DNA of 64,000 nucleotides, taken from positions 3,459,297 through 3,523,296 of the forward strand of contig NZ_CP019936.1 in NCBI RefSeq assembly GCF_002009425.1, in the 5' to 3' direction. This document shows, one piece after another, positions 1 to 64,000 of the stretch. Source of the stretch: Thiosocius teredinicola. Lineage in GTDB: Bacteria > Pseudomonadota > Gammaproteobacteria > Chromatiales > Chromatiaceae. Under the pieces are notes generated by a model that saw only the letters and a program-made list of their open reading frames with translations, ran no database searches and was not told the origin of the DNA. The stretch's first letter is position 1; every line of letters starts with the position of its first letter. The translations under genes and the position numbers were made by a program.

Positions 1-48
1 AGGCTTGCCACACTGAGCGAAGCACACAATGCCAGGTACGCCGAATCA

Positions 49-78
49 GCCCGCAAAGACACCCATTGCGGGCTTTTT
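49..78 (+). terminator. Rho-independent terminator of an upstream gene
   Basis: An 8-bp perfect stem (GCCCGCAA at 49-56 and TTGCGGGC at 66-73) is followed by five T residues. It ends transcription coming from outside the window and insulates the flagellin promoter. Confidence 0.8.
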
Positions 79-125
79 CGTGCCCGGTTGCAAGAATACG
101 CCGTAAAACAAGGCATCTTTCAACC

Positions 126-141
126 TGGCATCTATTTTGCT
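126..141 (+). promoter_or_regulatory. Sigma-54 (RpoN) promoter of the flagellin gene
   Basis: TGGCATCTATTTTGCT matches the -24/-12 consensus TGGCACG-N4-TTGCW, with the GG and GC pairs at the exact required spacing and only two deviations. Transcription would start near 153, leaving a leader of about 70 bases. No convincing sigma-28 site was seen in this leader. Confidence 0.75.
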
Positions 142-223
142 GATTCACTAACAGCGCGCTGATGGCAAGAACCGACAAGAGCCTGCGCCGAATCAAACTA
201 AATTTGGCAATGAGGAATGCAAC

Positions 224-1039
224 ATGCCACAAGTGATTAATACCAACATGATGTCGCTGAACTCGCAGCGCGCATTGAACAACTCGCAGTCCAGCCTGAT
301 GACGTCGGTCGAACGCCTGTCTTCCGGATTGCGCATCAACCGCGCCAAGGACGACGCTGCCGGCCTGGCTATCGCCGAACGCATCACGTCGCAGGTTCGC
401 GGCTTGGAGCAGGCGATGCGCAACGCCAACGACGGCATCTCGATGCTGCAGACCACGGAAGGCGCAATGGACGAGATCACCAACGCCCTGCAGCGTATGC
501 GCGAACTCGCGGTACAAGCGGCGAACGGCACGGTCAACACCACCGACAAGGCATCGCTGAACCAGGAATTCGTGGCATTGTCTGCAGAGATCTCGCGAAT
601 CACCACGTCGACTGAATTCAACGGCACCGATGTATTGAACGGCGGCGCCACGATCACCCTGCAGGTCGGCTTCAAAGACGCTACAGACAACCAGATCTCT
701 ATCACGCTGGCCGACATCACCAGCCTGACGTCACTGGCCGATACGATCACCACGGCAGGCGGTGCGACCGGCGCACTCGCCAAGATCGATGCCGACCTCG
801 ATACCATTTCATCGGCACGCGCCGATATCGGTGCCACGCAGAACCGATTGGAATCGACAATCCGCAACATCGCCAACGTGGTCGAGAACCAGAGCGCCGC
901 GCGCTCACGCGTCCGCGATGCAGACTTTGCCGCAGAAACGGCCAACCTGACGCGTGCGCAGATTCTGCAGCAGGCAGGTACGGCCATGCTGGCACAAGCC
1001 AACCAGATCCCGCAGAACGTTCTGCAACTGTTGGGATAA
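224..1039 (+). CDS. fliC: Flagellin
   Basis: Structural subunit of the flagellar filament, 271 residues. The N-terminal D0/D1 helices are typical (INTNMMSLNSQRALN, then LSSGLRINRAKDDAAGLAIAER), and the C-terminal D1/D0 segment is also classic, ending in NVLQLLG. Only about 90 residues separate the conserved ends, so the surface-exposed D2/D3 part is almost absent and this is among the shorter flagellins. That middle stretch is rich in Thr and Ser, the residues that carry O-linked nonulosonic acids in glycosylated flagellins. The start is preceded by a GAGGAA ribosome binding site. The sigma-54 promoter at 126-141 is the likely driver. The adjoining maf and pse genes suggest this protein is the glycosylation target. 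Confidence 0.97.
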   Translation: MPQVINTNMMSLNSQRALNNSQSSLMTSVERLSSGLRINRAKDDAAGLAIAERITSQVRGLEQAMRNANDGISMLQTTEGAMDEITNALQRMRELAVQAANGTVNTTDKASLNQEFVALSAEISRITTSTEFNGTDVLNGGATITLQVGFKDATDNQISITLADITSLTSLADTITTAGGATGALAKIDADLDTISSARADIGATQNRLESTIRNIANVVENQSAARSRVRDADFAAETANLTRAQILQQAGTAMLAQANQIPQNVLQLLG

Positions 1040-1052
1040 GCATGAGGTAAGA

Positions 1053-1076
1053 ACCGGCCTGTTGCGACGGGCCGGT
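1053..1076. repeat. Inverted repeat after the flagellin gene
   Basis: A perfect 7-bp stem (ACCGGCC at 1053-1059, GGCCGGT at 1070-1076) with a 10-base loop lies 13 bases after the flagellin stop. It has no T tract, so it may be an mRNA-stabilising or weak terminator hairpin. Confidence 0.4.
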
Positions 1077-1255
1077 ACGGTTGACCTCACGCAACTTTTC
1101 GCCAAAGGGTGGGCGGCGGCTTTCGGGCCGTCGTCCAGCCACCTCAAACAAGTCCTTTCACTTGGCGTCGGGCAACGCAGGCACTATGCTCCGCTCAAGA
1201 TGCACGAATCCCATTCAGCTTTCACGCACATTGCTGGCCTGAAGTCGCGACCGAT

Positions 1256-2554
1256 ATGAGCGATATCGCCGCGGAAAACATCGCCCTCCTCCGCAGTCGT
1301 TGGCCACAGCTCGCGGAAAAGATTCTGGCCTCGCCGCCGCCGCAAGACATGCAGTGGGACGAGACGGGTAACCACCCCACCCTGGTCATCGCCGGCGCAC
1401 GGCTGTGGAGCGCCTACGACTCCGACGCCGAAGCACAGATGCAGGCCGGCATGATCCCGCAAGACAGCGAGCATGCCGCGGTCTACGGTATCGGTGGTGC
1501 CGACCTGATCCGCGAACTGCTGCAACGACCGCAGCTCAAGACACTATATGTGATCGTATTGAACACCGGCGTGTTGCATGTTCTGCTGCACTGCCTCGAT
1601 CATCGTGGCTGGCTGCAGGATTCACGTGTGACCCTGGTCGATGGCGCGACGCAAAACAAGGTCCTGCTGCCGTTCGCCGTCATACCGCCGTGCCTGAAGC
1701 TGAGCACACCCGACAACGCCAAGCTGCACGATATGCTCGTCAGCGAACTGATCCTGCCTTTCGAGCGTGAACGCCACCGCCAGCTCGAGCCGTTGCGCAA
1801 GCGCCAGATCGAACAGAATCTCACCTTCGTTGAACAAGACGGCGACGTGCAGGAACTGTTCGACACCCAACCCGGCAGCACGGCATTTGTCGCCATTGCG
1901 GGCCCGACGCTCGCCAAAACCGCCGGCTGGATCAAGCGACATCGCACCGAGGGCATGGTGATCGCCGTGGACGGTGCACTGAAACCCCTGCTCGATGAAG
2001 GCATCACGCCGGACATCGTGGTCAGTGTCGACGACAACCGCGAAACAATCCTGCGCTACTTTCAGATCGATCTCGAACCATGCCGTGACGCACGGCTGGT
2101 GTATACGCCGCTGGTACACAACGACATCCTCAAGCTGTGGCCGGGCAGACGGCTCACCAGCTATACCTTCGAGTCGATCTATCACGACGTGAAAGCGCGC
2201 TTCCCCAAGGGCGAGCTGTTCGTCGCAGGATCGGTGTCGCATCCTGCGGTCGACCTCGCGGCAAAGATCGGTGCGCAAACCATTTACCTGTTCGGTGCGG
2301 ATTTCGGTTTCCCCGGCGGTAAGATCCACGCGAACACCGAGGCGCCAGCCGATTTCTATGCCGCCGCATCACAGGCCGGCGCATCGGCGATGGACGGTCA
2401 CGGTAAACGCATTCCAACGATGACCAGCTTCAACGGTTACCGACTCGGGCTGGAGCATTACATCGGGCGCAATTCCGCTATTCGCTTCATCAATGCAAGT
2501 CGCGACGGCGCTCATATCCAGGGCACGACCTATCTCGAGGATACAGCGGCGTGA
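1256..2554 (+). CDS. Maf-type flagellin glycosyltransferase (DUF115 / MAF_flag10)
   Basis: Motility-associated-factor family protein of 432 residues. In the known family these cytoplasmic enzymes transfer activated pseudaminic or legionaminic acid to Ser/Thr of flagellin. The core of the MAF_flag10 domain is visible: IAGPTLAKTAGWIKRH near residue 215, followed by VIAVDGALKPLLDEGI and PDIVVSVDDN, then a C-terminal LFGADFGFPGGKIHANT segment where other members have a Gly-Asp-Leu-Ala-like motif and the 'tHa' signature. The start MSDIAAEN is chosen because the upstream in-frame extension reads as non-protein-like sequence. The next gene overlaps it by 4 bases (GTGA). Position directly after flagellin agrees with the role. 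Confidence 0.88.
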   Translation: MSDIAAENIALLRSRWPQLAEKILASPPPQDMQWDETGNHPTLVIAGARLWSAYDSDAEAQMQAGMIPQDSEHAAVYGIGGADLIRELLQRPQLKTLYVIVLNTGVLHVLLHCLDHRGWLQDSRVTLVDGATQNKVLLPFAVIPPCLKLSTPDNAKLHDMLVSELILPFERERHRQLEPLRKRQIEQNLTFVEQDGDVQELFDTQPGSTAFVAIAGPTLAKTAGWIKRHRTEGMVIAVDGALKPLLDEGITPDIVVSVDDNRETILRYFQIDLEPCRDARLVYTPLVHNDILKLWPGRRLTSYTFESIYHDVKARFPKGELFVAGSVSHPAVDLAAKIGAQTIYLFGADFGFPGGKIHANTEAPADFYAAASQAGASAMDGHGKRIPTMTSFNGYRLGLEHYIGRNSAIRFINASRDGAHIQGTTYLEDTAA

Positions 2555-3915
2555 TTCTGGGCAGCGAGTGCGTGTTCTACAACGACTACTACGAGACCTT
2601 GCGCGGTCTGCGTTGCGCAGAGATCGGACGTGCCAACACCCATCTCGAGCGCTTCATCGACCTGCTGGCGATACAACTGCAACGCATGAGTCCCAATGCG
2701 CAGCAGAAGGCGCTGCTGTGCATCAACACCATGCTGGCGGCCAGACAACGCGATGACAGTATCGGCCTCGCCGATTGTCTGCAGTACGAGTTGCCGCAGA
2801 CCCTGGAAGAGGCCGAGTTCAGCCCGACGTTGCTGAACGTCGACCTGTTGCAACGGCTGCGCGCGATACCCAAACCGACCGGCGATGCCGGTGATACCGA
2901 AAGAATCGCTGCCGAGCTGCGTTCGATCTACCGCGAGTTTCCGCAAGCGCAAGGCCTGGCCACCTACTACGCCAGCCAGGTCTACCTGTTCGAGCAGTTC
3001 GATGATGCCGCCACGCTGATTGCACTCGATGAAAGCGAAGGCCGCCTGACGGCTGCCGGTTCCTACATCCGCGCTATTGCTCTGGGCAAGGCGTCCGATG
3101 CCAATATGCCGCAGTCGCGCGCCGAAATCGCGGCTGCCTACCAAGCTTGTGCCGCGTTGCGCGACGGCAACATCCAACTGGGATGGTTCAAGGCCGAACG
3201 TGGCGATTGGCCCACCGCATTGCAGTTGATGCAGGAAGACATCGAGCAGGGTCGCACCGGTGCCACCGGCATCGCCGACGTCGGTTTCGCCCTCGCCCAC
3301 CTTGAGGACTGGGCAAACGCACGCACCGCGGTCGAAGAGGCCTACAAAGCCGACGAGAGCATGACCGATCGTTTCGGCTGGATGGGTTGGATCGGCTACC
3401 TGAAAGGCAAAGGCACCGCGTTTTTTGCCGATTGCCTGCGCGAAGATGAAACGCGCGACCGCACCTGGATCTGGGGACAGGTATTCGCCGGCTGCCTCGC
3501 CGCCGCGCGAGGCGATGCCGCGAAGGCCGAGGCTGAGATCGACGCCGCGTACACCGAACTGCCGGGAAAGCACAGTTGGTACTGCGCCATCGGCTGGCTG
3601 CTGATCCGCTCCGGCGATACCGCAACCGGCTGCAGGTTGATGCAGCGCGACCTGGATCAGGACGCCATGCCGCACTTCTGGAAACCGGCGTACGCGATCG
3701 CCCAGGCAATCCACGGCCAACGCGATCAGGCCTCGGATACCGTCGCCGCAATCTCGGAGCGATACCGTACGAAACCGTTCTTCCCGATCGGTTACTGGCA
3801 TGTACCCGACGCCTGGATGACGTTCGAAACGTTGCAGCGTTGTGTCGAAGAAATAAGCGATTTTTCGCAACTGGCCAGTTACTCCGAACCGGCTAAACTA
3901 GATAACGACAGCTAA
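2551..3915 (+). CDS. TPR-like helical repeat protein, translationally coupled to Maf
   Basis: A 454-residue soluble protein with no signal peptide. It starts at a GTG that overlaps the Maf stop codon (GTGA), so the two are probably translated together. From about residue 110 the sequence is made of Ala/Leu-rich paired helices of the TPR kind (for example AEIAAAYQACAALRDGN, FALAHLEDWANARTAVEEA and GDAAKAEAEIDAAYTEL). The first 100 residues (ECVFYNDYYETLRGLR onward) look like the helical tail found after the MAF domain in some single-chain Maf proteins, so this may be a split-off C-terminal partner. It could present flagellin or organise the glycosyltransferases. No catalytic motif was recognised. 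Confidence 0.7.
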   Translation: MILGSECVFYNDYYETLRGLRCAEIGRANTHLERFIDLLAIQLQRMSPNAQQKALLCINTMLAARQRDDSIGLADCLQYELPQTLEEAEFSPTLLNVDLLQRLRAIPKPTGDAGDTERIAAELRSIYREFPQAQGLATYYASQVYLFEQFDDAATLIALDESEGRLTAAGSYIRAIALGKASDANMPQSRAEIAAAYQACAALRDGNIQLGWFKAERGDWPTALQLMQEDIEQGRTGATGIADVGFALAHLEDWANARTAVEEAYKADESMTDRFGWMGWIGYLKGKGTAFFADCLREDETRDRTWIWGQVFAGCLAAARGDAAKAEAEIDAAYTELPGKHSWYCAIGWLLIRSGDTATGCRLMQRDLDQDAMPHFWKPAYAIAQAIHGQRDQASDTVAAISERYRTKPFFPIGYWHVPDAWMTFETLQRCVEEISDFSQLASYSEPAKLDNDS

Positions 3916-3954
3916 ACTGACTTTTTGTATCAAGGACTTAGAAGGCCCAATTTG

Positions 3955-4890
3955 ATGAATCTCGCTGATGAAGTCATTCAATCGATGGTGTACCCCGGCA
4001 ACGAAAGACCGTTTATCTGGCATGGCGGTATCCTGCAGATCTGGGTGACACGCGCCTGCGACCAGGCGTGCTTCGGCTGCACCCAGGGAAGCAACCTGCG
4101 CGGCAAGCCCGGGATGATCACGCTCGAACAGTTCGAGCAGGCAGTGAGCTCCTTGCGCAACTACTTCGGCGTGGTCGGCATGTTCGGCGGCAATCCCGCG
4201 ATCCATCCACAGTTCGAGGAACTGTGCGCGATCATGAAGAAGTACATCCCCTTCGAACGCCGTGGGTTATGGTGCAACCACCCGCGCGGTAAAGGCGCCA
4301 TCTGCCGCGACACCTTCAACCCCGAGGTGTCGAATCTGAATGTCCACATGGATCAAGAGGCCTGGGACGAGTTCGTGCGCGACTGGCCCGAGAGCGAACC
4401 CCGATTGAAGGGCCTCGACGAAGATGCACTGCACACCCCGCCGTTCGCCGCCTTGATCGATCACTACCCGGATGAAAACCAGCGCTGGGAAAAGATCCGC
4501 GGCTGCGACATCAACCGTAACTGGTCGGCAATGGTCTGCGTGGTACGCGGCAAGGTGCGCGGTTATTTCTGCGAGATCGCCGGCGCACAGGCCATGCTGC
4601 ACGCCGACAATCCCGATTGGCCGGACCTGGGGGTCGAGGTGACTGACGATTGGTGGCGCAAGGGCCCCGAGGCATTTGCCGATCAGGTCAGATGGCACTG
4701 CCACCGTTGCGGTATCCCGATGCGCGAAGATCCGGTCAAGGCGATCGGCGACACTCATGAAAAGTGCAGCCCGACGCATGCCGCGATCTATCGACCGAAG
4801 GTCAAAGACCGTCCGGTGCTGGTGCTCGACGAAGTGCACGAGGCCGAACGCTACGCCACCCAATACCTGTCGACCGAAGCGGCGCGTTGA
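3955..4890 (+). CDS. Radical SAM protein in the flagellin-glycan cluster
   Basis: A 311-residue protein with the radical SAM cluster motif CxxxCxxC (Cys35, Cys39, Cys42 in ACDQACFGCTQ), a short 'GGNP' segment that matches the SAM-contacting GGEP motif, and later cysteines (GCDIN, CVVRGKVRGYFC, CHRCG) resembling the SPASM/Twitch region that binds auxiliary clusters. It starts at the ATG 10 bases after a GAAGG ribosome binding site; an in-frame TTG 30 bases upstream is less likely. The substrate is unknown. Its position between maf and glycosyltransferases suggests it modifies a sugar or a flagellin side chain. Confidence 0.75.
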   Translation: MNLADEVIQSMVYPGNERPFIWHGGILQIWVTRACDQACFGCTQGSNLRGKPGMITLEQFEQAVSSLRNYFGVVGMFGGNPAIHPQFEELCAIMKKYIPFERRGLWCNHPRGKGAICRDTFNPEVSNLNVHMDQEAWDEFVRDWPESEPRLKGLDEDALHTPPFAALIDHYPDENQRWEKIRGCDINRNWSAMVCVVRGKVRGYFCEIAGAQAMLHADNPDWPDLGVEVTDDWWRKGPEAFADQVRWHCHRCGIPMREDPVKAIGDTHEKCSPTHAAIYRPKVKDRPVLVLDEVHEAERYATQYLSTEAAR

Positions 4891-5041
4891 CCTTGAGATG
4901 GCACGAACCCCGAACCTTCATCGATAACCGTTCGATGCCGCGGGCGACCGCTGGGGTTTCACAAGCCGTCGACCGCTGGTGCACGCTCCTGCCCAGCAGC
5001 AGACGCTACGCCGTTATGGATTCGCAATAGAAAACCGAAAC

Positions 5042-6073
5042 ATGCCAAAACCCTACTTGATCGTCATGTGTTCACCCGACCGCGACCGTTTCACCACGCG
5101 GCGGGCGATGGGTTCGATCAAAGCCACCGATCTTTCCAAGGCGGAATTCTGGCTGATCGACAACAACTACAACACCGGCTTCAGTCATCCCGTCGTGATG
5201 AACCGTGCGCTCGAGGTCGCGGCCAAGCGCGGCCAATCCGTGATCTTTCTCGACGACGATATCGAGATCACGACCTACGACTGGATCGATCAGCTGGAAA
5301 GTGCGACGCAGGCAACCGGCGCCGACATCGCCAGCTGCCGCCACGTCTGGGACAACGGCGAGACCAATCACGAAGGCTATTGGATCGATCAGAGCGGCAT
5401 GGTCGCGCCGATCATCGGCGCGCAGCATCACTATGCGCCCAACCACGCAGGTGCCGCCTATGTGCCCTCATTGTGCAGCGCACTGATGCTGGTACACAAC
5501 CCCAAGCACTACCATTTCGATACCGGTTACCTGAAGTATCAGCAGGATCTCGACATCTGTCTGCAGGCGTGGGAACGGGACAGGCCCGTGATCTGCTTGC
5601 TCGATCTGAAGATCATGCACCATGCAGGTTCGACCGGTGAACGTCATGAGAACTTCGTGCAGCGACTGCAGGCCGACAGCGTGTTCTTCGCCAACAAGTG
5701 GCGCCACCTGCTACCGACGCTGATGGACCGACCGGAGCTGTCGCACCTGCGTGATTATCAGCCCGGCTCGAACTACTGGCGCAATCTGTATCGCAAGGCT
5801 TCGCTGCTGAAGTCCGTCGACCGCGAAGCGGCACAGGCGGTGTTTGCCGATATCGCGCGCAACTGTTTCGACGAGTCGATGCGCAGCGGCGCGAACTATC
5901 ACCTGTACACGCTCACCGAGGATCTGTCTGCATTGTCGAGCTGCCTCGCACTCAATCCATGCCACCGTGCAGCGCGCGAGATCCTGCGCGAGAAAACGCC
6001 AAACAGCACCGCAGATCACAAGGCCTGCACGCACGGCTTCGACTGCGCGCACTGCCAACTCGGATCACGTTAG
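5042..6073 (+). CDS. GT2 family glycosyltransferase (first of a tandem pair)
   Basis: A GT-A fold glycosyltransferase of 343 residues. The nucleotide-sugar end reads YLIVMCSPDRDRF, and the metal-binding triad is DDD at residues 71-73 in VIFLDDDIEI. The C-terminal third (NYWRNLYRKASLLKSVDREA onward) is helical and shared with the next gene, and the tail is Cys/His-rich (CTHGFDCAHC). The start MPKPYLIV is selected over an upstream in-frame ATG at 4979 because homology to the neighbour begins here. The gap to the next gene is 10 bases. It probably adds a sugar to flagellin or builds the attached glycan. Donor and acceptor cannot be read from the sequence. Confidence 0.82.
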   Translation: MPKPYLIVMCSPDRDRFTTRRAMGSIKATDLSKAEFWLIDNNYNTGFSHPVVMNRALEVAAKRGQSVIFLDDDIEITTYDWIDQLESATQATGADIASCRHVWDNGETNHEGYWIDQSGMVAPIIGAQHHYAPNHAGAAYVPSLCSALMLVHNPKHYHFDTGYLKYQQDLDICLQAWERDRPVICLLDLKIMHHAGSTGERHENFVQRLQADSVFFANKWRHLLPTLMDRPELSHLRDYQPGSNYWRNLYRKASLLKSVDREAAQAVFADIARNCFDESMRSGANYHLYTLTEDLSALSSCLALNPCHRAAREILREKTPNSTADHKACTHGFDCAHCQLGSR

Positions 6074-6083
6074 GAATCCATGA

Positions 6084-7052
6084 ATGAACGATAAGCTGAT
6101 CGCCCTTTGCACCCCGGACGCCTACCGTCCGTCGGCCAAGGCGCTCATTGCCGGCATCAAGGCGACGAATCTCGCCAATACCGATCTCATCATCCTCGAT
6201 AACGGTTACGACGCCGATTTCCAGCATGCCGAGACGATGAATGCCGTCCTCGATTATGCCGACGATCAATGGGTGTTCTTCATCGACGACGACGTGCTGA
6301 TCGACACGCCCGACTGGTTGAACACCCTGTTATCGACAGCGCAGGAGATGGATGCCGCCGTGATCGGCTGCACGCACACCTATCGCTCGGGCGAGATCAA
6401 TCACAGCGGGGCCTTGATCCACGACGACGGCAGCACCGAACTGATGCGCGAGCCGTTCGGCAAGGCGCGCTACATACCTGCCGTCAGCAGTGCCGTGGTC
6501 GGCATCCGGCCGGGCACCGGGCTGCGCTTTGATACCCGCTACGCCAAGTACCAACACGACCTCGATCTTTGTGTCAGCGCCTGGCAGCAAGGCCTCAAGG
6601 TCGCGGTGACCCCGCAGCTGTCGGTGGTTCACGACATGGCGGGCTACTATTCCACGCTGAGCGCACCGGCGGTCGCCTACCAGGCAGACAGCCAATTGTT
6701 TCGCGACAAATGGGCAGGCTTCTGCCGCGACGGGCTGTACCGTGTCGCCGAACTTGAAACCTTCCAGCCCCAGGCGCACGGGCCGAACTGGGAGGTTCGA
6801 TACAACGAGGCCTCCGCCTGCAAACGCGACGACCCGACCCAGGCTGCGCACGGATTTCAGGCCCTTGTCGAAAGCTGCCCGTACCCGCACCTCGTGGCCG
6901 GCGCCCATTTTCACCTGTTCGAACTGACCCGGGATATCGATCATCTGCGATCCTGCGTGGCGATCAACCCGCTGCACGGCAAGGCGCAATCCATGCTCTC
7001 GCAGCACGAGCAGAGCGGCATCGGCGAACCGCGCGAGGCCGAACGCGCCTGA
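6084..7052 (+). CDS. GT2 family glycosyltransferase (second of a tandem pair)
   Basis: A 322-residue paralogue of the preceding gene. Collinear matches run the whole length: IKATNLANTDLIILDN, FFIDDDVLID with the DDD metal site at 68-70, GEINHSGALI, KYQHDLDLCVSAW, and a C-terminal block ending in LRSCVAINPLHGKA, which corresponds to the LSSCLALNPCHRAA of its neighbour. The two probably arose by tandem duplication and now act on successive steps or different donors. No signal peptide or membrane segment is present, so it acts in the cytoplasm, as expected for flagellin glycosylation before export. Confidence 0.82.
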   Translation: MNDKLIALCTPDAYRPSAKALIAGIKATNLANTDLIILDNGYDADFQHAETMNAVLDYADDQWVFFIDDDVLIDTPDWLNTLLSTAQEMDAAVIGCTHTYRSGEINHSGALIHDDGSTELMREPFGKARYIPAVSSAVVGIRPGTGLRFDTRYAKYQHDLDLCVSAWQQGLKVAVTPQLSVVHDMAGYYSTLSAPAVAYQADSQLFRDKWAGFCRDGLYRVAELETFQPQAHGPNWEVRYNEASACKRDDPTQAAHGFQALVESCPYPHLVAGAHFHLFELTRDIDHLRSCVAINPLHGKAQSMLSQHEQSGIGEPREAERA

Positions 7053-7169
7053 CCGGGGCGCGCTGTGTTTAAACAAATTTGGATATGTACCGATCACTAC
7101 CTAACAGGCAATCAACGCTGCGCATCGCAAACGCGGCCTGAAGCAGTAGTAACGGGAGAACTCATCAAC

Positions 7170-8756
7170 GTGGTCATCGATTTCTCAGTCATCGAACAGT
7201 TCGAGGAAGGCAAGCCGTTCTTTCCACAGCACCTTCCGGTTTTCGCGAACTCACCGTCGCGCAACGTGGTGCTGCTCGAATTGTTGGTCGACTACCTGAA
7301 GAAGCGTGACGACGATGGCCCGGTGCGCATCCTCGAGATAGGCGCACGCGCCGGGGCTTCTGCGCTCGCATGGGTAGAAGGCATCAACACCCACAACCAC
7401 GGCTTGGGCGAGGTGCTGTGCGTGGATATGTGGTTCAAGCTCGGTCCACAGGACGACGTGTTCTTTTCGATCTTCCGGCACAACATCAAGGCCACCGATT
7501 CGCAAGACCTGGTGGTGCCGATCATCGGCGACAGCCAAAAGGTATTGCCTTCCCTGCCCCACGAGCACTTCGACCTGATCTATATCGACGGCGCCCATTG
7601 TTACTCGATCTGCACGACCGACATGGCCAATGCGAAACGGCTGATCAAACCCGGCGGCATCATCTGCGGTGACGATCTCGAAGTGCAATACAAAGACTGC
7701 GACACCACGCTGCTCGACAAGCTGAAAGAACAGGATGCGGCGATGGAACCCTCTCCCTGGCATCCCGGTGTCACCAAAGCGGTGTACGAAAACTTCGGTA
7801 CAGTGAAACCCTATCTCGGCGTGTGGGCCGTGCAGAAAGCTGAAGGCGACAGGTTCGACGTGATCGATGTCGAACAGGTACCGATCACGGCCGTACCGGC
7901 CTACTTTCCCGATTGGGCGGTCAATGTCGCCAAACGTGATCTGGGGCTGGACACATCACCCTCCGTGCTGGTCGAACACCATGTCGAATTCATTGCCGGC
8001 GCCACGCCTGCACCTGCGCTGAAGGCCGGTAACGGCGACGAACTCGCCGTCGTGGATTTCACTAGCGCAGCGACACCGACAGCGCCGATCTCACTCGGCG
8101 AGATCTCCGCCCTGCAAACGGATGCGACCGCGTGGACGATCGCCAGCGTGAACGGCGACCCGGAACTCTATCTGAGCCGCGACGCGCGCTGCGGCCTGAC
8201 GATCTCGGTACTGAACCCGAAAGGGACAACGGACATCGGCATCCAGATGCCAATCGACAGTATCGACGCTTGGCGCGACAAAGAGATCGAACTGCACGCC
8301 TGTCTGCGTACTGACGGCGCTGCGCAGCTCAATCTGTATGATGGCGTGCTCGGTTTCGGTGACAACGACGTGCCCGCAGATGCCACTTGGCAGACGGTAA
8401 GCTGGCGAACCTTCCTGCCGCAGGACGCGACATGCTTCTTTCCACAGATCCGACTACACGGTACACGTGGCGCGATCGCGCCCGGCACCCAGATATCGAT
8501 CGCCTGGTTGAAGATCGACACCACGCAACGTGACGCGTCGGTGGCACAGGTGGCAGACATGCACCTGCAGCGCGCATTGCACTACCTGGTTGGCGGCGCG
8601 TTCGACAAGGCTGGGAGCGCCATGGCCGATGCTGTCGCCCATTGTGTCGACGTCGAAGCCCTCGCTGCGAGTATCCAAGCCAACGGCTTCGTCGATCCGC
8701 TGTTCCGTTCACAGGCATTGGAGTTACTCAACGAACACAGCGCGATCTCGGCATAG
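7170..8756 (+). CDS. Class I SAM methyltransferase with C-terminal beta-sandwich-like domain
   Basis: A 528-residue protein. The SAM-binding loop EIGARAGAS is at residues 56-64 and the acidic second motif is YIDGAHCY near residue 140, as in the Methyltransf_24 type. This is followed by a partly helical link and, from about residue 310, a Thr/Asp-rich beta-strand region (ISVLNPKG, EIELHACLRTDG, WQTVSWRTFLPQ) that resembles carbohydrate-binding jelly rolls. The last 70 residues are helical. The GTG start at 7170 is chosen for its GGGAGA ribosome binding site; an ATG-less upstream extension to 7065 reads poorly. Likely role: O- or N-methylation of a glycan sugar in this cluster. The substrate is inferred from context only. 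Confidence 0.72.
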   Translation: MVIDFSVIEQFEEGKPFFPQHLPVFANSPSRNVVLLELLVDYLKKRDDDGPVRILEIGARAGASALAWVEGINTHNHGLGEVLCVDMWFKLGPQDDVFFSIFRHNIKATDSQDLVVPIIGDSQKVLPSLPHEHFDLIYIDGAHCYSICTTDMANAKRLIKPGGIICGDDLEVQYKDCDTTLLDKLKEQDAAMEPSPWHPGVTKAVYENFGTVKPYLGVWAVQKAEGDRFDVIDVEQVPITAVPAYFPDWAVNVAKRDLGLDTSPSVLVEHHVEFIAGATPAPALKAGNGDELAVVDFTSAATPTAPISLGEISALQTDATAWTIASVNGDPELYLSRDARCGLTISVLNPKGTTDIGIQMPIDSIDAWRDKEIELHACLRTDGAAQLNLYDGVLGFGDNDVPADATWQTVSWRTFLPQDATCFFPQIRLHGTRGAIAPGTQISIAWLKIDTTQRDASVAQVADMHLQRALHYLVGGAFDKAGSAMADAVAHCVDVEALAASIQANGFVDPLFRSQALELLNEHSAISA

Positions 8757-8825
8757 ATTGACGGTGCTCGCGATGCGCGCTGCAGGCATTCAATCGCGAA
8801 CCGCTCGTCCGGCAGCAAACGCGAT

Positions 8826-10007
8826 ATGGCACGCTTGACTGTTTTGATCGCGGCGCGCAACGCCGCCGAGACGATCCGCCGCGCGGTATCGTCCTGCGTC
8901 GATGAGCGCATCCCCATCTGTCTGGTCGACGACAATTCAACCGACAACACCGTTGAACTCGCACGCTCCGTTGGCGACGGCCTGCTCGAGGTTGTCGAGT
9001 GCGAAGCGCCGGGCGGCGTGGGCGCTGCACGACAGGCCGGACTGGACGCCGTGGATACACCCTATGCCGCTTGGCTCGATGCCGACGATGAGTGGATTCA
9101 CGGCCGCGCACAACGTGTCGAACAGGCACTCGATGCCGGTGCAGACGTGGTCTCCGACACCATCGAACTCTACGATGGGCGCTCGGGCAAGTTTCTCAGA
9201 TCGCTTCGCCCGCCTGCGTTCCTCCGCTCTACACCGTATGCCTGGCGCCTGTTCGAGCGCAACTACCTGCCGGGCGATACGCAGCTCGGTTTTCGTGTGG
9301 ACGCCTTCAGGCAAGCCGGTGGCTATGATCGCACCGTGTTCGGCCCCGAGAGCTATGACGTATTGCTACGCAGCGTCGCCAACGGTGCCCGTCTTGCCTA
9401 TCTCGACGAACCCGGCTATCGCATGCATGCATACCCCGACAGTGTCTCTCGTGACCTTGGCAGGCAACGCGCCGCGGTTCGATCGGTACTGCGTAAACAC
9501 GACTATGAGAATGTTCGTGCCGGCTGCCACGCGCAAGGCTGTGCACCTGCCGTTGCGCATTGGATTCTGTTGTCGATGGCCATGTTTCGTGAAGACTACG
9601 GAGCGGCCGCGCAGATGCTGGACAGGATTCAATCGGAGGTCGGCGCAAACGACATCGTCCTCGAGCCCGACGGACCCTTCCCCGTTGCGGAGTCATGGCG
9701 ACAGTTCTTCTATCGCGCAACCCTACTGTTGCTGACCAATGGCGATGCCGAACGTGCGGTGGACTACCTGCGCAGCGCCGAATCCCTCAGGCCGACCGCG
9801 GAAGGGGCAAACAATCTGGGCGTGGCGCTTCATCGGCTCGGCGACAACGCTGCATCTCGCGCCTGTTTTCTCGATGCACTGCAACGATTCGCGGGCTATC
9901 GCGATGCCTCGCTGAACCTGGCCGATCCCGACACTTGCACGATCACGACGCACTCGCTGCGACACCAGCCGAGTCGCTCGGAATATCACACCGAACTACC
10001 GGACTGA
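8826..10007 (+). CDS. GT2 family glycosyltransferase with TPR-like tail
   Basis: A 393-residue protein with a canonical GT2 N-terminus: LTVLIAARNAAETI, then ICLVDDNSTDNT, and the DADD metal motif at residues 85-88 (AAWLDADDEW). The last 90 residues form TPR-like helices (ERAVDYLRSAESLRPT, NNLGVALHRLGDN). It differs clearly from the tandem pair upstream and is closer to ordinary capsule or LPS GT2 enzymes. It closes the + strand half of the glycosylation island and converges on the UDP-xylose synthase gene. Confidence 0.85.
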   Translation: MARLTVLIAARNAAETIRRAVSSCVDERIPICLVDDNSTDNTVELARSVGDGLLEVVECEAPGGVGAARQAGLDAVDTPYAAWLDADDEWIHGRAQRVEQALDAGADVVSDTIELYDGRSGKFLRSLRPPAFLRSTPYAWRLFERNYLPGDTQLGFRVDAFRQAGGYDRTVFGPESYDVLLRSVANGARLAYLDEPGYRMHAYPDSVSRDLGRQRAAVRSVLRKHDYENVRAGCHAQGCAPAVAHWILLSMAMFREDYGAAAQMLDRIQSEVGANDIVLEPDGPFPVAESWRQFFYRATLLLLTNGDAERAVDYLRSAESLRPTAEGANNLGVALHRLGDNAASRACFLDALQRFAGYRDASLNLADPDTCTITTHSLRHQPSRSEYHTELPD

Positions 10008-10095
10008 TCTGCGTTACCTTGGTGGCTGCGCCGGATTGCAGCCGTCATCCGAAACTGAGCCGCCTCTGCTGAGGGCGCGCATTGGCTGTACCCTC

Positions 10096-11052
10096 CTACG
10101 CAGAGAAGGCGTTCTCGAAATAGTCGATCGTCTTTTTCAGGCCTTCTTCCAGCTCGGTGGTCGGTTCCCAATCGAGCAGCTCTTTGGCACGGCCGATATT
10201 GGGCTGACGCTGCCTGGGATCATCGGACGGCAAGGGACGAAACGCCATCGTCGATGACGATCCGGTCAATTCAATTATCTTCTCCGCCAATTGCTTCACT
10301 GTGTACTCGACCGGATTACCCAGGTTGATCGGTCCGATAACGTCGGCGGGCGACGCCATCAGGCGTATCAAGCCGTCGACCAGATCGTCGACGTAGCAGA
10401 ACGACCTTGTCTGCATGCCATCGCCGTACAGGGTGATCGGTTCGTTCTTCAGCGCCTGAACGATGAAGTTACTGACCACCCGGCCATCGTTGGGGTGCAT
10501 CCGCGGACCATAGGTGTTGAATATCCGCGCAACCTTGATCTCGAGGCCGTGCTGGCGGTGATAATCGAAAAACAGCGTTTCTGCGCAGCGCTTGCCCTCA
10601 TCGTAACAAGCGCGCTCGCCGATCGGGTTGACCCTGCCCCAGTACGATTCCTCTTGCGGATGCACTTCCGGATCGCCATACACTTCGCTGGTCGACGCCT
10701 GCAGAATGCGCGCTTTCACCCGCTTGGCCAGACCCAACATATTAATCGCCCCATGCACGCTGGTTTTGGTCGTCTGCACTGGATCGAACTGGTAGTGGAT
10801 CGGTGACGCCGGGCATGCCAGGTTGAAGATCTCGTCGACCTCGACATACAGCGGGAACGTCACATCGTGACGCATGAACTCAAACCGCGTCTCGCCGAGC
10901 ATGTGCGCGATATTCTCTTTGGTGCCGGTGTACATATTGTCCAGGCACAGTACGTCGTATCCTTTCTCCAGCAATCGCCCGCAAAGATGAGAGCCGAGAA
11001 AACCCGCACCACCGGTTACCAGAACACGCTTTGTCGTCGAATAGTTACGCAT
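10096..11052 (-). CDS. UDP-glucuronate decarboxylase (UDP-xylose synthase)
   Basis: Extended short-chain dehydrogenase of 318 residues that converts UDP-glucuronate to UDP-xylose with bound NAD. The NAD loop GGAGFLGS is at 14-21, [12 protein letters not shown] follows, the catalytic YxxxK is YDEGK near residue 150, and family hallmarks include [22 protein letters not shown] and [16 protein letters not shown]. Length fits bacterial UXS enzymes. It lies 109 bases after the end of the nonulosonic acid operon and may be transcribed with it. UDP-xylose would be a donor for one of the GT2 enzymes, so a pentose in the flagellar glycan is plausible. Confidence 0.92.
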
Positions 11053-11161
11053 AGTTTCCGTTAGAGTCGTTGCCGCAAGCGGCGGCGTTATTGTTGTTAT
11101 CGCAATAAGCGCTGTTCAGTGCCGGGATGCATTGAACCAGCTGCCGTCAACGACCGACGCC

Positions 11162-12039
11162 CTACCCACGCAAGCCCGGTTCGTTTAGAAGGCATTGTAT
11201 CGTCCAATCGAGGAATGGATAGCCCGCGGCCTCGGTTATCGCGATACCCCCGGTACGCGCGGATTCACGTCGATCAACAGCGGGCCATCTTCGCTGTCGA
11301 TGAACTGCATATTGACGATACCGCGAAACAGCATGGCGTTCGCCAACCGTTTGCATGCCGCCACCAGGTGCGGCGCATCGATGACGGTTCCCTCGATACA
11401 CTCCCCCGCGACCACCCGATCGCGGCGACGCGCGCAGAACGCCTGCGGTATGCCTTGATCGTCTACATAGCAATCGACGCTGACTTCAGGGCCATCGACC
11501 ATGCGCTGCGCCAACAGACCTCGCGTCGCGGCAGGGAGCTCCGCAAGGCTGCGAACGATCGTAACGTCTCTGGAGCCGGCGCCGAACCTGGGCTTGATCA
11601 CGGCGGGAAATCCCAACGATTCGATCTCGTCTCCGTTGCCCGACCAAGGCAGCCACGCCGGACAATCGACACCGACCTCTGCCGCACGCCGGTAGAGTGC
11701 AAACTTGTCGTGACAGCAGCCCAGGGCCGACATATCAGACAGCAACAACCGCGCATCGAGCGCGTTGTTGTCGGCTCGCTCTGCCCAGCCTGCAAGCTCT
11801 GCTTCCCTGACAGGCAGCACGGCAACGATATCCAGGTCTTCGAGCGCGGCATCGACGTCTGACCAGTAGGCTGCATGACCGAAAGGCGGCAGCGTTACGA
11901 ACGCATCCGCGAACTCGACTGCCGGGGCATTGGAATCCATGTCGGCAACAATCAGTTTGCCACCTCGCGATTGCATGGCATCGCGCATCCGACGCGCGAG
12001 ATAACGTTTGTTGCCGACACTGGGGATCAACAGATTCAC
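11162..12039 (-). pseudogene. ATP-grasp enzyme interrupted by a one-base frameshift
   Basis: ATP-grasp ligase of the carbamoyl-phosphate-synthase/PylC-like group. Motifs: NLLIPSVGNKRYL at the start, FPAVIKPRFGAGSRDV, VDGPEVSVDCYVDD, and the metal-binding end LLIDVNPRVPG. Translation then runs into a stop at 11236-11238. With one extra G in the five-G run at 11247-11251 (C run on the + strand), the frame continues as GGIAITEAAGYPFLDW to a stop at 11162, giving the normal domain end. The GTG at 12039 is the likely start, 7 bases after the HAD stop; an ATG at 12078 would overlap it. The enzyme would form an amide or acyl-phosphate bond and is last in the pse operon. It may be a true mutation or a sequencing indel. 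Confidence 0.78.
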
Positions 12040-12046
12040 AACGCGC

Positions 12047-12754
12047 TCACCGCCAAGGTCGCGATGCAACCGCTCCATCGAGCCACACGCACAGTTCGGT
12101 TACCTTGTCCAACGTGTCGTCTGCGGAGTAACGATCACCGGGCGGAGTGGCTGTTGCATGCTCGCCAGTCAGCACCCGCAACGTCCGCCAACCGCGTCTG
12201 CGCGCGCCGTAGAAGTCCTTGGCCGGATTGTCACCGACGTATAGCAGCTGTGATGCCGCAAGATCGAAGTGTTGCTCGAACCATGCGAACAATCGTTCAT
12301 CCGGTTTCTGCGTCGCTAGTTCATCGCTGAACAACAATGCATCCATGCCGGCATCCAATCCAAGGGCAGCGACCTTGTTGCGTTGAACCTGCGCCAAGCC
12401 ATCGGTCAACAGGCCCACGCGTTTGCTCGCACGCAGTTTCATCAACAAATCGTCGACGCCCGTATACAGTTCGATCTGCGGCACATGGGTGCGGAAGACC
12501 TCGATCAAGTCAGCTGCGGCGACCTGCTCGATACCCAGTCGCTGCAGGGCGTCATCGAACATCTTGCCGTACGAAGGTCCATTCTGCTGCAGAACGTCTT
12601 CGAGCGTCGCCAGTACGGTTTCGTAGTCCGCCAAGGCCCGCTCGGCAAGCCGGGATGCCACGGCACGAAAGCCGCTGCGCTTGAAGCTCACCTGCGGATA
12701 CAGGGTGTCGTCCAGGTCGAACACGATGCCCTTGATGGTATGTAGCAACGTCAT
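12047..12754 (-). CDS. HAD superfamily hydrolase (subfamily I)
   Basis: A 235-residue phosphatase-like protein. HAD motif I is VFDLDDTLYP with the nucleophile Asp at residue 13, motif II is LLTDG, motif III is around QKPDERLF, and motif IV is YVGDNPAKDFYGARR. The helical cap follows motif I, as in subfamily IA (nucleotidase or phosphoglycolate-phosphatase-like enzymes). The ATG overlaps the stop of the upstream gene (ATGA), which fixes the start. In the nonulosonic acid pathway a phosphatase can remove the 9-phosphate, but Pse synthesis does not need one, so the substrate may belong to the extra chemistry suggested by the ATP-grasp neighbour. Confidence 0.85.
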   Translation of the reverse strand: MTLLHTIKGIVFDLDDTLYPQVSFKRSGFRAVASRLAERALADYETVLATLEDVLQQNGPSYGKMFDDALQRLGIEQVAAADLIEVFRTHVPQIELYTGVDDLLMKLRASKRVGLLTDGLAQVQRNKVAALGLDAGMDALLFSDELATQKPDERLFAWFEQHFDLAASQLLYVGDNPAKDFYGARRRGWRTLRVLTGEHATATPPGDRYSADDTLDKVTELCVWLDGAVASRPWR

Positions 12755-14439
12755 GCCCAGGTTTTGCGCAACTCGGCAAGCCGCTGGACGATCGCCGGTG
12801 TACCGTCGGTCAGCTTCGGGGCGTCGGCCAGGCGTTCGTTGAGCGCTCCCTGTAATACCGATGCCAGGCCGCCGACATCGGCAACGATGTATTTGGGCAA
12901 TGCAACGGCCGCGTAGAAGGCCTCGGCATCGGCGCGGTGCAGCGCCGACAATGGCCAGGCAACCGGAAAGGTGCGCAGCGCCAAGGCCTCGTAAAAAGTC
13001 TGCCCGTAACCACTCAAGAACACCTTGCTTCTTGCCAGCAGTTCGGGAAAGCCCTCGCGAAAACCGGTCAATACCACCGCAGTCCAACCTTGCGCTGCCG
13101 CCAAGCGCGATACCGCGTCTCGTTCCACCTCATCGTGCAGATACACCAGCACATCGATGTCCTTGTCGATGTCCAGACCGATGTAACGGCGGATCTCGCG
13201 GCGAATAATGGCGAACTCCAAACCGGAGGCGACCGGCGGCATCGACAAAGCGGATTGCGCCGGCCGCCCCGTAATGCCGGGGCACACGATCAGGTCGGCC
13301 TCTGCCGCAGTGCTGTCCTCACGATCGATGACGACGACCGGACAATCTGCCGTCAAGCGTTCACGCCAGCCCGGCTGCAGATCCCTGCGCGCCGACAGGT
13401 CGACCACGACAAGATCGTGACCATGCGCAAGCTCGCTGAACGCTACCGAACTACGACTGCGGGGCGCGACCGTCGCCTGTCGACCAAGCGCGCCCCACAG
13501 CACGCGAAAACCGCAGGCCTCGACGGACTGCGCTGCATGTTCATCGTCCAACACGAAGGTCACCGGCCAGCCGAGACGCTCGACGACCTGCCCCGCGAGC
13601 TCCCGGCAACGCATCAGGTGTCCGTAGCCGAAAGGACCACCGGCATCGACAATGAATAGCACTTTGTGCACCGTTTCCACCAGGCGGCGCTGATGCACGT
13701 GGCTGTTGAGCGATCTGAGCAGCGGCTCCGCTTCGAGCAGTCCGACCACCGCCGGCAGATCGAATACCTTGCCTTCGGATTTCAAGCGCTCATGCAGCGT
13801 GTGCATGAATTCGAGATCCGCCCAGGTGTCGATACTCAGGCGATGCGGCTCGCCGTACACGGCCGTACTCAGTCGCACATCCAGCCGGGTGAAGGCATCC
13901 GGTCGCTGATAGATGACGGGAAACTGATGCTCGCGCAACTCGGGACGATCGGACATCGCATCGGCACGATGCCACGCCCGGCTGCGCGCCACATGCACGC
14001 CTTCGAGCAGGCTGACCCTGCCGCGTTCGTCGGGCAACATGCCGACATAGTCGGCCTGTGGCTCAGCACGCATCGCCGCGACCAGTTCGCCGACCGACGG
14101 ACCATGCACCAGCGGACAGTCGGCGCTGATCAGCAAGCAGATCTCGGCTGCGAAGCTTTGCGCGGCGTTGTGCAATCGTCCGACCACGTCATCGACCTCG
14201 CCCTCGTACCAGAACAGCGTCCAGCCACGTTCTTCGGCAAGCACTCTCAGGGGTTCGTTGTCTGGCTCGGCGACGGTGGCCAGCACGACCTGGTCCACTG
14301 CCTCGACTTCGGCGAGCTCAGACATGATGCGATCGAGCACGGACACATCGCCGATCGAACGTAGCTGTTTGCGTGGCAGGCGCGAAGAGCTGAGGCGCGT
14401 GACGACAAAGGCAACGGCTTTTTCCGTTGTCCCGCTCAT
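12751..14439 (-). CDS. Bifunctional SpsF/NeuA-type nucleotidyltransferase fused to PseG-type UDP-sugar hydrolase
   Basis: A 562-residue fusion. Residues 1-255 are a cytidylyltransferase-like domain (RLSSSRLPRKQL near residue 15, ATVAEPDNEPL, then LISADCPLV), the type that makes CMP-nonulosonic acid. Residues 258-562 match PseG, which removes UDP from the 2,4-diacetamido-altropyranose intermediate: GYGHLMRC at 271-278 carries the catalytic-type His, and SGYGQTFYEAL is the C-terminal UDP-binding segment. The start MSGTTEKAV overlaps pseI by 4 bases (ATGA), and the stop overlaps the HAD gene by 4. Joining the step before and the step after PseI on one chain is notable. The N-terminal half is closer to SpsF than to classic PseF. 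Confidence 0.85.
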   Translation of the reverse strand: MSGTTEKAVAFVVTRLSSSRLPRKQLRSIGDVSVLDRIMSELAEVEAVDQVVLATVAEPDNEPLRVLAEERGWTLFWYEGEVDDVVGRLHNAAQSFAAEICLLISADCPLVHGPSVGELVAAMRAEPQADYVGMLPDERGRVSLLEGVHVARSRAWHRADAMSDRPELREHQFPVIYQRPDAFTRLDVRLSTAVYGEPHRLSIDTWADLEFMHTLHERLKSEGKVFDLPAVVGLLEAEPLLRSLNSHVHQRRLVETVHKVLFIVDAGGPFGYGHLMRCRELAGQVVERLGWPVTFVLDDEHAAQSVEACGFRVLWGALGRQATVAPRSRSSVAFSELAHGHDLVVVDLSARRDLQPGWRERLTADCPVVVIDREDSTAAEADLIVCPGITGRPAQSALSMPPVASGLEFAIIRREIRRYIGLDIDKDIDVLVYLHDEVERDAVSRLAAAQGWTAVVLTGFREGFPELLARSKVFLSGYGQTFYEALALRTFPVAWPLSALHRADAEAFYAAVALPKYIVADVGGLASVLQGALNERLADAPKLTDGTPAIVQRLAELRKTWA

Positions 14440-15527
14440 TCGCCGGCCCCGCCGACCTCGTCGAGCAGTTCCCACGCGATCGGCGTACCCTTCTTGATCG
14501 CAACCCGTGCGCGGCAGCCGAGTACCCGCTGCAACTCGCGCGGATGCAGACCGAGACCGGGCCGCACCGAGCGCACCTGCGCGTCGGTGATCACCGAGCC
14601 GGCCGGGATATCGGCGACCGCATACAACGAACGCCGGAAAGCCTTTTGCGAATGCTCTACCGGCGCCATCTCGCGGCGCGGCTGGCCGATCGCCAGCGCC
14701 GCCTCGCGGCAAGCGCGCGCCATGTTCGAGAACTCATCCGGGTCGAGCGAAAACGCGGCATCGACCGCGCCATCAGCGCGATCCAGCGTGAAGTGCTTTT
14801 CCACCAGACAGGCACCGAGCGCCACGGCCGCGATCGGTACGGCTATGCCCAGCGTGTGATCGGACAGCCCGACCGGCACGCGATAACGCTCCATCAGCAT
14901 CGGGATGGTCGCCAGATCGGCCTCGGCGATCGGTGTCGGGTAGCCGCTGGTACAGTGCAACAGGATGAACGGTGTCTTCGGATAGCGCTTGAGTACCGAG
15001 ACCGCCTCGTCGATCTCATCCAGCGATGCAATGCCGGTCGACAACACCATCGGCTTGCCGGTGGCGGCAACGCGCTCGATCAAACCATGATCGACCAGTT
15101 CAAACGACGCAATCTTGTAGGCCGGACAATCGAGCGACTCCAACAGATCGACCGCGGTCGGGTCGAACGGCGAGCTGAACATCGGCACGCCGTGAGCACG
15201 CGCCCGCGCGAACAACGCCTCGTGCCACTCCCATGGCGTATGCGCCTCTGCGTACAGTTCGTACAGCGTTCGGCCCTGCCACAGACCCGACTCGATCCTG
15301 AACTCGGGGCCGTCATGATCGACGGTGATCGTATCCGGCCGATACGTTTGGATCTTGACCAGGTCGGCGCCCGCCGCAACCGCGGCATCCACCAGCGCCA
15401 GCGCGCGCTCGATGTCGCCGCCATGGTTTCCCGACAGCTCCGCAATCAGCAGCGGCGGCTGCCCGGGGCCGCAGAGCTTGCCCGCCAGCATCACCGGCTC
15501 AACGGCGAACTTTTCAGTCGGGCTCAT
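14436..15527 (-). CDS. pseI: Pseudaminic acid synthase (NeuB family)
   Basis: A 363-residue NeuB-type synthase that condenses phosphoenolpyruvate with a 6-deoxy-2,4-diamino hexose to give the nine-carbon sugar. The barrel shows IAELSGNHGGD (34-38), VKIQTYRPDTIT, SSPFDPTAVDLLE, YKIASFEL, STGIASLDEI, LLHCTSGYP, GLSDHTLG and the metal/substrate EKHFTLDR. The C-terminal SAF (antifreeze-like) domain begins about residue 290 (SLYAVADIPAGSVIT). The SELSGNH and DGAVDAAFSLDP wording is closer to PseI than to sialic acid NeuB. The ATG shares one base with the stop of the preceding gene (TGATG). Confidence 0.9.
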   Translation of the reverse strand: MSPTEKFAVEPVMLAGKLCGPGQPPLLIAELSGNHGGDIERALALVDAAVAAGADLVKIQTYRPDTITVDHDGPEFRIESGLWQGRTLYELYAEAHTPWEWHEALFARARAHGVPMFSSPFDPTAVDLLESLDCPAYKIASFELVDHGLIERVAATGKPMVLSTGIASLDEIDEAVSVLKRYPKTPFILLHCTSGYPTPIAEADLATIPMLMERYRVPVGLSDHTLGIAVPIAAVALGACLVEKHFTLDRADGAVDAAFSLDPDEFSNMARACREAALAIGQPRREMAPVEHSQKAFRRSLYAVADIPAGSVITDAQVRSVRPGLGLHPRELQRVLGCRARVAIKKGTPIAWELLDEVGGAGE

Positions 15528-16654
15528 CAATCCAGTTCCAGCCAGGTACCGATGATCTGGCGCGTACCTTCCTCATCGGTCCAGTAGTACGCCAGCAATA
15601 CTCGGCCATCGCGAAGCTGCACCGCCCACGGATAACCCAGGTCGGCACACAGGCCGTCATCGCGAATGACGATCTCTTGCACATCGTCCGGGTTGGATGC
15701 CGGGCTATCGAGCAGGCGCACACGGATACCATAGGGCTCATCGCGGTAACCGTAGCTGAGCAGCACGCGGCCATCGTTGAGCACCAGCGGATGAAAGGGA
15801 TGACCGACCAGGTCGTGCAGCACAGCGGGTTGCCAGGTGATGCCGTCGTCCGAGCGGCTGGTCGCCAGTCGACCATCTGCATCGGCGGTGCGCATGAAGC
15901 ACACCAAACCGCCCTGCCCATCTTCGCACAGGGCCGGTTCCTGATAGGTCACCTGCTGCTCGGGATCGACCGCGATGCGGCCTGTGTAGTGCCAGGTATT
16001 ACCCTGGTCACCGCTGACGAACAAGGCGCACCCGGTCTCGACACCGCTGTAGACGGGCAACAGAATTTCGTCACCGCGGCGTAACGCCTGACCGCGGATC
16101 GGGCCGACCAGGATCTTCAACGATCCCTCGCGCAGCGGGCCGCCGAAACCGCCATCCGGTTGCAGGTAGCGATGGTGCGCCAACCAGCGTCCGGGCTCAC
16201 GCTCGCGCAGGCCGGTGTGACCACCCCAGAACAGGTAGCGGCAACCCGGATGGCGTTCATCCGGCGGTTTCTTGGCCAACAGCATCTCGGTGACGTCGGA
16301 CGGCAACGGATACCACGACATCGACGCCAGAAAAACACGATCGTTTTCCACCAGCAGCAGCGAAGGATCCTGATCGCCCGCTTCCGGGTCACACGGCATC
16401 AGGTCGAGGTCGCCGACCGGATGTTCTCCGCTGGGATCAAGTTCCATCAAGGCGATATGCGAGCGGCTGTCGATGTGATCCATGCGGTTGATCGGATCCA
16501 TTTCGTGCTTGCGATCCTCGGGCACCAGCCACAGGCCATTGCGGGCGCGGCGAAACGCCAGCAAGAGATTGTCGTCGCTGAAGCGCACGATGCTGGGAAA
16601 GGCTGCATGAAACCGCATCGCCCGGTACAAAACCTTGTGCTGCAAAACCTTCAT
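15527..16654 (-). CDS. Sialidase-like beta-propeller protein inside the nonulosonic acid operon
   Basis: A 375-residue protein without signal peptide. Two Asp-box (BNR) motifs are visible, SGDQGNTWHY near residue 211 and SRSDDGITW near 268, and several propeller-blade starts (HPLVLNDGRVLLSYGYRD, WAVQLRDGRVLLAYYW). This is the exo-alpha-sialidase fold. The usual xRIP segment is replaced by FHAAFPSIVRF and a classic Arg triad cannot be assigned by eye, so hydrolase activity is uncertain. It sits between pseC and pseI, sharing a stop/start base with pseI. It may bind or hydrolyse pseudaminic-acid glycosides or be a non-catalytic sugar-binding protein. Confidence 0.75.
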   Translation of the reverse strand: MKVLQHKVLYRAMRFHAAFPSIVRFSDDNLLLAFRRARNGLWLVPEDRKHEMDPINRMDHIDSRSHIALMELDPSGEHPVGDLDLMPCDPEAGDQDPSLLLVENDRVFLASMSWYPLPSDVTEMLLAKKPPDERHPGCRYLFWGGHTGLREREPGRWLAHHRYLQPDGGFGGPLREGSLKILVGPIRGQALRRGDEILLPVYSGVETGCALFVSGDQGNTWHYTGRIAVDPEQQVTYQEPALCEDGQGGLVCFMRTADADGRLATSRSDDGITWQPAVLHDLVGHPFHPLVLNDGRVLLSYGYRDEPYGIRVRLLDSPASNPDDVQEIVIRDDGLCADLGYPWAVQLRDGRVLLAYYWTDEEGTRQIIGTWLELD

Positions 16655-16734
16655 CGAAAATGCGTCAAACCCTTGCGGATAGCTGGCGGTTCAGTCGCCG
16701 CCATCGTTGCCTGACCATCGTGCCGCACGCGTGC

Positions 16735-19228
<2,494 letters not shown>

Positions 19229-21286
19229 ATGAAGCATCCTCTTGTTGGAATAGCACTGATCGCCGCGCTCGTCTTCACCAACGTCGGCCATGCCGCCTCA
19301 CTCGGTCGGGCGAAGGTACTGTCGTACCTGAACCAGCCCCTGAACCTGGAGATCGACCTGGTCGGCATCACGCCGGGTGAGCATCTCGACCTGCGCCTGC
19401 GCATCGCCAACCAAGAACACTTCGACCGCCTCGGCATCGCCTACCTGCCGATCCATCGGCAGATGCAGTTCGATATCGTGCAAACGGGAGGCCGCTGGGT
19501 CGCTCGGGCGCGTACCCCAGTGCCGGTTTCCGAACCGTTCGTCGACTTTCCTCTGCAGATGAGCTGGCCCGGCGGTCGCCTGGTCAAGCAATACAGTGTG
19601 CTTCTCGACCCGGTCAACTACGCGCAGCCGGCCGAGGTCAGTCGAACGGCATCCAAACCACCGGCCCGAGCGCAGGCATCGCGCCCGCCGCAAACCGAGA
19701 ATTCTGCGAATCTTTCGGGCGCGCGCCGCTACGGCAGCGTGCAGCGCGGCGAGACGCTGTGGCCGATCGCCCAGAAGACCAAGCCACGTGGTATCACCAC
19801 CCATCAGATGGCTGTGGCCCTGGTTCGCGCCAACCCGCATGCCTTCATCGATGGCGACATGAACAAGCTGCGCGCCGGCGTGACGCTCGACATCCCGACG
19901 CGCGAGTTCATCGAACAAACCGATCCGTCCAGCGCGCGCAAGACCTTTGCCGAACAGACGCGCATCAAACAGCCGGACGTCGCGACTTCTCGTCGCGTTC
20001 TGCAGGGCGAGGCCGACGTCAGCACGACTGAGCGCACACCCAGCAAGACCGACACGGCGCAGAACAACGAAGCGCCAAGCGACGAAAGTGCTACCTTGCG
20101 CATCGTCACCAAGGATTCGGTCAGCGGTGAACAGGCGCTGGAACACCAGCTGCTTGCGACCATGGAAGAGATCGAAAGCAATCGCCTGAACACCGGCGCT
20201 ATAGAAACCCGTTTGGCGCGCCTGGAAGAAGAGCTGGCGCGCATGCAGAAGCTGATCGATTTGAAGGATGAGCAGATCGTGGCGCTGGAATCGGAACTGG
20301 CCGGTCGCGCCACCGACGAGCCGACGACGGCCCCCGCCCCCAGCGAAGTGCCGGCAACGGATGTCGCCAACATCACGACCGCCGAACTCGAAGTACCACT
20401 TGCGCCAGCGGACGATGACGTGGTTCCGGTTGTTGCCTCGGTGACCCCCACCCCGACGGCGATGCCGATCACCACGATAGAGCGCATGCCGACACCGGCG
20501 CGCGCCAGCGATAGCACGCTGTACGACCGGTATCTGTGGGTCGTCTGGGTGATACTCGGCTTGCTCGGCGCAACCGCTTTAATTCTGTGGATGCGCCGCC
20601 CGACGGCAGCTGCCGGGGTACCGATGGCGCAACTGCCGGAGATCAGCAATGCGCCACCGCGACCCTACACTCAGAACACGGCGGCCACCTCCAGCCCGAC
20701 GATGGACGATCCGAGACTGCAACCGGCCGCCGGCGGCAGTCCATCGGATTTCACGACATCGACGCTGCCGTTGGCCGAGCTGGATATCTCGGACATGCTC
20801 GACGATACCGAAGAAACGGTCGAGGTCGCCGATTCGCTGCTGCAGGAAATCATCGACGAAAGCAAACTGTTGGAAGATCATCCCGCGCCACAGACCGCGC
20901 AGACGGATCAACCCGATGATGACGACATCGCGTCGTGGGTCGCCGATCTTGGCGGCGAAGCCGAGGTGTCGGACAAGCACAGCGCCAACGACGAGCGCAT
21001 CGATGAAGAAGACGACCTCGACATCCCGAGCATCCTCACCGAGATCGACGATCGACTGAACGGCGCCGACGCCGATCAGTTCGATCAGCAGCAACACGTA
21101 CACATGGAACCGGTGGACGACGGTGTCGAAGACGAAACCTTCGCCATGAGCCTCGACCTCGCCCGCGCCTACCTCGAGATCGGCGACCAGGACGGCGCAC
21201 GCGATATGCTCAAGCAGGCGTTGCACGGTGCGCGCTCACCCGCCCATCGCACGCAGATCGAAGACCTACTCAAGCAGATCGATTGA
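19229..21286 (+). CDS. fimV: FimV/HubP family polar landmark protein
   Basis: A 685-residue inner-membrane protein. It has an N-terminal signal (MKHPLVGIALIAALVFTNV), the FimV N-terminal domain (ASLGRAKVLSYLNQPLNLEI), a LysM-type peptidoglycan-binding segment at about 168-225 (RGETLWPIAQK), a coiled coil at about 315-355, one membrane helix at about 434-454, an acidic cytoplasmic stretch, and the conserved C-terminal FimV motif from about 641 (LARAYLEIGDQDGARDMLKQ). Family members gather flagellar, chemotaxis and type IV pilus factors at the cell pole. That fits a polarly flagellated cell and the flagellar genes on both sides. It is shorter than many FimV proteins because the acidic linker is reduced. 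Confidence 0.9.
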   Translation: MKHPLVGIALIAALVFTNVGHAASLGRAKVLSYLNQPLNLEIDLVGITPGEHLDLRLRIANQEHFDRLGIAYLPIHRQMQFDIVQTGGRWVARARTPVPVSEPFVDFPLQMSWPGGRLVKQYSVLLDPVNYAQPAEVSRTASKPPARAQASRPPQTENSANLSGARRYGSVQRGETLWPIAQKTKPRGITTHQMAVALVRANPHAFIDGDMNKLRAGVTLDIPTREFIEQTDPSSARKTFAEQTRIKQPDVATSRRVLQGEADVSTTERTPSKTDTAQNNEAPSDESATLRIVTKDSVSGEQALEHQLLATMEEIESNRLNTGAIETRLARLEEELARMQKLIDLKDEQIVALESELAGRATDEPTTAPAPSEVPATDVANITTAELEVPLAPADDDVVPVVASVTPTPTAMPITTIERMPTPARASDSTLYDRYLWVVWVILGLLGATALILWMRRPTAAAGVPMAQLPEISNAPPRPYTQNTAATSSPTMDDPRLQPAAGGSPSDFTTSTLPLAELDISDMLDDTEETVEVADSLLQEIIDESKLLEDHPAPQTAQTDQPDDDDIASWVADLGGEAEVSDKHSANDERIDEEDDLDIPSILTEIDDRLNGADADQFDQQQHVHMEPVDDGVEDETFAMSLDLARAYLEIGDQDGARDMLKQALHGARSPAHRTQIEDLLKQID

Positions 21287-21325
21287 CATTGCCCTGGGCA
21301 CGTAGACCGGCCCGCCTGCTACCAT

Positions 21326-21356
21326 CGGTGCATGAACGCGATAAGGCAATGCACCG
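21326..21356. repeat. Stem-loop downstream of fimV
   Basis: CGGTGCAT (21326-21333) and ATGCACCG (21349-21356) form a perfect 8-bp stem with a 15-base loop. There is no T run, so a Rho-independent terminator is not certain. Confidence 0.4.
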
Positions 21357-21432
21357 TTCGATCGTTTCGGCTTGAGCCACAACCGAACCTCTCGCCGACG
21401 CTTGCGCGCACCGACACGGCAGGCGCGCCGCA

Positions 21433-22056
21433 ATGATCCGCCGACCGCCAGACTGTCACACCGGGTCACCGGCCTTTCCGGCGCTGGCCGAATTGCGCGA
21501 ACAATTGCTCAGCCGACGCCAGTTTCTGCTACGCGCAGCCGGCGGCTCACTGGCCGTGTTGTTCAACGCCGGCGCGACAGCCAGGTCGTCGGCCCAAGAG
21601 GATTCGGGCCAGGCGCCCTCGTCTCCAGACCCCTGGCCGACGCTCGATGCCGTCACAGCGCATCTGCTGCCAAGTGAAACCGACAGCCCCGGCGCCAAAG
21701 AGATCAACGCTGTCGGCTATCTGCGCTTCGTCGTCAACGACCCGCACGTCGACAGCGACGAGCGTGCGTTCGTCACCCAGGGCGTTATCTGGTTGAACCA
21801 GCTTTCGCACGACACGCACCACAAGACGTTCAGCGAACTCGGTTTCGATGACAAAGAATCGATGCTGCGCAGGATCGCCGCCAGCGAGGCCGGCGAGAAC
21901 TGGTTGTCGACGCTGCTCACCTACCTGTTCGAAGCATTGCTGACGGCGCCGGCCTACGGCGGCAACCCTGACGGTATCGGCTGGCGCTGGCTGCAATACG
22001 TGCCCGGCTTTCCCCTGCCAGATCGCAATACCATCTACTCCGAGCTGCCGCTATGA
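21433..22056 (+). CDS. Gluconate 2-dehydrogenase subunit 3 family protein (Tat-exported)
   Basis: A 207-residue small subunit of a membrane-bound GMC-type dehydrogenase. The twin-arginine motif SRRQFLLRAAGG is followed by a short hydrophobic stretch. The mature part shows the family pattern LDAVTAHLLPSETDSPGAKE, YLRFVVNDP, and the C-terminal AYGGNPDGIGWRWLQYVPG. Its stop overlaps the next gene by 4 bases (ATGA). This subunit carries the FAD-binding large subunit across the membrane through the Tat system, as in gluconate and sorbitol dehydrogenases. No cytochrome c subunit is adjacent. Confidence 0.88.
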   Translation: MIRRPPDCHTGSPAFPALAELREQLLSRRQFLLRAAGGSLAVLFNAGATARSSAQEDSGQAPSSPDPWPTLDAVTAHLLPSETDSPGAKEINAVGYLRFVVNDPHVDSDERAFVTQGVIWLNQLSHDTHHKTFSELGFDDKESMLRRIAASEAGENWLSTLLTYLFEALLTAPAYGGNPDGIGWRWLQYVPGFPLPDRNTIYSELPL

Positions 22057-23753
22057 GTCGCGATTTCGATGTCTGCATCGTCGGCAGTGGCGCGGGTGCC
22101 GGTCCGATCGCGCATCAGCTCGCGCAAGCCGGGTTTTCAGTCGTCGTGCTCGAGAAGGGGCCGTGGCTGAAAGAACAGCACTTCACCAAGGATGAACTGG
22201 CGTGCTGCAGGCGCAATGTCTACACGCCTTCGTTGGCCGATGAGCAGCACGTGATCGAATCGCAGGGCGACGACGATCGTTGGCGCGCCGAGACCTCCGT
22301 CGAATCCGGTTGGAACTTTTGGAACGGCAACTGCGTCGGTGGTTCGAGCAACTTCATGAGCGGTTACTTTCACCGCCTCAAACCGTTCGACTTCAAACTG
22401 CTGAGCACATTCGGGCCCATCGATGGCGCGAATATCGCCGACTGGCCGATCGAGTACGTCGATCTCGAACCGTATTACGACAAGGTGGAACGCCTGGTCG
22501 GCGTCTCCGGCAAGGCAGAACCGCAGGCCGGCGAATCACTGCGCTCGTCACCCGACTTCCCTTATCCACCGGTCGCGGAACACCCGATATCGGCCGACAT
22601 AGACAAAGCGGCCGACAAGCTCGGCATTCATGCGCTGCGCGTACCGCGCGCCATCCTGTCGCAACCGGCGATGCAGCGACGTTCCTGTGAATACTCGGGT
22701 TTCTGCGGCAGCTTCGGCTGTTCGAGCGGCGCCAAAGGCAGCGCACGCGCCGCCCTGCTCGATCATGCGGTCGCCACCGGTCGCTGCGAGATACGTCCAC
22801 ACGCCAAGGTATTCCGTATCAGTACCGGCAACGATGGACGCATCACCTCGGTCGATTATTTCGATCGCGCAGGCAAAATAATAAGAGTCGATGCACGCAT
22901 CTATGTCGTCGCCTGCCAGGCCATCGAGAGCAGCCGCCTGCTGCTGGCGTCGACCGGAGCGAAACACCCGCACGGCCTGGGCAATCGCAACGCCCAAGTC
23001 GGGCGCAACCTGCTGTTCTCCGCGGGCGGTGCCGGTAGCGGCGACTTCGCGTTCGCCGACTACACAGCCGAAAAGGTCGATCAACTGCGCGTTGTCGGAC
23101 CGTTCGTCAATCGCGCACTCGACGACTGGTACAGCTTTGATGATCCGCGGCTCGGCCGCGTGAAAGGCGGCATTGTCGAGTTCCTGTGGGATCATCCAAA
23201 CGCCGTCACGCGCGCACAGAACGCCAAGTGGCGCGACGGCGAACTGGTCTGGGGAAAACCGCTGAAACGCCAGCTCGAGACCTGGTTTCGCACCGACCGC
23301 ACGCTCAACTTCGAGGTCTTCAACGACTGGTTGCCGACCGACGACTGTTACGTGTCTCTCGACAATGCGGTTAAGGATCGCTGGGGAAAGGCAGTGGCCA
23401 AGATCCGCGTCGGCGCACATCCGCACGACCTGCACATCGGCCGCGCGCTCGCTGAGAAAGGTGAACGGCTGCTGCGCGAACTCGGCGCCCGGCGCATCAG
23501 CTCATCGGTCGGTTCCTCACCACCACCCAACCTGCAGGCCGGCGGCTGCCGTTTCGGTAACGATGCCGCCACCTCCGTGCTGGACGCCGATTGCCGCAGT
23601 CACGAGGTCGACAACCTGTTCGTCAGCGACGGCAGCTTCATGCCCACCGGTGGCAGCGTGCCCTACACGTTTACGATCTATGCCAACAGCTTCCGCGTCG
23701 CCGATCGCATCGTCGCCCAACTGGGTGGAGCGCGGAGCGATTCGACAGCCTGA
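22053..23753 (+). CDS. GMC family FAD-dependent oxidoreductase (large subunit)
   Basis: A 566-residue flavoprotein of the glucose-methanol-choline family. The FAD loop is VGSGAGAGPIAHQLA at residues 10-24, then GGSSNFMSGYFHRL, a Cys-rich stretch SCEYSGFCGSFGCSSGAKGS typical of gluconate-dehydrogenase-like members, and the C-terminal LFVSDGSFMPTGGSVPYTFTIYANSFRVADR. The usual catalytic His region is altered: the family motif with HxxG reads here as AGGCRFGNDAATSVLD. It oxidises an unknown alcohol or sugar in the periplasm, with export provided by the partner subunit. Confidence 0.9.
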   Translation: MSRDFDVCIVGSGAGAGPIAHQLAQAGFSVVVLEKGPWLKEQHFTKDELACCRRNVYTPSLADEQHVIESQGDDDRWRAETSVESGWNFWNGNCVGGSSNFMSGYFHRLKPFDFKLLSTFGPIDGANIADWPIEYVDLEPYYDKVERLVGVSGKAEPQAGESLRSSPDFPYPPVAEHPISADIDKAADKLGIHALRVPRAILSQPAMQRRSCEYSGFCGSFGCSSGAKGSARAALLDHAVATGRCEIRPHAKVFRISTGNDGRITSVDYFDRAGKIIRVDARIYVVACQAIESSRLLLASTGAKHPHGLGNRNAQVGRNLLFSAGGAGSGDFAFADYTAEKVDQLRVVGPFVNRALDDWYSFDDPRLGRVKGGIVEFLWDHPNAVTRAQNAKWRDGELVWGKPLKRQLETWFRTDRTLNFEVFNDWLPTDDCYVSLDNAVKDRWGKAVAKIRVGAHPHDLHIGRALAEKGERLLRELGARRISSSVGSSPPPNLQAGGCRFGNDAATSVLDADCRSHEVDNLFVSDGSFMPTGGSVPYTFTIYANSFRVADRIVAQLGGARSDSTA

Positions 23754-23762
23754 GTCGCCAAT

Positions 23763-24536
23763 TCAGATCGGCGATTGAAAGCTGAGCGACGGCCGCAAAC
23801 CGCTGACGTGGGTTTTCAGCTCATCCCACAGTGACTGGTAGGCGCGACCGGCCGGCGAGCGCGGCGCATAGTCGGTTACCGGGCGACGCTCCAAACCCAT
23901 GCGCTCGACTTCCGTCGCGTAAGGGATTGCCGCATCGAGTACCGTGCAACGTGGATCACCGGCGGCTGCAATCACATCCTGATGCATGCGCTTGCGCCGA
24001 TCGACCATTGAGTAGAACGCATACGCCGGCACCTTGAGCTGGTGGCCTTCGATGAAGTCGAGTACCTGGGTCAATGTGCGCAACGACAAGGTCGTGGGTA
24101 TGGTCGGCAACAACAAGGCGTCGGCGGCACGAAAGATGTTTTCCGACACCAGCGAGATGCTCGGCGGACAATCGAGTATCACGAGGTCGTATTTTTCCGA
24201 CAGCGGACGCAGCAGCTTGAGCAGGCGCACGATCGGTTTCTTGCTCTCACCCAACAGCAGATCCATGTTGCGGTAAGAGAAATCCGACGGCAGCAGGTCC
24301 AGGTTCGGATAATCCGATCCCTTCAACACCTCGTCGAGATCGCGCTTTCCTTTGAGCACCTTGGTGGTGCCCTTCACTTTCGGTTTTACACGCAGGTAAT
24401 AGGTGGCTGCCGCCTGTGGGTCGAGATCCCAGATCACGGTGCGCAGACCGCTCGATGCCGCCAGATGCGCCAGGTTGACCGCGGTGGCCGTTTTGCCGAC
24501 CCCGCCCTTGATGTTGTAGACACCGAAAATTTTCAT
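23763..24536 (-). CDS. ParA/MinD family ATPase paired with a CHAD protein
   Basis: A 257-residue orphan ParA. The deviant Walker A is KGGVGKT at residues 10-16, switch I is DLDPQAA, and Walker B is YDLVILDCPPSISLVSE. The C-terminal part has SMVDRRKRMHQDV, as in ParA-type proteins that position cargo. No parB or parS-like gene lies next to it. Instead its ATG overlaps the stop of a CHAD-domain gene (ATGA), so the two are translated together. ParA-like ATPases form gradients on the nucleoid and space chromosomes, carboxysomes, chemoreceptor clusters or granules. The CHAD partner points to polyphosphate granules as the cargo. Confidence 0.9.
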   Translation of the reverse strand: MKIFGVYNIKGGVGKTATAVNLAHLAASSGLRTVIWDLDPQAAATYYLRVKPKVKGTTKVLKGKRDLDEVLKGSDYPNLDLLPSDFSYRNMDLLLGESKKPIVRLLKLLRPLSEKYDLVILDCPPSISLVSENIFRAADALLLPTIPTTLSLRTLTQVLDFIEGHQLKVPAYAFYSMVDRRKRMHQDVIAAAGDPRCTVLDAAIPYATEVERMGLERRPVTDYAPRSPAGRAYQSLWDELKTHVSGLRPSLSFQSPI

Positions 24537-26113
24537 CCGAGCACCTCCGCCTGTTCCTTGAACAGGCGTTTGCAACGCGCCCGGTTTTCCTTCGAATCGA
24601 AATGCTCGAAACGCTCGGCGAAACGCTCATGCGCCAACTGCTGGCGACGCAGAAGGTCCGCAATCAGACCGCCGATGGCGAGCACGGTCGGCAGGTGCCC
24701 GGGGTCATCCTGGTTCAGCTCGGCGGCGAACGCCCTGAGCTTGTCGGCCTGCACCACCAGGTCCTGGTAGTCGCCGAGATTGTCGAGCAGATCCTTGAGT
24801 ACGCGGATGATCGCTTTGACATCCTTGGCGTCGTACAGGCTGCGGAAGAACTCGATCAGGTAGCGCAGCTTTTTGCAGTCCTTGCGCAACTCGTGCATTG
24901 CCTCGGGTGGATCGTCGGGGGTCACGGCACGCCCTGCCTTGAGCGTCTTGCGGTACATCTTCCAGATACGCTGCGACGCGACCTGGCCGATCGGCAGGTC
25001 GGCGAACCAGCCCGCCTGGTCGAGCGGGAGATCGCCCTCGAGCACATTGCGCCAATCATCGAGCAGGGTCTTCATCTCGGCCGAACCCAACTTGCGTTTG
25101 AGTCTCGCCTGCTCGGTCTGATGGGCCGCTCTGAGGTGTTCTTCCAAGGCGTCGAGGTCACCGGCCATCACGGTCGGCAGACTGGCACGGTAGTGCGGTA
25201 GTTCGAGCAGAAAGACGTCGAGGTCGCGCACCGGGCCGGTGATCTGGCCGACCCAGGCGAAGCGTGTCTTGTACTCGGCGACCACCGCATCCGGCAATAC
25301 GCGCTTGATCTGTGACAGTGCCGAGCGCGTACGGCGCGTCGCAACGCGCAGGTCGTGCAGAAACTCCGAGTCGAGATCGGCGCGCGCACCGGGGATGTTG
25401 CGTTCCAGCGTATCGAGCAGGGTTAGCAGAATCTTGCGCACCGCCTTGATCGCCATCTGCTCGGCGCGCAGCGACAGCTTGAGCTTGGAACTGTAGTCGC
25501 CGGCCTCACGCCCCACCGACGCCATCGCCTCGTCGAACAGGCACTCCGGCGCCGATGGCCATTCGAACTCGTTGGCGAGTTTTTCCGCCAAGGCATCGAA
25601 GTCGCCCTCGTAACCCTTGAGCGACAGCAGTCGCAGGCGCGGCCACAGCGCCCGCGGTTCCTTGATCTCGGGCGCTGTGCTGTGCAACTGCAGATTCTGC
25701 AGTCGTACCACGGTCTTCGCGTCGTCATTCAGCAGGCGCATCTCGGTGACTTCGCCGTCGATGGTCGCCAACGGCAACAGCACGCGCATATCCAGCAGAC
25801 GCAGCACCCTGTTCTTCAGGTCACCTTCGGGCAATTCGGCCGGCCACGCCGGTTCGCCGATCAACTCAACGGGCTCGACGACATCGACGCCATCGGACGA
25901 GCGCAGGCGCAGCAGGCTGCCTTGCACCGTGCTGATTCGGCTCAAACGCAATCCGGCCGCGTGCAGGCGCCAGTCGAAACTGTCATAGAAGGTCAGCGAA
26001 AAACGGGCAGAATCGTCGACCAGGCAGTGAGACTCGCCGCCGAGCTGTTTGATCAGGCGTGGAAGACGAAAATCGTGAGGCAGCAGGAAACCGCGTGGGC
26101 TTGGGTCATTCAT
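24533..26113 (-). CDS. CHAD domain protein with N-terminal CYTH-like region
   Basis: A 526-residue protein. Residues 1-210 form a beta-rich, CYTH-like region (FYDSFDWRLHAAGLRLSR, LRLLSLKGYEG), and residues 220-510 form the helical CHAD domain with its conserved His/Arg/Lys pattern (FLHDLRVATRRTRSAL, RDLDVFLLELPHY, MHELRKDCKKLRYLIEF, LKDLLDNLGDYQDL). CHAD proteins bind polyphosphate and coat polyphosphate granules. The CYTH half may bind triphosphates, but the ExExK signature is not evident. It is co-translated with a ParA ATPase, which suggests granule positioning. Confidence 0.87.
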   Translation of the reverse strand: MNDPSPRGFLLPHDFRLPRLIKQLGGESHCLVDDSARFSLTFYDSFDWRLHAAGLRLSRISTVQGSLLRLRSSDGVDVVEPVELIGEPAWPAELPEGDLKNRVLRLLDMRVLLPLATIDGEVTEMRLLNDDAKTVVRLQNLQLHSTAPEIKEPRALWPRLRLLSLKGYEGDFDALAEKLANEFEWPSAPECLFDEAMASVGREAGDYSSKLKLSLRAEQMAIKAVRKILLTLLDTLERNIPGARADLDSEFLHDLRVATRRTRSALSQIKRVLPDAVVAEYKTRFAWVGQITGPVRDLDVFLLELPHYRASLPTVMAGDLDALEEHLRAAHQTEQARLKRKLGSAEMKTLLDDWRNVLEGDLPLDQAGWFADLPIGQVASQRIWKMYRKTLKAGRAVTPDDPPEAMHELRKDCKKLRYLIEFFRSLYDAKDVKAIIRVLKDLLDNLGDYQDLVVQADKLRAFAAELNQDDPGHLPTVLAIGGLIADLLRRQQLAHERFAERFEHFDSKENRARCKRLFKEQAEVLG

Positions 26114-26431
26114 GCGTCAGGGTTTGGCACAACGTTGTTATCGGGAAGGTGGCGACGAAATGGATTCGCGATGGACACAATCAGACAGCGTACACGACTC
26201 GCCGCTATCATCGATACCCGGGCCACGTGACAATTGAAGGCAAACGCGGGGTCGTGGTGAACGGGCGCCTCCCGCTGCGAACAACAAATATTAGCGTTTG
26301 ATTAAATGATGATGTAAATTCTGGACAGTCCAACCGCTTGTGTCCACGCAGTATCGGGCAGCAAAGGTAAACAGCTGCGGCGTCCGCTGCGACGCCGGAT
26401 CGATTTCGACGATGCACAACAGGAGAAGACG
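26114..26431. other. Divergent intergenic region before the OmpA-like gene
   Basis: These 318 bases separate the CHAD gene (-) from the OmpA-like gene (+) and hold no gene that could be supported. The stretch 26280-26320 is AT-rich compared with its surroundings and is the likely promoter zone, but no exact -35/-10 pair was identified. A clear AGGAGA ribosome binding site lies just before 26432. Confidence 0.5.
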
Positions 26432-28378
26432 ATGTTCAAACCGACACTGATCGCCAGTTCGCTGGTGGCTGTGCTGACGGCCCCGCTGCTCCAAGCGGAA
26501 ACCAACTCGCCGCAGCCGTATCAGTATCCTCAGCATCCCCCGACCGCTATGCCGCCCTGGACACAGGGCCAACCGATGCAGGCACCCGGATTGCCGGATT
26601 GGGTGATCGAACGTCGTGCGCAACTGGGCATCACCGAGGCGCCGGCGACCGCCGCACCCAGCGCAGTCCCGCAAAAACCCGAAGCACCGCAACCGCCGGC
26701 GCGTCCGGACGCCCCGGAACTGCCGGATTGGGTCAAACCGCACCGCGCCCAGATCGAAAGCCCGACACCTCCCACGCCACCGGAACGTCCGCAGAAGCAG
26801 CCGCTGCCGGATTGGGTGAAACAGCATCGTTCGCAGATGCGGGCACCTGACGCGCCGGGGGCTCAGCAACCGGCGCAGAGACCGGATTGGGTACTCGAGC
26901 CGCCGGCCGCGCCTGAGCGCCCACAACCGCCGGCATTCGGTGACAAACCACAAAAGCCGGAAACCCCGGAATGGGTGGCGAAGCAGCGCGAGCAGATGCA
27001 GCCGCCCGCCATGCCGCAACCCCCGCAGCCGCCGGCAGCGGGCGACAAGCCACAGCAACCGGAAGCACCTGAATGGGTAGCGCAACAACGCGCGCAGGCA
27101 CCGGCCAGGCCAGAACGGCCCCAACCGCCACAGCGTAGCGAGTTGCCGCCGAAACCGGAGAAACCCGATTGGGCGACACAACCGCGAGCCGGCATCCCGC
27201 ATGTGACGCCCGAGCGGCCGCAACCCCCGCAACCCGAAGAACGGCCAGCCAGACCGGAACGGCCCGAGCGGCCGGAGCCGCCGCAGGCACGCGAGATGCC
27301 CGAGCGGCCGCCGGCGCCGGCGTGGATTGCGCAGCGCCCCGAAGGTCTGCAGGCGGCGCCGTTCGCCGAACCCTACGCACTGCCGGCAAATCCGCCGGAG
27401 ATGCAGCTGCCTGAGTCGCAGATGCCGGTACCGCAGACCTATTTGGCACCCGGCTACGCGCCGTGGGGTCATGCACCCTACGGCGGCGCGGGCTACCCCT
27501 ACGGTGGTTGGGGCGGACCTTGGAACAGCGGTTGGGGTGGACCGTGGAACAGTGGCTGGGGCAACGGCTGGGGGCCGAGCTACGGCGGCTGGGGCAACAA
27601 CTGGATGCCGTGGGGCAATAGCTGGGGCAACGGTTGGGGCAACAACTGGTGGCCGGGCGGTAGCGGCTGGAACGATGGCTACGGCAGCGGCTGGGGTGAC
27701 AGCTACGGTAGCGGCTGGGGTGACGGTGCCGGCGATGCCGCTGGCGAGCTCGACTTCAGCTTCGCCATGCGCGGGCGCGCCGACGCCGATATGCGCGGCT
27801 ACGGCTACGGCGATGGTTACGGCTACGGACGCGGCTACGGTCACAGCTACGACGGTTACTACCCTTACCCGCCCGCATTGATACCACCGCCCCCGGTCGT
27901 CGACGAACCGAGCGAAGCGCCGCAGCCGACCGGCGACAACGGCAATGGTGACAGTGACAGTGACGGCGTGGCCGATGCATCCGACCTGTGCCCAAACTCA
28001 CGCCCCGGTACCACGGTCGATGCGCTTGGCTGCGAGAATGACGCGCGCATCGTGTTGCGCGGTGTGAACTTCAAGACCGATTCCGACGAACTGACCTCGG
28101 AATCGCTGTCGATTCTCGACGGCGTCTCGAAAACACTGGTCGCCAATCCGGACGTCAAGGTGATGGTTGCCGGGCACACCGACAGTGACGGTGACGACGC
28201 CTACAACAAGGACCTGTCGCAACGTCGCGCACAGAGCGTCGTCAAATACCTGGTGACCCAAGGCGTCACGCCGCAGAACCTCACGGCCCAGGGTTTCGGC
28301 GAAGAGCAGCCGATGGCCGACAACGAAACGCCGGAAGGCAAGGCCCAGAACCGACGCGTCGAACTCAACCGTCAGTAA
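26432..28378 (+). CDS. OmpA-family protein with Pro-rich DWV repeats and a Gly/Trp/Tyr-rich segment
   Basis: A 648-residue exported protein. A signal peptide covers residues 1-22. Residues 30-310 are Pro/Gln/Arg-rich with eight spaced copies of a P-[DEA]-W-[VIA] unit (starting near 55, 98, 126, 151, 179, 213, 245 and 297), several followed by a basic R/K-x-Q tail. Residues 340-480 are Gly/Trp/Asn/Tyr-rich (WGGPWNSGWGNGWG, then GYGYGDGYGYGRGYG). Then comes an Asp-rich, calcium-type segment DSDSDGVADASDLCPNS and a C-terminal OmpA peptidoglycan-binding domain (FKTDSDELTSES, AGHTDSDGDDAYN, LSQRRAQSV, KAQNRRVEL). It probably links an extended repetitive structure to the cell wall. The Gly/Tyr stretch recalls sulfur globule proteins. 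Confidence 0.82.
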   Translation: MFKPTLIASSLVAVLTAPLLQAETNSPQPYQYPQHPPTAMPPWTQGQPMQAPGLPDWVIERRAQLGITEAPATAAPSAVPQKPEAPQPPARPDAPELPDWVKPHRAQIESPTPPTPPERPQKQPLPDWVKQHRSQMRAPDAPGAQQPAQRPDWVLEPPAAPERPQPPAFGDKPQKPETPEWVAKQREQMQPPAMPQPPQPPAAGDKPQQPEAPEWVAQQRAQAPARPERPQPPQRSELPPKPEKPDWATQPRAGIPHVTPERPQPPQPEERPARPERPERPEPPQAREMPERPPAPAWIAQRPEGLQAAPFAEPYALPANPPEMQLPESQMPVPQTYLAPGYAPWGHAPYGGAGYPYGGWGGPWNSGWGGPWNSGWGNGWGPSYGGWGNNWMPWGNSWGNGWGNNWWPGGSGWNDGYGSGWGDSYGSGWGDGAGDAAGELDFSFAMRGRADADMRGYGYGDGYGYGRGYGHSYDGYYPYPPALIPPPPVVDEPSEAPQPTGDNGNGDSDSDGVADASDLCPNSRPGTTVDALGCENDARIVLRGVNFKTDSDELTSESLSILDGVSKTLVANPDVKVMVAGHTDSDGDDAYNKDLSQRRAQSVVKYLVTQGVTPQNLTAQGFGEEQPMADNETPEGKAQNRRVELNRQ

Positions 28379-28400
28379 GCGCTGCGGTTATAGGCCTGCA

Positions 28401-28436
28401 GAAAAAAAGCGCAGCCTCTCGGCTGCGCTTTTGCGT
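28401..28436. terminator. Bidirectional Rho-independent terminator
   Basis: A 10-bp perfect stem (AAGCGCAGCC at 28407-28416, GGCTGCGCTT at 28421-28430) with a four-base loop. A run of A residues precedes it, giving a strong T tract on the - strand; on the + strand only four T residues follow the arm. It ends the OmpA-like gene and the small converging gene at 28451-28615. Confidence 0.88.
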
Positions 28437-28450
28437 GACGTCACCACCCG

Positions 28451-28615
28451 TCACCCTTCATCGATCCCTTCGTCGTAGGGATTGTGCAACACTTCGTGCA
28501 GACGACTGTCGCGCATCGTCGATGAGAGAATCTCGACATCGTCGCACTCAACCAGGGCCATCTGCCGGTCGTAGTAGGCCTCGGTGTCGTGAATCTGCCT
28601 TTCGTAAGCCGTCAT
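28451..28615 (-). CDS. Small acidic protein of 54 residues
   Basis: Not recognised. The frame starts with ATG 6 bases after a near-perfect AGGAGG ribosome binding site (complement of 28622-28627) and ends just before the bidirectional terminator. The product begins MTAYERQIHDTEAYYD and ends in a Asp/Glu/Gly-rich tail (NPYDEGIDEG). It is acidic, with no signal or membrane segment and a single cysteine. It lies 115 bases after flgL on the same strand, so it could be the last gene of the flagellar operon or be independently expressed. Confidence 0.65.
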   Translation of the reverse strand: MTAYERQIHDTEAYYDRQMALVECDDVEILSSTMRDSRLHEVLHNPYDEGIDEG

Positions 28616-28730
28616 CGCTCGCCTCCTGCCCGCTTGCCTGAACTCTATTTCAGTGTAGAAGAAGCTCGGCGGCTAAACCCGCATCAAGGCTGATGAAATG
28701 TGCGAGGCGGCGCGCCGCTGCGGCAAACGC

Positions 28731-29633
28731 TCAGCGCAGGAAGTTAAACAGGCTCAGATCCTGAACCTTCATGAACGCCTGCTGTGACGCCTGCAGCGCG
28801 GTCAACTGCTGATTGAAGCGGCTGATCGCCTCGGCGTAGTCGAGATCCTCGAGTGACGAGCGCACCTCGGTGACCGCCAGGTCGAAGGCATCGTTGGACG
28901 CCTTCTGTTCATCGATCGCGTTCATGCGCGCACCCACTTTGGCGCGGGTGTTGAAAACCTGTTCGAGCGCGGTATCGATGTCGGTCAGCGCCTCTGGATA
29001 AGGGTTGCCGGCCTCCAGCGTGGTCGCCAGGTTGTAGAACACCTCGCCGATGTTGGTCGTACCGCCGGCTGAGGCGGCGAAACCTTCGAAGATCTCACCG
29101 GGATCGCCGATGGCGACCTCGCGGGTCTCACCGATCTGCAGCTTGCGCTGGCCATTGTCGCCGTTGTAGGTGAAGTTGCCGACACCATCGTGGCTGAACG
29201 GTTCGGTCAGTGTCTTGAAGCCGGCGAAGATGTATTCGCCGTTGGCATCCTGCGTGTTGGCGATCTGCAGATAGCCTGCAATGTGCTCGCGCACCTCGGC
29301 GGCGATCGATTGCCGGTCGGTCGCGCCCAGCGTGCCGTTGGCGCCCTGCACCGCCAGTTCCCTCACGCGCTGCAACAGGCTCTCGATGCCGTCGAGCGCC
29401 GTCTCTTCCTGCGCGAGCTTGGCCGTTGCCGCGTCAGCATTGCGTTGGAACTGGGTGAGGCGGTCCTGGGTTTCTTTCAGATCGAGAATGCGCACCGAGG
29501 CGGACGGATCGTCCGACGGGTTCAGAATGCGTTTGCCATTGGCGACCTGCAACTCGGTCTTGGCGAGCTCGCGCTGCTTGGCGAGCATCGCGTCAACGCT
29601 CTGCTGAAAAATCTGCGACGTCGAGATGCGCAT
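28731..29633 (-). CDS. flgL: Flagellar hook-filament junction protein FlgL
   Basis: A 300-residue flagellin-like protein (HAP3) that joins the hook to the filament. The N-terminus MRISTSQIFQQSVDAMLAKQ and the following ILNPSDDPSASVRIL and ELAVQGANGTLGATDR are family landmarks, and the C-terminal helix ends FMKVQDLSLFNFLR. It is the last rod/hook gene in the run, 2 bases after flgK, and close to the usual FlgL length. Confidence 0.96.
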   Translation of the reverse strand: MRISTSQIFQQSVDAMLAKQRELAKTELQVANGKRILNPSDDPSASVRILDLKETQDRLTQFQRNADAATAKLAQEETALDGIESLLQRVRELAVQGANGTLGATDRQSIAAEVREHIAGYLQIANTQDANGEYIFAGFKTLTEPFSHDGVGNFTYNGDNGQRKLQIGETREVAIGDPGEIFEGFAASAGGTTNIGEVFYNLATTLEAGNPYPEALTDIDTALEQVFNTRAKVGARMNAIDEQKASNDAFDLAVTEVRSSLEDLDYAEAISRFNQQLTALQASQQAFMKVQDLSLFNFLR

Positions 29634-29635
29634 GA

Positions 29636-31585
29636 TTACCTCCTCACCGCACCCAGCAGGGTGTCAAACAGCGTGTTGGCCACGTTGATCACCTGCGCGG
29701 CTGCCTGATAGGCCTGCTGAAAACGTACAAGGTCGGCTGCCTCTTCATCGAGGTTGACGCCGGAAACCTCCGACTTGGCCTCTTCGGCCTGGGTCAACAG
29801 GCGTTCCTGCACGGCAGCATTGGTCGACGCCTGGTGAGTCTTGGTGCCGACATCCGCAACCAATGAACTGTAGGTATCGGAAATGCTCGCGGTGCCGTTG
29901 CTCATCAGGTTCGCGGTCTGAATGTCCGCCAGCCGACGGGCATTGCGGTTGTCGCCAACGCCGCCGGTGTTGTCACTCAACGTGAAGGTATCGCCGACGG
30001 TCGGTGAGCCGGTCATCTCGACATCGAAGATGCCCAGCCCGGGAATCTGTACACGGTAGGTCTGGCCGGCGGTGAATGTCGCGGTCGCACCCAGCGCCGT
30101 GCCGTTGGCATCGACGAACTGGGTACCGGCCGGTCCTGCCGTGATCGCCAACTGGTTGCCGGCCTGATAGCTCAAGGTGATCGGCGAGGCCAGCTTGGTA
30201 TTGCCGGTACGTTCGGTCAGTGCACCGGCACTGATCGACCCGGTGCCGGCATTGGCCGCACCGTTGGCCGAGCGCACCACATCCGCTGCAGCGATATCGC
30301 GCTCATTGCTGACCAGCACGTTGAAGCCGGCCGAGGCGCCGCGCGTCGGGCGCAACATGTAGCTGTCGCCGGCGGCTCCGGCAGTGCCGATAACGATGCT
30401 CACACCGTCGCCCACCAGCGGGTCGACCGCGGTGCCGGTACCGCTGAGCGTGACCGCCGAACCGGTATCCAGGTCGGTCATCGACCAGTTGGTGCCGTCG
30501 AAGTCGAGGCGATATTCATGACCGGTCAGCTGCGACACATCGGTGATGCTGGCGGTGATCGTGCCGGTATTGCCCGGATCGGCATACACCTGGGGCGACG
30601 CAGTCGAGAAGAAATTGCCGCCAAGATCGCCGTCGAGATCCAGGCCGGTTTGGTGTTCGCTGTTGAAGAAATCCGACAGGCCGACCGCGACCAGTCCCAG
30701 TTGGTTCTGTGCCGGGTCGAGTACCTCGCTGCGGAAGCGCACCAGGCCGCCGAGCGAACCGCCGGTCATCTGGTTGGTGATGTTGACCGTCACACCGCCG
30801 GCCTGCTGGATCACGATCTCTTTCTGATCGGCCGCTTGCGGGTTGTTGGTGACGCCCAGCGTGTTGTATTCGGTACCGACGACCAACGCCTGCCCGGTGC
30901 CGACGAACACGTTGTAGGTGCCGTCGGATTGCTCGACCGTCGAGACATTGGTGTAACGGCTCAGGTCGTCGATCAGCTTGTCGCGTTCATCGAGCACGTC
31001 GTTCGGCGCATTGCCGGTCGCTTTGCTCATCGCGCGGATGCGCCCGTTCACATCGGCCAGCGATTTGGACAGGGAGTTGATCTCCTGCACCTGGTATTCG
31101 AAATCGCTGTTGACCTGGTTGCGCATGTCTTCGAACCAGCGGTCGAGCGTATGGAAGCGCTCGGCGAGCTGGTTCGCCTGGTTCAGCATCACGGTGCGTG
31201 CCGGAATCGAGGTCGGATCGTCGGCTACGTCCTGCACCGCATCGAAGAACTCCTGCAGTTTGCTGTCCAGGCCGGCTGCAGCATCGGCGACCACGTCGTC
31301 GATCTGCATCGCACGTTCCTGGTAGACCGAGAACTCTTCAAACGAAGCCGCATAGTCACGTACGCGTTGTGCGAGGTAGGTATCATAGTTGCGGTTGATC
31401 GCATTGATGTCGACACCCGAGCCAATGTAGCCCTGCGGCGTGCTCTCCGGCGTGCGCGTACCCAGTTCAACCGTCTGCCGGCTGTAACCCTCGGTGTTGA
31501 CGTTGGCAATGTTGTGCCCCGTCGTCTCCATCTGCCGCTTGAAGGCGTTGAGCGCGCTGATGCCGGTATTGATGATGCTTGCCAT
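29636..31585 (-). CDS. flgK: Flagellar hook-associated protein FlgK
   Basis: A 649-residue HAP1, the first junction protein on the hook. The N-terminal rod motif NTGISALNAFKRQMETTG is followed by HNIANVNTEGYSRQTV, and the C-terminal D0 region has VNLDEEAADLVRFQQAYQAAAQVI. The central part (about 300-560) is a variable beta-rich insertion. It lies 26 bases after flgJ and is probably cotranscribed with flgL. Confidence 0.96.
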   Translation of the reverse strand: MASIINTGISALNAFKRQMETTGHNIANVNTEGYSRQTVELGTRTPESTPQGYIGSGVDINAINRNYDTYLAQRVRDYAASFEEFSVYQERAMQIDDVVADAAAGLDSKLQEFFDAVQDVADDPTSIPARTVMLNQANQLAERFHTLDRWFEDMRNQVNSDFEYQVQEINSLSKSLADVNGRIRAMSKATGNAPNDVLDERDKLIDDLSRYTNVSTVEQSDGTYNVFVGTGQALVVGTEYNTLGVTNNPQAADQKEIVIQQAGGVTVNITNQMTGGSLGGLVRFRSEVLDPAQNQLGLVAVGLSDFFNSEHQTGLDLDGDLGGNFFSTASPQVYADPGNTGTITASITDVSQLTGHEYRLDFDGTNWSMTDLDTGSAVTLSGTGTAVDPLVGDGVSIVIGTAGAAGDSYMLRPTRGASAGFNVLVSNERDIAAADVVRSANGAANAGTGSISAGALTERTGNTKLASPITLSYQAGNQLAITAGPAGTQFVDANGTALGATATFTAGQTYRVQIPGLGIFDVEMTGSPTVGDTFTLSDNTGGVGDNRNARRLADIQTANLMSNGTASISDTYSSLVADVGTKTHQASTNAAVQERLLTQAEEAKSEVSGVNLDEEAADLVRFQQAYQAAAQVINVANTLFDTLLGAVRR

Positions 31586-31611
31586 CGTATTATCGCCAAT
31601 CCACCGTCAGG

Positions 31612-32541
31612 TCAGATGGATACCGCGCCTCCCGTGACCGATTGTTTTGCGCGCTGCATGGCATCGCTGTCGAGTATGCGCAGGATCTTGTCGGCATACG
31701 ACGGGTCGGTCGCATACCCGGCTTCCTGCAACGCGCCGAAGTAGGCCTGCGGATCGTCGGTCTTGCTCAGCGCCTCGCGGTAACGTGGATTGCGCTGCAG
31801 AAAATCGACGTAGTCGGAAAAGCTCTGCTCGTAAGATTCGTAGGCGCGGAAGTTGGCGCGCGTGTTGAGCGCAACGCCATCGCGGTATTCGAGCGTGCTG
31901 ACGCGCACCTTGTCGCCCTGCCAGCGCGAATCTGCCTTGATGCCGAACAGGTTGTGACTGCTGTCACCGGCACCATGTCGCATCACGTGCTTGCCCCAAC
32001 CGGTTTCGAGTGCGGCCTGTGCCAGCAATGCCTCGGGGGCCAGGTTCAGTCTCGCGGCTGCCTGCTCGGCTGCCGGCCACAGTTCACCAAGGAACGACTC
32101 GGGTGAACCATCCAGGTTTACCGACTCAGCGCGCGACGATTTACGTACGCCGTCCGCATGATCGATCGCCTCGGCCGTCATCGGCGTCGCAACGATCGGC
32201 ATGCCGACGTAGTCTTCGGGCTTCAGATCCTTGTAGGCCGGCGAGATGCCGCCACCAAGCTGGCGCTTGATCACATCGGCCAGGCCAATGCCTTGCGTAT
32301 CGGACATCTCCATCGCGATCTGTTTGTCGTACATCTCGCGATAGAACTCGCTTTGCTTGCTATCGAGCATGCCGCCGCCGAAGCTCGCGTCGCGCATGCT
32401 CTTGAGCATCATCTGCAGGAACAGGGATTCGAACTGGCGCGAGACCTGATCCAGCGCGGCATCCTGATCTTCGCGGGCACGGGCCTTGAGCGCCGCGAGG
32501 CCCGAGAAATCGGTATAGACCTGGGACATATCCAGTTCCAT
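31612..32541 (-). CDS. flgJ: Flagellar rod assembly protein/muramidase FlgJ
   Basis: A 309-residue dual-function protein of the beta/gammaproteobacterial type. The N-terminal rod-scaffold domain shows VSRQFESLFLQMMLKSMRDA, and the C-terminal glucosaminidase domain (about 155-300) has the catalytic Glu in ALLAQAALETGWGK and NLFGIKADSRWQGD. It clears peptidoglycan for the growing rod. The ATG at 32541 follows a TGAGGT ribosome binding site 8 bases after the flgI stop. Confidence 0.95.
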   Translation of the reverse strand: MELDMSQVYTDFSGLAALKARAREDQDAALDQVSRQFESLFLQMMLKSMRDASFGGGMLDSKQSEFYREMYDKQIAMEMSDTQGIGLADVIKRQLGGGISPAYKDLKPEDYVGMPIVATPMTAEAIDHADGVRKSSRAESVNLDGSPESFLGELWPAAEQAAARLNLAPEALLAQAALETGWGKHVMRHGAGDSSHNLFGIKADSRWQGDKVRVSTLEYRDGVALNTRANFRAYESYEQSFSDYVDFLQRNPRYREALSKTDDPQAYFGALQEAGYATDPSYADKILRILDSDAMQRAKQSVTGGAVSI

Positions 32542-32549
32542 AACCGACC

Positions 32550-33683
32550 TCAGATCACCACCAGATCGGCATGCAGGGCACCCGCTTGTTTGAGCGCCTC
32601 GAGGATCGCCACCAGATCGCTCGGACCGGCACCGACCTGGTTGACCGCACGTACCACGGTATCGAGCGTGACACCCGGATCGAACACGAACATACGGCTG
32701 CCGCTTTCACTGACCGCCACATCGGATTGCGGCGTGACCACGGTCTGGCCGTTGGCCAAAGGATTGGGTTGCGAAACCTGTGGGTTCTCGCTGATCGTGA
32801 CCGTCAGGCTGCCGTGCGACACAGCGGCCGGACTGACCCGAACCGTGCTGTTGATTACGACCGTGCCGGTGCGTGAGTTGACGATGACGCGCGCGATCGC
32901 GTCGGCAGGATCGACCTGCAGATTCTCGATCATCGACACGAAACCGACACGTTGGCCCGGATTCTTCGGTGCATTGACCTTGACCGAGGTCGCATCGACC
33001 GCCATCGCGGTACCGGCACCGATGGTCTTGTTGATCGCCTCGGTGACGCGCTGCACGGTGGTGAAGTCACTCTGCTTGAGATTCAAGGTCAGCATCGCGT
33101 CCTGGCCGAACGGTGTCGGCACACTGCGCTCGACGGTGGCACCGCCCGGTACGCGACCGGAGCTCGGAATGTTGATCGTGACCTTCGAACCGTCGGCGCC
33201 TTCGCTCGACAGACCACCGACGACCAGGTTGCCCTGGGCGACGGCATACACTTGGCCATCGATACCTTTGAGCGGGGTCATCAACAGGCTGCCGCCACGC
33301 AGGCTCTTGGCATCGCCGATCGACGATACGGTGACGTCGATCTGCTGACCCGGCTTGGAGAACGGCGGCAGATCGGCATGTACCGTCACCGCGGCGACGT
33401 TCTTCGGGTTGAGGTTGACGTTGGGCGGCACGACGATGCCCAGCTGGGTCAGCATGCTGCGCAGACTCTGCTGCGTGAACGGCGATGACGACACCTTGTC
33501 ACCACTGCCATCCAGGCCGACCACCAGGCCATAACCAAGCAGCTGGTTGTTGCGTACACCCTGGATCGTCGCCAGGTCTTTGATGCGCTCGGCCTGCACC
33601 GGTGCCGTCAACAGCATGGCAAGCACCACGCTGATCATGGCGATCGTTGCATTACCTAATTTGTTGAAGCTGAAACGCCGCAT
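32550..33683 (-). CDS. flgI: Flagellar P-ring protein FlgI
   Basis: A 377-residue periplasmic P-ring subunit. Signal peptide ([15 protein letters not shown]) followed by the conserved [23 protein letters not shown] start of the mature protein and [14 protein letters not shown]. The C-terminus has [34 protein letters not shown]. The start MRRFSF is chosen because the signal begins there; an in-frame start at 33737 would add about 18 residues of poor signal sequence. It lies 11 bases after flgH. Confidence 0.95.
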
Positions 33684-33694
33684 GATTGTTCTCG

Positions 33695-34393
33695 TTAGAA
33701 AGGCATCAGGCCGGAGATGAAGAACTTGGCCAACCAACCCATGGTGGTCGCCATCGTCGTCGTACCGTCACCCATGTAAACCAGAGTGGCGTCGGCGATC
33801 TTGGTGGAGTCGATCGAGTTGTCGACGTTGATGTCTTCCGGACGCACGATGCCCGACACCCGGACGTATTCGTTGCCGCCGGTCATGCCGACGCGCTTCT
33901 CACCGCGAACGCGCATGTAGCCGTTGGTCAAGACCTCGGTAACCATGACCGATAGCGAACCGGAGAACTGATGTTCCTGCGTGTTGTCGGCATCGCCTTC
34001 AAAGCTGGTATTGGATTCCAGGCTCGAGCCCAGATCGAAGCCCAGTTGCTTGCCGAACACCGTTGGGTTGGTGATGCTGGTGTTGTTGCTACGCGATACC
34101 CCACCCTTGTTGGCGTGCTTCGCTTCGGTGTCTTCAACCAGGTTGACCACCAGGATGTCGCCGACGCGGCGCGCACGGACATTCTCGAACCAGCTACGTT
34201 CAAAACCCGCCTGGTAGATCGAACCATTGCCTTGCGGCGCCGGCGGTATGTCGACCGGCTCAACGGCGGCGAAATCAGGATCACGTTTCGGTTTCGAGTT
34301 GCATCCCGTCAACGCCGTCGCAATCACTGCCAGCAACACCAGCAGCGCCAATCGGCGAAGCGGCTTATGCGTCTTGTCAGTGAAATGTTTCAT
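33695..34393 (-). CDS. flgH: Flagellar L-ring lipoprotein FlgH
   Basis: A 232-residue outer-membrane lipoprotein. The lipobox LTGC (Cys31) ends the signal peptide. FlgH landmarks: [64 protein letters not shown] and the C-terminal [13 protein letters not shown]. The ATG at 34393 has AAGGAAC 6 bases upstream, so it is preferred to the GTG at 34408. Confidence 0.95.
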
Positions 34394-34423
34394 GGTCCGT
34401 TCCTTCACCTTGGTGCCGACGGC

Positions 34424-35209
34424 TTACAGCACCTGGCTGACGTAGCTCAGCATCTCGTCGGTGGTCGAGATCGCCTTGCTGTTCATTTCATAGGCGCGCT
34501 GGGTCTCGATCATGTTGACCAGCTCTTCGACGACGTTGACGTTGGAGCTTTCCAACGACCCCTGAATCAAGGTGCCCGTACCATTGGTTCCGGGCGTGTC
34601 GACCTGTGCAGCGCCGCTCGCTGCCGATTCGCGGTACAGGTTGTCACCGATCGCCTCGAGGCCGGTCGGGTTGACGAACTGCGCGAGCGTGATGTTGCCG
34701 ATCTGGGTCGGTGCATTGTTGCCGGCGACCATCGCCGATACCGTGCCGTCCGATCCCACCGTCACACTCAGCGTGTTGGCAGGTACGGTGATCGCTGGGT
34801 CGAGCAGGTAGCCGTTCTGGGTTACCAACTGCCCGGTGGAATCCAGGCCGAACGAACCGTCGCGCGTATAGACGATGCTGCCGTCCGGATGAGTGATCTG
34901 AAAAAAGCCGTTGCCCTGAACCGCGATATCGAAGCTGTTGTTGGTCTGGACAATGTTGCCCTGCGTGTGCAGCTTCTGCGTAGCCACCGTGCGTACGCCG
35001 GTACCCAGGTAGAGACCTGAAGGCAGCGTTGTATCTTCGGTCGAGTTGGCGCCCGCCTGGCGGATGTTCTGATAGATGAGATCCTCGAACACCGCACGAT
35101 CGCGTTTGAAGCCCGTGGTATTGACGTTGGCCAGGTTGTTCGAGATGACCGACATACGGGTCTGCTCGGCATCGAGTCCTGTCTTGGCGATCCAGAGTGC
35201 GGGATACAT
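34424..35209 (-). CDS. flgG: Flagellar distal rod protein FlgG
   Basis: A 261-residue distal rod protein. N-terminal [35 protein letters not shown], internal [22 protein letters not shown], and C-terminal [27 protein letters not shown] match the family exactly in length and motifs. It follows an intergenic gap of 112 bases that holds a sigma-54 promoter, and is the first gene of the flgGHIJKL section. Confidence 0.97.
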
Positions 35210-35302
35210 AGTGTTTAACCTTGTTGTGCTTGGTGACGGTGCCTGGCGGCGACCGTCATGACATTCAAACTATTGACGCGTTGATCCACTTACCAAGTGT
35301 TC

Positions 35303-35318
35303 AGCAATTCTCTTGCCA
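35303..35318 (-). promoter_or_regulatory. Sigma-54 promoter before flgG
   Basis: On the - strand TGGCAAGAGAATTGCT matches TGGCACG-N4-TTGCW with one deviation and exact GG/GC spacing. It lies between the flgF stop and flgG start, about 94 bases upstream of flgG, and would make flgGHIJKL a separately expressed late-hook unit. Confidence 0.72.
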
Positions 35319-35321
35319 GCT

Positions 35322-36062
35322 TTAGGTCGGACGCACGATCGAAGCGGCTGAACGCGAGTTATCGTCGGCGGTGCTCATCATCTTGACCTGCAGTTCGAAG
35401 CGACGGGACAGCTCGATCATGTCGACCATCTCGTTGACCACGTTCACGTTGCTGGCGACAAGCGCCCCAGAAACAACACGTTGCGCGGGATCGGCCTCGG
35501 CCACCGCGCCATCGGCCATGCGGAACAGGCCGTCTTCGCCCTTCTTCATTTGGTCGAACTGCGGTGCAACCAGCTTGATGCGATCGATGACCGCCAACTG
35601 ATCGGCGCCGGCGCCTTGCGGACGGATCGAAACGGTACCGTCGGCACCGATGTCGATCTGCTCGTACGGCGGCAGCGCAATCGGCCCACCGTTGCCCATC
35701 ACCGGCAAGTTGTTGCCGGTTACCAGCAGACCGTTCTCATCGACCCGCAGGTCACCGCGGCGACTGTAGGCCTCGTTGCCGTCCGGTGCCTGCACCGCCA
35801 GCCAGCCACCGTCTTTGACCGCGACATCCAGGTCATTGCCGGTGTATTGCATGCTGCCGTGATCGAAGTCGGTCTCGGGACGCTCATCCAAGGCATACAC
35901 GCGGGTCGGATGACCCGGACCGAACACCGGCATGCTGCGAAACTGGTTAAGGTCGGCGAGGAAACCGGTGGTATTGGCGTTTGCCATGTTGTTGCTGGCA
36001 TTGCCCTGCGCGATCAGCGTCTCTTTCGCGCCACTCATGGCGACATACAGCATACGGTCCAT
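35322..36062 (-). CDS. flgF: Flagellar proximal rod protein FlgF
   Basis: A 246-residue proximal rod protein related to FlgG. The N-terminus MDRMLYVAMSGAKETLIAQG continues into NASNNMANANTTGFL, and the C-terminal block is ASNVNVVNEMVDMIELSRRFELQVK. The start is the ATG at 36062, behind an AAGAGGA ribosome binding site, rather than an in-frame upstream ATG at 36086. It is separated from flgE by about 90 bases and stops just before the sigma-54 site of flgG. Confidence 0.95.
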   Translation of the reverse strand: MDRMLYVAMSGAKETLIAQGNASNNMANANTTGFLADLNQFRSMPVFGPGHPTRVYALDERPETDFDHGSMQYTGNDLDVAVKDGGWLAVQAPDGNEAYSRRGDLRVDENGLLVTGNNLPVMGNGGPIALPPYEQIDIGADGTVSIRPQGAGADQLAVIDRIKLVAPQFDQMKKGEDGLFRMADGAVAEADPAQRVVSGALVASNVNVVNEMVDMIELSRRFELQVKMMSTADDNSRSAASIVRPT

Positions 36063-36151
36063 GTCGTTGTCCTCTTGCTTAGGCAACCGGCCGGGGATGC
36101 ATGGCGGATGCTCAATGCGATCCGCTATGCCTGCCCGGCCGATTCACGGTG

Positions 36152-37408
36152 TTATCGGATGTTGATGACGGTCTGGGTGATCGTGTCGGCGGTCGAGATC
36201 ACCTCGGCATTCGCCTGGAAGTTGCGCTGTGCCGTAATCAGATTGACGAGCTGCGCGGCGATATCCACGTTCGACGATTCCAGTGCGCCGGACTGGATCT
36301 GGCCGAAGCTCGAGGTTCCGGCCTCGCCCAACTGCGGCGTGCCCGAGGAGAAACTCTCGGCCCAGTTGGTATCGCCGATCTGGCGCAGGCCCTGCTGGTT
36401 GTTGAACTTGGCCAGCGCGACCTTGCCCAGTGCCGACGATTGACCGTTGGTATAGCGGGCGAACACGACGCCCTCGGTATCGATATCCACGCCCGCGAGG
36501 CGTCCCGACGTGTAACCGTCCTGCGTCAGGTTGTTGACCGCGAATGACGAGCCATACTGCGTGGTGCCGGCGAACTCCAGGTCCATCGTGATGTTGGCTG
36601 CACCGTTACCCGGGTTGTAGGGATCGGCCGTGACATTGGTCGCTGCCCCACCATTGACGGTCGCCAGACCACCGGTCGAGTTGAAGGTCAAGGTAAACGG
36701 CGTTCCCGAAGCCTGGCCGGAAGGCGGCACGTTGGTACCGTCGACATACAGGTACTGGCTCCATGCGTTCGCTCCGGTCTTTGCGAAATACATGGTGGCG
36801 GTATGCGCGTTGCCCAGTGAGTCGTACACCGTGGTCGAGGTCGAGTTGTTGTAGCTCGCCGGATCGGCCGGGTTGAACGCGGTCGTCGGCACCGCCTGGG
36901 TCGAATCGAGGTTGACCACCTCACTGACCGACGTGGTCGGCGCCGGCGCGCTCGGCGTGGTCGGCAACTGCAGGTCCTGCAGCACGCCGGTGTTGAAGGT
37001 GGTGACGCCACCGACGCCGGTGGTCGCACCGTATACCTGCAAACGATCGTTGGCGTGGTTGATCACGTAGCCGTCGCGGTCGACGCTGTAGGCGCCGGAA
37101 CGCGTATAGGCCTGAGAGCCGTCAGGCGCCTCGAGCACGAAAAAGCCCTGACCGCTGATCGCCAGGTCGAGGTTGTTCGACGTGAAGTCGATCGTACCCT
37201 GGCTGAACTGCTGCGCGACGCGTGCGACGCGCACGCCCTGCCCCGCGGCGTTGGCCGAGGTGTCCTGGATCGCGCTGGCGTAAACGTCGGCGAATTCCGC
37301 GCGCGACTCCTTGAAACCGTTGGTCGCCGAGTTGGCGATGTTGTTGCCGGTTACTTCCAGGTCAGTGGAGGCAGCGTTGAGACCACTGAGTGCAATACGA
37401 AAAGGCAT
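36152..37408 (-). CDS. flgE: Flagellar hook protein FlgE
   Basis: A 418-residue hook subunit. N-terminal MPFRIALSGLNAASTDLEVT then GNNIANSATNGFKESRAEFADVY; C-terminal ESSNVDIAAQLVNLITAQRNFQANAEV. The middle (about 130-330) is Thr/Asn/Gly-rich and variable, as usual for surface-exposed hook domains. It lies 14 bases after flgD. Confidence 0.96.
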   Translation of the reverse strand: MPFRIALSGLNAASTDLEVTGNNIANSATNGFKESRAEFADVYASAIQDTSANAAGQGVRVARVAQQFSQGTIDFTSNNLDLAISGQGFFVLEAPDGSQAYTRSGAYSVDRDGYVINHANDRLQVYGATTGVGGVTTFNTGVLQDLQLPTTPSAPAPTTSVSEVVNLDSTQAVPTTAFNPADPASYNNSTSTTVYDSLGNAHTATMYFAKTGANAWSQYLYVDGTNVPPSGQASGTPFTLTFNSTGGLATVNGGAATNVTADPYNPGNGAANITMDLEFAGTTQYGSSFAVNNLTQDGYTSGRLAGVDIDTEGVVFARYTNGQSSALGKVALAKFNNQQGLRQIGDTNWAESFSSGTPQLGEAGTSSFGQIQSGALESSNVDIAAQLVNLITAQRNFQANAEVISTADTITQTVINIR

Positions 37409-37422
37409 GTCGGCGACTCCCG

Positions 37423-38106
37423 TTAGAAAATCTGTTGTACGTTGTTGAAGGCGATCGGACCCAGGCCATCGAGGTTCAGCGTCAGCCCGTTGCTGCCACT
37501 GAGGTTCACGCTGTCGACCTTGGCGAAGAGTTTGGTCTCGAGGTTGACCGGTTCACCGTTCTGCATCGCCTGCACGCTGAAGTGATAGATGCCGGGGTTG
37601 GCATAGGTGCCTGCGTCGGTCAGGCCGTCCCAGTTGAATTCCAACGCGCCGGAGGGCGCGCTGCCCAGCGGCATCTCGCGCACCAGCTGACCGACCGAAT
37701 CGGTGACACGCAGCGTGACCTCGGGGCTGCTCTGCGCCAGTTCGACCTGGCCACGGACGGTGCTGCCGGTAGACAGGTAACCGCTATCGACCGGTGCCAG
37801 CACCTCGCGCCCGACCAACGAGCCGGCCTGCAGTGCCTGGCCGGAGGTGATCGATGCGGCCAGCGATTCGAAGTTCTGATTGAGCTGCTCCAGGCCGGTG
37901 ACCGAACCGAACTGCGCAATCTGGCCAAGGAAATCGCCGTTCTCCATCGGTTTGAACGGGTCCTGGTTGTTGAGCTGGGTAACCATCAGCTTCAGAAAGG
38001 TGTTGAGTCCCAGTTCGGTCGCATCGTTGGTGCCGCGCGCCTGCGTGGTGTTGGAAGTCAGTCCCAGACTGGCGAAGACGTCTTCCTGTGCGGTGATCGT
38101 ACTCAT
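37423..38106 (-). CDS. flgD: Flagellar hook capping protein FlgD
   Basis: A 227-residue hook cap scaffold. N-terminal FLKLMVTQLNNQDPFKPMENGDFLGQIAQF is the FlgD hallmark, followed by the tudor-like and FlgD Ig-like region (VTLRVTDSVGQLVREM, FNWDGLTDAGTYANPGIY). It lies 6 bases after flgC. Confidence 0.95.
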   Translation of the reverse strand: MSTITAQEDVFASLGLTSNTTQARGTNDATELGLNTFLKLMVTQLNNQDPFKPMENGDFLGQIAQFGSVTGLEQLNQNFESLAASITSGQALQAGSLVGREVLAPVDSGYLSTGSTVRGQVELAQSSPEVTLRVTDSVGQLVREMPLGSAPSGALEFNWDGLTDAGTYANPGIYHFSVQAMQNGEPVNLETKLFAKVDSVNLSGSNGLTLNLDGLGPIAFNNVQQIF

Positions 38107-38112
38107 GTCCGC

Positions 38113-38526
38113 TTACCTCCCGAGGTTGATGGTCGCGGTCAACATCTGCCGGGTGGAGTTGAGCACCTCGACATTGTTCTGATAGGCGCGCGATGCAGAG
38201 ATCATGTTCGCCATCTCTTCCATCACGTTGACGTTCGGCCGGTAGATGTAACCCTGCTCGTCGGCCAGCGCATGTTCCGGTGCGAACTCGCGTACCAACG
38301 GCGCCTTGCTCTCAACGATGCCGGCCATCTGCACACCGACTGACGGATTGCGTGTATTGACTTGGTCGAGCACCGCCTTGAACACCGGCTGACGTGCGCG
38401 GTAGGTCTCTTCGAGACTACTCGAGACCGCATCGACGTTGGCCATGTTGCTGGCGACAACGTTCAAACGCAGGCTCTGAGCATTCATGCCGGAGCCGGCG
38501 ATATCGAAAATCTTGAAACTACTCAT
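38113..38526 (-). CDS. flgC: Flagellar proximal rod protein FlgC
   Basis: A 137-residue rod protein. N-terminal FDIAGSGMNAQSLRLNVVASNMANVD and C-terminal PNVNVMEEMANMISASRAYQNNVEVLNSTRQM agree with the family. The ATG overlaps the flgB stop by 4 bases, so the two are coupled. Confidence 0.95.
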   Translation of the reverse strand: MSSFKIFDIAGSGMNAQSLRLNVVASNMANVDAVSSSLEETYRARQPVFKAVLDQVNTRNPSVGVQMAGIVESKAPLVREFAPEHALADEQGYIYRPNVNVMEEMANMISASRAYQNNVEVLNSTRQMLTATINLGR

Positions 38527-38918
38527 TGACTGGTACCTTTGATTGCCATCATCAGGCCTTTGATGCGGCCATCAAGAAAACGCAGGCTGGCCTGATAGCG
38601 CATCGCGTTTTCACTGAACTCGGCCTGTTCGCGCTCTGCTTCGACCGTGTTGCCGTCGAGCGACGACTGGTGCGGAATGCGGTAACCCATCTGGGTTGAC
38701 GCGACCACACCCTGGTCCGCCTTAATGTGTCCCGTCTGGGTTGCCGCCAGACGAACCGGCTGCTGTACCTCGTTGCGCAGCATGGCGGCGAAATCGAAAT
38801 CGCGCGCCTTGTAACCGGGCGTATCGGCGTTGGCGAGGTTGGAAGCGAGCACCTCCGAACGGCGTGCGCGTAACCGCAGCGCTTCTTCGTGGATGCCAAA
38901 GATGTTGTCGAAACTCAT
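38523..38918 (-). CDS. flgB: Flagellar rod protein FlgB
   Basis: A 131-residue proximal rod protein. Landmarks: ALRLRARRSEVLASNLANADTPGYKARDFDF and, at the end, AEFSENAMRYQASLRFLDGRIKGLMMAIKG. First gene of the rod/hook operon; a sigma-54 promoter lies 38 bases upstream. The start is close to the promoter, so the leader is short, and no clear ribosome binding site is visible. Confidence 0.95.
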   Translation of the reverse strand: MSFDNIFGIHEEALRLRARRSEVLASNLANADTPGYKARDFDFAAMLRNEVQQPVRLAATQTGHIKADQGVVASTQMGYRIPHQSSLDGNTVEAEREQAEFSENAMRYQASLRFLDGRIKGLMMAIKGTSQ

Positions 38919-38955
38919 GTAGACGGCCTGTAAAACGGTGTTCCGAGCGATTTAC

Positions 38956-38971
38956 AGCAGAACGCGTGCCA
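38956..38971 (-). promoter_or_regulatory. Sigma-54 promoter of the flgBCDEF operon
   Basis: On the - strand TGGCACGCGTTCTGCT matches TGGCACG-N4-TTGCW with one deviation. The expected start is about 26 bases before flgB. This is the middle-class promoter position used by FleQ- or FlrC-type regulators. Confidence 0.75.
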
Positions 38972-38996
38972 AACGACACAGACCGATTTAATTCAA

Positions 38997-39014
38997 GGAC
39001 TTAGAAACAAGTCC
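38997..39014. repeat. Inverted repeat upstream of the flgB promoter
   Basis: GGACTT and AAGTCC flank six bases (AGAAAC), 26-43 bases upstream of the -24 element. It could be an activator site or hairpin; no known consensus was matched. Confidence 0.35.
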
Positions 39015-39034
39015 GGGGATAAGGAGAAGGTCGT

Positions 39035-39090
39035 GCGGCAAGCCATTGCCGATCCGCTTGCCGCCCAATCGGCAAACCGCGCGGCAAGCG
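39035..39090. repeat. Nested alternative hairpins between cheR and flgB
   Basis: Three copies of one 8-base arm alternate in orientation: GCGGCAAG (39035-39042), CTTGCCGC (39057-39064) and GCGGCAAG (39081-39088). The middle arm can pair with either outer arm; the right pair extends to 10 bp (39055-39064 with 39081-39090). A second pair, TTGCCGAT (39046-39053) and ATCGGCAA (39068-39075), is interleaved. It resembles an attenuator or REP-like element and has no T run. Confidence 0.55.
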
Positions 39091-39122
39091 TTGTGCCGTT
39101 GCCGGCAGGGGAAAATGCCGCG

Positions 39123-39944
39123 TCAGGAACGGACGCGGTAGACGAGTCCACCCGAGATGCTGCGCATCTCGAACAGGTCTTCGTTACCACTCATCGACTC
39201 GGTCGAACCGAGGAAGAGATGACCGCCGGGGTTCAGCGAACGGGCGATGCGCGAGACGATGTCGCGCTTGCGTTCCTGGGAGAAATAGATCAGCACGTTG
39301 CGGCAGAAGACGATATCGAACTTACCGAGGATGTCGAACGGCTTGAGCAGGTTAAACGGCCGGAAACTCACGCGCTGGCGATACTCGGGCAACACCTCGA
39401 TACAACCGCCCTGGTCGCGGAAATAGCGGCGACGCTGATCGTCGGTCAGTCCACGCGATGCCGAAACGCCACAATAGCTGGCGCCCTGCGCCTCCTGCAG
39501 TGCGGTCGGCGAAATATCGGTACCGACGATCTCGTAGTTCAGCGTGCGCGAAACGCGACCGTCCTTCATGCCGTCCTGCAGACAGATCGCCGTTGTGTAA
39601 GCCTCCTGGCCGGTTGACGCAGCAGCCGACCAGATACGCAAACGACTGGGTTTGCTCTCGGCGATGATGCCGTCGATCAGTACGCGAAAATGCGCCGCAT
39701 CGCGAAACCAGAAGGTTTCGTTGGTGGTCATGGCGTCGACTACCGCGGTCTGCACCCGCGTGTTGCCGAGCGAGGTCAGCTTGCTGACCAGTTCACCGTA
39801 GCCGTTCAGACCGAAAGTCGGCAGCAAGCGGCCGAGTCGGCTGACGACGAGGTATTCCTTGCCGGCACCAAGGCGGATGCCCGCCTGATTCTCGAGAAAA
39901 TCGTGAATCGCAGCGTATTCAGTCGGCTTTAAGGTATTGGTCAC
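39123..39944 (-). CDS. cheR: Chemotaxis protein methyltransferase CheR
   Basis: A 273-residue enzyme that methylates glutamates of chemoreceptors with SAM. N-terminal helical domain (LKPTEYAAIHDFLENQAGI), SAM-binding IWSAAASTGQEAYT, then FDIVFCRNVLIYFSQERKRD and the C-terminal GGHLFLGSTESMSGN. The GTG start is chosen for its GAGGGA ribosome binding site; an ATG at 40010 would lie inside cheV. It follows cheV by 37 bases and shares its sigma-28 promoter. Confidence 0.93.
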   Translation of the reverse strand: MTNTLKPTEYAAIHDFLENQAGIRLGAGKEYLVVSRLGRLLPTFGLNGYGELVSKLTSLGNTRVQTAVVDAMTTNETFWFRDAAHFRVLIDGIIAESKPSRLRIWSAAASTGQEAYTTAICLQDGMKDGRVSRTLNYEIVGTDISPTALQEAQGASYCGVSASRGLTDDQRRRYFRDQGGCIEVLPEYRQRVSFRPFNLLKPFDILGKFDIVFCRNVLIYFSQERKRDIVSRIARSLNPGGHLFLGSTESMSGNEDLFEMRSISGGLVYRVRS

Positions 39945-39981
39945 GGCTCCCTCTGCGGACCTGCTGCCACCGGCGGCGCGA

Positions 39982-40926
39982 TCAAGCGTTTTTGGCGCGG
40001 GCGTCTGCATGTCGCTGCAGGAATTCCTGCACCATCATCGCCAAGGTATCAGGTTCCCACTTGGGCAGGAAATCGTTCGCGCCGACTTTCTGCACCATCG
40101 ACTTGTTGAACACACCGCTCAATGAGGTATGCAGGATCACATGCAAGTGACGCAACTGCGGATGCTCGCGGATCGCCTTGGTCAGCGAATAGCCGTCCAT
40201 GCGCGGCATCTCGACATCGGAGATCACCAGCGACAGCCAGTTTTCGACGTCTTTGCCTTCGTCGAGCCACTGCAGCAGCAACTCGAGCGCCTGTTGACCG
40301 TCGTTGGCGGTGGTGAATTCCACACCCATCTGTTCGAGCACACGGGTCACCTGCTTGCGCGCCACGCTCGAGTCATCGACCATTAATACATGCTGCGCGG
40401 GCATGTCCTCGGCGCGTTCCTTGATGATGCCGTCCGACACCTCTTCCTGGCCGCCGACGACCTCTTTCAACACCTTCTCGACGTCGATGATCTCGATCAG
40501 CTCGTTGTCGACCTGGGTCACCGCCGTCATGTAGGTGCCGTGCGCGGCGCCCTTGGGCGGCGGCAGGATCTCTTCCCAGTTCATGTTGACGATGCGATCG
40601 ACGGAATCGACCAGGAACCCCTGCACCTTGCGGTTGTACTCGGTGACGATGACGAATTTTTCGCGATGATCGCCAATCGGTGCGGCGCCGATGGCGCGCG
40701 ATAGGTCGATGATGGCGATCGTACGACCGCGCATGTTGGCGATGCCGAGGATCACCGGATTCGACTGCGGAATTTCAGTCAGCGGAGGGCACTGAATGAC
40801 CTCCTGCACCTTGAATACGTTGATACCGAAGCGCTGGCGGCCTCCCAAGCGGAAAAGCAGCAGTTCAAGACGGTTGTGTCCTGCCAACTTCGTGCGCATA
40901 TCAACGCCATCAAGTACGCCTGCCAT
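39982..40926 (-). CDS. cheV: Chemotaxis coupling/response protein CheV
   Basis: A 314-residue fusion of a CheW-like coupling domain (about 1-160, with LLLFRLGGRQRFGINVFKVQEV and PQSNPVILGIANMRGRTIAII) and a response-regulator receiver domain (about 180-310) with the acidic pair MVDDSS, the phosphoacceptor SDVEMPRMDGYS and the lysine in NDFLPKWEP. It couples receptors to CheA and may act as a phosphate sink. The start MAGVLDGVDM follows a GGAGA site; upstream in-frame codons overlap the promoter. Confidence 0.93.
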   Translation of the reverse strand: MAGVLDGVDMRTKLAGHNRLELLLFRLGGRQRFGINVFKVQEVIQCPPLTEIPQSNPVILGIANMRGRTIAIIDLSRAIGAAPIGDHREKFVIVTEYNRKVQGFLVDSVDRIVNMNWEEILPPPKGAAHGTYMTAVTQVDNELIEIIDVEKVLKEVVGGQEEVSDGIIKERAEDMPAQHVLMVDDSSVARKQVTRVLEQMGVEFTTANDGQQALELLLQWLDEGKDVENWLSLVISDVEMPRMDGYSLTKAIREHPQLRHLHVILHTSLSGVFNKSMVQKVGANDFLPKWEPDTLAMMVQEFLQRHADARAKNA

Positions 40927-40962
40927 AGGGGTCTCCGCGATCGGAATGATTCGATGCTGTGC

Positions 40963-40989
40963 GTAGCGGCGTGAAAGACCCAAGCTTTA
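40963..40989 (-). promoter_or_regulatory. Sigma-28 (FliA) promoter of cheV-cheR
   Basis: On the - strand TAAAGCTT-N11-GCCGCTAC matches the sigma-28 consensus TAAAGTTT-N11-GCCGATAA with 7 of 8 and 6 of 8 matches and exact spacing. It lies about 37 bases before the cheV start. Confidence 0.7.
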
Positions 40990-41013
40990 GGTAGCTTCCC
41001 AACGGCTGCCGGC

Positions 41014-41754
41014 ATGGCTTTTGCTCACCCACACGGCATGAGAACCAAAAGACGGAAATTCGACACCTGGCTACTTGCGGCCTGCTGTTTGCTGGCCACA
41101 GCGGCGCACACATCGGAGCGCAAACACGAATCGCACGATGCGATCCGTGCGGCGGCCGAGGCCCACGTGCTGGCGCAGGCCGACGAGTTTCCGACCACGC
41201 CGGTAGTCAAGGCCGGCGATCTCGACAGCCGACTCAAACTCTCGGCATGCGACGAGCCGCTGGAGACCTACGATTCGCCCAACGGGCTCAATCGTGGCCG
41301 CGGCGTGGTCGGCGTGCGCTGCCCCGGCAGTACGCCGTGGAAGATTTACGTTCCTGTTCAGATCGCGTTGATGGACTACGTCGTGACGACGCGTCGCCCG
41401 CTGGTACGCGGCCAGGTGCTGGATGCCGACGACCTGATGCTCAGCGAAACCGACATCTCGCGGCTGCATAAGGCGTATTTCACCGATATCAAAGATGTGG
41501 TCGGTCTGCGCACCAAACGCTCGATCGGCGCCGGCTCGACGCTACATGCGGGGCTGCTGAAACGCGAGAAGCTGGTCAAGCGCGGCAGCCAGGTCGACAT
41601 CATCGCCGATATCGGCGGTCTGCACGTGGCGATGAAAGGCAAGGCCCTGGCCGACGGGGGGCGCGGTGACCGCATCCGGGTGAAAAACCTGACATCGGGC
41701 CGGGTGGTCACCGGCGAGGTTACGCAGGCCGGTACGATTCGCGTCATGAATTGA
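41014..41754 (+). CDS. flgA: Flagellar P-ring assembly chaperone FlgA
   Basis: A periplasmic protein of 246 residues (or 238 from the ATG at 41038) needed for P-ring formation. Signal peptide around TWLLAACCLLATAAHT, then the FlgA body: LDSRLKLSACDEPLETYD, VGVRCPGSTPWKIYVPVQI, and the C-terminal SAF-like domain (VRGQVLDADDLMLSETDI, AGSTLHAGLLK, ITSGRVVTGEV-like end). It is divergent from cheV. The start is uncertain because neither ATG has a good ribosome binding site; the shorter form has the neater signal peptide. Confidence 0.9.
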   Translation: MAFAHPHGMRTKRRKFDTWLLAACCLLATAAHTSERKHESHDAIRAAAEAHVLAQADEFPTTPVVKAGDLDSRLKLSACDEPLETYDSPNGLNRGRGVVGVRCPGSTPWKIYVPVQIALMDYVVTTRRPLVRGQVLDADDLMLSETDISRLHKAYFTDIKDVVGLRTKRSIGAGSTLHAGLLKREKLVKRGSQVDIIADIGGLHVAMKGKALADGGRGDRIRVKNLTSGRVVTGEVTQAGTIRVMN

Positions 41755-41840
41755 CTGCCCGTCCGATTGCCAACTGGTGCACAGAAGTTCCGTCATCCAG
41801 ACAGGTTTCGGAATGAACTTCACAACTTACGCCGGCTGCT

Positions 41841-41867
41841 TTAAGTCCGTCAAAAGTCGGACGATAC
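41841..41867 (+). promoter_or_regulatory. Sigma-28 promoter of flgM
   Basis: TTAAGTCC-N11-GACGATAC fits TAAAGTTT-N11-GCCGATAA with 5 of 8 and 6 of 8 matches and correct spacing, about 36 bases before the flgM start. FliA-driven flgM is a common feedback arrangement. Confidence 0.55.
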
Positions 41868-41902
41868 CCTGAGCGTGAACTCGTGAAATAGGTGTGACCG
41901 AG

Positions 41903-42244
41903 ATGGGCATTGAAATTAGTGGAAACCGGGGACGTCCGCCGCAGGAACTGATCGATGCGGCCAAAACCCAGGCAGCCAACAGTACATACAACGCGTCGGG
42001 AAAGACCGCCAGCGCCAACAGTGGCAACGGCAGCCCTTCCAGCCAAGTGAATCTGTCGACCACGGCGTCGCAGCTTCAGGCACTCGAAAGCCAGATCGCC
42101 AACCTGCCGGTTGTCGACACGCAACGTGTGCAGGAAGTGCAACGTACCCTGGCGACCGGTTCGTTCGAAGTCGAACCTGCGCGTGTCGCAGACAAGGTAC
42201 TGACGTTTGAAGCAGGCTTGGGGCCCTCGTCGGCATCGGCCTAA
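41903..42244 (+). CDS. flgM: Anti-sigma-28 factor FlgM
   Basis: A 113-residue small protein that binds and holds FliA until hook completion, then is exported. The Gly/Ser/Asn-rich, disordered first half and the C-terminal FliA-binding part (VNLSTTASQLQALESQI, LPVVDTQRVQEVQRTLATGSFEVEPARVADKVL) match the family. An in-frame GTG at 41894 is an alternative start. Confidence 0.92.
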   Translation: MGIEISGNRGRPPQELIDAAKTQAANSTYNASGKTASANSGNGSPSSQVNLSTTASQLQALESQIANLPVVDTQRVQEVQRTLATGSFEVEPARVADKVLTFEAGLGPSSASA

Positions 42245-42254
42245 CGGAGACTGA

Positions 42255-42734
42255 ATGGATAGCGAGCAGCTCGTAAAGGCGTTTACCGCCACGGTTCAAG
42301 CCAGTCTGCATGGTTTGCAGACGATTGAACCGGTGCTGCGACGTGAGCAGGATGCACTCACCGGGCGCGATCCCGGTGCGCTCGACCAGGTCGTGCGCGA
42401 AAAACTCGAGTTGCTCAAGCAGATCGAGCACGGCATTCATGCCCGCGACCGATTGCAGCAGACCGCCGGGTTCGGTCCAGGCCTCGAAGGGGGGCAGCAA
42501 CTCGTCGATGCAGTCAACAACGCGGCCCTGTCGCGCGACTGGTCGATGTTGGTCGAGCTGGCCTCACAGGTTGCAGAGCTGAACAACTACAACGGCCAAC
42601 TCGCCGTGCAGGGGCAGCGCTCGACGCGCATGGCACTCGGCATTCTGACCGGACGTAATGCGCAAGAAGATACCTACAGCACCTTGCGCCGCAAACGCGG
42701 CCCGGCTGCCGGCTACAACTTCGGCAAGGCGTAG
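42255..42734 (+). CDS. flgN: Flagellar export chaperone FlgN
   Basis: A 159-residue helical chaperone for FlgK and FlgL. The pattern is a long helix with LQTIEPVLRREQDALTGRDPGALDQVVREKLELLKQIE, as in FlgN proteins, and a C-terminal block NNYNGQLAVQGQRSTRMALGILTGR. It follows flgM by 10 bases. Sequence conservation in this family is low, so length, helices and position carry much of the call. Confidence 0.88.
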   Translation: MDSEQLVKAFTATVQASLHGLQTIEPVLRREQDALTGRDPGALDQVVREKLELLKQIEHGIHARDRLQQTAGFGPGLEGGQQLVDAVNNAALSRDWSMLVELASQVAELNNYNGQLAVQGQRSTRMALGILTGRNAQEDTYSTLRRKRGPAAGYNFGKA

Positions 42735-42861
42735 CCACGCATTGCCGCCCGTTTTCCGGGGCGGCCGTTTCAGAACCTTCCCACTCAGGGTAGAATTCGC
42801 ATTCGCACGTCACCAGGCCGTTGCCGGCGCACATCGCGCTCGCGCAGCGACGACTGTTTCT

Positions 42862-42938
42862 GCCCTCGTAGCTCAGCTGGATAGAGCGCACCCCTCCTAA
42901 GGGTGAAGTCAGAGGTTCGAATCCTCTCGGGGGCACCA
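42862..42938 (+). tRNA. tRNA-Arg, anticodon CCU
   Basis: A complete 77-base cloverleaf with an encoded CCA. The acceptor GCCCTCG pairs with CGGGGGC (one G-U), the D arm is GCTC/GAGC, the anticodon stem CACCC/GGGTG encloses CTCCTAA (anticodon CCT at 42896-42898), and the T arm is AGAGG-TTCGAAT-CCTCT. It reads the rare AGG codon. Such genes often serve as integration sites, but no integrase or partial copy is seen nearby. Confidence 0.97.
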
Positions 42939-43312
42939 TCTCTCGCCCCATCTATCAGCGGAGCACCGGCCGGCGACATCGCCGTGCGATGTTCCCTGTT
43001 GCACGCGACAGACATCACCGCAAACCAGGTTCGCATCATTGAGTTTGCAATGACGAACCATTGCTTTTCGCTCGCCTGGTCGCGCTGCGTCCGCAAGCCG
43101 TTCGATTGCATCCCCCGCATTTGCAGGCACATGCGCAAATCGAGCGTCGTACCCCAGCCGGGGCCGGCTGCCGCACCTCGCGTGGACGGGGTATCGGGCT
43201 GTTTGACACGGCCACAGCTCATCACGAGAATGCGCCCTCGCCAATTTTGTCGCCAAGCGACACGTGCCGCCAACCCGAACCGGTGTGCAATCAAGCTAAG
43301 GACAAGCTTTCG
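42939..43312. other. Gene-free spacer after tRNA-Arg
   Basis: These 374 bases between the tRNA and the NHL gene have no supported gene. A perfect palindromic hairpin CAGCCGG-GG-CCGGCTG lies at 43155-43170. A ribosome binding site (TAAGGAC) sits just before 43313. No terminator with a T run was found. Confidence 0.5.
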
Positions 43313-45601
43313 ATGAATCTTCGTTCGCGCAAACTCGCGCTGCTCTTCGCTTCCTTTCTGACAACTCTTACATGCGGTGCTGCGGCATCCGACGGCGACG
43401 ACGTCGGAACGCTCGAATGGATCGTCGGCATACCCTGGGGAGACGGCAACGTGGACGGGGTCGGCGAATCGGCGCGCTTCGCCGGTCCTTTGCGACTTGC
43501 ACCGAGCAATGACGGCGGCCTGCTGATTGCCGACGAATATGCAGACACGCTGCGCAAAGTCGATCCAGATCTGCGCGTGACCACGCTCGCCGGACAAGCA
43601 GGAGTCGGCGCCTACCGCGACGGTCCGGCCGACCGGGCCCTGTTTTCATCTCCCATGGGCATGGCACAGTCAGCAAACGGCACGATCTATGTGGCCGATC
43701 GATATAACGACGCGATTCGCAGCATCTCGCCTGACGGCACCGTCAGCCTGCTTGCCGGCAAACCGGGAGAAGACGGCGACAGCGATGGCCGCGGTACCCA
43801 GGCCCGTTTCAGATGGCCGGTGGATGTCGCACTCGACGGCGAAGGCCGCATCTGGGTGGCAGACCACTACAACGAGGCCGTGCGCATCGTGTCGCCGAAT
43901 GGTTACGTAACGACCTGGCCGGTGCGCGATTCACAGGCGCCGCAGATCGGCGGGAACAGCGCGGCAGTGACCGACACGCGTTTTCCGGGTATCGACTTCA
44001 TCGCCTCTGCGCCGGACGGCACCATGGTCGTTGCCGGCGAATGGGGCATCTCACGTATCGATGGAGACACCGCAACCCGGGTGGTGACGTCGATGTCCGC
44101 CGAGAAAAAACAGGAAATCATCTCGATGTACGGTGATATTCCGAGCGAACAGTTACCCGCGTGGGCTGCGGCCGAACTCGCCTTGGCACGCAGCGAGGGG
44201 GCGTCCATCCAGTCGATCGGCGGGCTGGCCGTCAAAGCGGACGGCACGCTGCTCGTTGCAGACAAGACGCAAGGCCTGGTCTTCGAGGTATCGCCCGACG
44301 GTACAGCCAAGGTCGCCGCCGGCCGTTCGACCGACGAACCGCACGCCGGCGTCGAAGGCAAGGCCGACGTCGCACTGCTCAACCAGCCCGGCAGCATCGC
44401 CGTCGACAGCGCCGGCAACGTGTTCGTCGCCAACCAGGAAGAGAGCGTGCAACAGATACTGCCCGACGGCGAGGTACGCAACGTGCTCGGTTTTGCCCCC
44501 GGCTATCGGGTTCGCGACTTGGACGCCAGCCACGTGCTGCACGGCAGCTGCGACGTGGCGATCCAGAACAAGCAGGGCGAAACCTTCGTCGTGCAACGCC
44601 TCGACAACACCATCGTGCAATTCGACGCGAACGGGAACCGCCTGCGCCAATTCGGCCAAGACACCGCCAGCATTCGTGCGCCGGAAAGTGAAACCTACGT
44701 GGACGGCGGCGCGAATGTGGCCCGCTTCCACTACCCGCAAGACATCGAGTTCGGCCGTGCAGGTGAGGTGTTCGTTGCCGATCAAAACGGCATTCGTCGC
44801 ATCGCACCGGATGGCGAAGTCTCGACGTTGATCGGCAACGCCGGCACACCCGATCGGCGTGATGGCGATTTTGAAAGGGCGAGCTTCTTCCGCCCTTATC
44901 GCCTGGCTTTCGATGGCCGCAACACGCTCTATGTTCTGGATAACAGCCCCTACATCGGCGGTGGTCCGGTCGGCGAGGTCGTACGCAAGCTCGACCTCGA
45001 CACCCACGAGATCAGCACCGTCATCGATGCCAACAGCATCCAAGACGCCTACCTGACATTGCCACCGGAAAAACAAACCTTCTTCCGCAGTGAACTCAAA
45101 GACATCGGCAGCGGACCGGATGGCTCGCTGTACGTGCTCGGCGAGCACGGCGATCTGTACGTGTGGACGCCGGCGCAAGGTCTGCGCATCGCCCGCTTCC
45201 CCGGCAGCCTGATGCCCGCCGATACCGACGAAGCCGAAACCATCCTGGATGCCAAAGGCAAACCCGTCGAGAACCATCTCGTACGCAGTGCGGCGATTTC
45301 GGGGCGGACTGAACACCTGGCGGTCGATGCGTTCGGCAATGCCTATGTCACCGACGCGTCGGCCAATGTCGTACTGCGTATCGACGCCGACAACAACGTG
45401 GACATCATCGTGGGTACCCTTGGCGTAAGCGGCAACACAGAAGGCCCGCTGCCCGGCAGCCTGGAAAACCCGGAGGGCCTGTCGATCACGCCGCAAGGCG
45501 ATCTGCTGATCACCGTGCTGCATTCCGGCGTGATCCGCGTGCGCCAGCCGCACAAGCTCAGCGGTGTTCGAATCGGCACCGCTGAACATACCGTTCGCTA
45601 A
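43313..45601 (+). CDS. Exported NHL-repeat beta-propeller protein
   Basis: A 762-residue protein with a signal peptide (residues 1-25, KLALLFASFLTTLTCGAAAS) and about seven NHL-type blades spread over the whole length, for example GTIYVADRYNDAIRSISPDG, GRIWVADHYNEAVRIV, GNVFVANQEESVQQILPDG, GEVFVADQNGIRRIAPDG and GNAYVTDASANVVLRID. Each blade has the 'P-x-G-hydrophobic' entry and a 'V-A-D' turn. There is no enzyme motif, so a binding or scaffold role in the periplasm or outside the cell is likely. It is the first of three exported-protein genes spaced 40 and 19 bases apart. Confidence 0.8.
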   Translation: MNLRSRKLALLFASFLTTLTCGAAASDGDDVGTLEWIVGIPWGDGNVDGVGESARFAGPLRLAPSNDGGLLIADEYADTLRKVDPDLRVTTLAGQAGVGAYRDGPADRALFSSPMGMAQSANGTIYVADRYNDAIRSISPDGTVSLLAGKPGEDGDSDGRGTQARFRWPVDVALDGEGRIWVADHYNEAVRIVSPNGYVTTWPVRDSQAPQIGGNSAAVTDTRFPGIDFIASAPDGTMVVAGEWGISRIDGDTATRVVTSMSAEKKQEIISMYGDIPSEQLPAWAAAELALARSEGASIQSIGGLAVKADGTLLVADKTQGLVFEVSPDGTAKVAAGRSTDEPHAGVEGKADVALLNQPGSIAVDSAGNVFVANQEESVQQILPDGEVRNVLGFAPGYRVRDLDASHVLHGSCDVAIQNKQGETFVVQRLDNTIVQFDANGNRLRQFGQDTASIRAPESETYVDGGANVARFHYPQDIEFGRAGEVFVADQNGIRRIAPDGEVSTLIGNAGTPDRRDGDFERASFFRPYRLAFDGRNTLYVLDNSPYIGGGPVGEVVRKLDLDTHEISTVIDANSIQDAYLTLPPEKQTFFRSELKDIGSGPDGSLYVLGEHGDLYVWTPAQGLRIARFPGSLMPADTDEAETILDAKGKPVENHLVRSAAISGRTEHLAVDAFGNAYVTDASANVVLRIDADNNVDIIVGTLGVSGNTEGPLPGSLENPEGLSITPQGDLLITVLHSGVIRVRQPHKLSGVRIGTAEHTVR

Positions 45602-45641
45602 CCCTCGACATCACACCCCTACCAGCCAGCATCGTATCGCC

Positions 45642-46931
45642 ATGACATACCTCCGCCATGCCTTGAAACATGCCGCAGGCCTGGGCCTGTGTTGCAGCAT
45701 AGCCGTTGCTCACGCCGACTTGAAGATGACGCAGTGGCTGTACTATTCGATGTACGCCAGCGACTCCGCCCATTCGGTTCATCTGGCTGCGCTGCAGCCG
45801 TTGCCGAACGGTCTGCTCGCATCCGCCAGCCGTTATCCTCGCTTCTCGGGAGAACCCTGGACCGACGATGAATCCGCACTTGGCTGGTACAACTACGCCC
45901 CGCGCGTAATCGACTGCGAGACAGGTTTTTCGATCACGACCGGCGCGGAGCTGCTGGATGCCGATGGCGGCGTGGTCGCGAAGCGCGACAATGCGGCCGA
46001 GCTGCTTGGCGAATGGCGAAGCAGATATGGCGAACGACTGCACGACCCGCGATGGCCTGCAAACAACGAGCTGTTCCTCGCCTGCACCGCTGTTGGCGAT
46101 GAGGCGCTGCGCACCGCACGTGCCAAGCTCGCCGGCGCACCTCAACCACGCCTGACCTACAAACCGCTGCTGGCAACTTTGCGCGAAGATACCGAGCGCC
46201 TTTGGGCACGCAGCGCATGGGCTTACCAGATCGACCTCGCACAACAGGACGCCCCGACGTCGCCTGACGCAGTGGCCGCCGCGGTCAAAGCGTCCTACGA
46301 CGCATGGCTCGCATCATTCGGCGCACTGAGCGCCTATCCGACGGGCGACGCGTCGCAAGCCGTCGGCAATGCCGGTCGACAGTGGCTCACCGAATCGGGC
46401 CTCAACATCGTCGATATCAAGTCGCATGGCGACGGAACCGTCGAATACACCGATCGCAAGCCGACGCAATACGACATCCCCTACGGCACGCTCGACCAGC
46501 GCCCGGCGAATACCGAACAGGCAACGCAGGTGCACCTGCATGTCTGGGCCGATTGTCGTAGCGGAGTTTCCGTCGCTCAGCGCCTCGACTGGCTCGATGA
46601 CGCAGGTTCGGTCCTCGCCGAACAGCAACCGGGCCTCGAGGCATTGACCAACGACGTCAACAACAGAATCGCCACGGCGGCCCAATCCGGCAACAATCTT
46701 TTCGTTGTACCGGGCAACGACAGCGTCGCTTTGCGCGTGTGTCTCGCCACGGCGGCTGATTGTGCCCAGGTCGAACTGACCGACGTCGGGCCATTTCGCC
46801 TGTCCAGCGACGATACGCGCAGCATAGAGAATGCGCCGAGCGCACAAGATGCGTTGCTGGTCATTCGCGCGGCCGCCCGCCGCCACAGGCAGCGCTTCGT
46901 TCCAGCGTGTCGAATCGATGCAACACAATGA
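45642..46931 (+). CDS. Exported protein of unknown function
   Basis: Not recognised. A 429-residue protein with a signal peptide (LKHAAGLGLCCSIAVAHA). Two halves share a pattern of 'DC-x-hydrophobic' followed by 'L-D-x-x-G': VIDCETGFSITTGAELLDADGGVV near residue 90, and WADCRSGVSVAQRLDWLDDAGSV near residue 305. A weak resemblance to surface-adhesin E-like domains is seen. Four or more cysteines in the mature part could form disulfides. It lies between an NHL-propeller gene and a WG-repeat gene and probably works with them. Confidence 0.65.
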   Translation: MTYLRHALKHAAGLGLCCSIAVAHADLKMTQWLYYSMYASDSAHSVHLAALQPLPNGLLASASRYPRFSGEPWTDDESALGWYNYAPRVIDCETGFSITTGAELLDADGGVVAKRDNAAELLGEWRSRYGERLHDPRWPANNELFLACTAVGDEALRTARAKLAGAPQPRLTYKPLLATLREDTERLWARSAWAYQIDLAQQDAPTSPDAVAAAVKASYDAWLASFGALSAYPTGDASQAVGNAGRQWLTESGLNIVDIKSHGDGTVEYTDRKPTQYDIPYGTLDQRPANTEQATQVHLHVWADCRSGVSVAQRLDWLDDAGSVLAEQQPGLEALTNDVNNRIATAAQSGNNLFVVPGNDSVALRVCLATAADCAQVELTDVGPFRLSSDDTRSIENAPSAQDALLVIRAAARRHRQRFVPACRIDATQ

Positions 46932-46950
46932 TCAGCAAGGAGGCTCCATC

Positions 46951-49809
46951 GTGCACCAAAGTTTCGTGACCCGGATCGAGCGCCTGCGTAGCCCGGCGCG
47001 GGCACTGCTACTGCTGGCGCTGCTCGGCAGCGTCCAGCAGCCGCATGCACAAGACAGCAAGTTGCAGGATTCGGCGATCAGCCAACTGCATACCTATCAA
47101 GACGGAATGGCCGCGTTTGAGATCCGCGGCAGTTGGGGCTTCGTCGACCGCGCAGGCCATGTCGCCGTCGAACCGGCCTACTCCGAGGTACGCGACTTCT
47201 CCGAAGGGTTGGCGGCCGTCTCGATCGACGACCACTGGGGTTATGTCGACCGGCGCGGCGAGCTGAAGATCCCGGCAGCGTTCACGTATGCCAGAGACTT
47301 CAAACAGGGCCTCGCCGCCGCCAGCACTGCCGACAGCCAATGGGGATACATCGACACCGATGGCAATTGGGCGATCCGGCCCACGTTTTCCGGTGCCAGC
47401 GACTTCGTCGACGGGGTCGCAATCGTCAACGAAGGCTACAATCAACACCGCCTGATCGATCGATCCGGCAAGCTCATCAAGAAGTTTCCGGCAGACTACG
47501 ACATCGACGAGTGGAAACGCGACTTCGGCGTGCTCATCGTCACCAAGCCACCTTCCTCCAGTTATTTCAACATCGATGGACAGACGGTCGATCTACCGCC
47601 GGGCGTGTCCGATTTTCAGAACTACGGTGACGGACTGCTGGTGCGTGCCGATACCCAGCAAGGTGGTCTTGCCTATGGCGCCACCGACCTCGAAGGCAAC
47701 TGGGTCGTCAAACCGCGCTTCAAATCGCTCGGCGTTTTCCACGACGGCGTGGCCATCGCCGAGAACGAGGCCGGATTCGGCCTTATCGACAAAACGGGAG
47801 AATTCACCGCCCCAGCGCACTATGCGAGTATCGAACGGATCGCATCGGGACACTTCATTGCACGCCGACGCGAGGCGCCGCATCACGTCGAAGCGCTGGC
47901 AACCGACGGCCAGCGACTCTTCCCCAACCCATGCCCGCGATTGCAACATCGCGAGTTGGGAGCGTGGACAGTCTTCATCGGCTGCGAGGCCACCTGGGCC
48001 ATCCACGACAAAGGCACGCCTCAACAGGTGCCCTTCTCGATACCCGAGGTTGCCCAGGTCGGCGATCACCTGCTGATTCAGGACACGGCGGCGGCGTCGG
48101 CCAAACGACCGACAGCCACGGCATTCACCCTTTTCGACCCCACCGGCGTCGTCATATCCAGCGATAGCAGTGAGGCTGCCGCGCCCTACGACTGGGCCAT
48201 GCTGATCAAGCCTGAGCAGCATGCAGATGCCGAAGCGGCACCGACGCTGCCACTGGCCCTGCTGGTCGGTGCAGATGGTGACGTCGCCATCGTTACCTAC
48301 GATCACCGCATCGTCCACAAGGACGAATGGCGCTACGACCCGCTGCTCCTGGAATATGGCAGCACACTGCCCGAAGTGTATGGGCCGATGGTAATGAAGA
48401 CGGCCGGCGGCTACGGCAGCATCGATGCATCCGGCAACTGGCTGCTTGCCCCGACGTTCACGCGCCTTCAACCCTTCGTCAAGGGCGTGGCACGCGCGCG
48501 CAACGGTGAGAAGGAATTGCTGGTCGGCGCCAAGGGCAACACACGGGAGATCCCGGAAGGTTTCCGTTTCGCCGGCGTGGTCACCGCCAACCGGGCCGCC
48601 ATTGTCAAAGACCGTGAGAACGGCGAGCGCGAGCGCATCGAACTCAACCTCGCCACCGGCGAGCAGTACCAATCCATCGAGCAACCCGGCTACTTCGGTT
48701 ATTCCAAGACACACGCTGGACTCAAGCCGGCGGAAGACGGCAATAAATGGGGATTGGTCGACACACTCGGTAGCTGGGTCGTGCCCGCCACCTACGACCG
48801 TACCCCGGAAGCACTCAAGTGGAACAATAGCTTTCTCGGTTGGAAGATCAGCCAGAACGAAAAGAATAATGATGGCTGGAACCACAGCCTCTACGGCTTG
48901 CTGTCGCCGACCGGCGAAGTCCTGTCCGCACCCCGGTATGACAAGATATCGGTGCAACGCGAAACCGGACTGTTGCTGATCACCGCGCAGGGCGCGTACC
49001 GGACCGGCCTGATGTCGGTCGACGGCAAGATCCTGCTGCCGCCGATCTACAAGAACATCCGTTATACCGACAACGGGTGGTTCGAACTGACCACGGACGA
49101 ACAGGTCGGGTTGATGGGCACAGACGGCGAATGGCTGGTACAGCCGGGCTTTTTCAAGTTCCACGACCTGAGCCGCTCGCCGATCTCCCGCGAGATCATT
49201 GCCGATGAAGACGTGTTGATCGATACCGCGGGGCGCGTGTCGAGTGCCGACATGCCGCTTTCCCCGCTCGATGACAACCCGGACTACTGGCTCTACCGCG
49301 TCGAAAGCAACGACAAGGGTGAAGACCAAACCGTCTACTACGGCTTCGACTGGAAACCGCGCGTGACGCTGCCGGGACGTATCGATAAACCGTTCTCCGA
49401 AGGCACCGTCACGGTTACAGCTGGCAGCTACGACAATCCCGGTGTGCAACTGATCGACAGCAGCGGCAAGCGCAGCGCATTGCTGCCCTACGAAACGATT
49501 GAGCCCATGGTCGGTGGACTCGCTGTCGCCAAACCGTTCAGTCAAGATGACCGCACAGCACGCTACGGCTTCGTCGATAAGACCGGCGCACTCGTGATCC
49601 CTGCCGACTATGAGCGTGCCGACAGTTTTTCCGAACAACGCGCCATCATCGTCAAGCACGGCAACTACGGCGCTATCGATGCGGCGGGCAAGCTGCTGTT
49701 TCACAGTGCATGGCGCTGCGGCAAGTATCCGGTCGTGATCGATGCCGATGAACGCATCGTCTGGCCGGAAGAAGAGGCCAAAATCACTGAATGCCCGGCC
49801 GAGAACTGA
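46951..49809 (+). CDS. Large exported WG-repeat protein
   Basis: A 952-residue protein built of about ten WG (KWG) motifs, each 'W/Y-G-hydrophobic-hydrophobic-D-x-x-G' followed by a beta strand and a 'P-x-Y/F' step, for example SWGFVDRAGHVAVEPAYSEV, HWGYVDRRGELKIPAAFTYA, KWGLVDTLGSWVVPATYD and RYGFVDKTGALVIPADYE. The signal peptide ends near LLALLGSVQQPHAQ. The GTG at 46951 is chosen because AAGGAGG lies 7 bases upstream. WG-repeat proteins are often extracellular or secreted. It is the third gene of the exported trio and the frames are close enough to be one operon. Confidence 0.82.
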   Translation: MHQSFVTRIERLRSPARALLLLALLGSVQQPHAQDSKLQDSAISQLHTYQDGMAAFEIRGSWGFVDRAGHVAVEPAYSEVRDFSEGLAAVSIDDHWGYVDRRGELKIPAAFTYARDFKQGLAAASTADSQWGYIDTDGNWAIRPTFSGASDFVDGVAIVNEGYNQHRLIDRSGKLIKKFPADYDIDEWKRDFGVLIVTKPPSSSYFNIDGQTVDLPPGVSDFQNYGDGLLVRADTQQGGLAYGATDLEGNWVVKPRFKSLGVFHDGVAIAENEAGFGLIDKTGEFTAPAHYASIERIASGHFIARRREAPHHVEALATDGQRLFPNPCPRLQHRELGAWTVFIGCEATWAIHDKGTPQQVPFSIPEVAQVGDHLLIQDTAAASAKRPTATAFTLFDPTGVVISSDSSEAAAPYDWAMLIKPEQHADAEAAPTLPLALLVGADGDVAIVTYDHRIVHKDEWRYDPLLLEYGSTLPEVYGPMVMKTAGGYGSIDASGNWLLAPTFTRLQPFVKGVARARNGEKELLVGAKGNTREIPEGFRFAGVVTANRAAIVKDRENGERERIELNLATGEQYQSIEQPGYFGYSKTHAGLKPAEDGNKWGLVDTLGSWVVPATYDRTPEALKWNNSFLGWKISQNEKNNDGWNHSLYGLLSPTGEVLSAPRYDKISVQRETGLLLITAQGAYRTGLMSVDGKILLPPIYKNIRYTDNGWFELTTDEQVGLMGTDGEWLVQPGFFKFHDLSRSPISREIIADEDVLIDTAGRVSSADMPLSPLDDNPDYWLYRVESNDKGEDQTVYYGFDWKPRVTLPGRIDKPFSEGTVTVTAGSYDNPGVQLIDSSGKRSALLPYETIEPMVGGLAVAKPFSQDDRTARYGFVDKTGALVIPADYERADSFSEQRAIIVKHGNYGAIDAAGKLLFHSAWRCGKYPVVIDADERIVWPEEEAKITECPAEN

Positions 49810-49936
49810 GGGTGATCAACCCCCTACTGACGATGCGTTCGAGAACGGCCCGACAAAGCAACGGTTCAGCAGACGGCCTGGGCGCAATGCCGAAACAACG
49901 CCGCCTGGCGACGCGGGATATTCGACACGCATTGCG

Positions 49937-50944
49937 CTAGGTCGCAAGCCGGTATCGCACGGCGTCTTCGGCGCCGGCGGAAGACTGCGCAATACCATCA
50001 CTCACTGAGTTCTTGACTGCCGTGATCTCGGCGATGATCGACACCGCGATCTCGGGCGGAGTATGGCTGCCGATCGGCAGCCCCACCGGCCCATGCAAAC
50101 GATCGACCTGCTGCTGCGACAGTTCGCAATAGTCACGCAAGCGCGCACGCCGCGTGGCATTGGTCTTACGCGAGCCCAGTGCACCGACAAAGAAAGCCGG
50201 CGAGCGCAAAGCCTCGATCAGCGCCATGTCGTCGAGCTTGGGATCGTGGGTCAAGGTAACGACCGCACTACCGGCATCCAGACCGCGTTCGATAATCACG
50301 TCGTCCGGCATTGCGCGCAGCAACTCGCATCCCGGCACATCCCATTCCGACGTGTATTCTTCACGTGGATCGCAGACGGTGACCCGGTAACCGAGCGCCT
50401 GTGCCATCGGCACCAGGAAACGTGCGATCTGCCCCGCCCCAACCAACAGCAGGCGTAGCGCCGGACCATGCGGTGTGCTGAATACGCGCCCATCCCAGGT
50501 TGTTCGCGATCGACCGTCGGCAGGTTGCAGCGATACCTCTCCGCTGAGCAGATCGACACGCCGTTGCAGCCGTTCGCCGTTTGCGATGCGCTTGCTCATC
50601 GCTTCCAGCAGATCAACATCCGGTGCCGCTTCGATCAACAGTTCGAGCGTACCGCCGCATGGCAGACCGAAACGCAACGCCTCATCGCGGGTGACGCCGT
50701 ATCGAATCAACTGCGTCCTTCCGTCGCTGAACTCGCCGCTGCGGATGCGTGCAATCAGATCTTCTTCGACACAACCGCCGGAGACCGAACCATGCACGCG
50801 ACCGCGTTGATCGATCGCCATCCATGCGCCGGGCTGGCGCGGCGCCGAACCCCAGGTGCGAACGACGCTGACCAACACGAAGCGACACCCTTCGGCCGCC
50901 CAGCGGCGGGTGGCATCCAGGACCTGTGAATCGAGCGTATCCAT
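49937..50944 (-). CDS. XdhC/CoxI family protein (molybdenum cofactor insertion/maturation)
   Basis: A 335-residue protein of the XdhC family. N-terminal VSVVRTWGSAPRQPGAWMAI with SVSGGCVEEDL, and a C-terminal Rossmann domain with LLLVGAGQIARFLVPMA, DPREEYTSEW, VTLTHDPKLDD, and ALGSRKTNATRRARL. These chaperones bind sulfurated molybdenum cofactor and insert it into xanthine-dehydrogenase-type hydroxylases. It lies directly behind the molybdenum subunit gene (13 bases) on the same strand. Confidence 0.9.
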   Translation of the reverse strand: MDTLDSQVLDATRRWAAEGCRFVLVSVVRTWGSAPRQPGAWMAIDQRGRVHGSVSGGCVEEDLIARIRSGEFSDGRTQLIRYGVTRDEALRFGLPCGGTLELLIEAAPDVDLLEAMSKRIANGERLQRRVDLLSGEVSLQPADGRSRTTWDGRVFSTPHGPALRLLLVGAGQIARFLVPMAQALGYRVTVCDPREEYTSEWDVPGCELLRAMPDDVIIERGLDAGSAVVTLTHDPKLDDMALIEALRSPAFFVGALGSRKTNATRRARLRDYCELSQQQVDRLHGPVGLPIGSHTPPEIAVSIIAEITAVKNSVSDGIAQSSAGAEDAVRYRLAT

Positions 50945-50957
50945 TGCAGAGCTCCGC

Positions 50958-53174
50958 TCAGGCGGCCAAAGAAGCGCTATCGATCGGCAGGCTGTACAGA
51001 CGTTTGCCGGTTGCCGCCGCGATCGCATTGACCACAGCCGGCGCGACCGGCGGCACACCGGGTTCGCCGATGCCGGTCGGTGGTTCGGCAGACGGCATGA
51101 TGTGCACCTCGACCTGCGGCATCTCGTCGATACGGATCGGCGCATAGCTATCGAAGTTGTCCTGCTCGACGACGCCGTCTTTGAGCGTGATGGCACCGTG
51201 CAATACGGACGACAACGCAAAACCGACACCACCTTCGACCTGGGCACGCACATTGTCCGGGTTGATCGCGATACCGCAGTCGACTGCCGACACGATTCGA
51301 TCGACTCTGACCGAGCCATCCGGTTTGACCGATACCTCGGCAACCTGTGCAACGAAGCTGTTGAACGACTCGTGCACCGCGATACCGCGACCGCGACGCA
51401 CACCGTCTGCAGCAGGCAAAGGCGTTCCCCAACCGGCCTTCTCGGCCGCCAGCTTCAACACCCCGGCATGGCGCGGATGCTTGTCGAGCATCGCAAGCCG
51501 CCATTCGACCGGGTCCTTACCGGCCTTTTGCGCAACCTCGTCGAAGAACGCTTCGGTCGAGAACGCGGTATGTGACGAGCCCACCGAGCGCCACCACAGC
51601 ACCGGCACACCCACATCGGTCGGTGAATGCAGATCGACCCACAGGTTCGGTATCGCGTAAGGCAGGGTCGATGCGCCCTCGACCGACACCGCATCGATTC
51701 CGTCCTTCAACAACATCTTCTCGAACGGCGAGCCGGTAACGATCGATTGGCCGACCAGCCGGTGATGCCAGCCGGTCAGTTCACCGTCCTTGCCCAGCGA
51801 CGCCTTCAGGGTGTGATAGAACGCCGGTCGGTAGTAACCGCCATGCATATCGTCTTCGCGCAACCACACCAGCTTGACCGGCGCACTGCCGCCATGAGCC
51901 TTGACGATCTGCGCAGACTCGACCAGGTAGTCCGAATCCTTGCAGGCACGACGGCCGAAGCTGCCACCGGCATACAAGGTATGAATCGTGACCTGTTCGG
52001 GTTTGAGGCCGAACACTGCAGCCACGGCATGCTGATCGCCGGTGTGCAGTTGCTCGCCATTCCAGATTTCACATCCCTGCTCGCTCAGCTGCATCACGCA
52101 GTTCATCGGCTCCATCGCCGCATGCGCGAGATACGGAAACTCGAACGCGGCCTCAACGGTTTCGGCAGCAGCGGAAAACGCCGCAGCGATATCGCCATCG
52201 TTGCGCGCGTTGAGGCCCGGCTGTTCGGCGGTTTCACGGTACTGCGCCATGAGTGCGTCGCTGCCGAGTGCAAAGGCACCGCTGTCGTCCCACTCGATCT
52301 GCAAGGCATCGCGACCTTTCTTCGCCGACCAGGTGTCGTTGGCCAATACGGCAACACCTTGCGGTATCTGCACGACATCGACGACGCCGTTGATGCCCTT
52401 GGCTTTAGCGGCATCGAACGCCTTGACCCTGCCGCCGAAGCGCGGCGAATGGGCAACCACGGCGACCAACATGCCCGGCAGCTGCACATCCTGGGTGAAC
52501 TGCGCCGTGCCGTCGGTCTTGGCGTCGCTATCGACACGCGGCGCCGATTTGCCGATCAGGCGGAAGTCTTGCGGTGCCTTGAGCGTGACTTCGCTCGGCA
52601 CCGGCTGCCCGGCCGCCGCTTCGGCTAGTTCGCCGAACGTTGCCGACTTGCCCGAAGCCGCATGCTGCACGACGCCATCGCGCACACTGATCTGTGTTGC
52701 CGACACCTGCCACAGGCTGGCGGCCGCAGCGATCAGCATCGCGCGCGCTGCGGCGCCTGCCTTGCGCATCTGCTCCCAGGAGTTCGCCATCGCGGTACTG
52801 CCGCCGGTGCCCTGCGCCTGCCCCCAGAACAGGTTGTTGTAACGTGCAGCATCGGCCGGCGCACCCTCAACGCGGATCTGAGACCAGTCGGCATCGAGTT
52901 CTTCGGCGACCAGCGTCGCCAAGCCGGTATAGGCACCCTGCCCCATCTCGAGATGTTTCGAGATCACCGTGACGGTGTTGTCGCTGCCGATGCGCAGGAA
53001 CGCGTTGGGTTCGAAGATCATGTCGCCGACCGCCGCGCTGCCTGCCTTGCCTGGCCCCGCCTGCACCTCGGCGCCGACGATGCCGGGCATGAACAGACCG
53101 AGAGTCAAGCCTGCGCCTGCCTGCAGGAAGCGACGGCGACTGACGTTTTCGATCGAAGTTGTCTTGGCTCGCAT
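50958..53174 (-). CDS. Molybdenum hydroxylase large subunit (IorB-type, isoquinoline 1-oxidoreductase beta-like)
   Basis: A 738-residue molybdopterin-binding subunit. A Tat signal (SRRRFLQAGAGLTLGL) indicates export of the folded protein. The two duplicated Ald_Xan_dh_C2-type domains show GQGAYTGLATLVAEELDADW, GTGGSTAMANSWEQMR, YAGGSFGRRACKDSDYLVE, MEPMNCVMQ, and WWRSVGSSHTAFSTE near the active site, with the C-terminal PPVAPAVVNAIAAATGKR end. Family members oxidise N-heterocycles or aldehydes. The start is the ATG behind GAGGAG. Confidence 0.9.
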   Translation of the reverse strand: MRAKTTSIENVSRRRFLQAGAGLTLGLFMPGIVGAEVQAGPGKAGSAAVGDMIFEPNAFLRIGSDNTVTVISKHLEMGQGAYTGLATLVAEELDADWSQIRVEGAPADAARYNNLFWGQAQGTGGSTAMANSWEQMRKAGAAARAMLIAAAASLWQVSATQISVRDGVVQHAASGKSATFGELAEAAAGQPVPSEVTLKAPQDFRLIGKSAPRVDSDAKTDGTAQFTQDVQLPGMLVAVVAHSPRFGGRVKAFDAAKAKGINGVVDVVQIPQGVAVLANDTWSAKKGRDALQIEWDDSGAFALGSDALMAQYRETAEQPGLNARNDGDIAAAFSAAAETVEAAFEFPYLAHAAMEPMNCVMQLSEQGCEIWNGEQLHTGDQHAVAAVFGLKPEQVTIHTLYAGGSFGRRACKDSDYLVESAQIVKAHGGSAPVKLVWLREDDMHGGYYRPAFYHTLKASLGKDGELTGWHHRLVGQSIVTGSPFEKMLLKDGIDAVSVEGASTLPYAIPNLWVDLHSPTDVGVPVLWWRSVGSSHTAFSTEAFFDEVAQKAGKDPVEWRLAMLDKHPRHAGVLKLAAEKAGWGTPLPAADGVRRGRGIAVHESFNSFVAQVAEVSVKPDGSVRVDRIVSAVDCGIAINPDNVRAQVEGGVGFALSSVLHGAITLKDGVVEQDNFDSYAPIRIDEMPQVEVHIMPSAEPPTGIGEPGVPPVAPAVVNAIAAATGKRLYSLPIDSASLAA

Positions 53175-53184
53175 CGTGATCTCC

Positions 53185-53643
53185 TCAGCCCAGCGCCTTG
53201 GCGGCATCATGGATCGCGGCACGGATCCGCACATAGGTCGCGCAGCGGCAGATGTTGCCGTTCATCGCGGTGTCGATATCGCTGTCGCTCGGTTGCCGGT
53301 TGCGCTTGAGCAGCGCGACCGCGCTCATGATCTGGCCCGACTGGCAGTAACCGCATTGCACGACGTCGCGCGCCCGCCAGGCGGTCTGCACGACCTGGCC
53401 GACCGGGTCGTTCGCGATGGTCTCGATGGTGGTGATATCGGCACCCGCGGCCGCCGACAGCGGTATCGAGCAGGAGCGCACCGGCGAGCCGTTCATGTGC
53501 ACCGTGCAGGCGCCGCACAGGCCCTTGCCGCAGCCATACTTGGTGCCGGTGAGCTGCAGGCTGTCACGCAACACCCACAGCAGGGGGGTATCCGGGTCGA
53601 CGTCGACATCGCGCCGTTCGCCGTTCACTGTCAATCCGATCAT
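53185..53643 (-). CDS. [2Fe-2S] small subunit of molybdenum hydroxylase (IorA-type)
   Basis: A 152-residue iron-sulfur subunit. The plant-type cluster motif uses Cys38, Cys43, Cys46 and Cys58 ([13 protein letters not shown]), and the second cluster domain uses Cys97, Cys100, Cys132 and Cys134 ([19 protein letters not shown]). It transfers electrons from the molybdenum centre of the downstream IorB-type subunit. No signal is present; it would be carried through the Tat pathway by its partner. It lies 10 bases before the large-subunit start, and divergent from an AraC regulator. Confidence 0.93.
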
Positions 53644-53823
53644 CAGACAACTCCTGGTTGCAGTCGGGTAACAGACGATAAATCGCCTGGCAGGAAGGTA
53701 CGGCCAGTCTGTGCCGAACCGCGCGCCACGCAACTACCCAAAACTGCGAACTTATTGCCTGATCCTCCACAACAACGGGGGCGAACGCTCGTCGCCGCAT
53801 CGTAAATCCGGTACGCTGCCGAC

Positions 53824-54801
53824 ATGACCACCCTTGCCACATGCCCCGCGCCGGCACCCCTCCCGGCAGCCCAGGCGCAGACCCACGAAAGCCAGCGTGC
53901 CGAACTCGCGCAGATCATTGCGCGACACTGTCCGCACGACGGCACCTTCGACACGCCGATCGCCGGCCTGCACTTGTTTCGCGGTTCATCGACCGGCGCC
54001 CCGAGTTGCTCGATCATCAGCTCGGTGTTCGCCATGCTCGCCCAGGGCGCCAAGCGCCTGCTGGTCGCCGACGACGCCTACGACTACGACGCCCGCCACT
54101 ACCTGGTTTCGTCGGTCGACCTGCCGATACTCGCGCGGATCAGTGAGGCCAGTCCGCAACGGCCGTATCTCGGCCTGGCACTCGACATCGATCCGCTGAA
54201 GATCGGTGAACTGACCGCGGCGCTGCCGCAGTCTTACCGCAGCGAGCCGCTCAGTCGTGCGATCGGGGTCGATAGCCTGAACGTCGATATCCAGAACGCG
54301 GCGCTGCGTCTGCTGCGCTTGCTCGATACGCCGGACGACATCCCGGTACTGGCACCTATCGTCGAACGCGAACTGCTGTACCGGGTGTTGACCGGATCGC
54401 TCGGTGCGAGACTGCGTCAGGCCGCCGCAGCCGATAGCCACAGCCATCAGATCGTGCGCGCCATCGGCTGGCTGAAGGACCATCTCGATCAACCGTTCAG
54501 CATGACCGTGCTGACCGATGTGGCCGGCATGAGCAAGTCGTCGTTGCACCAGCACTTCAAACAGATGACCGGCATGACACCGTTGCAGTATCACAAGCAA
54601 CTGCGGCTGCAGGAGGCACGCCGGCTGATGCTGGCCAACCTCGAGGATGCCGCCTCCGCCGCGCATCGCGTCGGCTACGAAAGTGCTTCACAATTCAGCC
54701 GCGAGTACCGCCGCATGTTCGGCGCACCGCCGGCGCGCGATATCGCCCAGCTGCGCAACGAACAGGGAGAGACGCGTTGCATCGCAGACGACCCTGACTG
54801 A
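53824..54801 (+). CDS. AraC family transcriptional regulator
   Basis: A 325-residue regulator. The N-terminal AraC_N (PF06719-type) domain covers about 40-190 (LHLFRGSSTGAPSCSI, VLAQGAKRLLVAD-like with DYDARHYLVSSVDLPI). The C-terminal double helix-turn-helix occupies about 220-310 (VAGMSKSSLHQHFKQMTGMTPLQY, VGYESASQFSREYRRMFG). It diverges from the molybdenum hydroxylase genes across 180 bases and is the likely activator of them or of the downstream permease. The inducer is unknown. Confidence 0.92.
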   Translation: MTTLATCPAPAPLPAAQAQTHESQRAELAQIIARHCPHDGTFDTPIAGLHLFRGSSTGAPSCSIISSVFAMLAQGAKRLLVADDAYDYDARHYLVSSVDLPILARISEASPQRPYLGLALDIDPLKIGELTAALPQSYRSEPLSRAIGVDSLNVDIQNAALRLLRLLDTPDDIPVLAPIVERELLYRVLTGSLGARLRQAAAADSHSHQIVRAIGWLKDHLDQPFSMTVLTDVAGMSKSSLHQHFKQMTGMTPLQYHKQLRLQEARRLMLANLEDAASAAHRVGYESASQFSREYRRMFGAPPARDIAQLRNEQGETRCIADDPD

Positions 54802-54861
54802 CGCTGCACGATCGATCCCCGTACCCCATTCCGCTCTATCGAAGGTCTTTGAGTAACACCC

Positions 54862-55608
54862 GTGGAAATCTGGCAGATATTGATTCTCGCCCTGGTCGGC
54901 ATCCTCGCCGGCTGGTTGAACGTCATGGCCGGCGGCGGTTCGCTGCTGACCGTACCCATCATGCTGTTCATGGGCATCCCCGGCCCGGTCGCCAACGGCA
55001 CCAACCGCATCGCCATCCTGGCGCAGAACGTCACCGCGGTGACCACCTTCAAGCGCCGCGGATATGCCGATTTCAAACTGGGCCTGAGCCTGGCGGCGGC
55101 CGCGGCGCTCGGTGCGCTGGGCGGCGCCTCGGTCGGGGTAAAACTGCAGGGCGAATGGTTCGACCGCGTGGTCGCACTGGTGATGATCGCAGTGCTGATC
55201 CTGATGGCCACCGGGCACGACAAGGTCAAGCCGACCGATACCGCGCAGCAGCCGAAAAACCTGGTGTGGGGCCATGTGCTGATGATCGGTGCCGGTTTCT
55301 GGGGTGGCTTCATTCAGATCGGAGTCGGATTCATCCTGATGCCGATCCTGCACAAGGTCATGGGGCTCGACCTGGTACGGGTGAACATGCACAAAGTGTT
55401 CATCGTGCTGGTCTACACCGTGATCGCGCTGGCGGTGTTCGCCTCGCAACTCGAACTCCTGTGGTGGACCGGCCTCGGCCTGGCGGTCGGCAATTCGATC
55501 GGCGGCTGGCTGGGCGCACATACCACGATTTCGCACGGCGAAACCCTGATCCGCCGGGTGCTGTACGTCGCGCTGTCAGCCTTTATCATCAAATTGCTGT
55601 TTCTGTAA
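54862..55608 (+). CDS. TSUP/TauE-SafE family membrane permease
   Basis: A 248-residue integral membrane protein with about eight hydrophobic segments. The family motifs are visible: ILALVGILAGWLNVMAGGGS near the start, the repeated GIPGPVANGTNRIAIL, and in the second half GGFIQIGVGFILMPIL. TSUP carriers move sulfite, sulfonates or organic anions. The GTG start at 54862 lies 60 bases after the AraC regulator on the same strand, so co-regulation is possible. Confidence 0.88.
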   Translation: MEIWQILILALVGILAGWLNVMAGGGSLLTVPIMLFMGIPGPVANGTNRIAILAQNVTAVTTFKRRGYADFKLGLSLAAAAALGALGGASVGVKLQGEWFDRVVALVMIAVLILMATGHDKVKPTDTAQQPKNLVWGHVLMIGAGFWGGFIQIGVGFILMPILHKVMGLDLVRVNMHKVFIVLVYTVIALAVFASQLELLWWTGLGLAVGNSIGGWLGAHTTISHGETLIRRVLYVALSAFIIKLLFL

Positions 55609-55677
55609 TCGCAGGGCTGCAACGGATGCGCAGGCCACAAGAACGAGAACACCGAACAACCATGGAGACCCGCTGAC

Positions 55678-57054
55678 TTGTCGCCGCGCCGACATCTGCA
55701 CCTCCCGGCAACGGCCATCATCGTCGTGGTGGCGCTCGGCGCCTGCTCTTCCGGCCTGGAACGCCCGGCTTTGCCGCAGCCGGGCGACGAGGCAACTTTC
55801 AGCATCGAGCTTGCGCCGCCCGACAACAGCGACAAACGCATCGCGTGGTGGCAGCGTGCGTTGGCGGATGATCTGGCCAACGCTGTCGAACGGGCCCTGG
55901 CAGCCAACGCCGAACTGCGACGCCTGCAGGCCGAGCGCGACGCAGCCCGGGCGCGACTCGATCAGGCACGCGCCAACCGCGGCCTGACCGTCGACGGCTT
56001 CGCCAATGCCTCGATTGAAGATCAATCAGGCGACGGCTCAGATCGTCAAGCGGTCGGCATCGATGCCGACCTGCCGATCGACATCAACGGGGCGCTGGGC
56101 GACCGTGTGCGCGCTGCGCAACGCGAACTAACCGCCGCCGAAGCCGATCTCGTGCAGAACCGCTCCGACCTCGCACTGGATTTTGCCCTGGCTGCGATCG
56201 ACGATGCCGAAGCCACGCAACGCCTGATACTGTTGAACAAGCAGATCGACATTGCGCAGGAACTGCTGCGCCTGATCGAGCTGCGTTTCACCCAGGGGCT
56301 GACATCCAGCGTCGATGTATTGCAGCAGCGCGACCAACTGGCCGGCCTGCGTCAGGATATCCCGGTCGCCAACCGCGACCGTCGGCTCGCCGGCAATGCA
56401 CTACGGCGTGTCGCCAGCACGACACCTGACCAAGAGCTGCCCTACACCGATGACAACCTGCCGACGATCGTGTCGACATTTCCCCCGCTACAACCCGTTG
56501 ACCTGCTCGACGAACGCGCCGATCTGCGTGCGCAGCGCGCGCGCCTGGAAGCCGCCGATGCGCGTTTTGCGGCGGCACTGGCGGATCGATGGCCGACACT
56601 GTCGCTTTCCGGTAGCGCCATCGCCAGGACCGTGTCGGGTGACTTCGAGCGCATCGTATCGGCGGCGATTGCTGCCGCGTTGACCCTGTTCGACAGTGGC
56701 AGCAAACACGCCATCGCTGCCGAGCGTCGTGCCGACCTGGTAGCCGCCGGCGAACGCTACCTGCGCGACTGGATCGAGATCGTTCTCGGCATCGACGACC
56801 TGTTGCACGAGGAAGCCAGCCTGCGACAACGCATCGAGTTGTCGTTGCAGCGATTGCAGACGGCGAAGGCCCTGCTCGATGCCACCCAGCGCCGCTACCG
56901 CCGTGGCGTCAGCGATTATCTGCCGGTGCTCGAGGCACTGCGCAGCCTGCAGCAACAACAGCGTGATCACCTGGCCTTGCAGGCGGAACTGGCACGCACG
57001 CGGCTTCGCTTGCATCATGCGCTGGGCAGTCCGCAGCCACAGGAGCCGACATGA
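55678..57054 (+). CDS. Outer membrane efflux lipoprotein (TolC/OprM family)
   Basis: A 458-residue outer-membrane factor. The lipobox LGAC (Cys23) follows the signal. Long coiled-coil helices of the OEP type appear twice (ALAANAELRRLQAERDAARAR, IDIAQELLRLIELRFTQGL and LALQAELARTRLRLHHALG). A TTG at 55678 is the start, with GGAG 11 bases upstream. Its stop overlaps the next gene by 4 bases. It forms the exit channel for the tripartite pump below. Confidence 0.88.
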   Translation: MSPRRHLHLPATAIIVVVALGACSSGLERPALPQPGDEATFSIELAPPDNSDKRIAWWQRALADDLANAVERALAANAELRRLQAERDAARARLDQARANRGLTVDGFANASIEDQSGDGSDRQAVGIDADLPIDINGALGDRVRAAQRELTAAEADLVQNRSDLALDFALAAIDDAEATQRLILLNKQIDIAQELLRLIELRFTQGLTSSVDVLQQRDQLAGLRQDIPVANRDRRLAGNALRRVASTTPDQELPYTDDNLPTIVSTFPPLQPVDLLDERADLRAQRARLEAADARFAAALADRWPTLSLSGSAIARTVSGDFERIVSAAIAAALTLFDSGSKHAIAAERRADLVAAGERYLRDWIEIVLGIDDLLHEEASLRQRIELSLQRLQTAKALLDATQRRYRRGVSDYLPVLEALRSLQQQQRDHLALQAELARTRLRLHHALGSPQPQEPT

Positions 57055-58250
57055 AATCGACGACCCTCGCACGCCTTGTCGTATTCGCTGCGTTGGCCGT
57101 CGGCTTTGTGTTTATCGGCTGGCAGCTGTTGCAGACGGCGCCGACCAGCAAACGCGAGCGACCGACCGCGCCGACGCCGTTGGTCGATGTCATCGACTCC
57201 TCGCCCAATGCCTATCCGCTTACGCTCGAAGCCGCAGGCACCGTGGGCAGCGCACTGCAACTGGAGATCCGCCCCCAGGTAGGCGGGCGAATAGTGCAGA
57301 TGCACCCGGACTTCGAACCCGGCGGCCACATCGCCGCAAACACGCAGGTGCTGCAGATCGAGCGTGCCGACTACGAACTCGCGGTTGACGCCGCCAAGGC
57401 CGAGATCGCCAAGGCGCAGGCCGACATGGCCTTGGAGAAGGGCCGGCGTGTCGTGGCGCAGGAGGAATTGGCCAGCCTCGGCGGCAGCCTCAAGTTCGAT
57501 GCCGAGTCCGAGGCGCTCGCGCTGCGCCAACCTCAATTGCGCCAGGTCCAGGCGGAACTCGAGGCGGCACGCAATCAACTCGAACAGGCCGAACTCGACC
57601 TGCAACGCACGACCCTGTCCCTGCCCTACGATGTGATCGTTCTCGAGCGCGTCCGCGTCACCGGCGAAGTCGTTGCCGCGCGCGAACTGGTGGGACGCGT
57701 TGCCAGGGCCGACGAGTATTGGATCGAGCTGCGTTCGTTACCCGCAAGGATCGCTTACCTGAAGGCGCGCAGCAACGGCGCACCGGGTTCCACCGTGCGT
57801 GTGCGGACCCACGACGGCGAAGTGCTTGGCGAAATCATCCGCATCCGTGCCGATCTTGCTGCCGACTCCCGCTTGGCCGGGGCCATCGCATCCGTGCCGA
57901 TCGACGCGCAGTCGCGCGACAAGCTGCTGTTGGGCAGCTATGTCGAGGCGACGATAGAGGCCGGTGACATGCCGCAGGTGATCAAGGTGCCGCGGCGCGC
58001 CTTGCGCGACAACCGAAAGGTGTGGGTCGTGGATGCCGAAGACCGACTGCAGGTGCGTGCGGCCGAGGTACGCTGGGAGTCGGGGCAGCACTTTCTGCTC
58101 GACGTAAACACTGTAGAGCCCGGCGATCGCGTCGTCGTCAGTCGAATCGGCGGCTTGATCACGGGTGCGCAGGTACGCTCCAGACAGGTCGACGTGGAAA
58201 CCGGCGAGTTGCTCGATGACGCTGCGTCCGAAGGCTCAAGGGATGACTGA
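57051..58250 (+). CDS. RND efflux periplasmic adaptor (MFP/HlyD family)
   Basis: A 399-residue membrane-fusion protein. N-terminal anchor (LVVFAALAVGFVFIGWQLL), a barrel-hinge/lipoyl half with LEIRPQVGGRIVQMHPDFEPGG, a long alpha-hairpin (about 100-185), then the returning lipoyl half LDLQRTTLSLPYDVIV with RVRVTGEVVAARELVG and the beta-barrel. It links the inner membrane pump to the OprM-type channel. The 8-base overlap with the permease gene supports an operon. Confidence 0.9.
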   Translation: MKSTTLARLVVFAALAVGFVFIGWQLLQTAPTSKRERPTAPTPLVDVIDSSPNAYPLTLEAAGTVGSALQLEIRPQVGGRIVQMHPDFEPGGHIAANTQVLQIERADYELAVDAAKAEIAKAQADMALEKGRRVVAQEELASLGGSLKFDAESEALALRQPQLRQVQAELEAARNQLEQAELDLQRTTLSLPYDVIVLERVRVTGEVVAARELVGRVARADEYWIELRSLPARIAYLKARSNGAPGSTVRVRTHDGEVLGEIIRIRADLAADSRLAGAIASVPIDAQSRDKLLLGSYVEATIEAGDMPQVIKVPRRALRDNRKVWVVDAEDRLQVRAAEVRWESGQHFLLDVNTVEPGDRVVVSRIGGLITGAQVRSRQVDVETGELLDDAASEGSRDD

Positions 58251-61200
58251 ACCGGATCGCCGTTTTGCACTGGTGACCTGGATGGCGGGCAACCCCGTCG
58301 CCGCCAACCTGTTGATGTTTGCATTGCTCCTCGGTGGCATCCTCGGCTTTTCGGAGATTCGCCAAGAGATCACCCCGGACTTCTCACTGAATTCGGTGCA
58401 GGTCACCGTACGTTACCCGGGCGCCACCCCCAAAGAGGTCGAAGAAGGGATCGTAGTCGCGATCGAAAAAGAGATCGCCGGCATCAGCGGTATTGCGAAA
58501 GTGGAGTCGACGGCGAACGTCGCGGCAGGCAGCGTGACGGCGGAACTCAGCGATGACGCGGAACCGACCGAAGTGTTGCAGGATGTGCGAAGCGCCGTTT
58601 CTCGCATCACCTCGTTTCCCGACGACATCGAACCGCCGCAGGTCAGTCTGCGGGAACACGGCATCTATGTCGTCAGCATTGCCATCGCCGCCGACATTTC
58701 GCCCAACGACATGTTCGAACTGAGCGAGAAACTGCGGCGCGAAATCCAGCTGCTGCCCGGGGTTTCCGAGATCGATATCCGCGGTCGTCGTGACCCACAG
58801 ATCAACATCAATATCGATCAACAGCAGCTGCGGGCACTCGATCTGACGTTGGCGGAGATCGCCAGAACCGTGCGCGATTCCGCGCGCGATATACCTGCCG
58901 GACAGATCTACACCAACGACGGTGCCATCTTGTTGAGGACCGAAGGTCGACGGATTCGCGCGCAGGAGTTCGCCACCATCCCGGTCAAAGTGTTGGACGA
59001 CGGCTCGAATGTCGTGCTGGGCGATATCGCCCGACTGGTCGACGGCTTCGCCGGTACCGGCCTGCTGTTTCAGTTCAATGGCCGGCCGGGCAGCCGGCTC
59101 GATGTCTATCAGACAGAGAAGGAACGCCCGGTGGTGCTCGCCGCAAAGCTGCGCGAGATGGTTGAGGCATGGAACCGCGAGCTGCCGGACAGCATTGAGG
59201 TCAGCATTCACAATGACCGCTCGGAACGCTATGCCGAGCGTCGCGACATTCTATTGAAGAACGGCGCTATCGGCCTGGCGCTGGTGGTGCTGACGCTCGG
59301 CATCTTCCTGAACGCACGCCTGGCGTTCTGGGTTGCGGTATCGATCCCGGTCGTCTTCATCGGCAGTTTCGCCTTGCTGCCCGAAGTCGATGTGACCCTG
59401 AACATGATCTCGATGTTCGCGTTCATCCTGACCTTGGGCATCGTCGTCGACGATGCCATCATCGTCGGCGAAAACATCTTCGCCAAACGCGAGATCGGCG
59501 TGCCGATACGCGAGGCCGTTGCCGATGGTGTGCGCGAGATGGTGGTGCCCGTGCTGTACGCTGTCGGCACCAACATCATCGCGTTCGTACCGTTGATCTT
59601 CGTGCCGGGTTCGACCGGCCAGTACCTCAGACACCTGCCGATCGTCGCCAGCGTGGTGTTCGCCGTGTCGGTCATCGAGGCGCTGCTCGTCTTGCCGGCG
59701 CACCTGAACTCGCCGCAACGTGCCAAGCCGTCGGCATGGCAATCGTTCGTTGGTCGTTTCAAGCGAACCAAGCGTTTCCACGATCGCATTGCGGACAGTC
59801 TCGATCATCTGCGCGATGGCCTGTTCATGCGCACGCTCAACCTGGCGATCCGCGAACGCTATCTGACAGTGCTCGTGTTCAGCGGTCTGATGGCGATCGT
59901 TGTCATCTGGTTCCAGTCAGGGCGCATCGATCTGTCATGGAATCCGCAGATCCCGGGAAACCGGGTCGACGCAGAGGTCGAGCTCCCGGTGGATGTCTCG
60001 CTCAACGAAACACGCGCCGTGGTCGCGCGCATCGAAGCCGCTGCATTGCGCGCGGTCGACCGGCTCGGCAATCGAGAAGAACATATCGAGAGCTGGTTTA
60101 CCCGTGCTGGCTGGCGACGCGCGAGCTACGGCGATGTCAACGTCTACCTGGTTCCCGACGATCAACGCCCATTCACCCAAGAAGAGTTCACGCGTATCTG
60201 GCGAGAAGAAGTGGGCGACCTGCCGGAAGCCAAGTCGCTGTTCTTTGAATACCTGGTCGGGCCCGGCGGGAATCAAGGACTGCGAATCAATCTGTCGCAC
60301 GTCTCAACGCCTTTGCTGGAGGCCGCCGCGCGAGAACTCGCCGATGAGCTAAGCCAGATATCCGGCGTGGTCGATATCAGTGACGGAACCGGCGAAGGCA
60401 AGCGTCAGATCGAGTTCAAGCTGACACCTCAAGGCCGGGCAATCGGCCTGACCGAAGCCTCGTTGGGGCGACAGATCCGCAACGCCTTTTATGGGGCCGA
60501 AGCGTTTCGCTTTATTCGCGACGGCTACGAACTCAAAGTGATGGTGCGCCTGGCCCACGCCAACCGCCGAACTGTGGAAGATATCGGGCGACTGATCGTG
60601 CGCGGCCGCGACGGGGTGGAAATGCCGTTAAGCGTCGCGGCCACCTTCAGCGAAGGCAAAGCGTACAACGCCATCTATCGCGAAGGCGGAAAACGCACGC
60701 TGACGGTCACAGGCAGCTTCGACAGCAAGACCGCCAACACCCGCGTGATACGCAACCTGCTCGAATCTCAGATCCTGCCGGAAATAAGCGCGCGCTTTCC
60801 CGGCCTGGAATGGGGATTCAGCGGTGGCCGCCGCGACAGGGAGCAGGCACTCAACGGCATTCTTGACGGCTTGATGTGGTCGCTGCTGGCCATCTTCGCA
60901 CTGACCGCTGCCTTGTTCCGCAGCTATGCCCAGGCGGTGATCATCATGTTGACCATCCCCTACTCGGTCGCGGCCGCCGTGGCCGGGCACATCATGTTGG
61001 GTTTCGACCTGAGCTCCGTGAGCGTATTCGGCATGATCGCGTTGGGCGGACTCGTTGTGAACGGCGCATTGGTGCTGACTTTGCGTTACAACGAGCTGCG
61101 ACCGATCGACCCGGCCAACGCATTACGCGACGCGGCCCGCGGCCGCTTTCGTCCGATCGTGCTGACCTCACTGACCACTACCGCCGGCTTGTTCCCGATG

Positions 61201-61374
61201 TTGTTCGAGACCTCGACACAGGCGCTGTTCCTGGTGCCTATGGCGATTGCGCTGAGCTTCGGAACGATCGCGTCGACCTTCGTGGTGCTGTTGCTGATAC
61301 CGGCACTGCATGCCATATGGGCCGACATCCGCAACCTGCTGGGGTTGTCACCGCCACTGGGCGACAAAGGGTGA
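58243..61374 (+). CDS. RND efflux pump permease (AcrB family)
   Basis: A 1043-residue inner membrane transporter with the expected twelve helices in two repeats and two large periplasmic loops. Signatures: N-terminal NPVAANLLMFALLLGGIL, NIDQQQLRALDLTLAEIARTV, membrane helix 4 VDVTLNMISMFAFILTLGIVVDDAIIVGE with the conserved proton-relay Asp pair, and FVPLIFVPGSTGQYLR. The start MTEPDRRF is 8 bases before the end of the adaptor; an in-frame upstream ATG at 58165 lies inside it. The substrate is unknown. No adjacent regulator is present. Confidence 0.92.
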   Translation: MTEPDRRFALVTWMAGNPVAANLLMFALLLGGILGFSEIRQEITPDFSLNSVQVTVRYPGATPKEVEEGIVVAIEKEIAGISGIAKVESTANVAAGSVTAELSDDAEPTEVLQDVRSAVSRITSFPDDIEPPQVSLREHGIYVVSIAIAADISPNDMFELSEKLRREIQLLPGVSEIDIRGRRDPQININIDQQQLRALDLTLAEIARTVRDSARDIPAGQIYTNDGAILLRTEGRRIRAQEFATIPVKVLDDGSNVVLGDIARLVDGFAGTGLLFQFNGRPGSRLDVYQTEKERPVVLAAKLREMVEAWNRELPDSIEVSIHNDRSERYAERRDILLKNGAIGLALVVLTLGIFLNARLAFWVAVSIPVVFIGSFALLPEVDVTLNMISMFAFILTLGIVVDDAIIVGENIFAKREIGVPIREAVADGVREMVVPVLYAVGTNIIAFVPLIFVPGSTGQYLRHLPIVASVVFAVSVIEALLVLPAHLNSPQRAKPSAWQSFVGRFKRTKRFHDRIADSLDHLRDGLFMRTLNLAIRERYLTVLVFSGLMAIVVIWFQSGRIDLSWNPQIPGNRVDAEVELPVDVSLNETRAVVARIEAAALRAVDRLGNREEHIESWFTRAGWRRASYGDVNVYLVPDDQRPFTQEEFTRIWREEVGDLPEAKSLFFEYLVGPGGNQGLRINLSHVSTPLLEAAARELADELSQISGVVDISDGTGEGKRQIEFKLTPQGRAIGLTEASLGRQIRNAFYGAEAFRFIRDGYELKVMVRLAHANRRTVEDIGRLIVRGRDGVEMPLSVAATFSEGKAYNAIYREGGKRTLTVTGSFDSKTANTRVIRNLLESQILPEISARFPGLEWGFSGGRRDREQALNGILDGLMWSLLAIFALTAALFRSYAQAVIIMLTIPYSVAAAVAGHIMLGFDLSSVSVFGMIALGGLVVNGALVLTLRYNELRPIDPANALRDAARGRFRPIVLTSLTTTAGLFPMLFETSTQALFLVPMAIALSFGTIASTFVVLLLIPALHAIWADIRNLLGLSPPLGDKG

Positions 61375-61417
61375 AGCGCGGCGCCTCGCACCGCATGTAG
61401 AGGCTATGCCGACCGGC

Positions 61418-61714
61418 TCAGCCGGTGGCCTTGGCCTTGCCGGCAGGCTTGCGACGCCGCGTCGCTTTCGGCTTCGCCGGTTTCTGCGGCCGCAAGGTAT
61501 CCAGCGTCTCGCCGATCAGTTTACCCAACGTCTGGTAGGTCTTGATCTGCGCGCGCTGATAACAGGTGTCTTCGGTATCTCTGGCCAGCGATAGCCTGGC
61601 CTCAAAAAATGCCAAATCCGCCTCGAGCGAAAAAATGTCCACTCGTCCTCCAAACAACATTGGCGCCTGAGTTCCCATGTGACTGATTTTAGCAATGAAA
61701 TCCGGCCAATCCAT
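61418..61714 (-). CDS. Small basic-tailed protein of unknown function
   Basis: Not recognised. A 98-residue protein with a helical first half (FIAKISHMGTQAPMLF, then DLAFFEARLSLARDTEDTC) and a Lys/Arg/Pro/Ala-rich tail (RPQKPAKPKATRRRKPAGK) typical of nucleic-acid or anionic-polymer binding. The start MDWPDF has no strong ribosome binding site; starts at 61678 or 61753 are possible. It converges on the RND permease gene. Confidence 0.5.
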   Translation of the reverse strand: MDWPDFIAKISHMGTQAPMLFGGRVDIFSLEADLAFFEARLSLARDTEDTCYQRAQIKTYQTLGKLIGETLDTLRPQKPAKPKATRRRKPAGKAKATG

Positions 61715-61717
61715 GAT

Positions 61718-61734
61718 CTGTTTAAAAAAAACAG
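61718..61734. repeat. A/T-centred inverted repeat before the small gene
   Basis: CTGTTT (61718-61723) and AAACAG (61729-61734) flank five A residues, 4 bases before the proposed start of the small gene. It may be a binding site or just part of a low-complexity patch. Confidence 0.3.
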
Positions 61735-61797
61735 TATCCCCCCGTTCAGACAATGGTCCTAATAAAAATTTATCGACCTATTGGCGGAAAATCGCTG

Positions 61798-61806
61798 TGC
61801 TAGACT
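61798..61806 (+). promoter_or_regulatory. Extended -10 promoter of sucA
   Basis: TG-C-TAGACT forms an extended -10 element 68 bases before the sucA start. The best -35-like sequence TTGGCG (61781-61786) is only 14 bases upstream, so the site would rely on the extended -10. Confidence 0.35.
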
Positions 61807-61873
61807 CCTTGTAACCTCCCGGTCACCCGGGAATTTTCGCTTTTTTGCCACAACTTTGGGTGGTCGTCCTAAA

Positions 61874-64000
61874 ATGTCCGAGTTTCTCGACCGTCTACGC
61901 CGCTCGTCTGCGTTTTACGGCGCCAATGCGCCTTTTATCGAAGATCTGTTCGAAGCGTTCCTCGAAGATCCGAACAGTGTTCCTGAAAACTGGCGCAAAA
62001 CATTCGAGAAGCTGCCCCCGGTCAACGGCGGGGATACGCCCGATTTCTCGCACCGTCGGGTCCAGGAAGACTTCCTTCAACTGGCCACCGACGCCAAATC
62101 GCGTATGCCGTGCAGCAGCGGGCTATCTGCGGCTGCCGCCGAACGCCAGGCCAAGGTGCTGCGGCTGATCAACGCCTACCGCGTACGCGGCCACCAGAAT
62201 GCCAACCTCGACCCCCTGAATCTCAAACAGAACTTCCCGCTACCCGACCTGCAGCCCTCGTACTACGGGCTCGCGCAAGACGACATGGACGCGGTGTTCA
62301 ACACCGGTTCACTGTTCGCCCCCGACCAGCTGCCGCTGAAAGACATTCTCGACCTGGTGCGCGAAGCCTATACCGGCAACGTTGGTTCCGAGTACATGCA
62401 TATCACCAACACGGAAGAGAAACGCTGGATTCAACAGCGGCTCGAGTTCTACCGTGTCAAACCGGAGCTGGACGACGACCAGCGCCGCTGGATTCTGCAC
62501 CTGCTGACCGCGGCGGAAGGCATCGAAAAGTTCATGCATGCCCGTTATGTCGGCCAGAAGCGCTTCTCTCTTGAGGGCAGCGAGTCTCTGATCCCGATGC
62601 TCGACGAGCTGATTCAGCGCGCCGGCCGCGACGGATCGCGTGAAGTCGTGATCGGCATGGCGCACCGCGGCCGCCTCAATGTACTGACGAATATCATCGG
62701 CAAACCGCCGGCGCAGATATTCGATGAGTTCGAGGGGCGCCGTCAGGCGATCGATGAAGGCATCCTGTCGTCGGGCGACGTGAAGTACCACAAAGGTTTC
62801 TCAAACGACGTCGACACCCCCGGAGGCCTGGTGCACATCACGCTCGGCTTCAACCCCTCGCACCTGGAGATCATCAGCCCGGTTATCCACGGCTCGGTAC
62901 GCGCACGCCAGCAACGCCGGCGCGACCGCAAAGGCGAACAGGTATTGCCGATCATCCTGCATGGTGATGCGGCCTTCGCCGGACAGGGCGTGAACATGGA
63001 AATGTTCAACATGTCGCAGGCGCGTGGCTATACGGTCGGCGGCACCGTGCACATCGTGATCAACAACCAGATCGGTTTCACCACCAGCAACACGCTGGAC
63101 AGCCGCTCGACCGCGTACTGCACCGACGTGGCGAAGATGGTTCAGGCACCGATCTTCCATGTGAACGGCGATGACCCGGAAGCGGTTATCTTCGTCACCC
63201 GGATGGCGATCGACTACCGCAACCGGTTCCGCAAGGATGTCGTGATTGACCTGATTTCGTACCGTCGCCACGGCCACAACGAGGCCGACGAACCGGCGGT
63301 TACGCAGCCGATGATGTATCAGAAGATCCGCAACCATCAGCCGACGCGCGCAGCCTATGCCGATCAGCTGATCGCCGACCAACTGGTCACGCCGGCAGAA
63401 GCTCAGAAATACGTCGAAGACATTCGCGCCGAGTTCGAGCGCGGTCACTGCGTTGGCCGCCCAACGGTGTGTAGGGTCGACAACCCGTTGCACGTCGACT
63501 GGACGAAGTATCGTGGCGTACGTTGGACGGATCCGGCCGATACCGGATTCGATGCCGAACGCTTCGAGGCGCTCGCCGGCCAGATCGTCACCCCGCCAGG
63601 TGATTTCAACCTGCACCCGCGGGTCAAACGCATCATGGAAGACCGTCGCTTGATGGCACAAGGCGACAAGCTCGCCGACTGGGGTTTCGCCGAAAACATG
63701 GCCTACGCCACGCTGCTCGACCAGGGCGTGCCGATTCGTATCTCCGGACAAGACTGCCGTCGCGGCACCTTCTTCCATCGCCACGCGATGCTGCGTAACC
63801 AGGACACCGGCGCCAGCTATATACCGCTGCGCCACCTACACAAAGGTCAGCCGAACTTCACCGTGATCGACTCGGTGCTGTCCGAAGAAGCAGTGCTTGC
63901 CTACGAATACGGCTACGCCACAGCCGACCCGAAGGCGCTGACGATCTGGGAAGGCCAGTTCGGCGATTTCGCCAATGGTGCCCAGGTAGTGATCGATCAG
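61874..64000 (+). CDS. sucA: 2-oxoglutarate dehydrogenase E1 component (partial, continues beyond window)
   Basis: First 709 codons of the thiamin-diphosphate decarboxylase of the 2-oxoglutarate dehydrogenase complex. Landmarks in order: N-terminal SEFLDRLRRSSAFYGANAPF, GSEYMHITNTEEKRW, catalytic GMAHRGRLNVLTNIIGKP near residue 260, HGDAAFAGQG (thiamin/Mg site), HIVINNQIGFTTSN, and SYRRHGHNEADEPAVTQP. The reading frame is intact to the last base. The gene lies after an RND efflux operon, and no sdh genes are upstream, unlike the common sdh-suc order. Confidence 0.96.
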   Translation, partial: MSEFLDRLRRSSAFYGANAPFIEDLFEAFLEDPNSVPENWRKTFEKLPPVNGGDTPDFSHRRVQEDFLQLATDAKSRMPCSSGLSAAAAERQAKVLRLINAYRVRGHQNANLDPLNLKQNFPLPDLQPSYYGLAQDDMDAVFNTGSLFAPDQLPLKDILDLVREAYTGNVGSEYMHITNTEEKRWIQQRLEFYRVKPELDDDQRRWILHLLTAAEGIEKFMHARYVGQKRFSLEGSESLIPMLDELIQRAGRDGSREVVIGMAHRGRLNVLTNIIGKPPAQIFDEFEGRRQAIDEGILSSGDVKYHKGFSNDVDTPGGLVHITLGFNPSHLEIISPVIHGSVRARQQRRRDRKGEQVLPIILHGDAAFAGQGVNMEMFNMSQARGYTVGGTVHIVINNQIGFTTSNTLDSRSTAYCTDVAKMVQAPIFHVNGDDPEAVIFVTRMAIDYRNRFRKDVVIDLISYRRHGHNEADEPAVTQPMMYQKIRNHQPTRAAYADQLIADQLVTPAEAQKYVEDIRAEFERGHCVGRPTVCRVDNPLHVDWTKYRGVRWTDPADTGFDAERFEALAGQIVTPPGDFNLHPRVKRIMEDRRLMAQGDKLADWGFAENMAYATLLDQGVPIRISGQDCRRGTFFHRHAMLRNQDTGASYIPLRHLHKGQPNFTVIDSVLSEEAVLAYEYGYATADPKALTIWEGQFGDFANGAQVVIDQ

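What the first reader, a model, noticed from the sequence alone, without database searches (positions are those of the whole stretch)
23763..26113. ParA ATPase co-translated with a CHAD polyphosphate protein
The ATGA overlap couples an orphan ParA with a CHAD domain protein. CHAD proteins bind polyphosphate granules, and ParA-like ATPases space cargo over the nucleoid. Together they may form a system that positions or segregates polyphosphate granules, comparable to the McdAB system of carboxysomes.
Basis: inference. Interest (0 to 1): 0.85.

Follow-up and report, generated by a model that had tools for sequence, protein, structure and literature searches.

The report
ParA paired with polyphosphate-binding CHAD protein
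Two overlapping genes encode a ParA-type ATPase and a protein built to hold polyphosphate; the pair is kept together in many bacteria, which suggests a so far untested machine for spacing polyphosphate granules in the cell.

Summary
A CHAD gene (24533-26113, minus) and an orphan ParA gene (23763-24536, minus) overlap by ATGA. This is far from chance: in 56 genomes 23 of 25 genes of this ParA subfamily sit directly behind a CHAD gene, against 0 of 25 ParA paralogues. It is 43 of 58 in 369 genomes of the class and 58 of 80 in named loci from several phyla. Of 13 methanotroph genomes with a CHAD-less ParA locus, 12 keep a long CHAD gene elsewhere.

The CHAD half matches the polyphosphate-bound C. 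tepidum CHAD and keeps its binding residues. The N-terminal half looks like a CYTH/triphosphate-tunnel fold without ExExK (0 of 72 ParA-linked proteins; 11 of 21 unlinked ones have it), so the partner may be a non-catalytic adaptor.

Best reading: ParA spaces polyphosphate granules over the nucleoid, as McdAB does carboxysomes. This is inference. The basic N-terminus usual for ParA partners is absent, and PPK1 is no commoner in ParA-bearing relatives. The pairing was already in print for Acidithiobacillus, without this proposal in the parts read.

The parts
24533..26113 (-). CHAD protein gene, 526 aa: degenerate CYTH/TTM-like half plus CHAD domain
   Evidence: Pfam CHAD E 1.3e-60; AlphaFold2 model pLDDT 91.7; Foldseek
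25514..26113 (-). N-terminal CYTH/triphosphate-tunnel-like domain (residues 1-200) with DSFDWRL motif and no ExExK
   Evidence: strand-rich residues 1-164 in the model; Foldseek matches to CYTH/TTM structures, aligned range not printed; alignment; no Pfam CYTH at E<=1
24734..25432 (-). CHAD domain (residues 228-460)
   Evidence: Pfam; 6qva polyP complex, TM 0.94 by target length, 35% identity
25334..25357 (-). polyphosphate-contact motif H253, R256, R260 of the CHAD domain (further: R296, R417, Y418, R437, K440)
   Evidence: alignment to CtCHAD; residues read; CtCHAD mutants in PMC6537752, passages
24533..24536 (-). ATGA stop/start overlap of CHAD and ParA genes
   Evidence: sequence; same overlap in 16 of 24 loci
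23763..24536 (-). ParA-type ATPase gene, 257 aa
   Evidence: AAA_31 E 2.1e-34; solved-structure matches headed by ParA/Soj, McdA among them
24489..24509 (-). deviant Walker A motif KGGVGKT (ParA residues 10-16)
   Evidence: invariant in the 20-row alignment A1
24159..24176 (-). Walker B motif LDCPPS (ParA residues 121-126)
   Evidence: alignments

Best explanation
The two genes make a ParA-based positioning system for polyphosphate granules. Shown by sequence and models: a ParA-type ATPase with intact nucleotide motifs, encoded together with a CHAD protein that keeps the known polyphosphate contacts and whose CYTH-like half lacks the catalytic ExExK motif. Inferred: the CHAD protein coats the granule and binds ATP-bound ParA dimers on the nucleoid; it triggers ATP hydrolysis locally, so that granules move up the ParA gradient, stay apart and are shared between daughter cells. 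The CYTH-like half would serve as a binding module (to ParA, to the end of the polymer, or both) rather than as an enzyme.
For: Pair conservation: 23 of 25 subfamily ParAs next to CHAD versus 0 of 25 paralogues in the same 56 genomes; 43 of 58 across 369 genomes of the class; 58 of 80 named loci, including Actinomycetota and Geoalkalibacter. Without linkage: 12 of 13 methanotroph genomes with a CHAD-less ParA locus have a long CHAD elsewhere (the background rate in methanotrophs without this ParA was not measured). ParA and CHAD distances correlate, r 0.79 over 99 pairs, shuffled maximum 0.19. CHAD present in 50 of 57 ParA-positive and 70 of 312 ParA-negative genomes of the class. PolyP context: PPK1 within about 5.5 kb of ParA in 8 of 138 loci scanned (some genomes twice), SixA-like phosphatase in 15, PhoH in 6; locus L220 reads ppk1-CYTH-CHAD-ParA. 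The window's genome has PPK1 and PPK2. PolyP residues present. ExExK found in 0 of 72 linked proteins with a full N-terminal half. All Walker motifs kept.
Against: No functional data. The positively charged disordered N-terminus reported for A/D ATPase partners (PMC10241942, passage) is not there: the first 20 residues of 25 proteins have charges from -4 to +3, negative in 17 (some starts are uncertain). PPK1 is no commoner with the ParA: 14 of 23 ParA-bearing against 21 of 33 other genomes; two ParA-bearing genomes rated 100% complete gave no PPK1. PPK2 is in 23 of 23 against 22 of 33. In 130 of 138 loci scanned, the window's own among them, no PPK1 was found near ParA. 15 of 58 subfamily ParAs in the class lack an adjacent CHAD, and 7 of 57 genomes lack an intact CHAD gene. 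Proteins of the linked type, without ExExK, also occur away from ParA (for example L243, L244, L251).
Confidence: 0.57

Rival explanations
1. PolyP-sensing control of the cell cycle: polyP-loaded CHAD protein regulates the ParA, which acts on the chromosome or on division. Granules are the signal, not the cargo.
For: The pair alone does not tell the direction of action. PolyP granule formation is tied to cell-cycle exit in Pseudomonas (title of a reference seen; the paper itself not read). The genome has another, Soj-like ParA (L224; named so from its sequence), so this one is free for another role.
Against: No ParB-like protein among the four neighbours scanned and no parS-like site. An ATPase dedicated to one cargo through a specific partner is the pattern found in H. 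neapolitanus (PMC10241942, passages).
Confidence: 0.15
2. Static tether: ParA simply holds CHAD-coated granules on DNA, as PhaM or AlgP do, without a gradient or ATP-driven movement.
For: Known polyP and PHB placement factors are DNA-binding proteins and ATP dependence is unknown (PMC13052382, passages). ParA has conserved basic stretches (KPKVKGG loop, RRKR).
Against: Walker A, A' and B motifs are all kept, so hydrolysis is probably used.
Confidence: 0.12
3. ParA-type ATPase as a metabolic accessory: it assembles or regulates a polyP enzyme complex, as BcsQ does for cellulose synthase (recalled), with CHAD as substrate recruiter.
For: In L111 ParA follows PPK1 by 8 bases, and that genome has only a short broken CHAD match; a two-domain PPK2 follows ParA in G042; BcsQ is among distant matches.
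Against: PPK1 is near ParA in only 8 of 138 loci; best structural matches are Soj and ParA rather than BcsQ.
Confidence: 0.1
4. Housekeeping operon: co-expression without physical or functional partnership.
For: ATGA overlaps are common in bacteria (recalled); some subfamily members stand alone.
Against: 0 of 25 paralogues show the link; pair kept across phyla and with both long and short CHAD proteins; genomes keep both genes when unlinked.
Confidence: 0.06

Closest known systems
McdA-McdB carboxysome positioning (ParA/MinD ATPase family)
   Same: ParA-fold ATPase paired with a partner gene; McdA structures (6non, 6noo, 6nop) are among the matches.
   Different: McdA is a distant match, behind ParA and Soj; partner is a folded CYTH-like/CHAD protein; no basic N-terminal tail; cargo would be polyP.
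CHAD polyP-binding proteins (CtCHAD, PptA, R. eutropha CHAD proteins)
   Same: CHAD fold and polyP-contact residues.
   Different: No ATPase partner is mentioned in the passages read; here a ParA gene is coupled.
TTM/CYTH-CHAD polyphosphatase YgiF (5a60)
   Same: Two-domain layout, CYTH half then CHAD half; Foldseek match over 490 columns, though with poor superposition (TM 0.34 by target).
   Different: No ExExK in linked proteins and Pfam CYTH not detected in the family alignment.
AlgP and PhaM/PhaF granule placement proteins
   Same: Affect spacing of storage granules on the nucleoid (PMC9239181, passages; PMC13052382, passages).
   Different: DNA-binding proteins, no ParA ATPase in the passages read.
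folD-ppk-parA-CHAD cluster of Acidithiobacillus
   Same: Same kind of gene pair beside ppk, in print (PMC10892726, passages; PMC6416229, section 11).
   Different: Discussed for copper resistance or cAMP; no positioning proposal in the parts read. PMC6416229 reports CYTH active-site residues kept there, unlike here. Those sequences were not compared directly.

Membership tests
ParA/MinD (deviant Walker A) ATPase | KGGVGKT deviant Walker A, DLDPQ Walker A', LDCPPS Walker B | tested here: met
   Walker A invariant, the others invariant or nearly so in key positions of A1
ParA/MinD (deviant Walker A) ATPase | ParA/Soj fold | tested here: met
   AlphaFold2 model pLDDT 82.3; Soj/ParA top Foldseek matches
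ParA (nucleoid) rather than MinD (membrane) | no C-terminal membrane helix; basic DNA-binding residues | tested here: inconclusive
   tail unlike that of the genome's MinD-like paralogue; RRKR aligns near the Soj-like DPR arginine; that these sites bind membrane or DNA is recalled
ParABS chromosome or plasmid partition | neighbouring ParB gene and parS site | tested here: not met
   four neighbours scanned; no parS-like site (consensus recalled)
McdAB-type positioning system | partner with positively charged disordered N-terminus | tested here: not met
   feature from PMC10241942 passage
McdAB-type positioning system | ATPase gradient on nucleoid positions cargo | not testable with these tools
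   needs microscopy
CHAD polyP-binding protein | CHAD fold and basic polyP-contact residues | tested here: met
CHAD polyP-binding protein | binds polyP / sits on granules | not testable with these tools
   needs binding assay or imaging
CYTH/TTM phosphohydrolase | tunnel fold | tested here: met
   Foldseek hits to TTM structures, TM by target up to 0.61; aligned range not printed, the N-terminal half inferred from length and strands
CYTH/TTM phosphohydrolase | ExExK metal-binding motif | tested here: not met
   absent from the window protein and from 72 of 72 linked proteins with a full N-terminal half

The most novel reading that the evidence does not exclude
A dedicated, widespread polyphosphate-granule segregation system: a ParA subfamily with its own cargo adaptor, made from a triphosphate-tunnel enzyme that lost its active site and became a docking module on a CHAD polyP-binding domain. 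It would be the first ATP-driven positioning system for polyP granules known to me and a role for a dead CYTH domain in cargo choice.
Probability: 0.47. Interest if true: 0.86.

Novelty: new variant of a known kind. Interest (0 to 1): 0.72.

Why it matters
How bacteria place and share polyphosphate granules is an open question: the 2025 review (PMC13052382, passages) names AlgP as the only placement protein for polyP and says it remains to be seen whether energy is spent. This gene pair gives a concrete two-gene candidate, present in isolates of methanotrophs and nitrifiers and in Actinomycetota including Microthrix (a polyP accumulator in sludge, recalled), so the question becomes directly testable. 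It would also give CHAD proteins a role; deletions of Ralstonia CHAD proteins and of ygiF showed no apparent phenotype (PMC6537752 passage).

Tried and rejected
A hidden, diverged CHAD beside the 15 CHAD-less ParAs of the class: in 13 of the 15 loci one or more neighbouring proteins were scanned, and none matched CHAD; they were PmbA/TldD, sigma-54 regulators, AMP-binding enzymes, TerB-DnaJ, PPK1 and others, three without any family (L117 and L120 not scanned). ParA-CHAD fusions in one reading frame: none in the loci searched. A basic N-terminus on the CHAD protein: absent. The conserved linker GRxPxDYSSKL (residues 201-211) was considered as a ParA-binding motif, but it seems to lie where the unlinked proteins' consensus has SKAxRG (not aligned directly), so it may be structural. 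The promoter and terminator scan gave one weak minus-strand promoter-like site at 26346-26318, not used. My own CHAD profile missed the short CHADs of L125 and L127 that Pfam finds, so 58 of 80 may be a lower count; 3 of the 22 misses there have under 800 bases of upstream sequence. The quick tree carries long-branch warnings. Prediction of the two-protein complex was not available. Simple gene calls in GC-rich loci were used to choose proteins for Pfam.

Full report
What is there. On the minus strand of the window lie two genes that overlap by ATGA: a 526-aa CHAD protein (24533-26113) and a 257-aa ParA-type ATPase (23763-24536). Downstream is a converging GMC oxidoreductase (22053-23753), upstream a divergent OmpA-type gene (26432-28378). 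None of the four neighbouring proteins scanned is ParB-like and there is no parS-like site. The genome has 14 AAA_31 matches in all, one below the cut-off.

Is it more than chance. In 56 genomes (the window's own and its relatives) the ParA query gives two well separated sets at E <= 1e-20: 25 genes at 48-100% identity in 23 genomes, and 25 paralogues at 28-38%. Of the first set 23 of 25 have a CHAD gene directly upstream on the same strand, of the second 0 of 25. One exception (G003) is split by a 16.5-kb insert, the other (G010) is a second copy without CHAD. In 369 genomes of the class the profile finds 58 ParAs (E <= 1e-45) in 57 genomes; 43 are directly downstream of CHAD, in 42 genomes. 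CHAD occurs in 50 of 57 ParA-positive and 70 of 312 ParA-negative genomes if the broken stretch in G193 is left out (Fisher p about 6e-21, computed with 71). Relatedness is not corrected for.

Breadth. A capped scan of public genomes gave 582 stretches that encode a relative at tblastn E <= 1e-3; the best 80 were kept, and 58 of the 80 have CHAD right upstream. Carriers of the pair include Sedimenticola, Thiodiazotropha, Methylotuvimicrobium buryatense, Methylomonas lenta, Nitrosomonas, Nitrotoga, Geoalkalibacter and Actinomycetota including Microthrix and Solirubrobacter. Many records are metagenome bins, so single ones may be misassigned, and some are the same genomes as above. In a quick tree of 147 rows the CHAD label needs 9 changes against a shuffled mean of 38.1, and a supported group of 128 rows holds 102 linked ones. 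Within it one methanotroph branch of 20 rows has 19 unlinked ones. Of 13 of these genomes searched, 12 have a CHAD in a frame of 504-529 aa elsewhere; of two other unlinked cases, L157 has one and L216 has none. This speaks for partnership beyond co-transcription, though the background rate was not measured.

Parallel change. Over 99 linked pairs, ParA and CHAD distances correlate with r 0.79 (0.66 for distant pairs; the highest of 500 shuffles is 0.19), and 75 of 99 share a close neighbour in both. Shared descent explains part of this.

PolyP context. The CHAD protein models with high confidence (pLDDT 91.7) and matches CtCHAD with bound polyP (6qva, TM 0.94 by target length, 35% identity). 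Residues whose CtCHAD equivalents weaken binding when mutated (His253, Arg256, Arg260, Arg296, Arg418/Tyr419, Arg438, Lys441; PMC6537752, passages) are present as H253, R256, R260, R296, R417, Y418, R437 and K440. Of 138 loci scanned, some from the same genome, 8 have PPK1 within about 5.5 kb of ParA, 15 a SixA-like phosphatase, 6 PhoH and 16 PepN. The clearest are L184 (ppk1-CHAD-ParA), L220 (ppk1, a separate CYTH protein with ExExK, CHAD, ParA) and L111, where ParA follows ppk1 by 8 bases with no CHAD. The window's genome has PPK1 and PPK2 elsewhere. Against this, PPK1 was found in 14 of 23 ParA-bearing and 21 of 33 other genomes, so it is not enriched; PPK2 is in 23 of 23 and 22 of 33.

A dead enzyme half. 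Residues 1-164 of the model are rich in strands and Foldseek gives CYTH/triphosphate-tunnel structures among its matches, but the sequence carries a DSFDWRL motif and no ExExK. Of 104 linked loci, 100 gave a CHAD hit and 72 a full N-terminal half; 0 of 72 have ExExK and 63 of 72 the D[ST]xD motif. The other 28 are short or cut by the end of the locus and were not counted. Of 23 unlinked long CHAD loci (20 of the 29 of that length in the class, plus three from relatives) 21 have a full half, and 11 of 21 have ExExK. Pfam CYTH is found in 0 of 25 members of the family alignment (21 linked, one split pair, three unlinked) and in 13 of 20 unlinked proteins. So loss of the motif goes with the family, and some members of that family lie away from ParA. 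In five of the 43 linked cases of the class the ParA is paired with a short CHAD of 301-325 aa without this half, which points to the CHAD domain, hence polyP, as the common link.

Mechanism. The ATPase keeps all nucleotide motifs and has the Soj/ParA fold; its tail differs from that of the genome's MinD-like paralogue. By family knowledge such proteins bind the nucleoid as ATP dimers and are released by a cargo-bound partner. The most economical reading is that the CHAD protein is that partner and polyP granules the cargo. Steps shown: gene pair, conservation, folds, residues. Steps inferred: granule coating by this protein, interaction, ATPase stimulation, spacing. The usual positively charged N-terminus of such partners is absent, so the contact would have to differ; the often basic C-terminal tails or the CYTH-like half are candidates.

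What is in print. Two papers show parA beside ppk and CHAD in Acidithiobacillus (PMC10892726, passages; PMC6416229, one section and passages), neither proposing granule positioning in the parts read. The 2025 review lists AlgP for polyP (PMC13052382, passages). The study of multiple ParA/MinD ATPases holds neither 'polyphosphate' nor 'CHAD' in its main text (term counts). In the listed rows of searches, several of them capped, I saw no paper proposing a ParA-CHAD granule system; the library lacks most subscription journals and bioRxiv preprints.

Odds were lowered slightly (0.58 to 0.57, novel case 0.48 to 0.47) because the recount showed PPK1 not enriched among ParA-bearing relatives; the housekeeping rival was raised from 0.05 to 0.06.

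Noticed in passing
window 26432-28378 (+): One frame joins a proline/tryptophan-rich repeat region, a stretch matching sulphur globule protein (residues 406-482) and an OmpA domain (547-641).
   Followed up: no
L048 1633-18138 (G003, same genus): The parA-CHAD pair is split by about 16.5 kb holding very large frames (1146, 1176 and 1528 aa).
   Followed up: partly
L170 5787-8294, L163 5793-8297 and similar methanotroph loci: The CHAD-less ParA is followed directly by a carbohydrate (glycogen-type) phosphorylase gene (Pfam on L170; the others by similarity), another storage-polymer enzyme; CHAD is elsewhere in these genomes.
   Followed up: partly
L122 1407-2282, L123 1407-2276: A TerB-DnaJ protein sits between PhoH and ParA, where related loci have CHAD.
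   Followed up: no
G042:C174:4007-5446: A frame with two PPK2 domains follows the ParA of a CHAD-ParA pair.
   Followed up: no
window 25481-25513 (residues 201-211 of the CHAD protein): Highly conserved linker GRxPxDYSSKL between the two domains, with lower model confidence (78) than its surroundings.
   Followed up: partly
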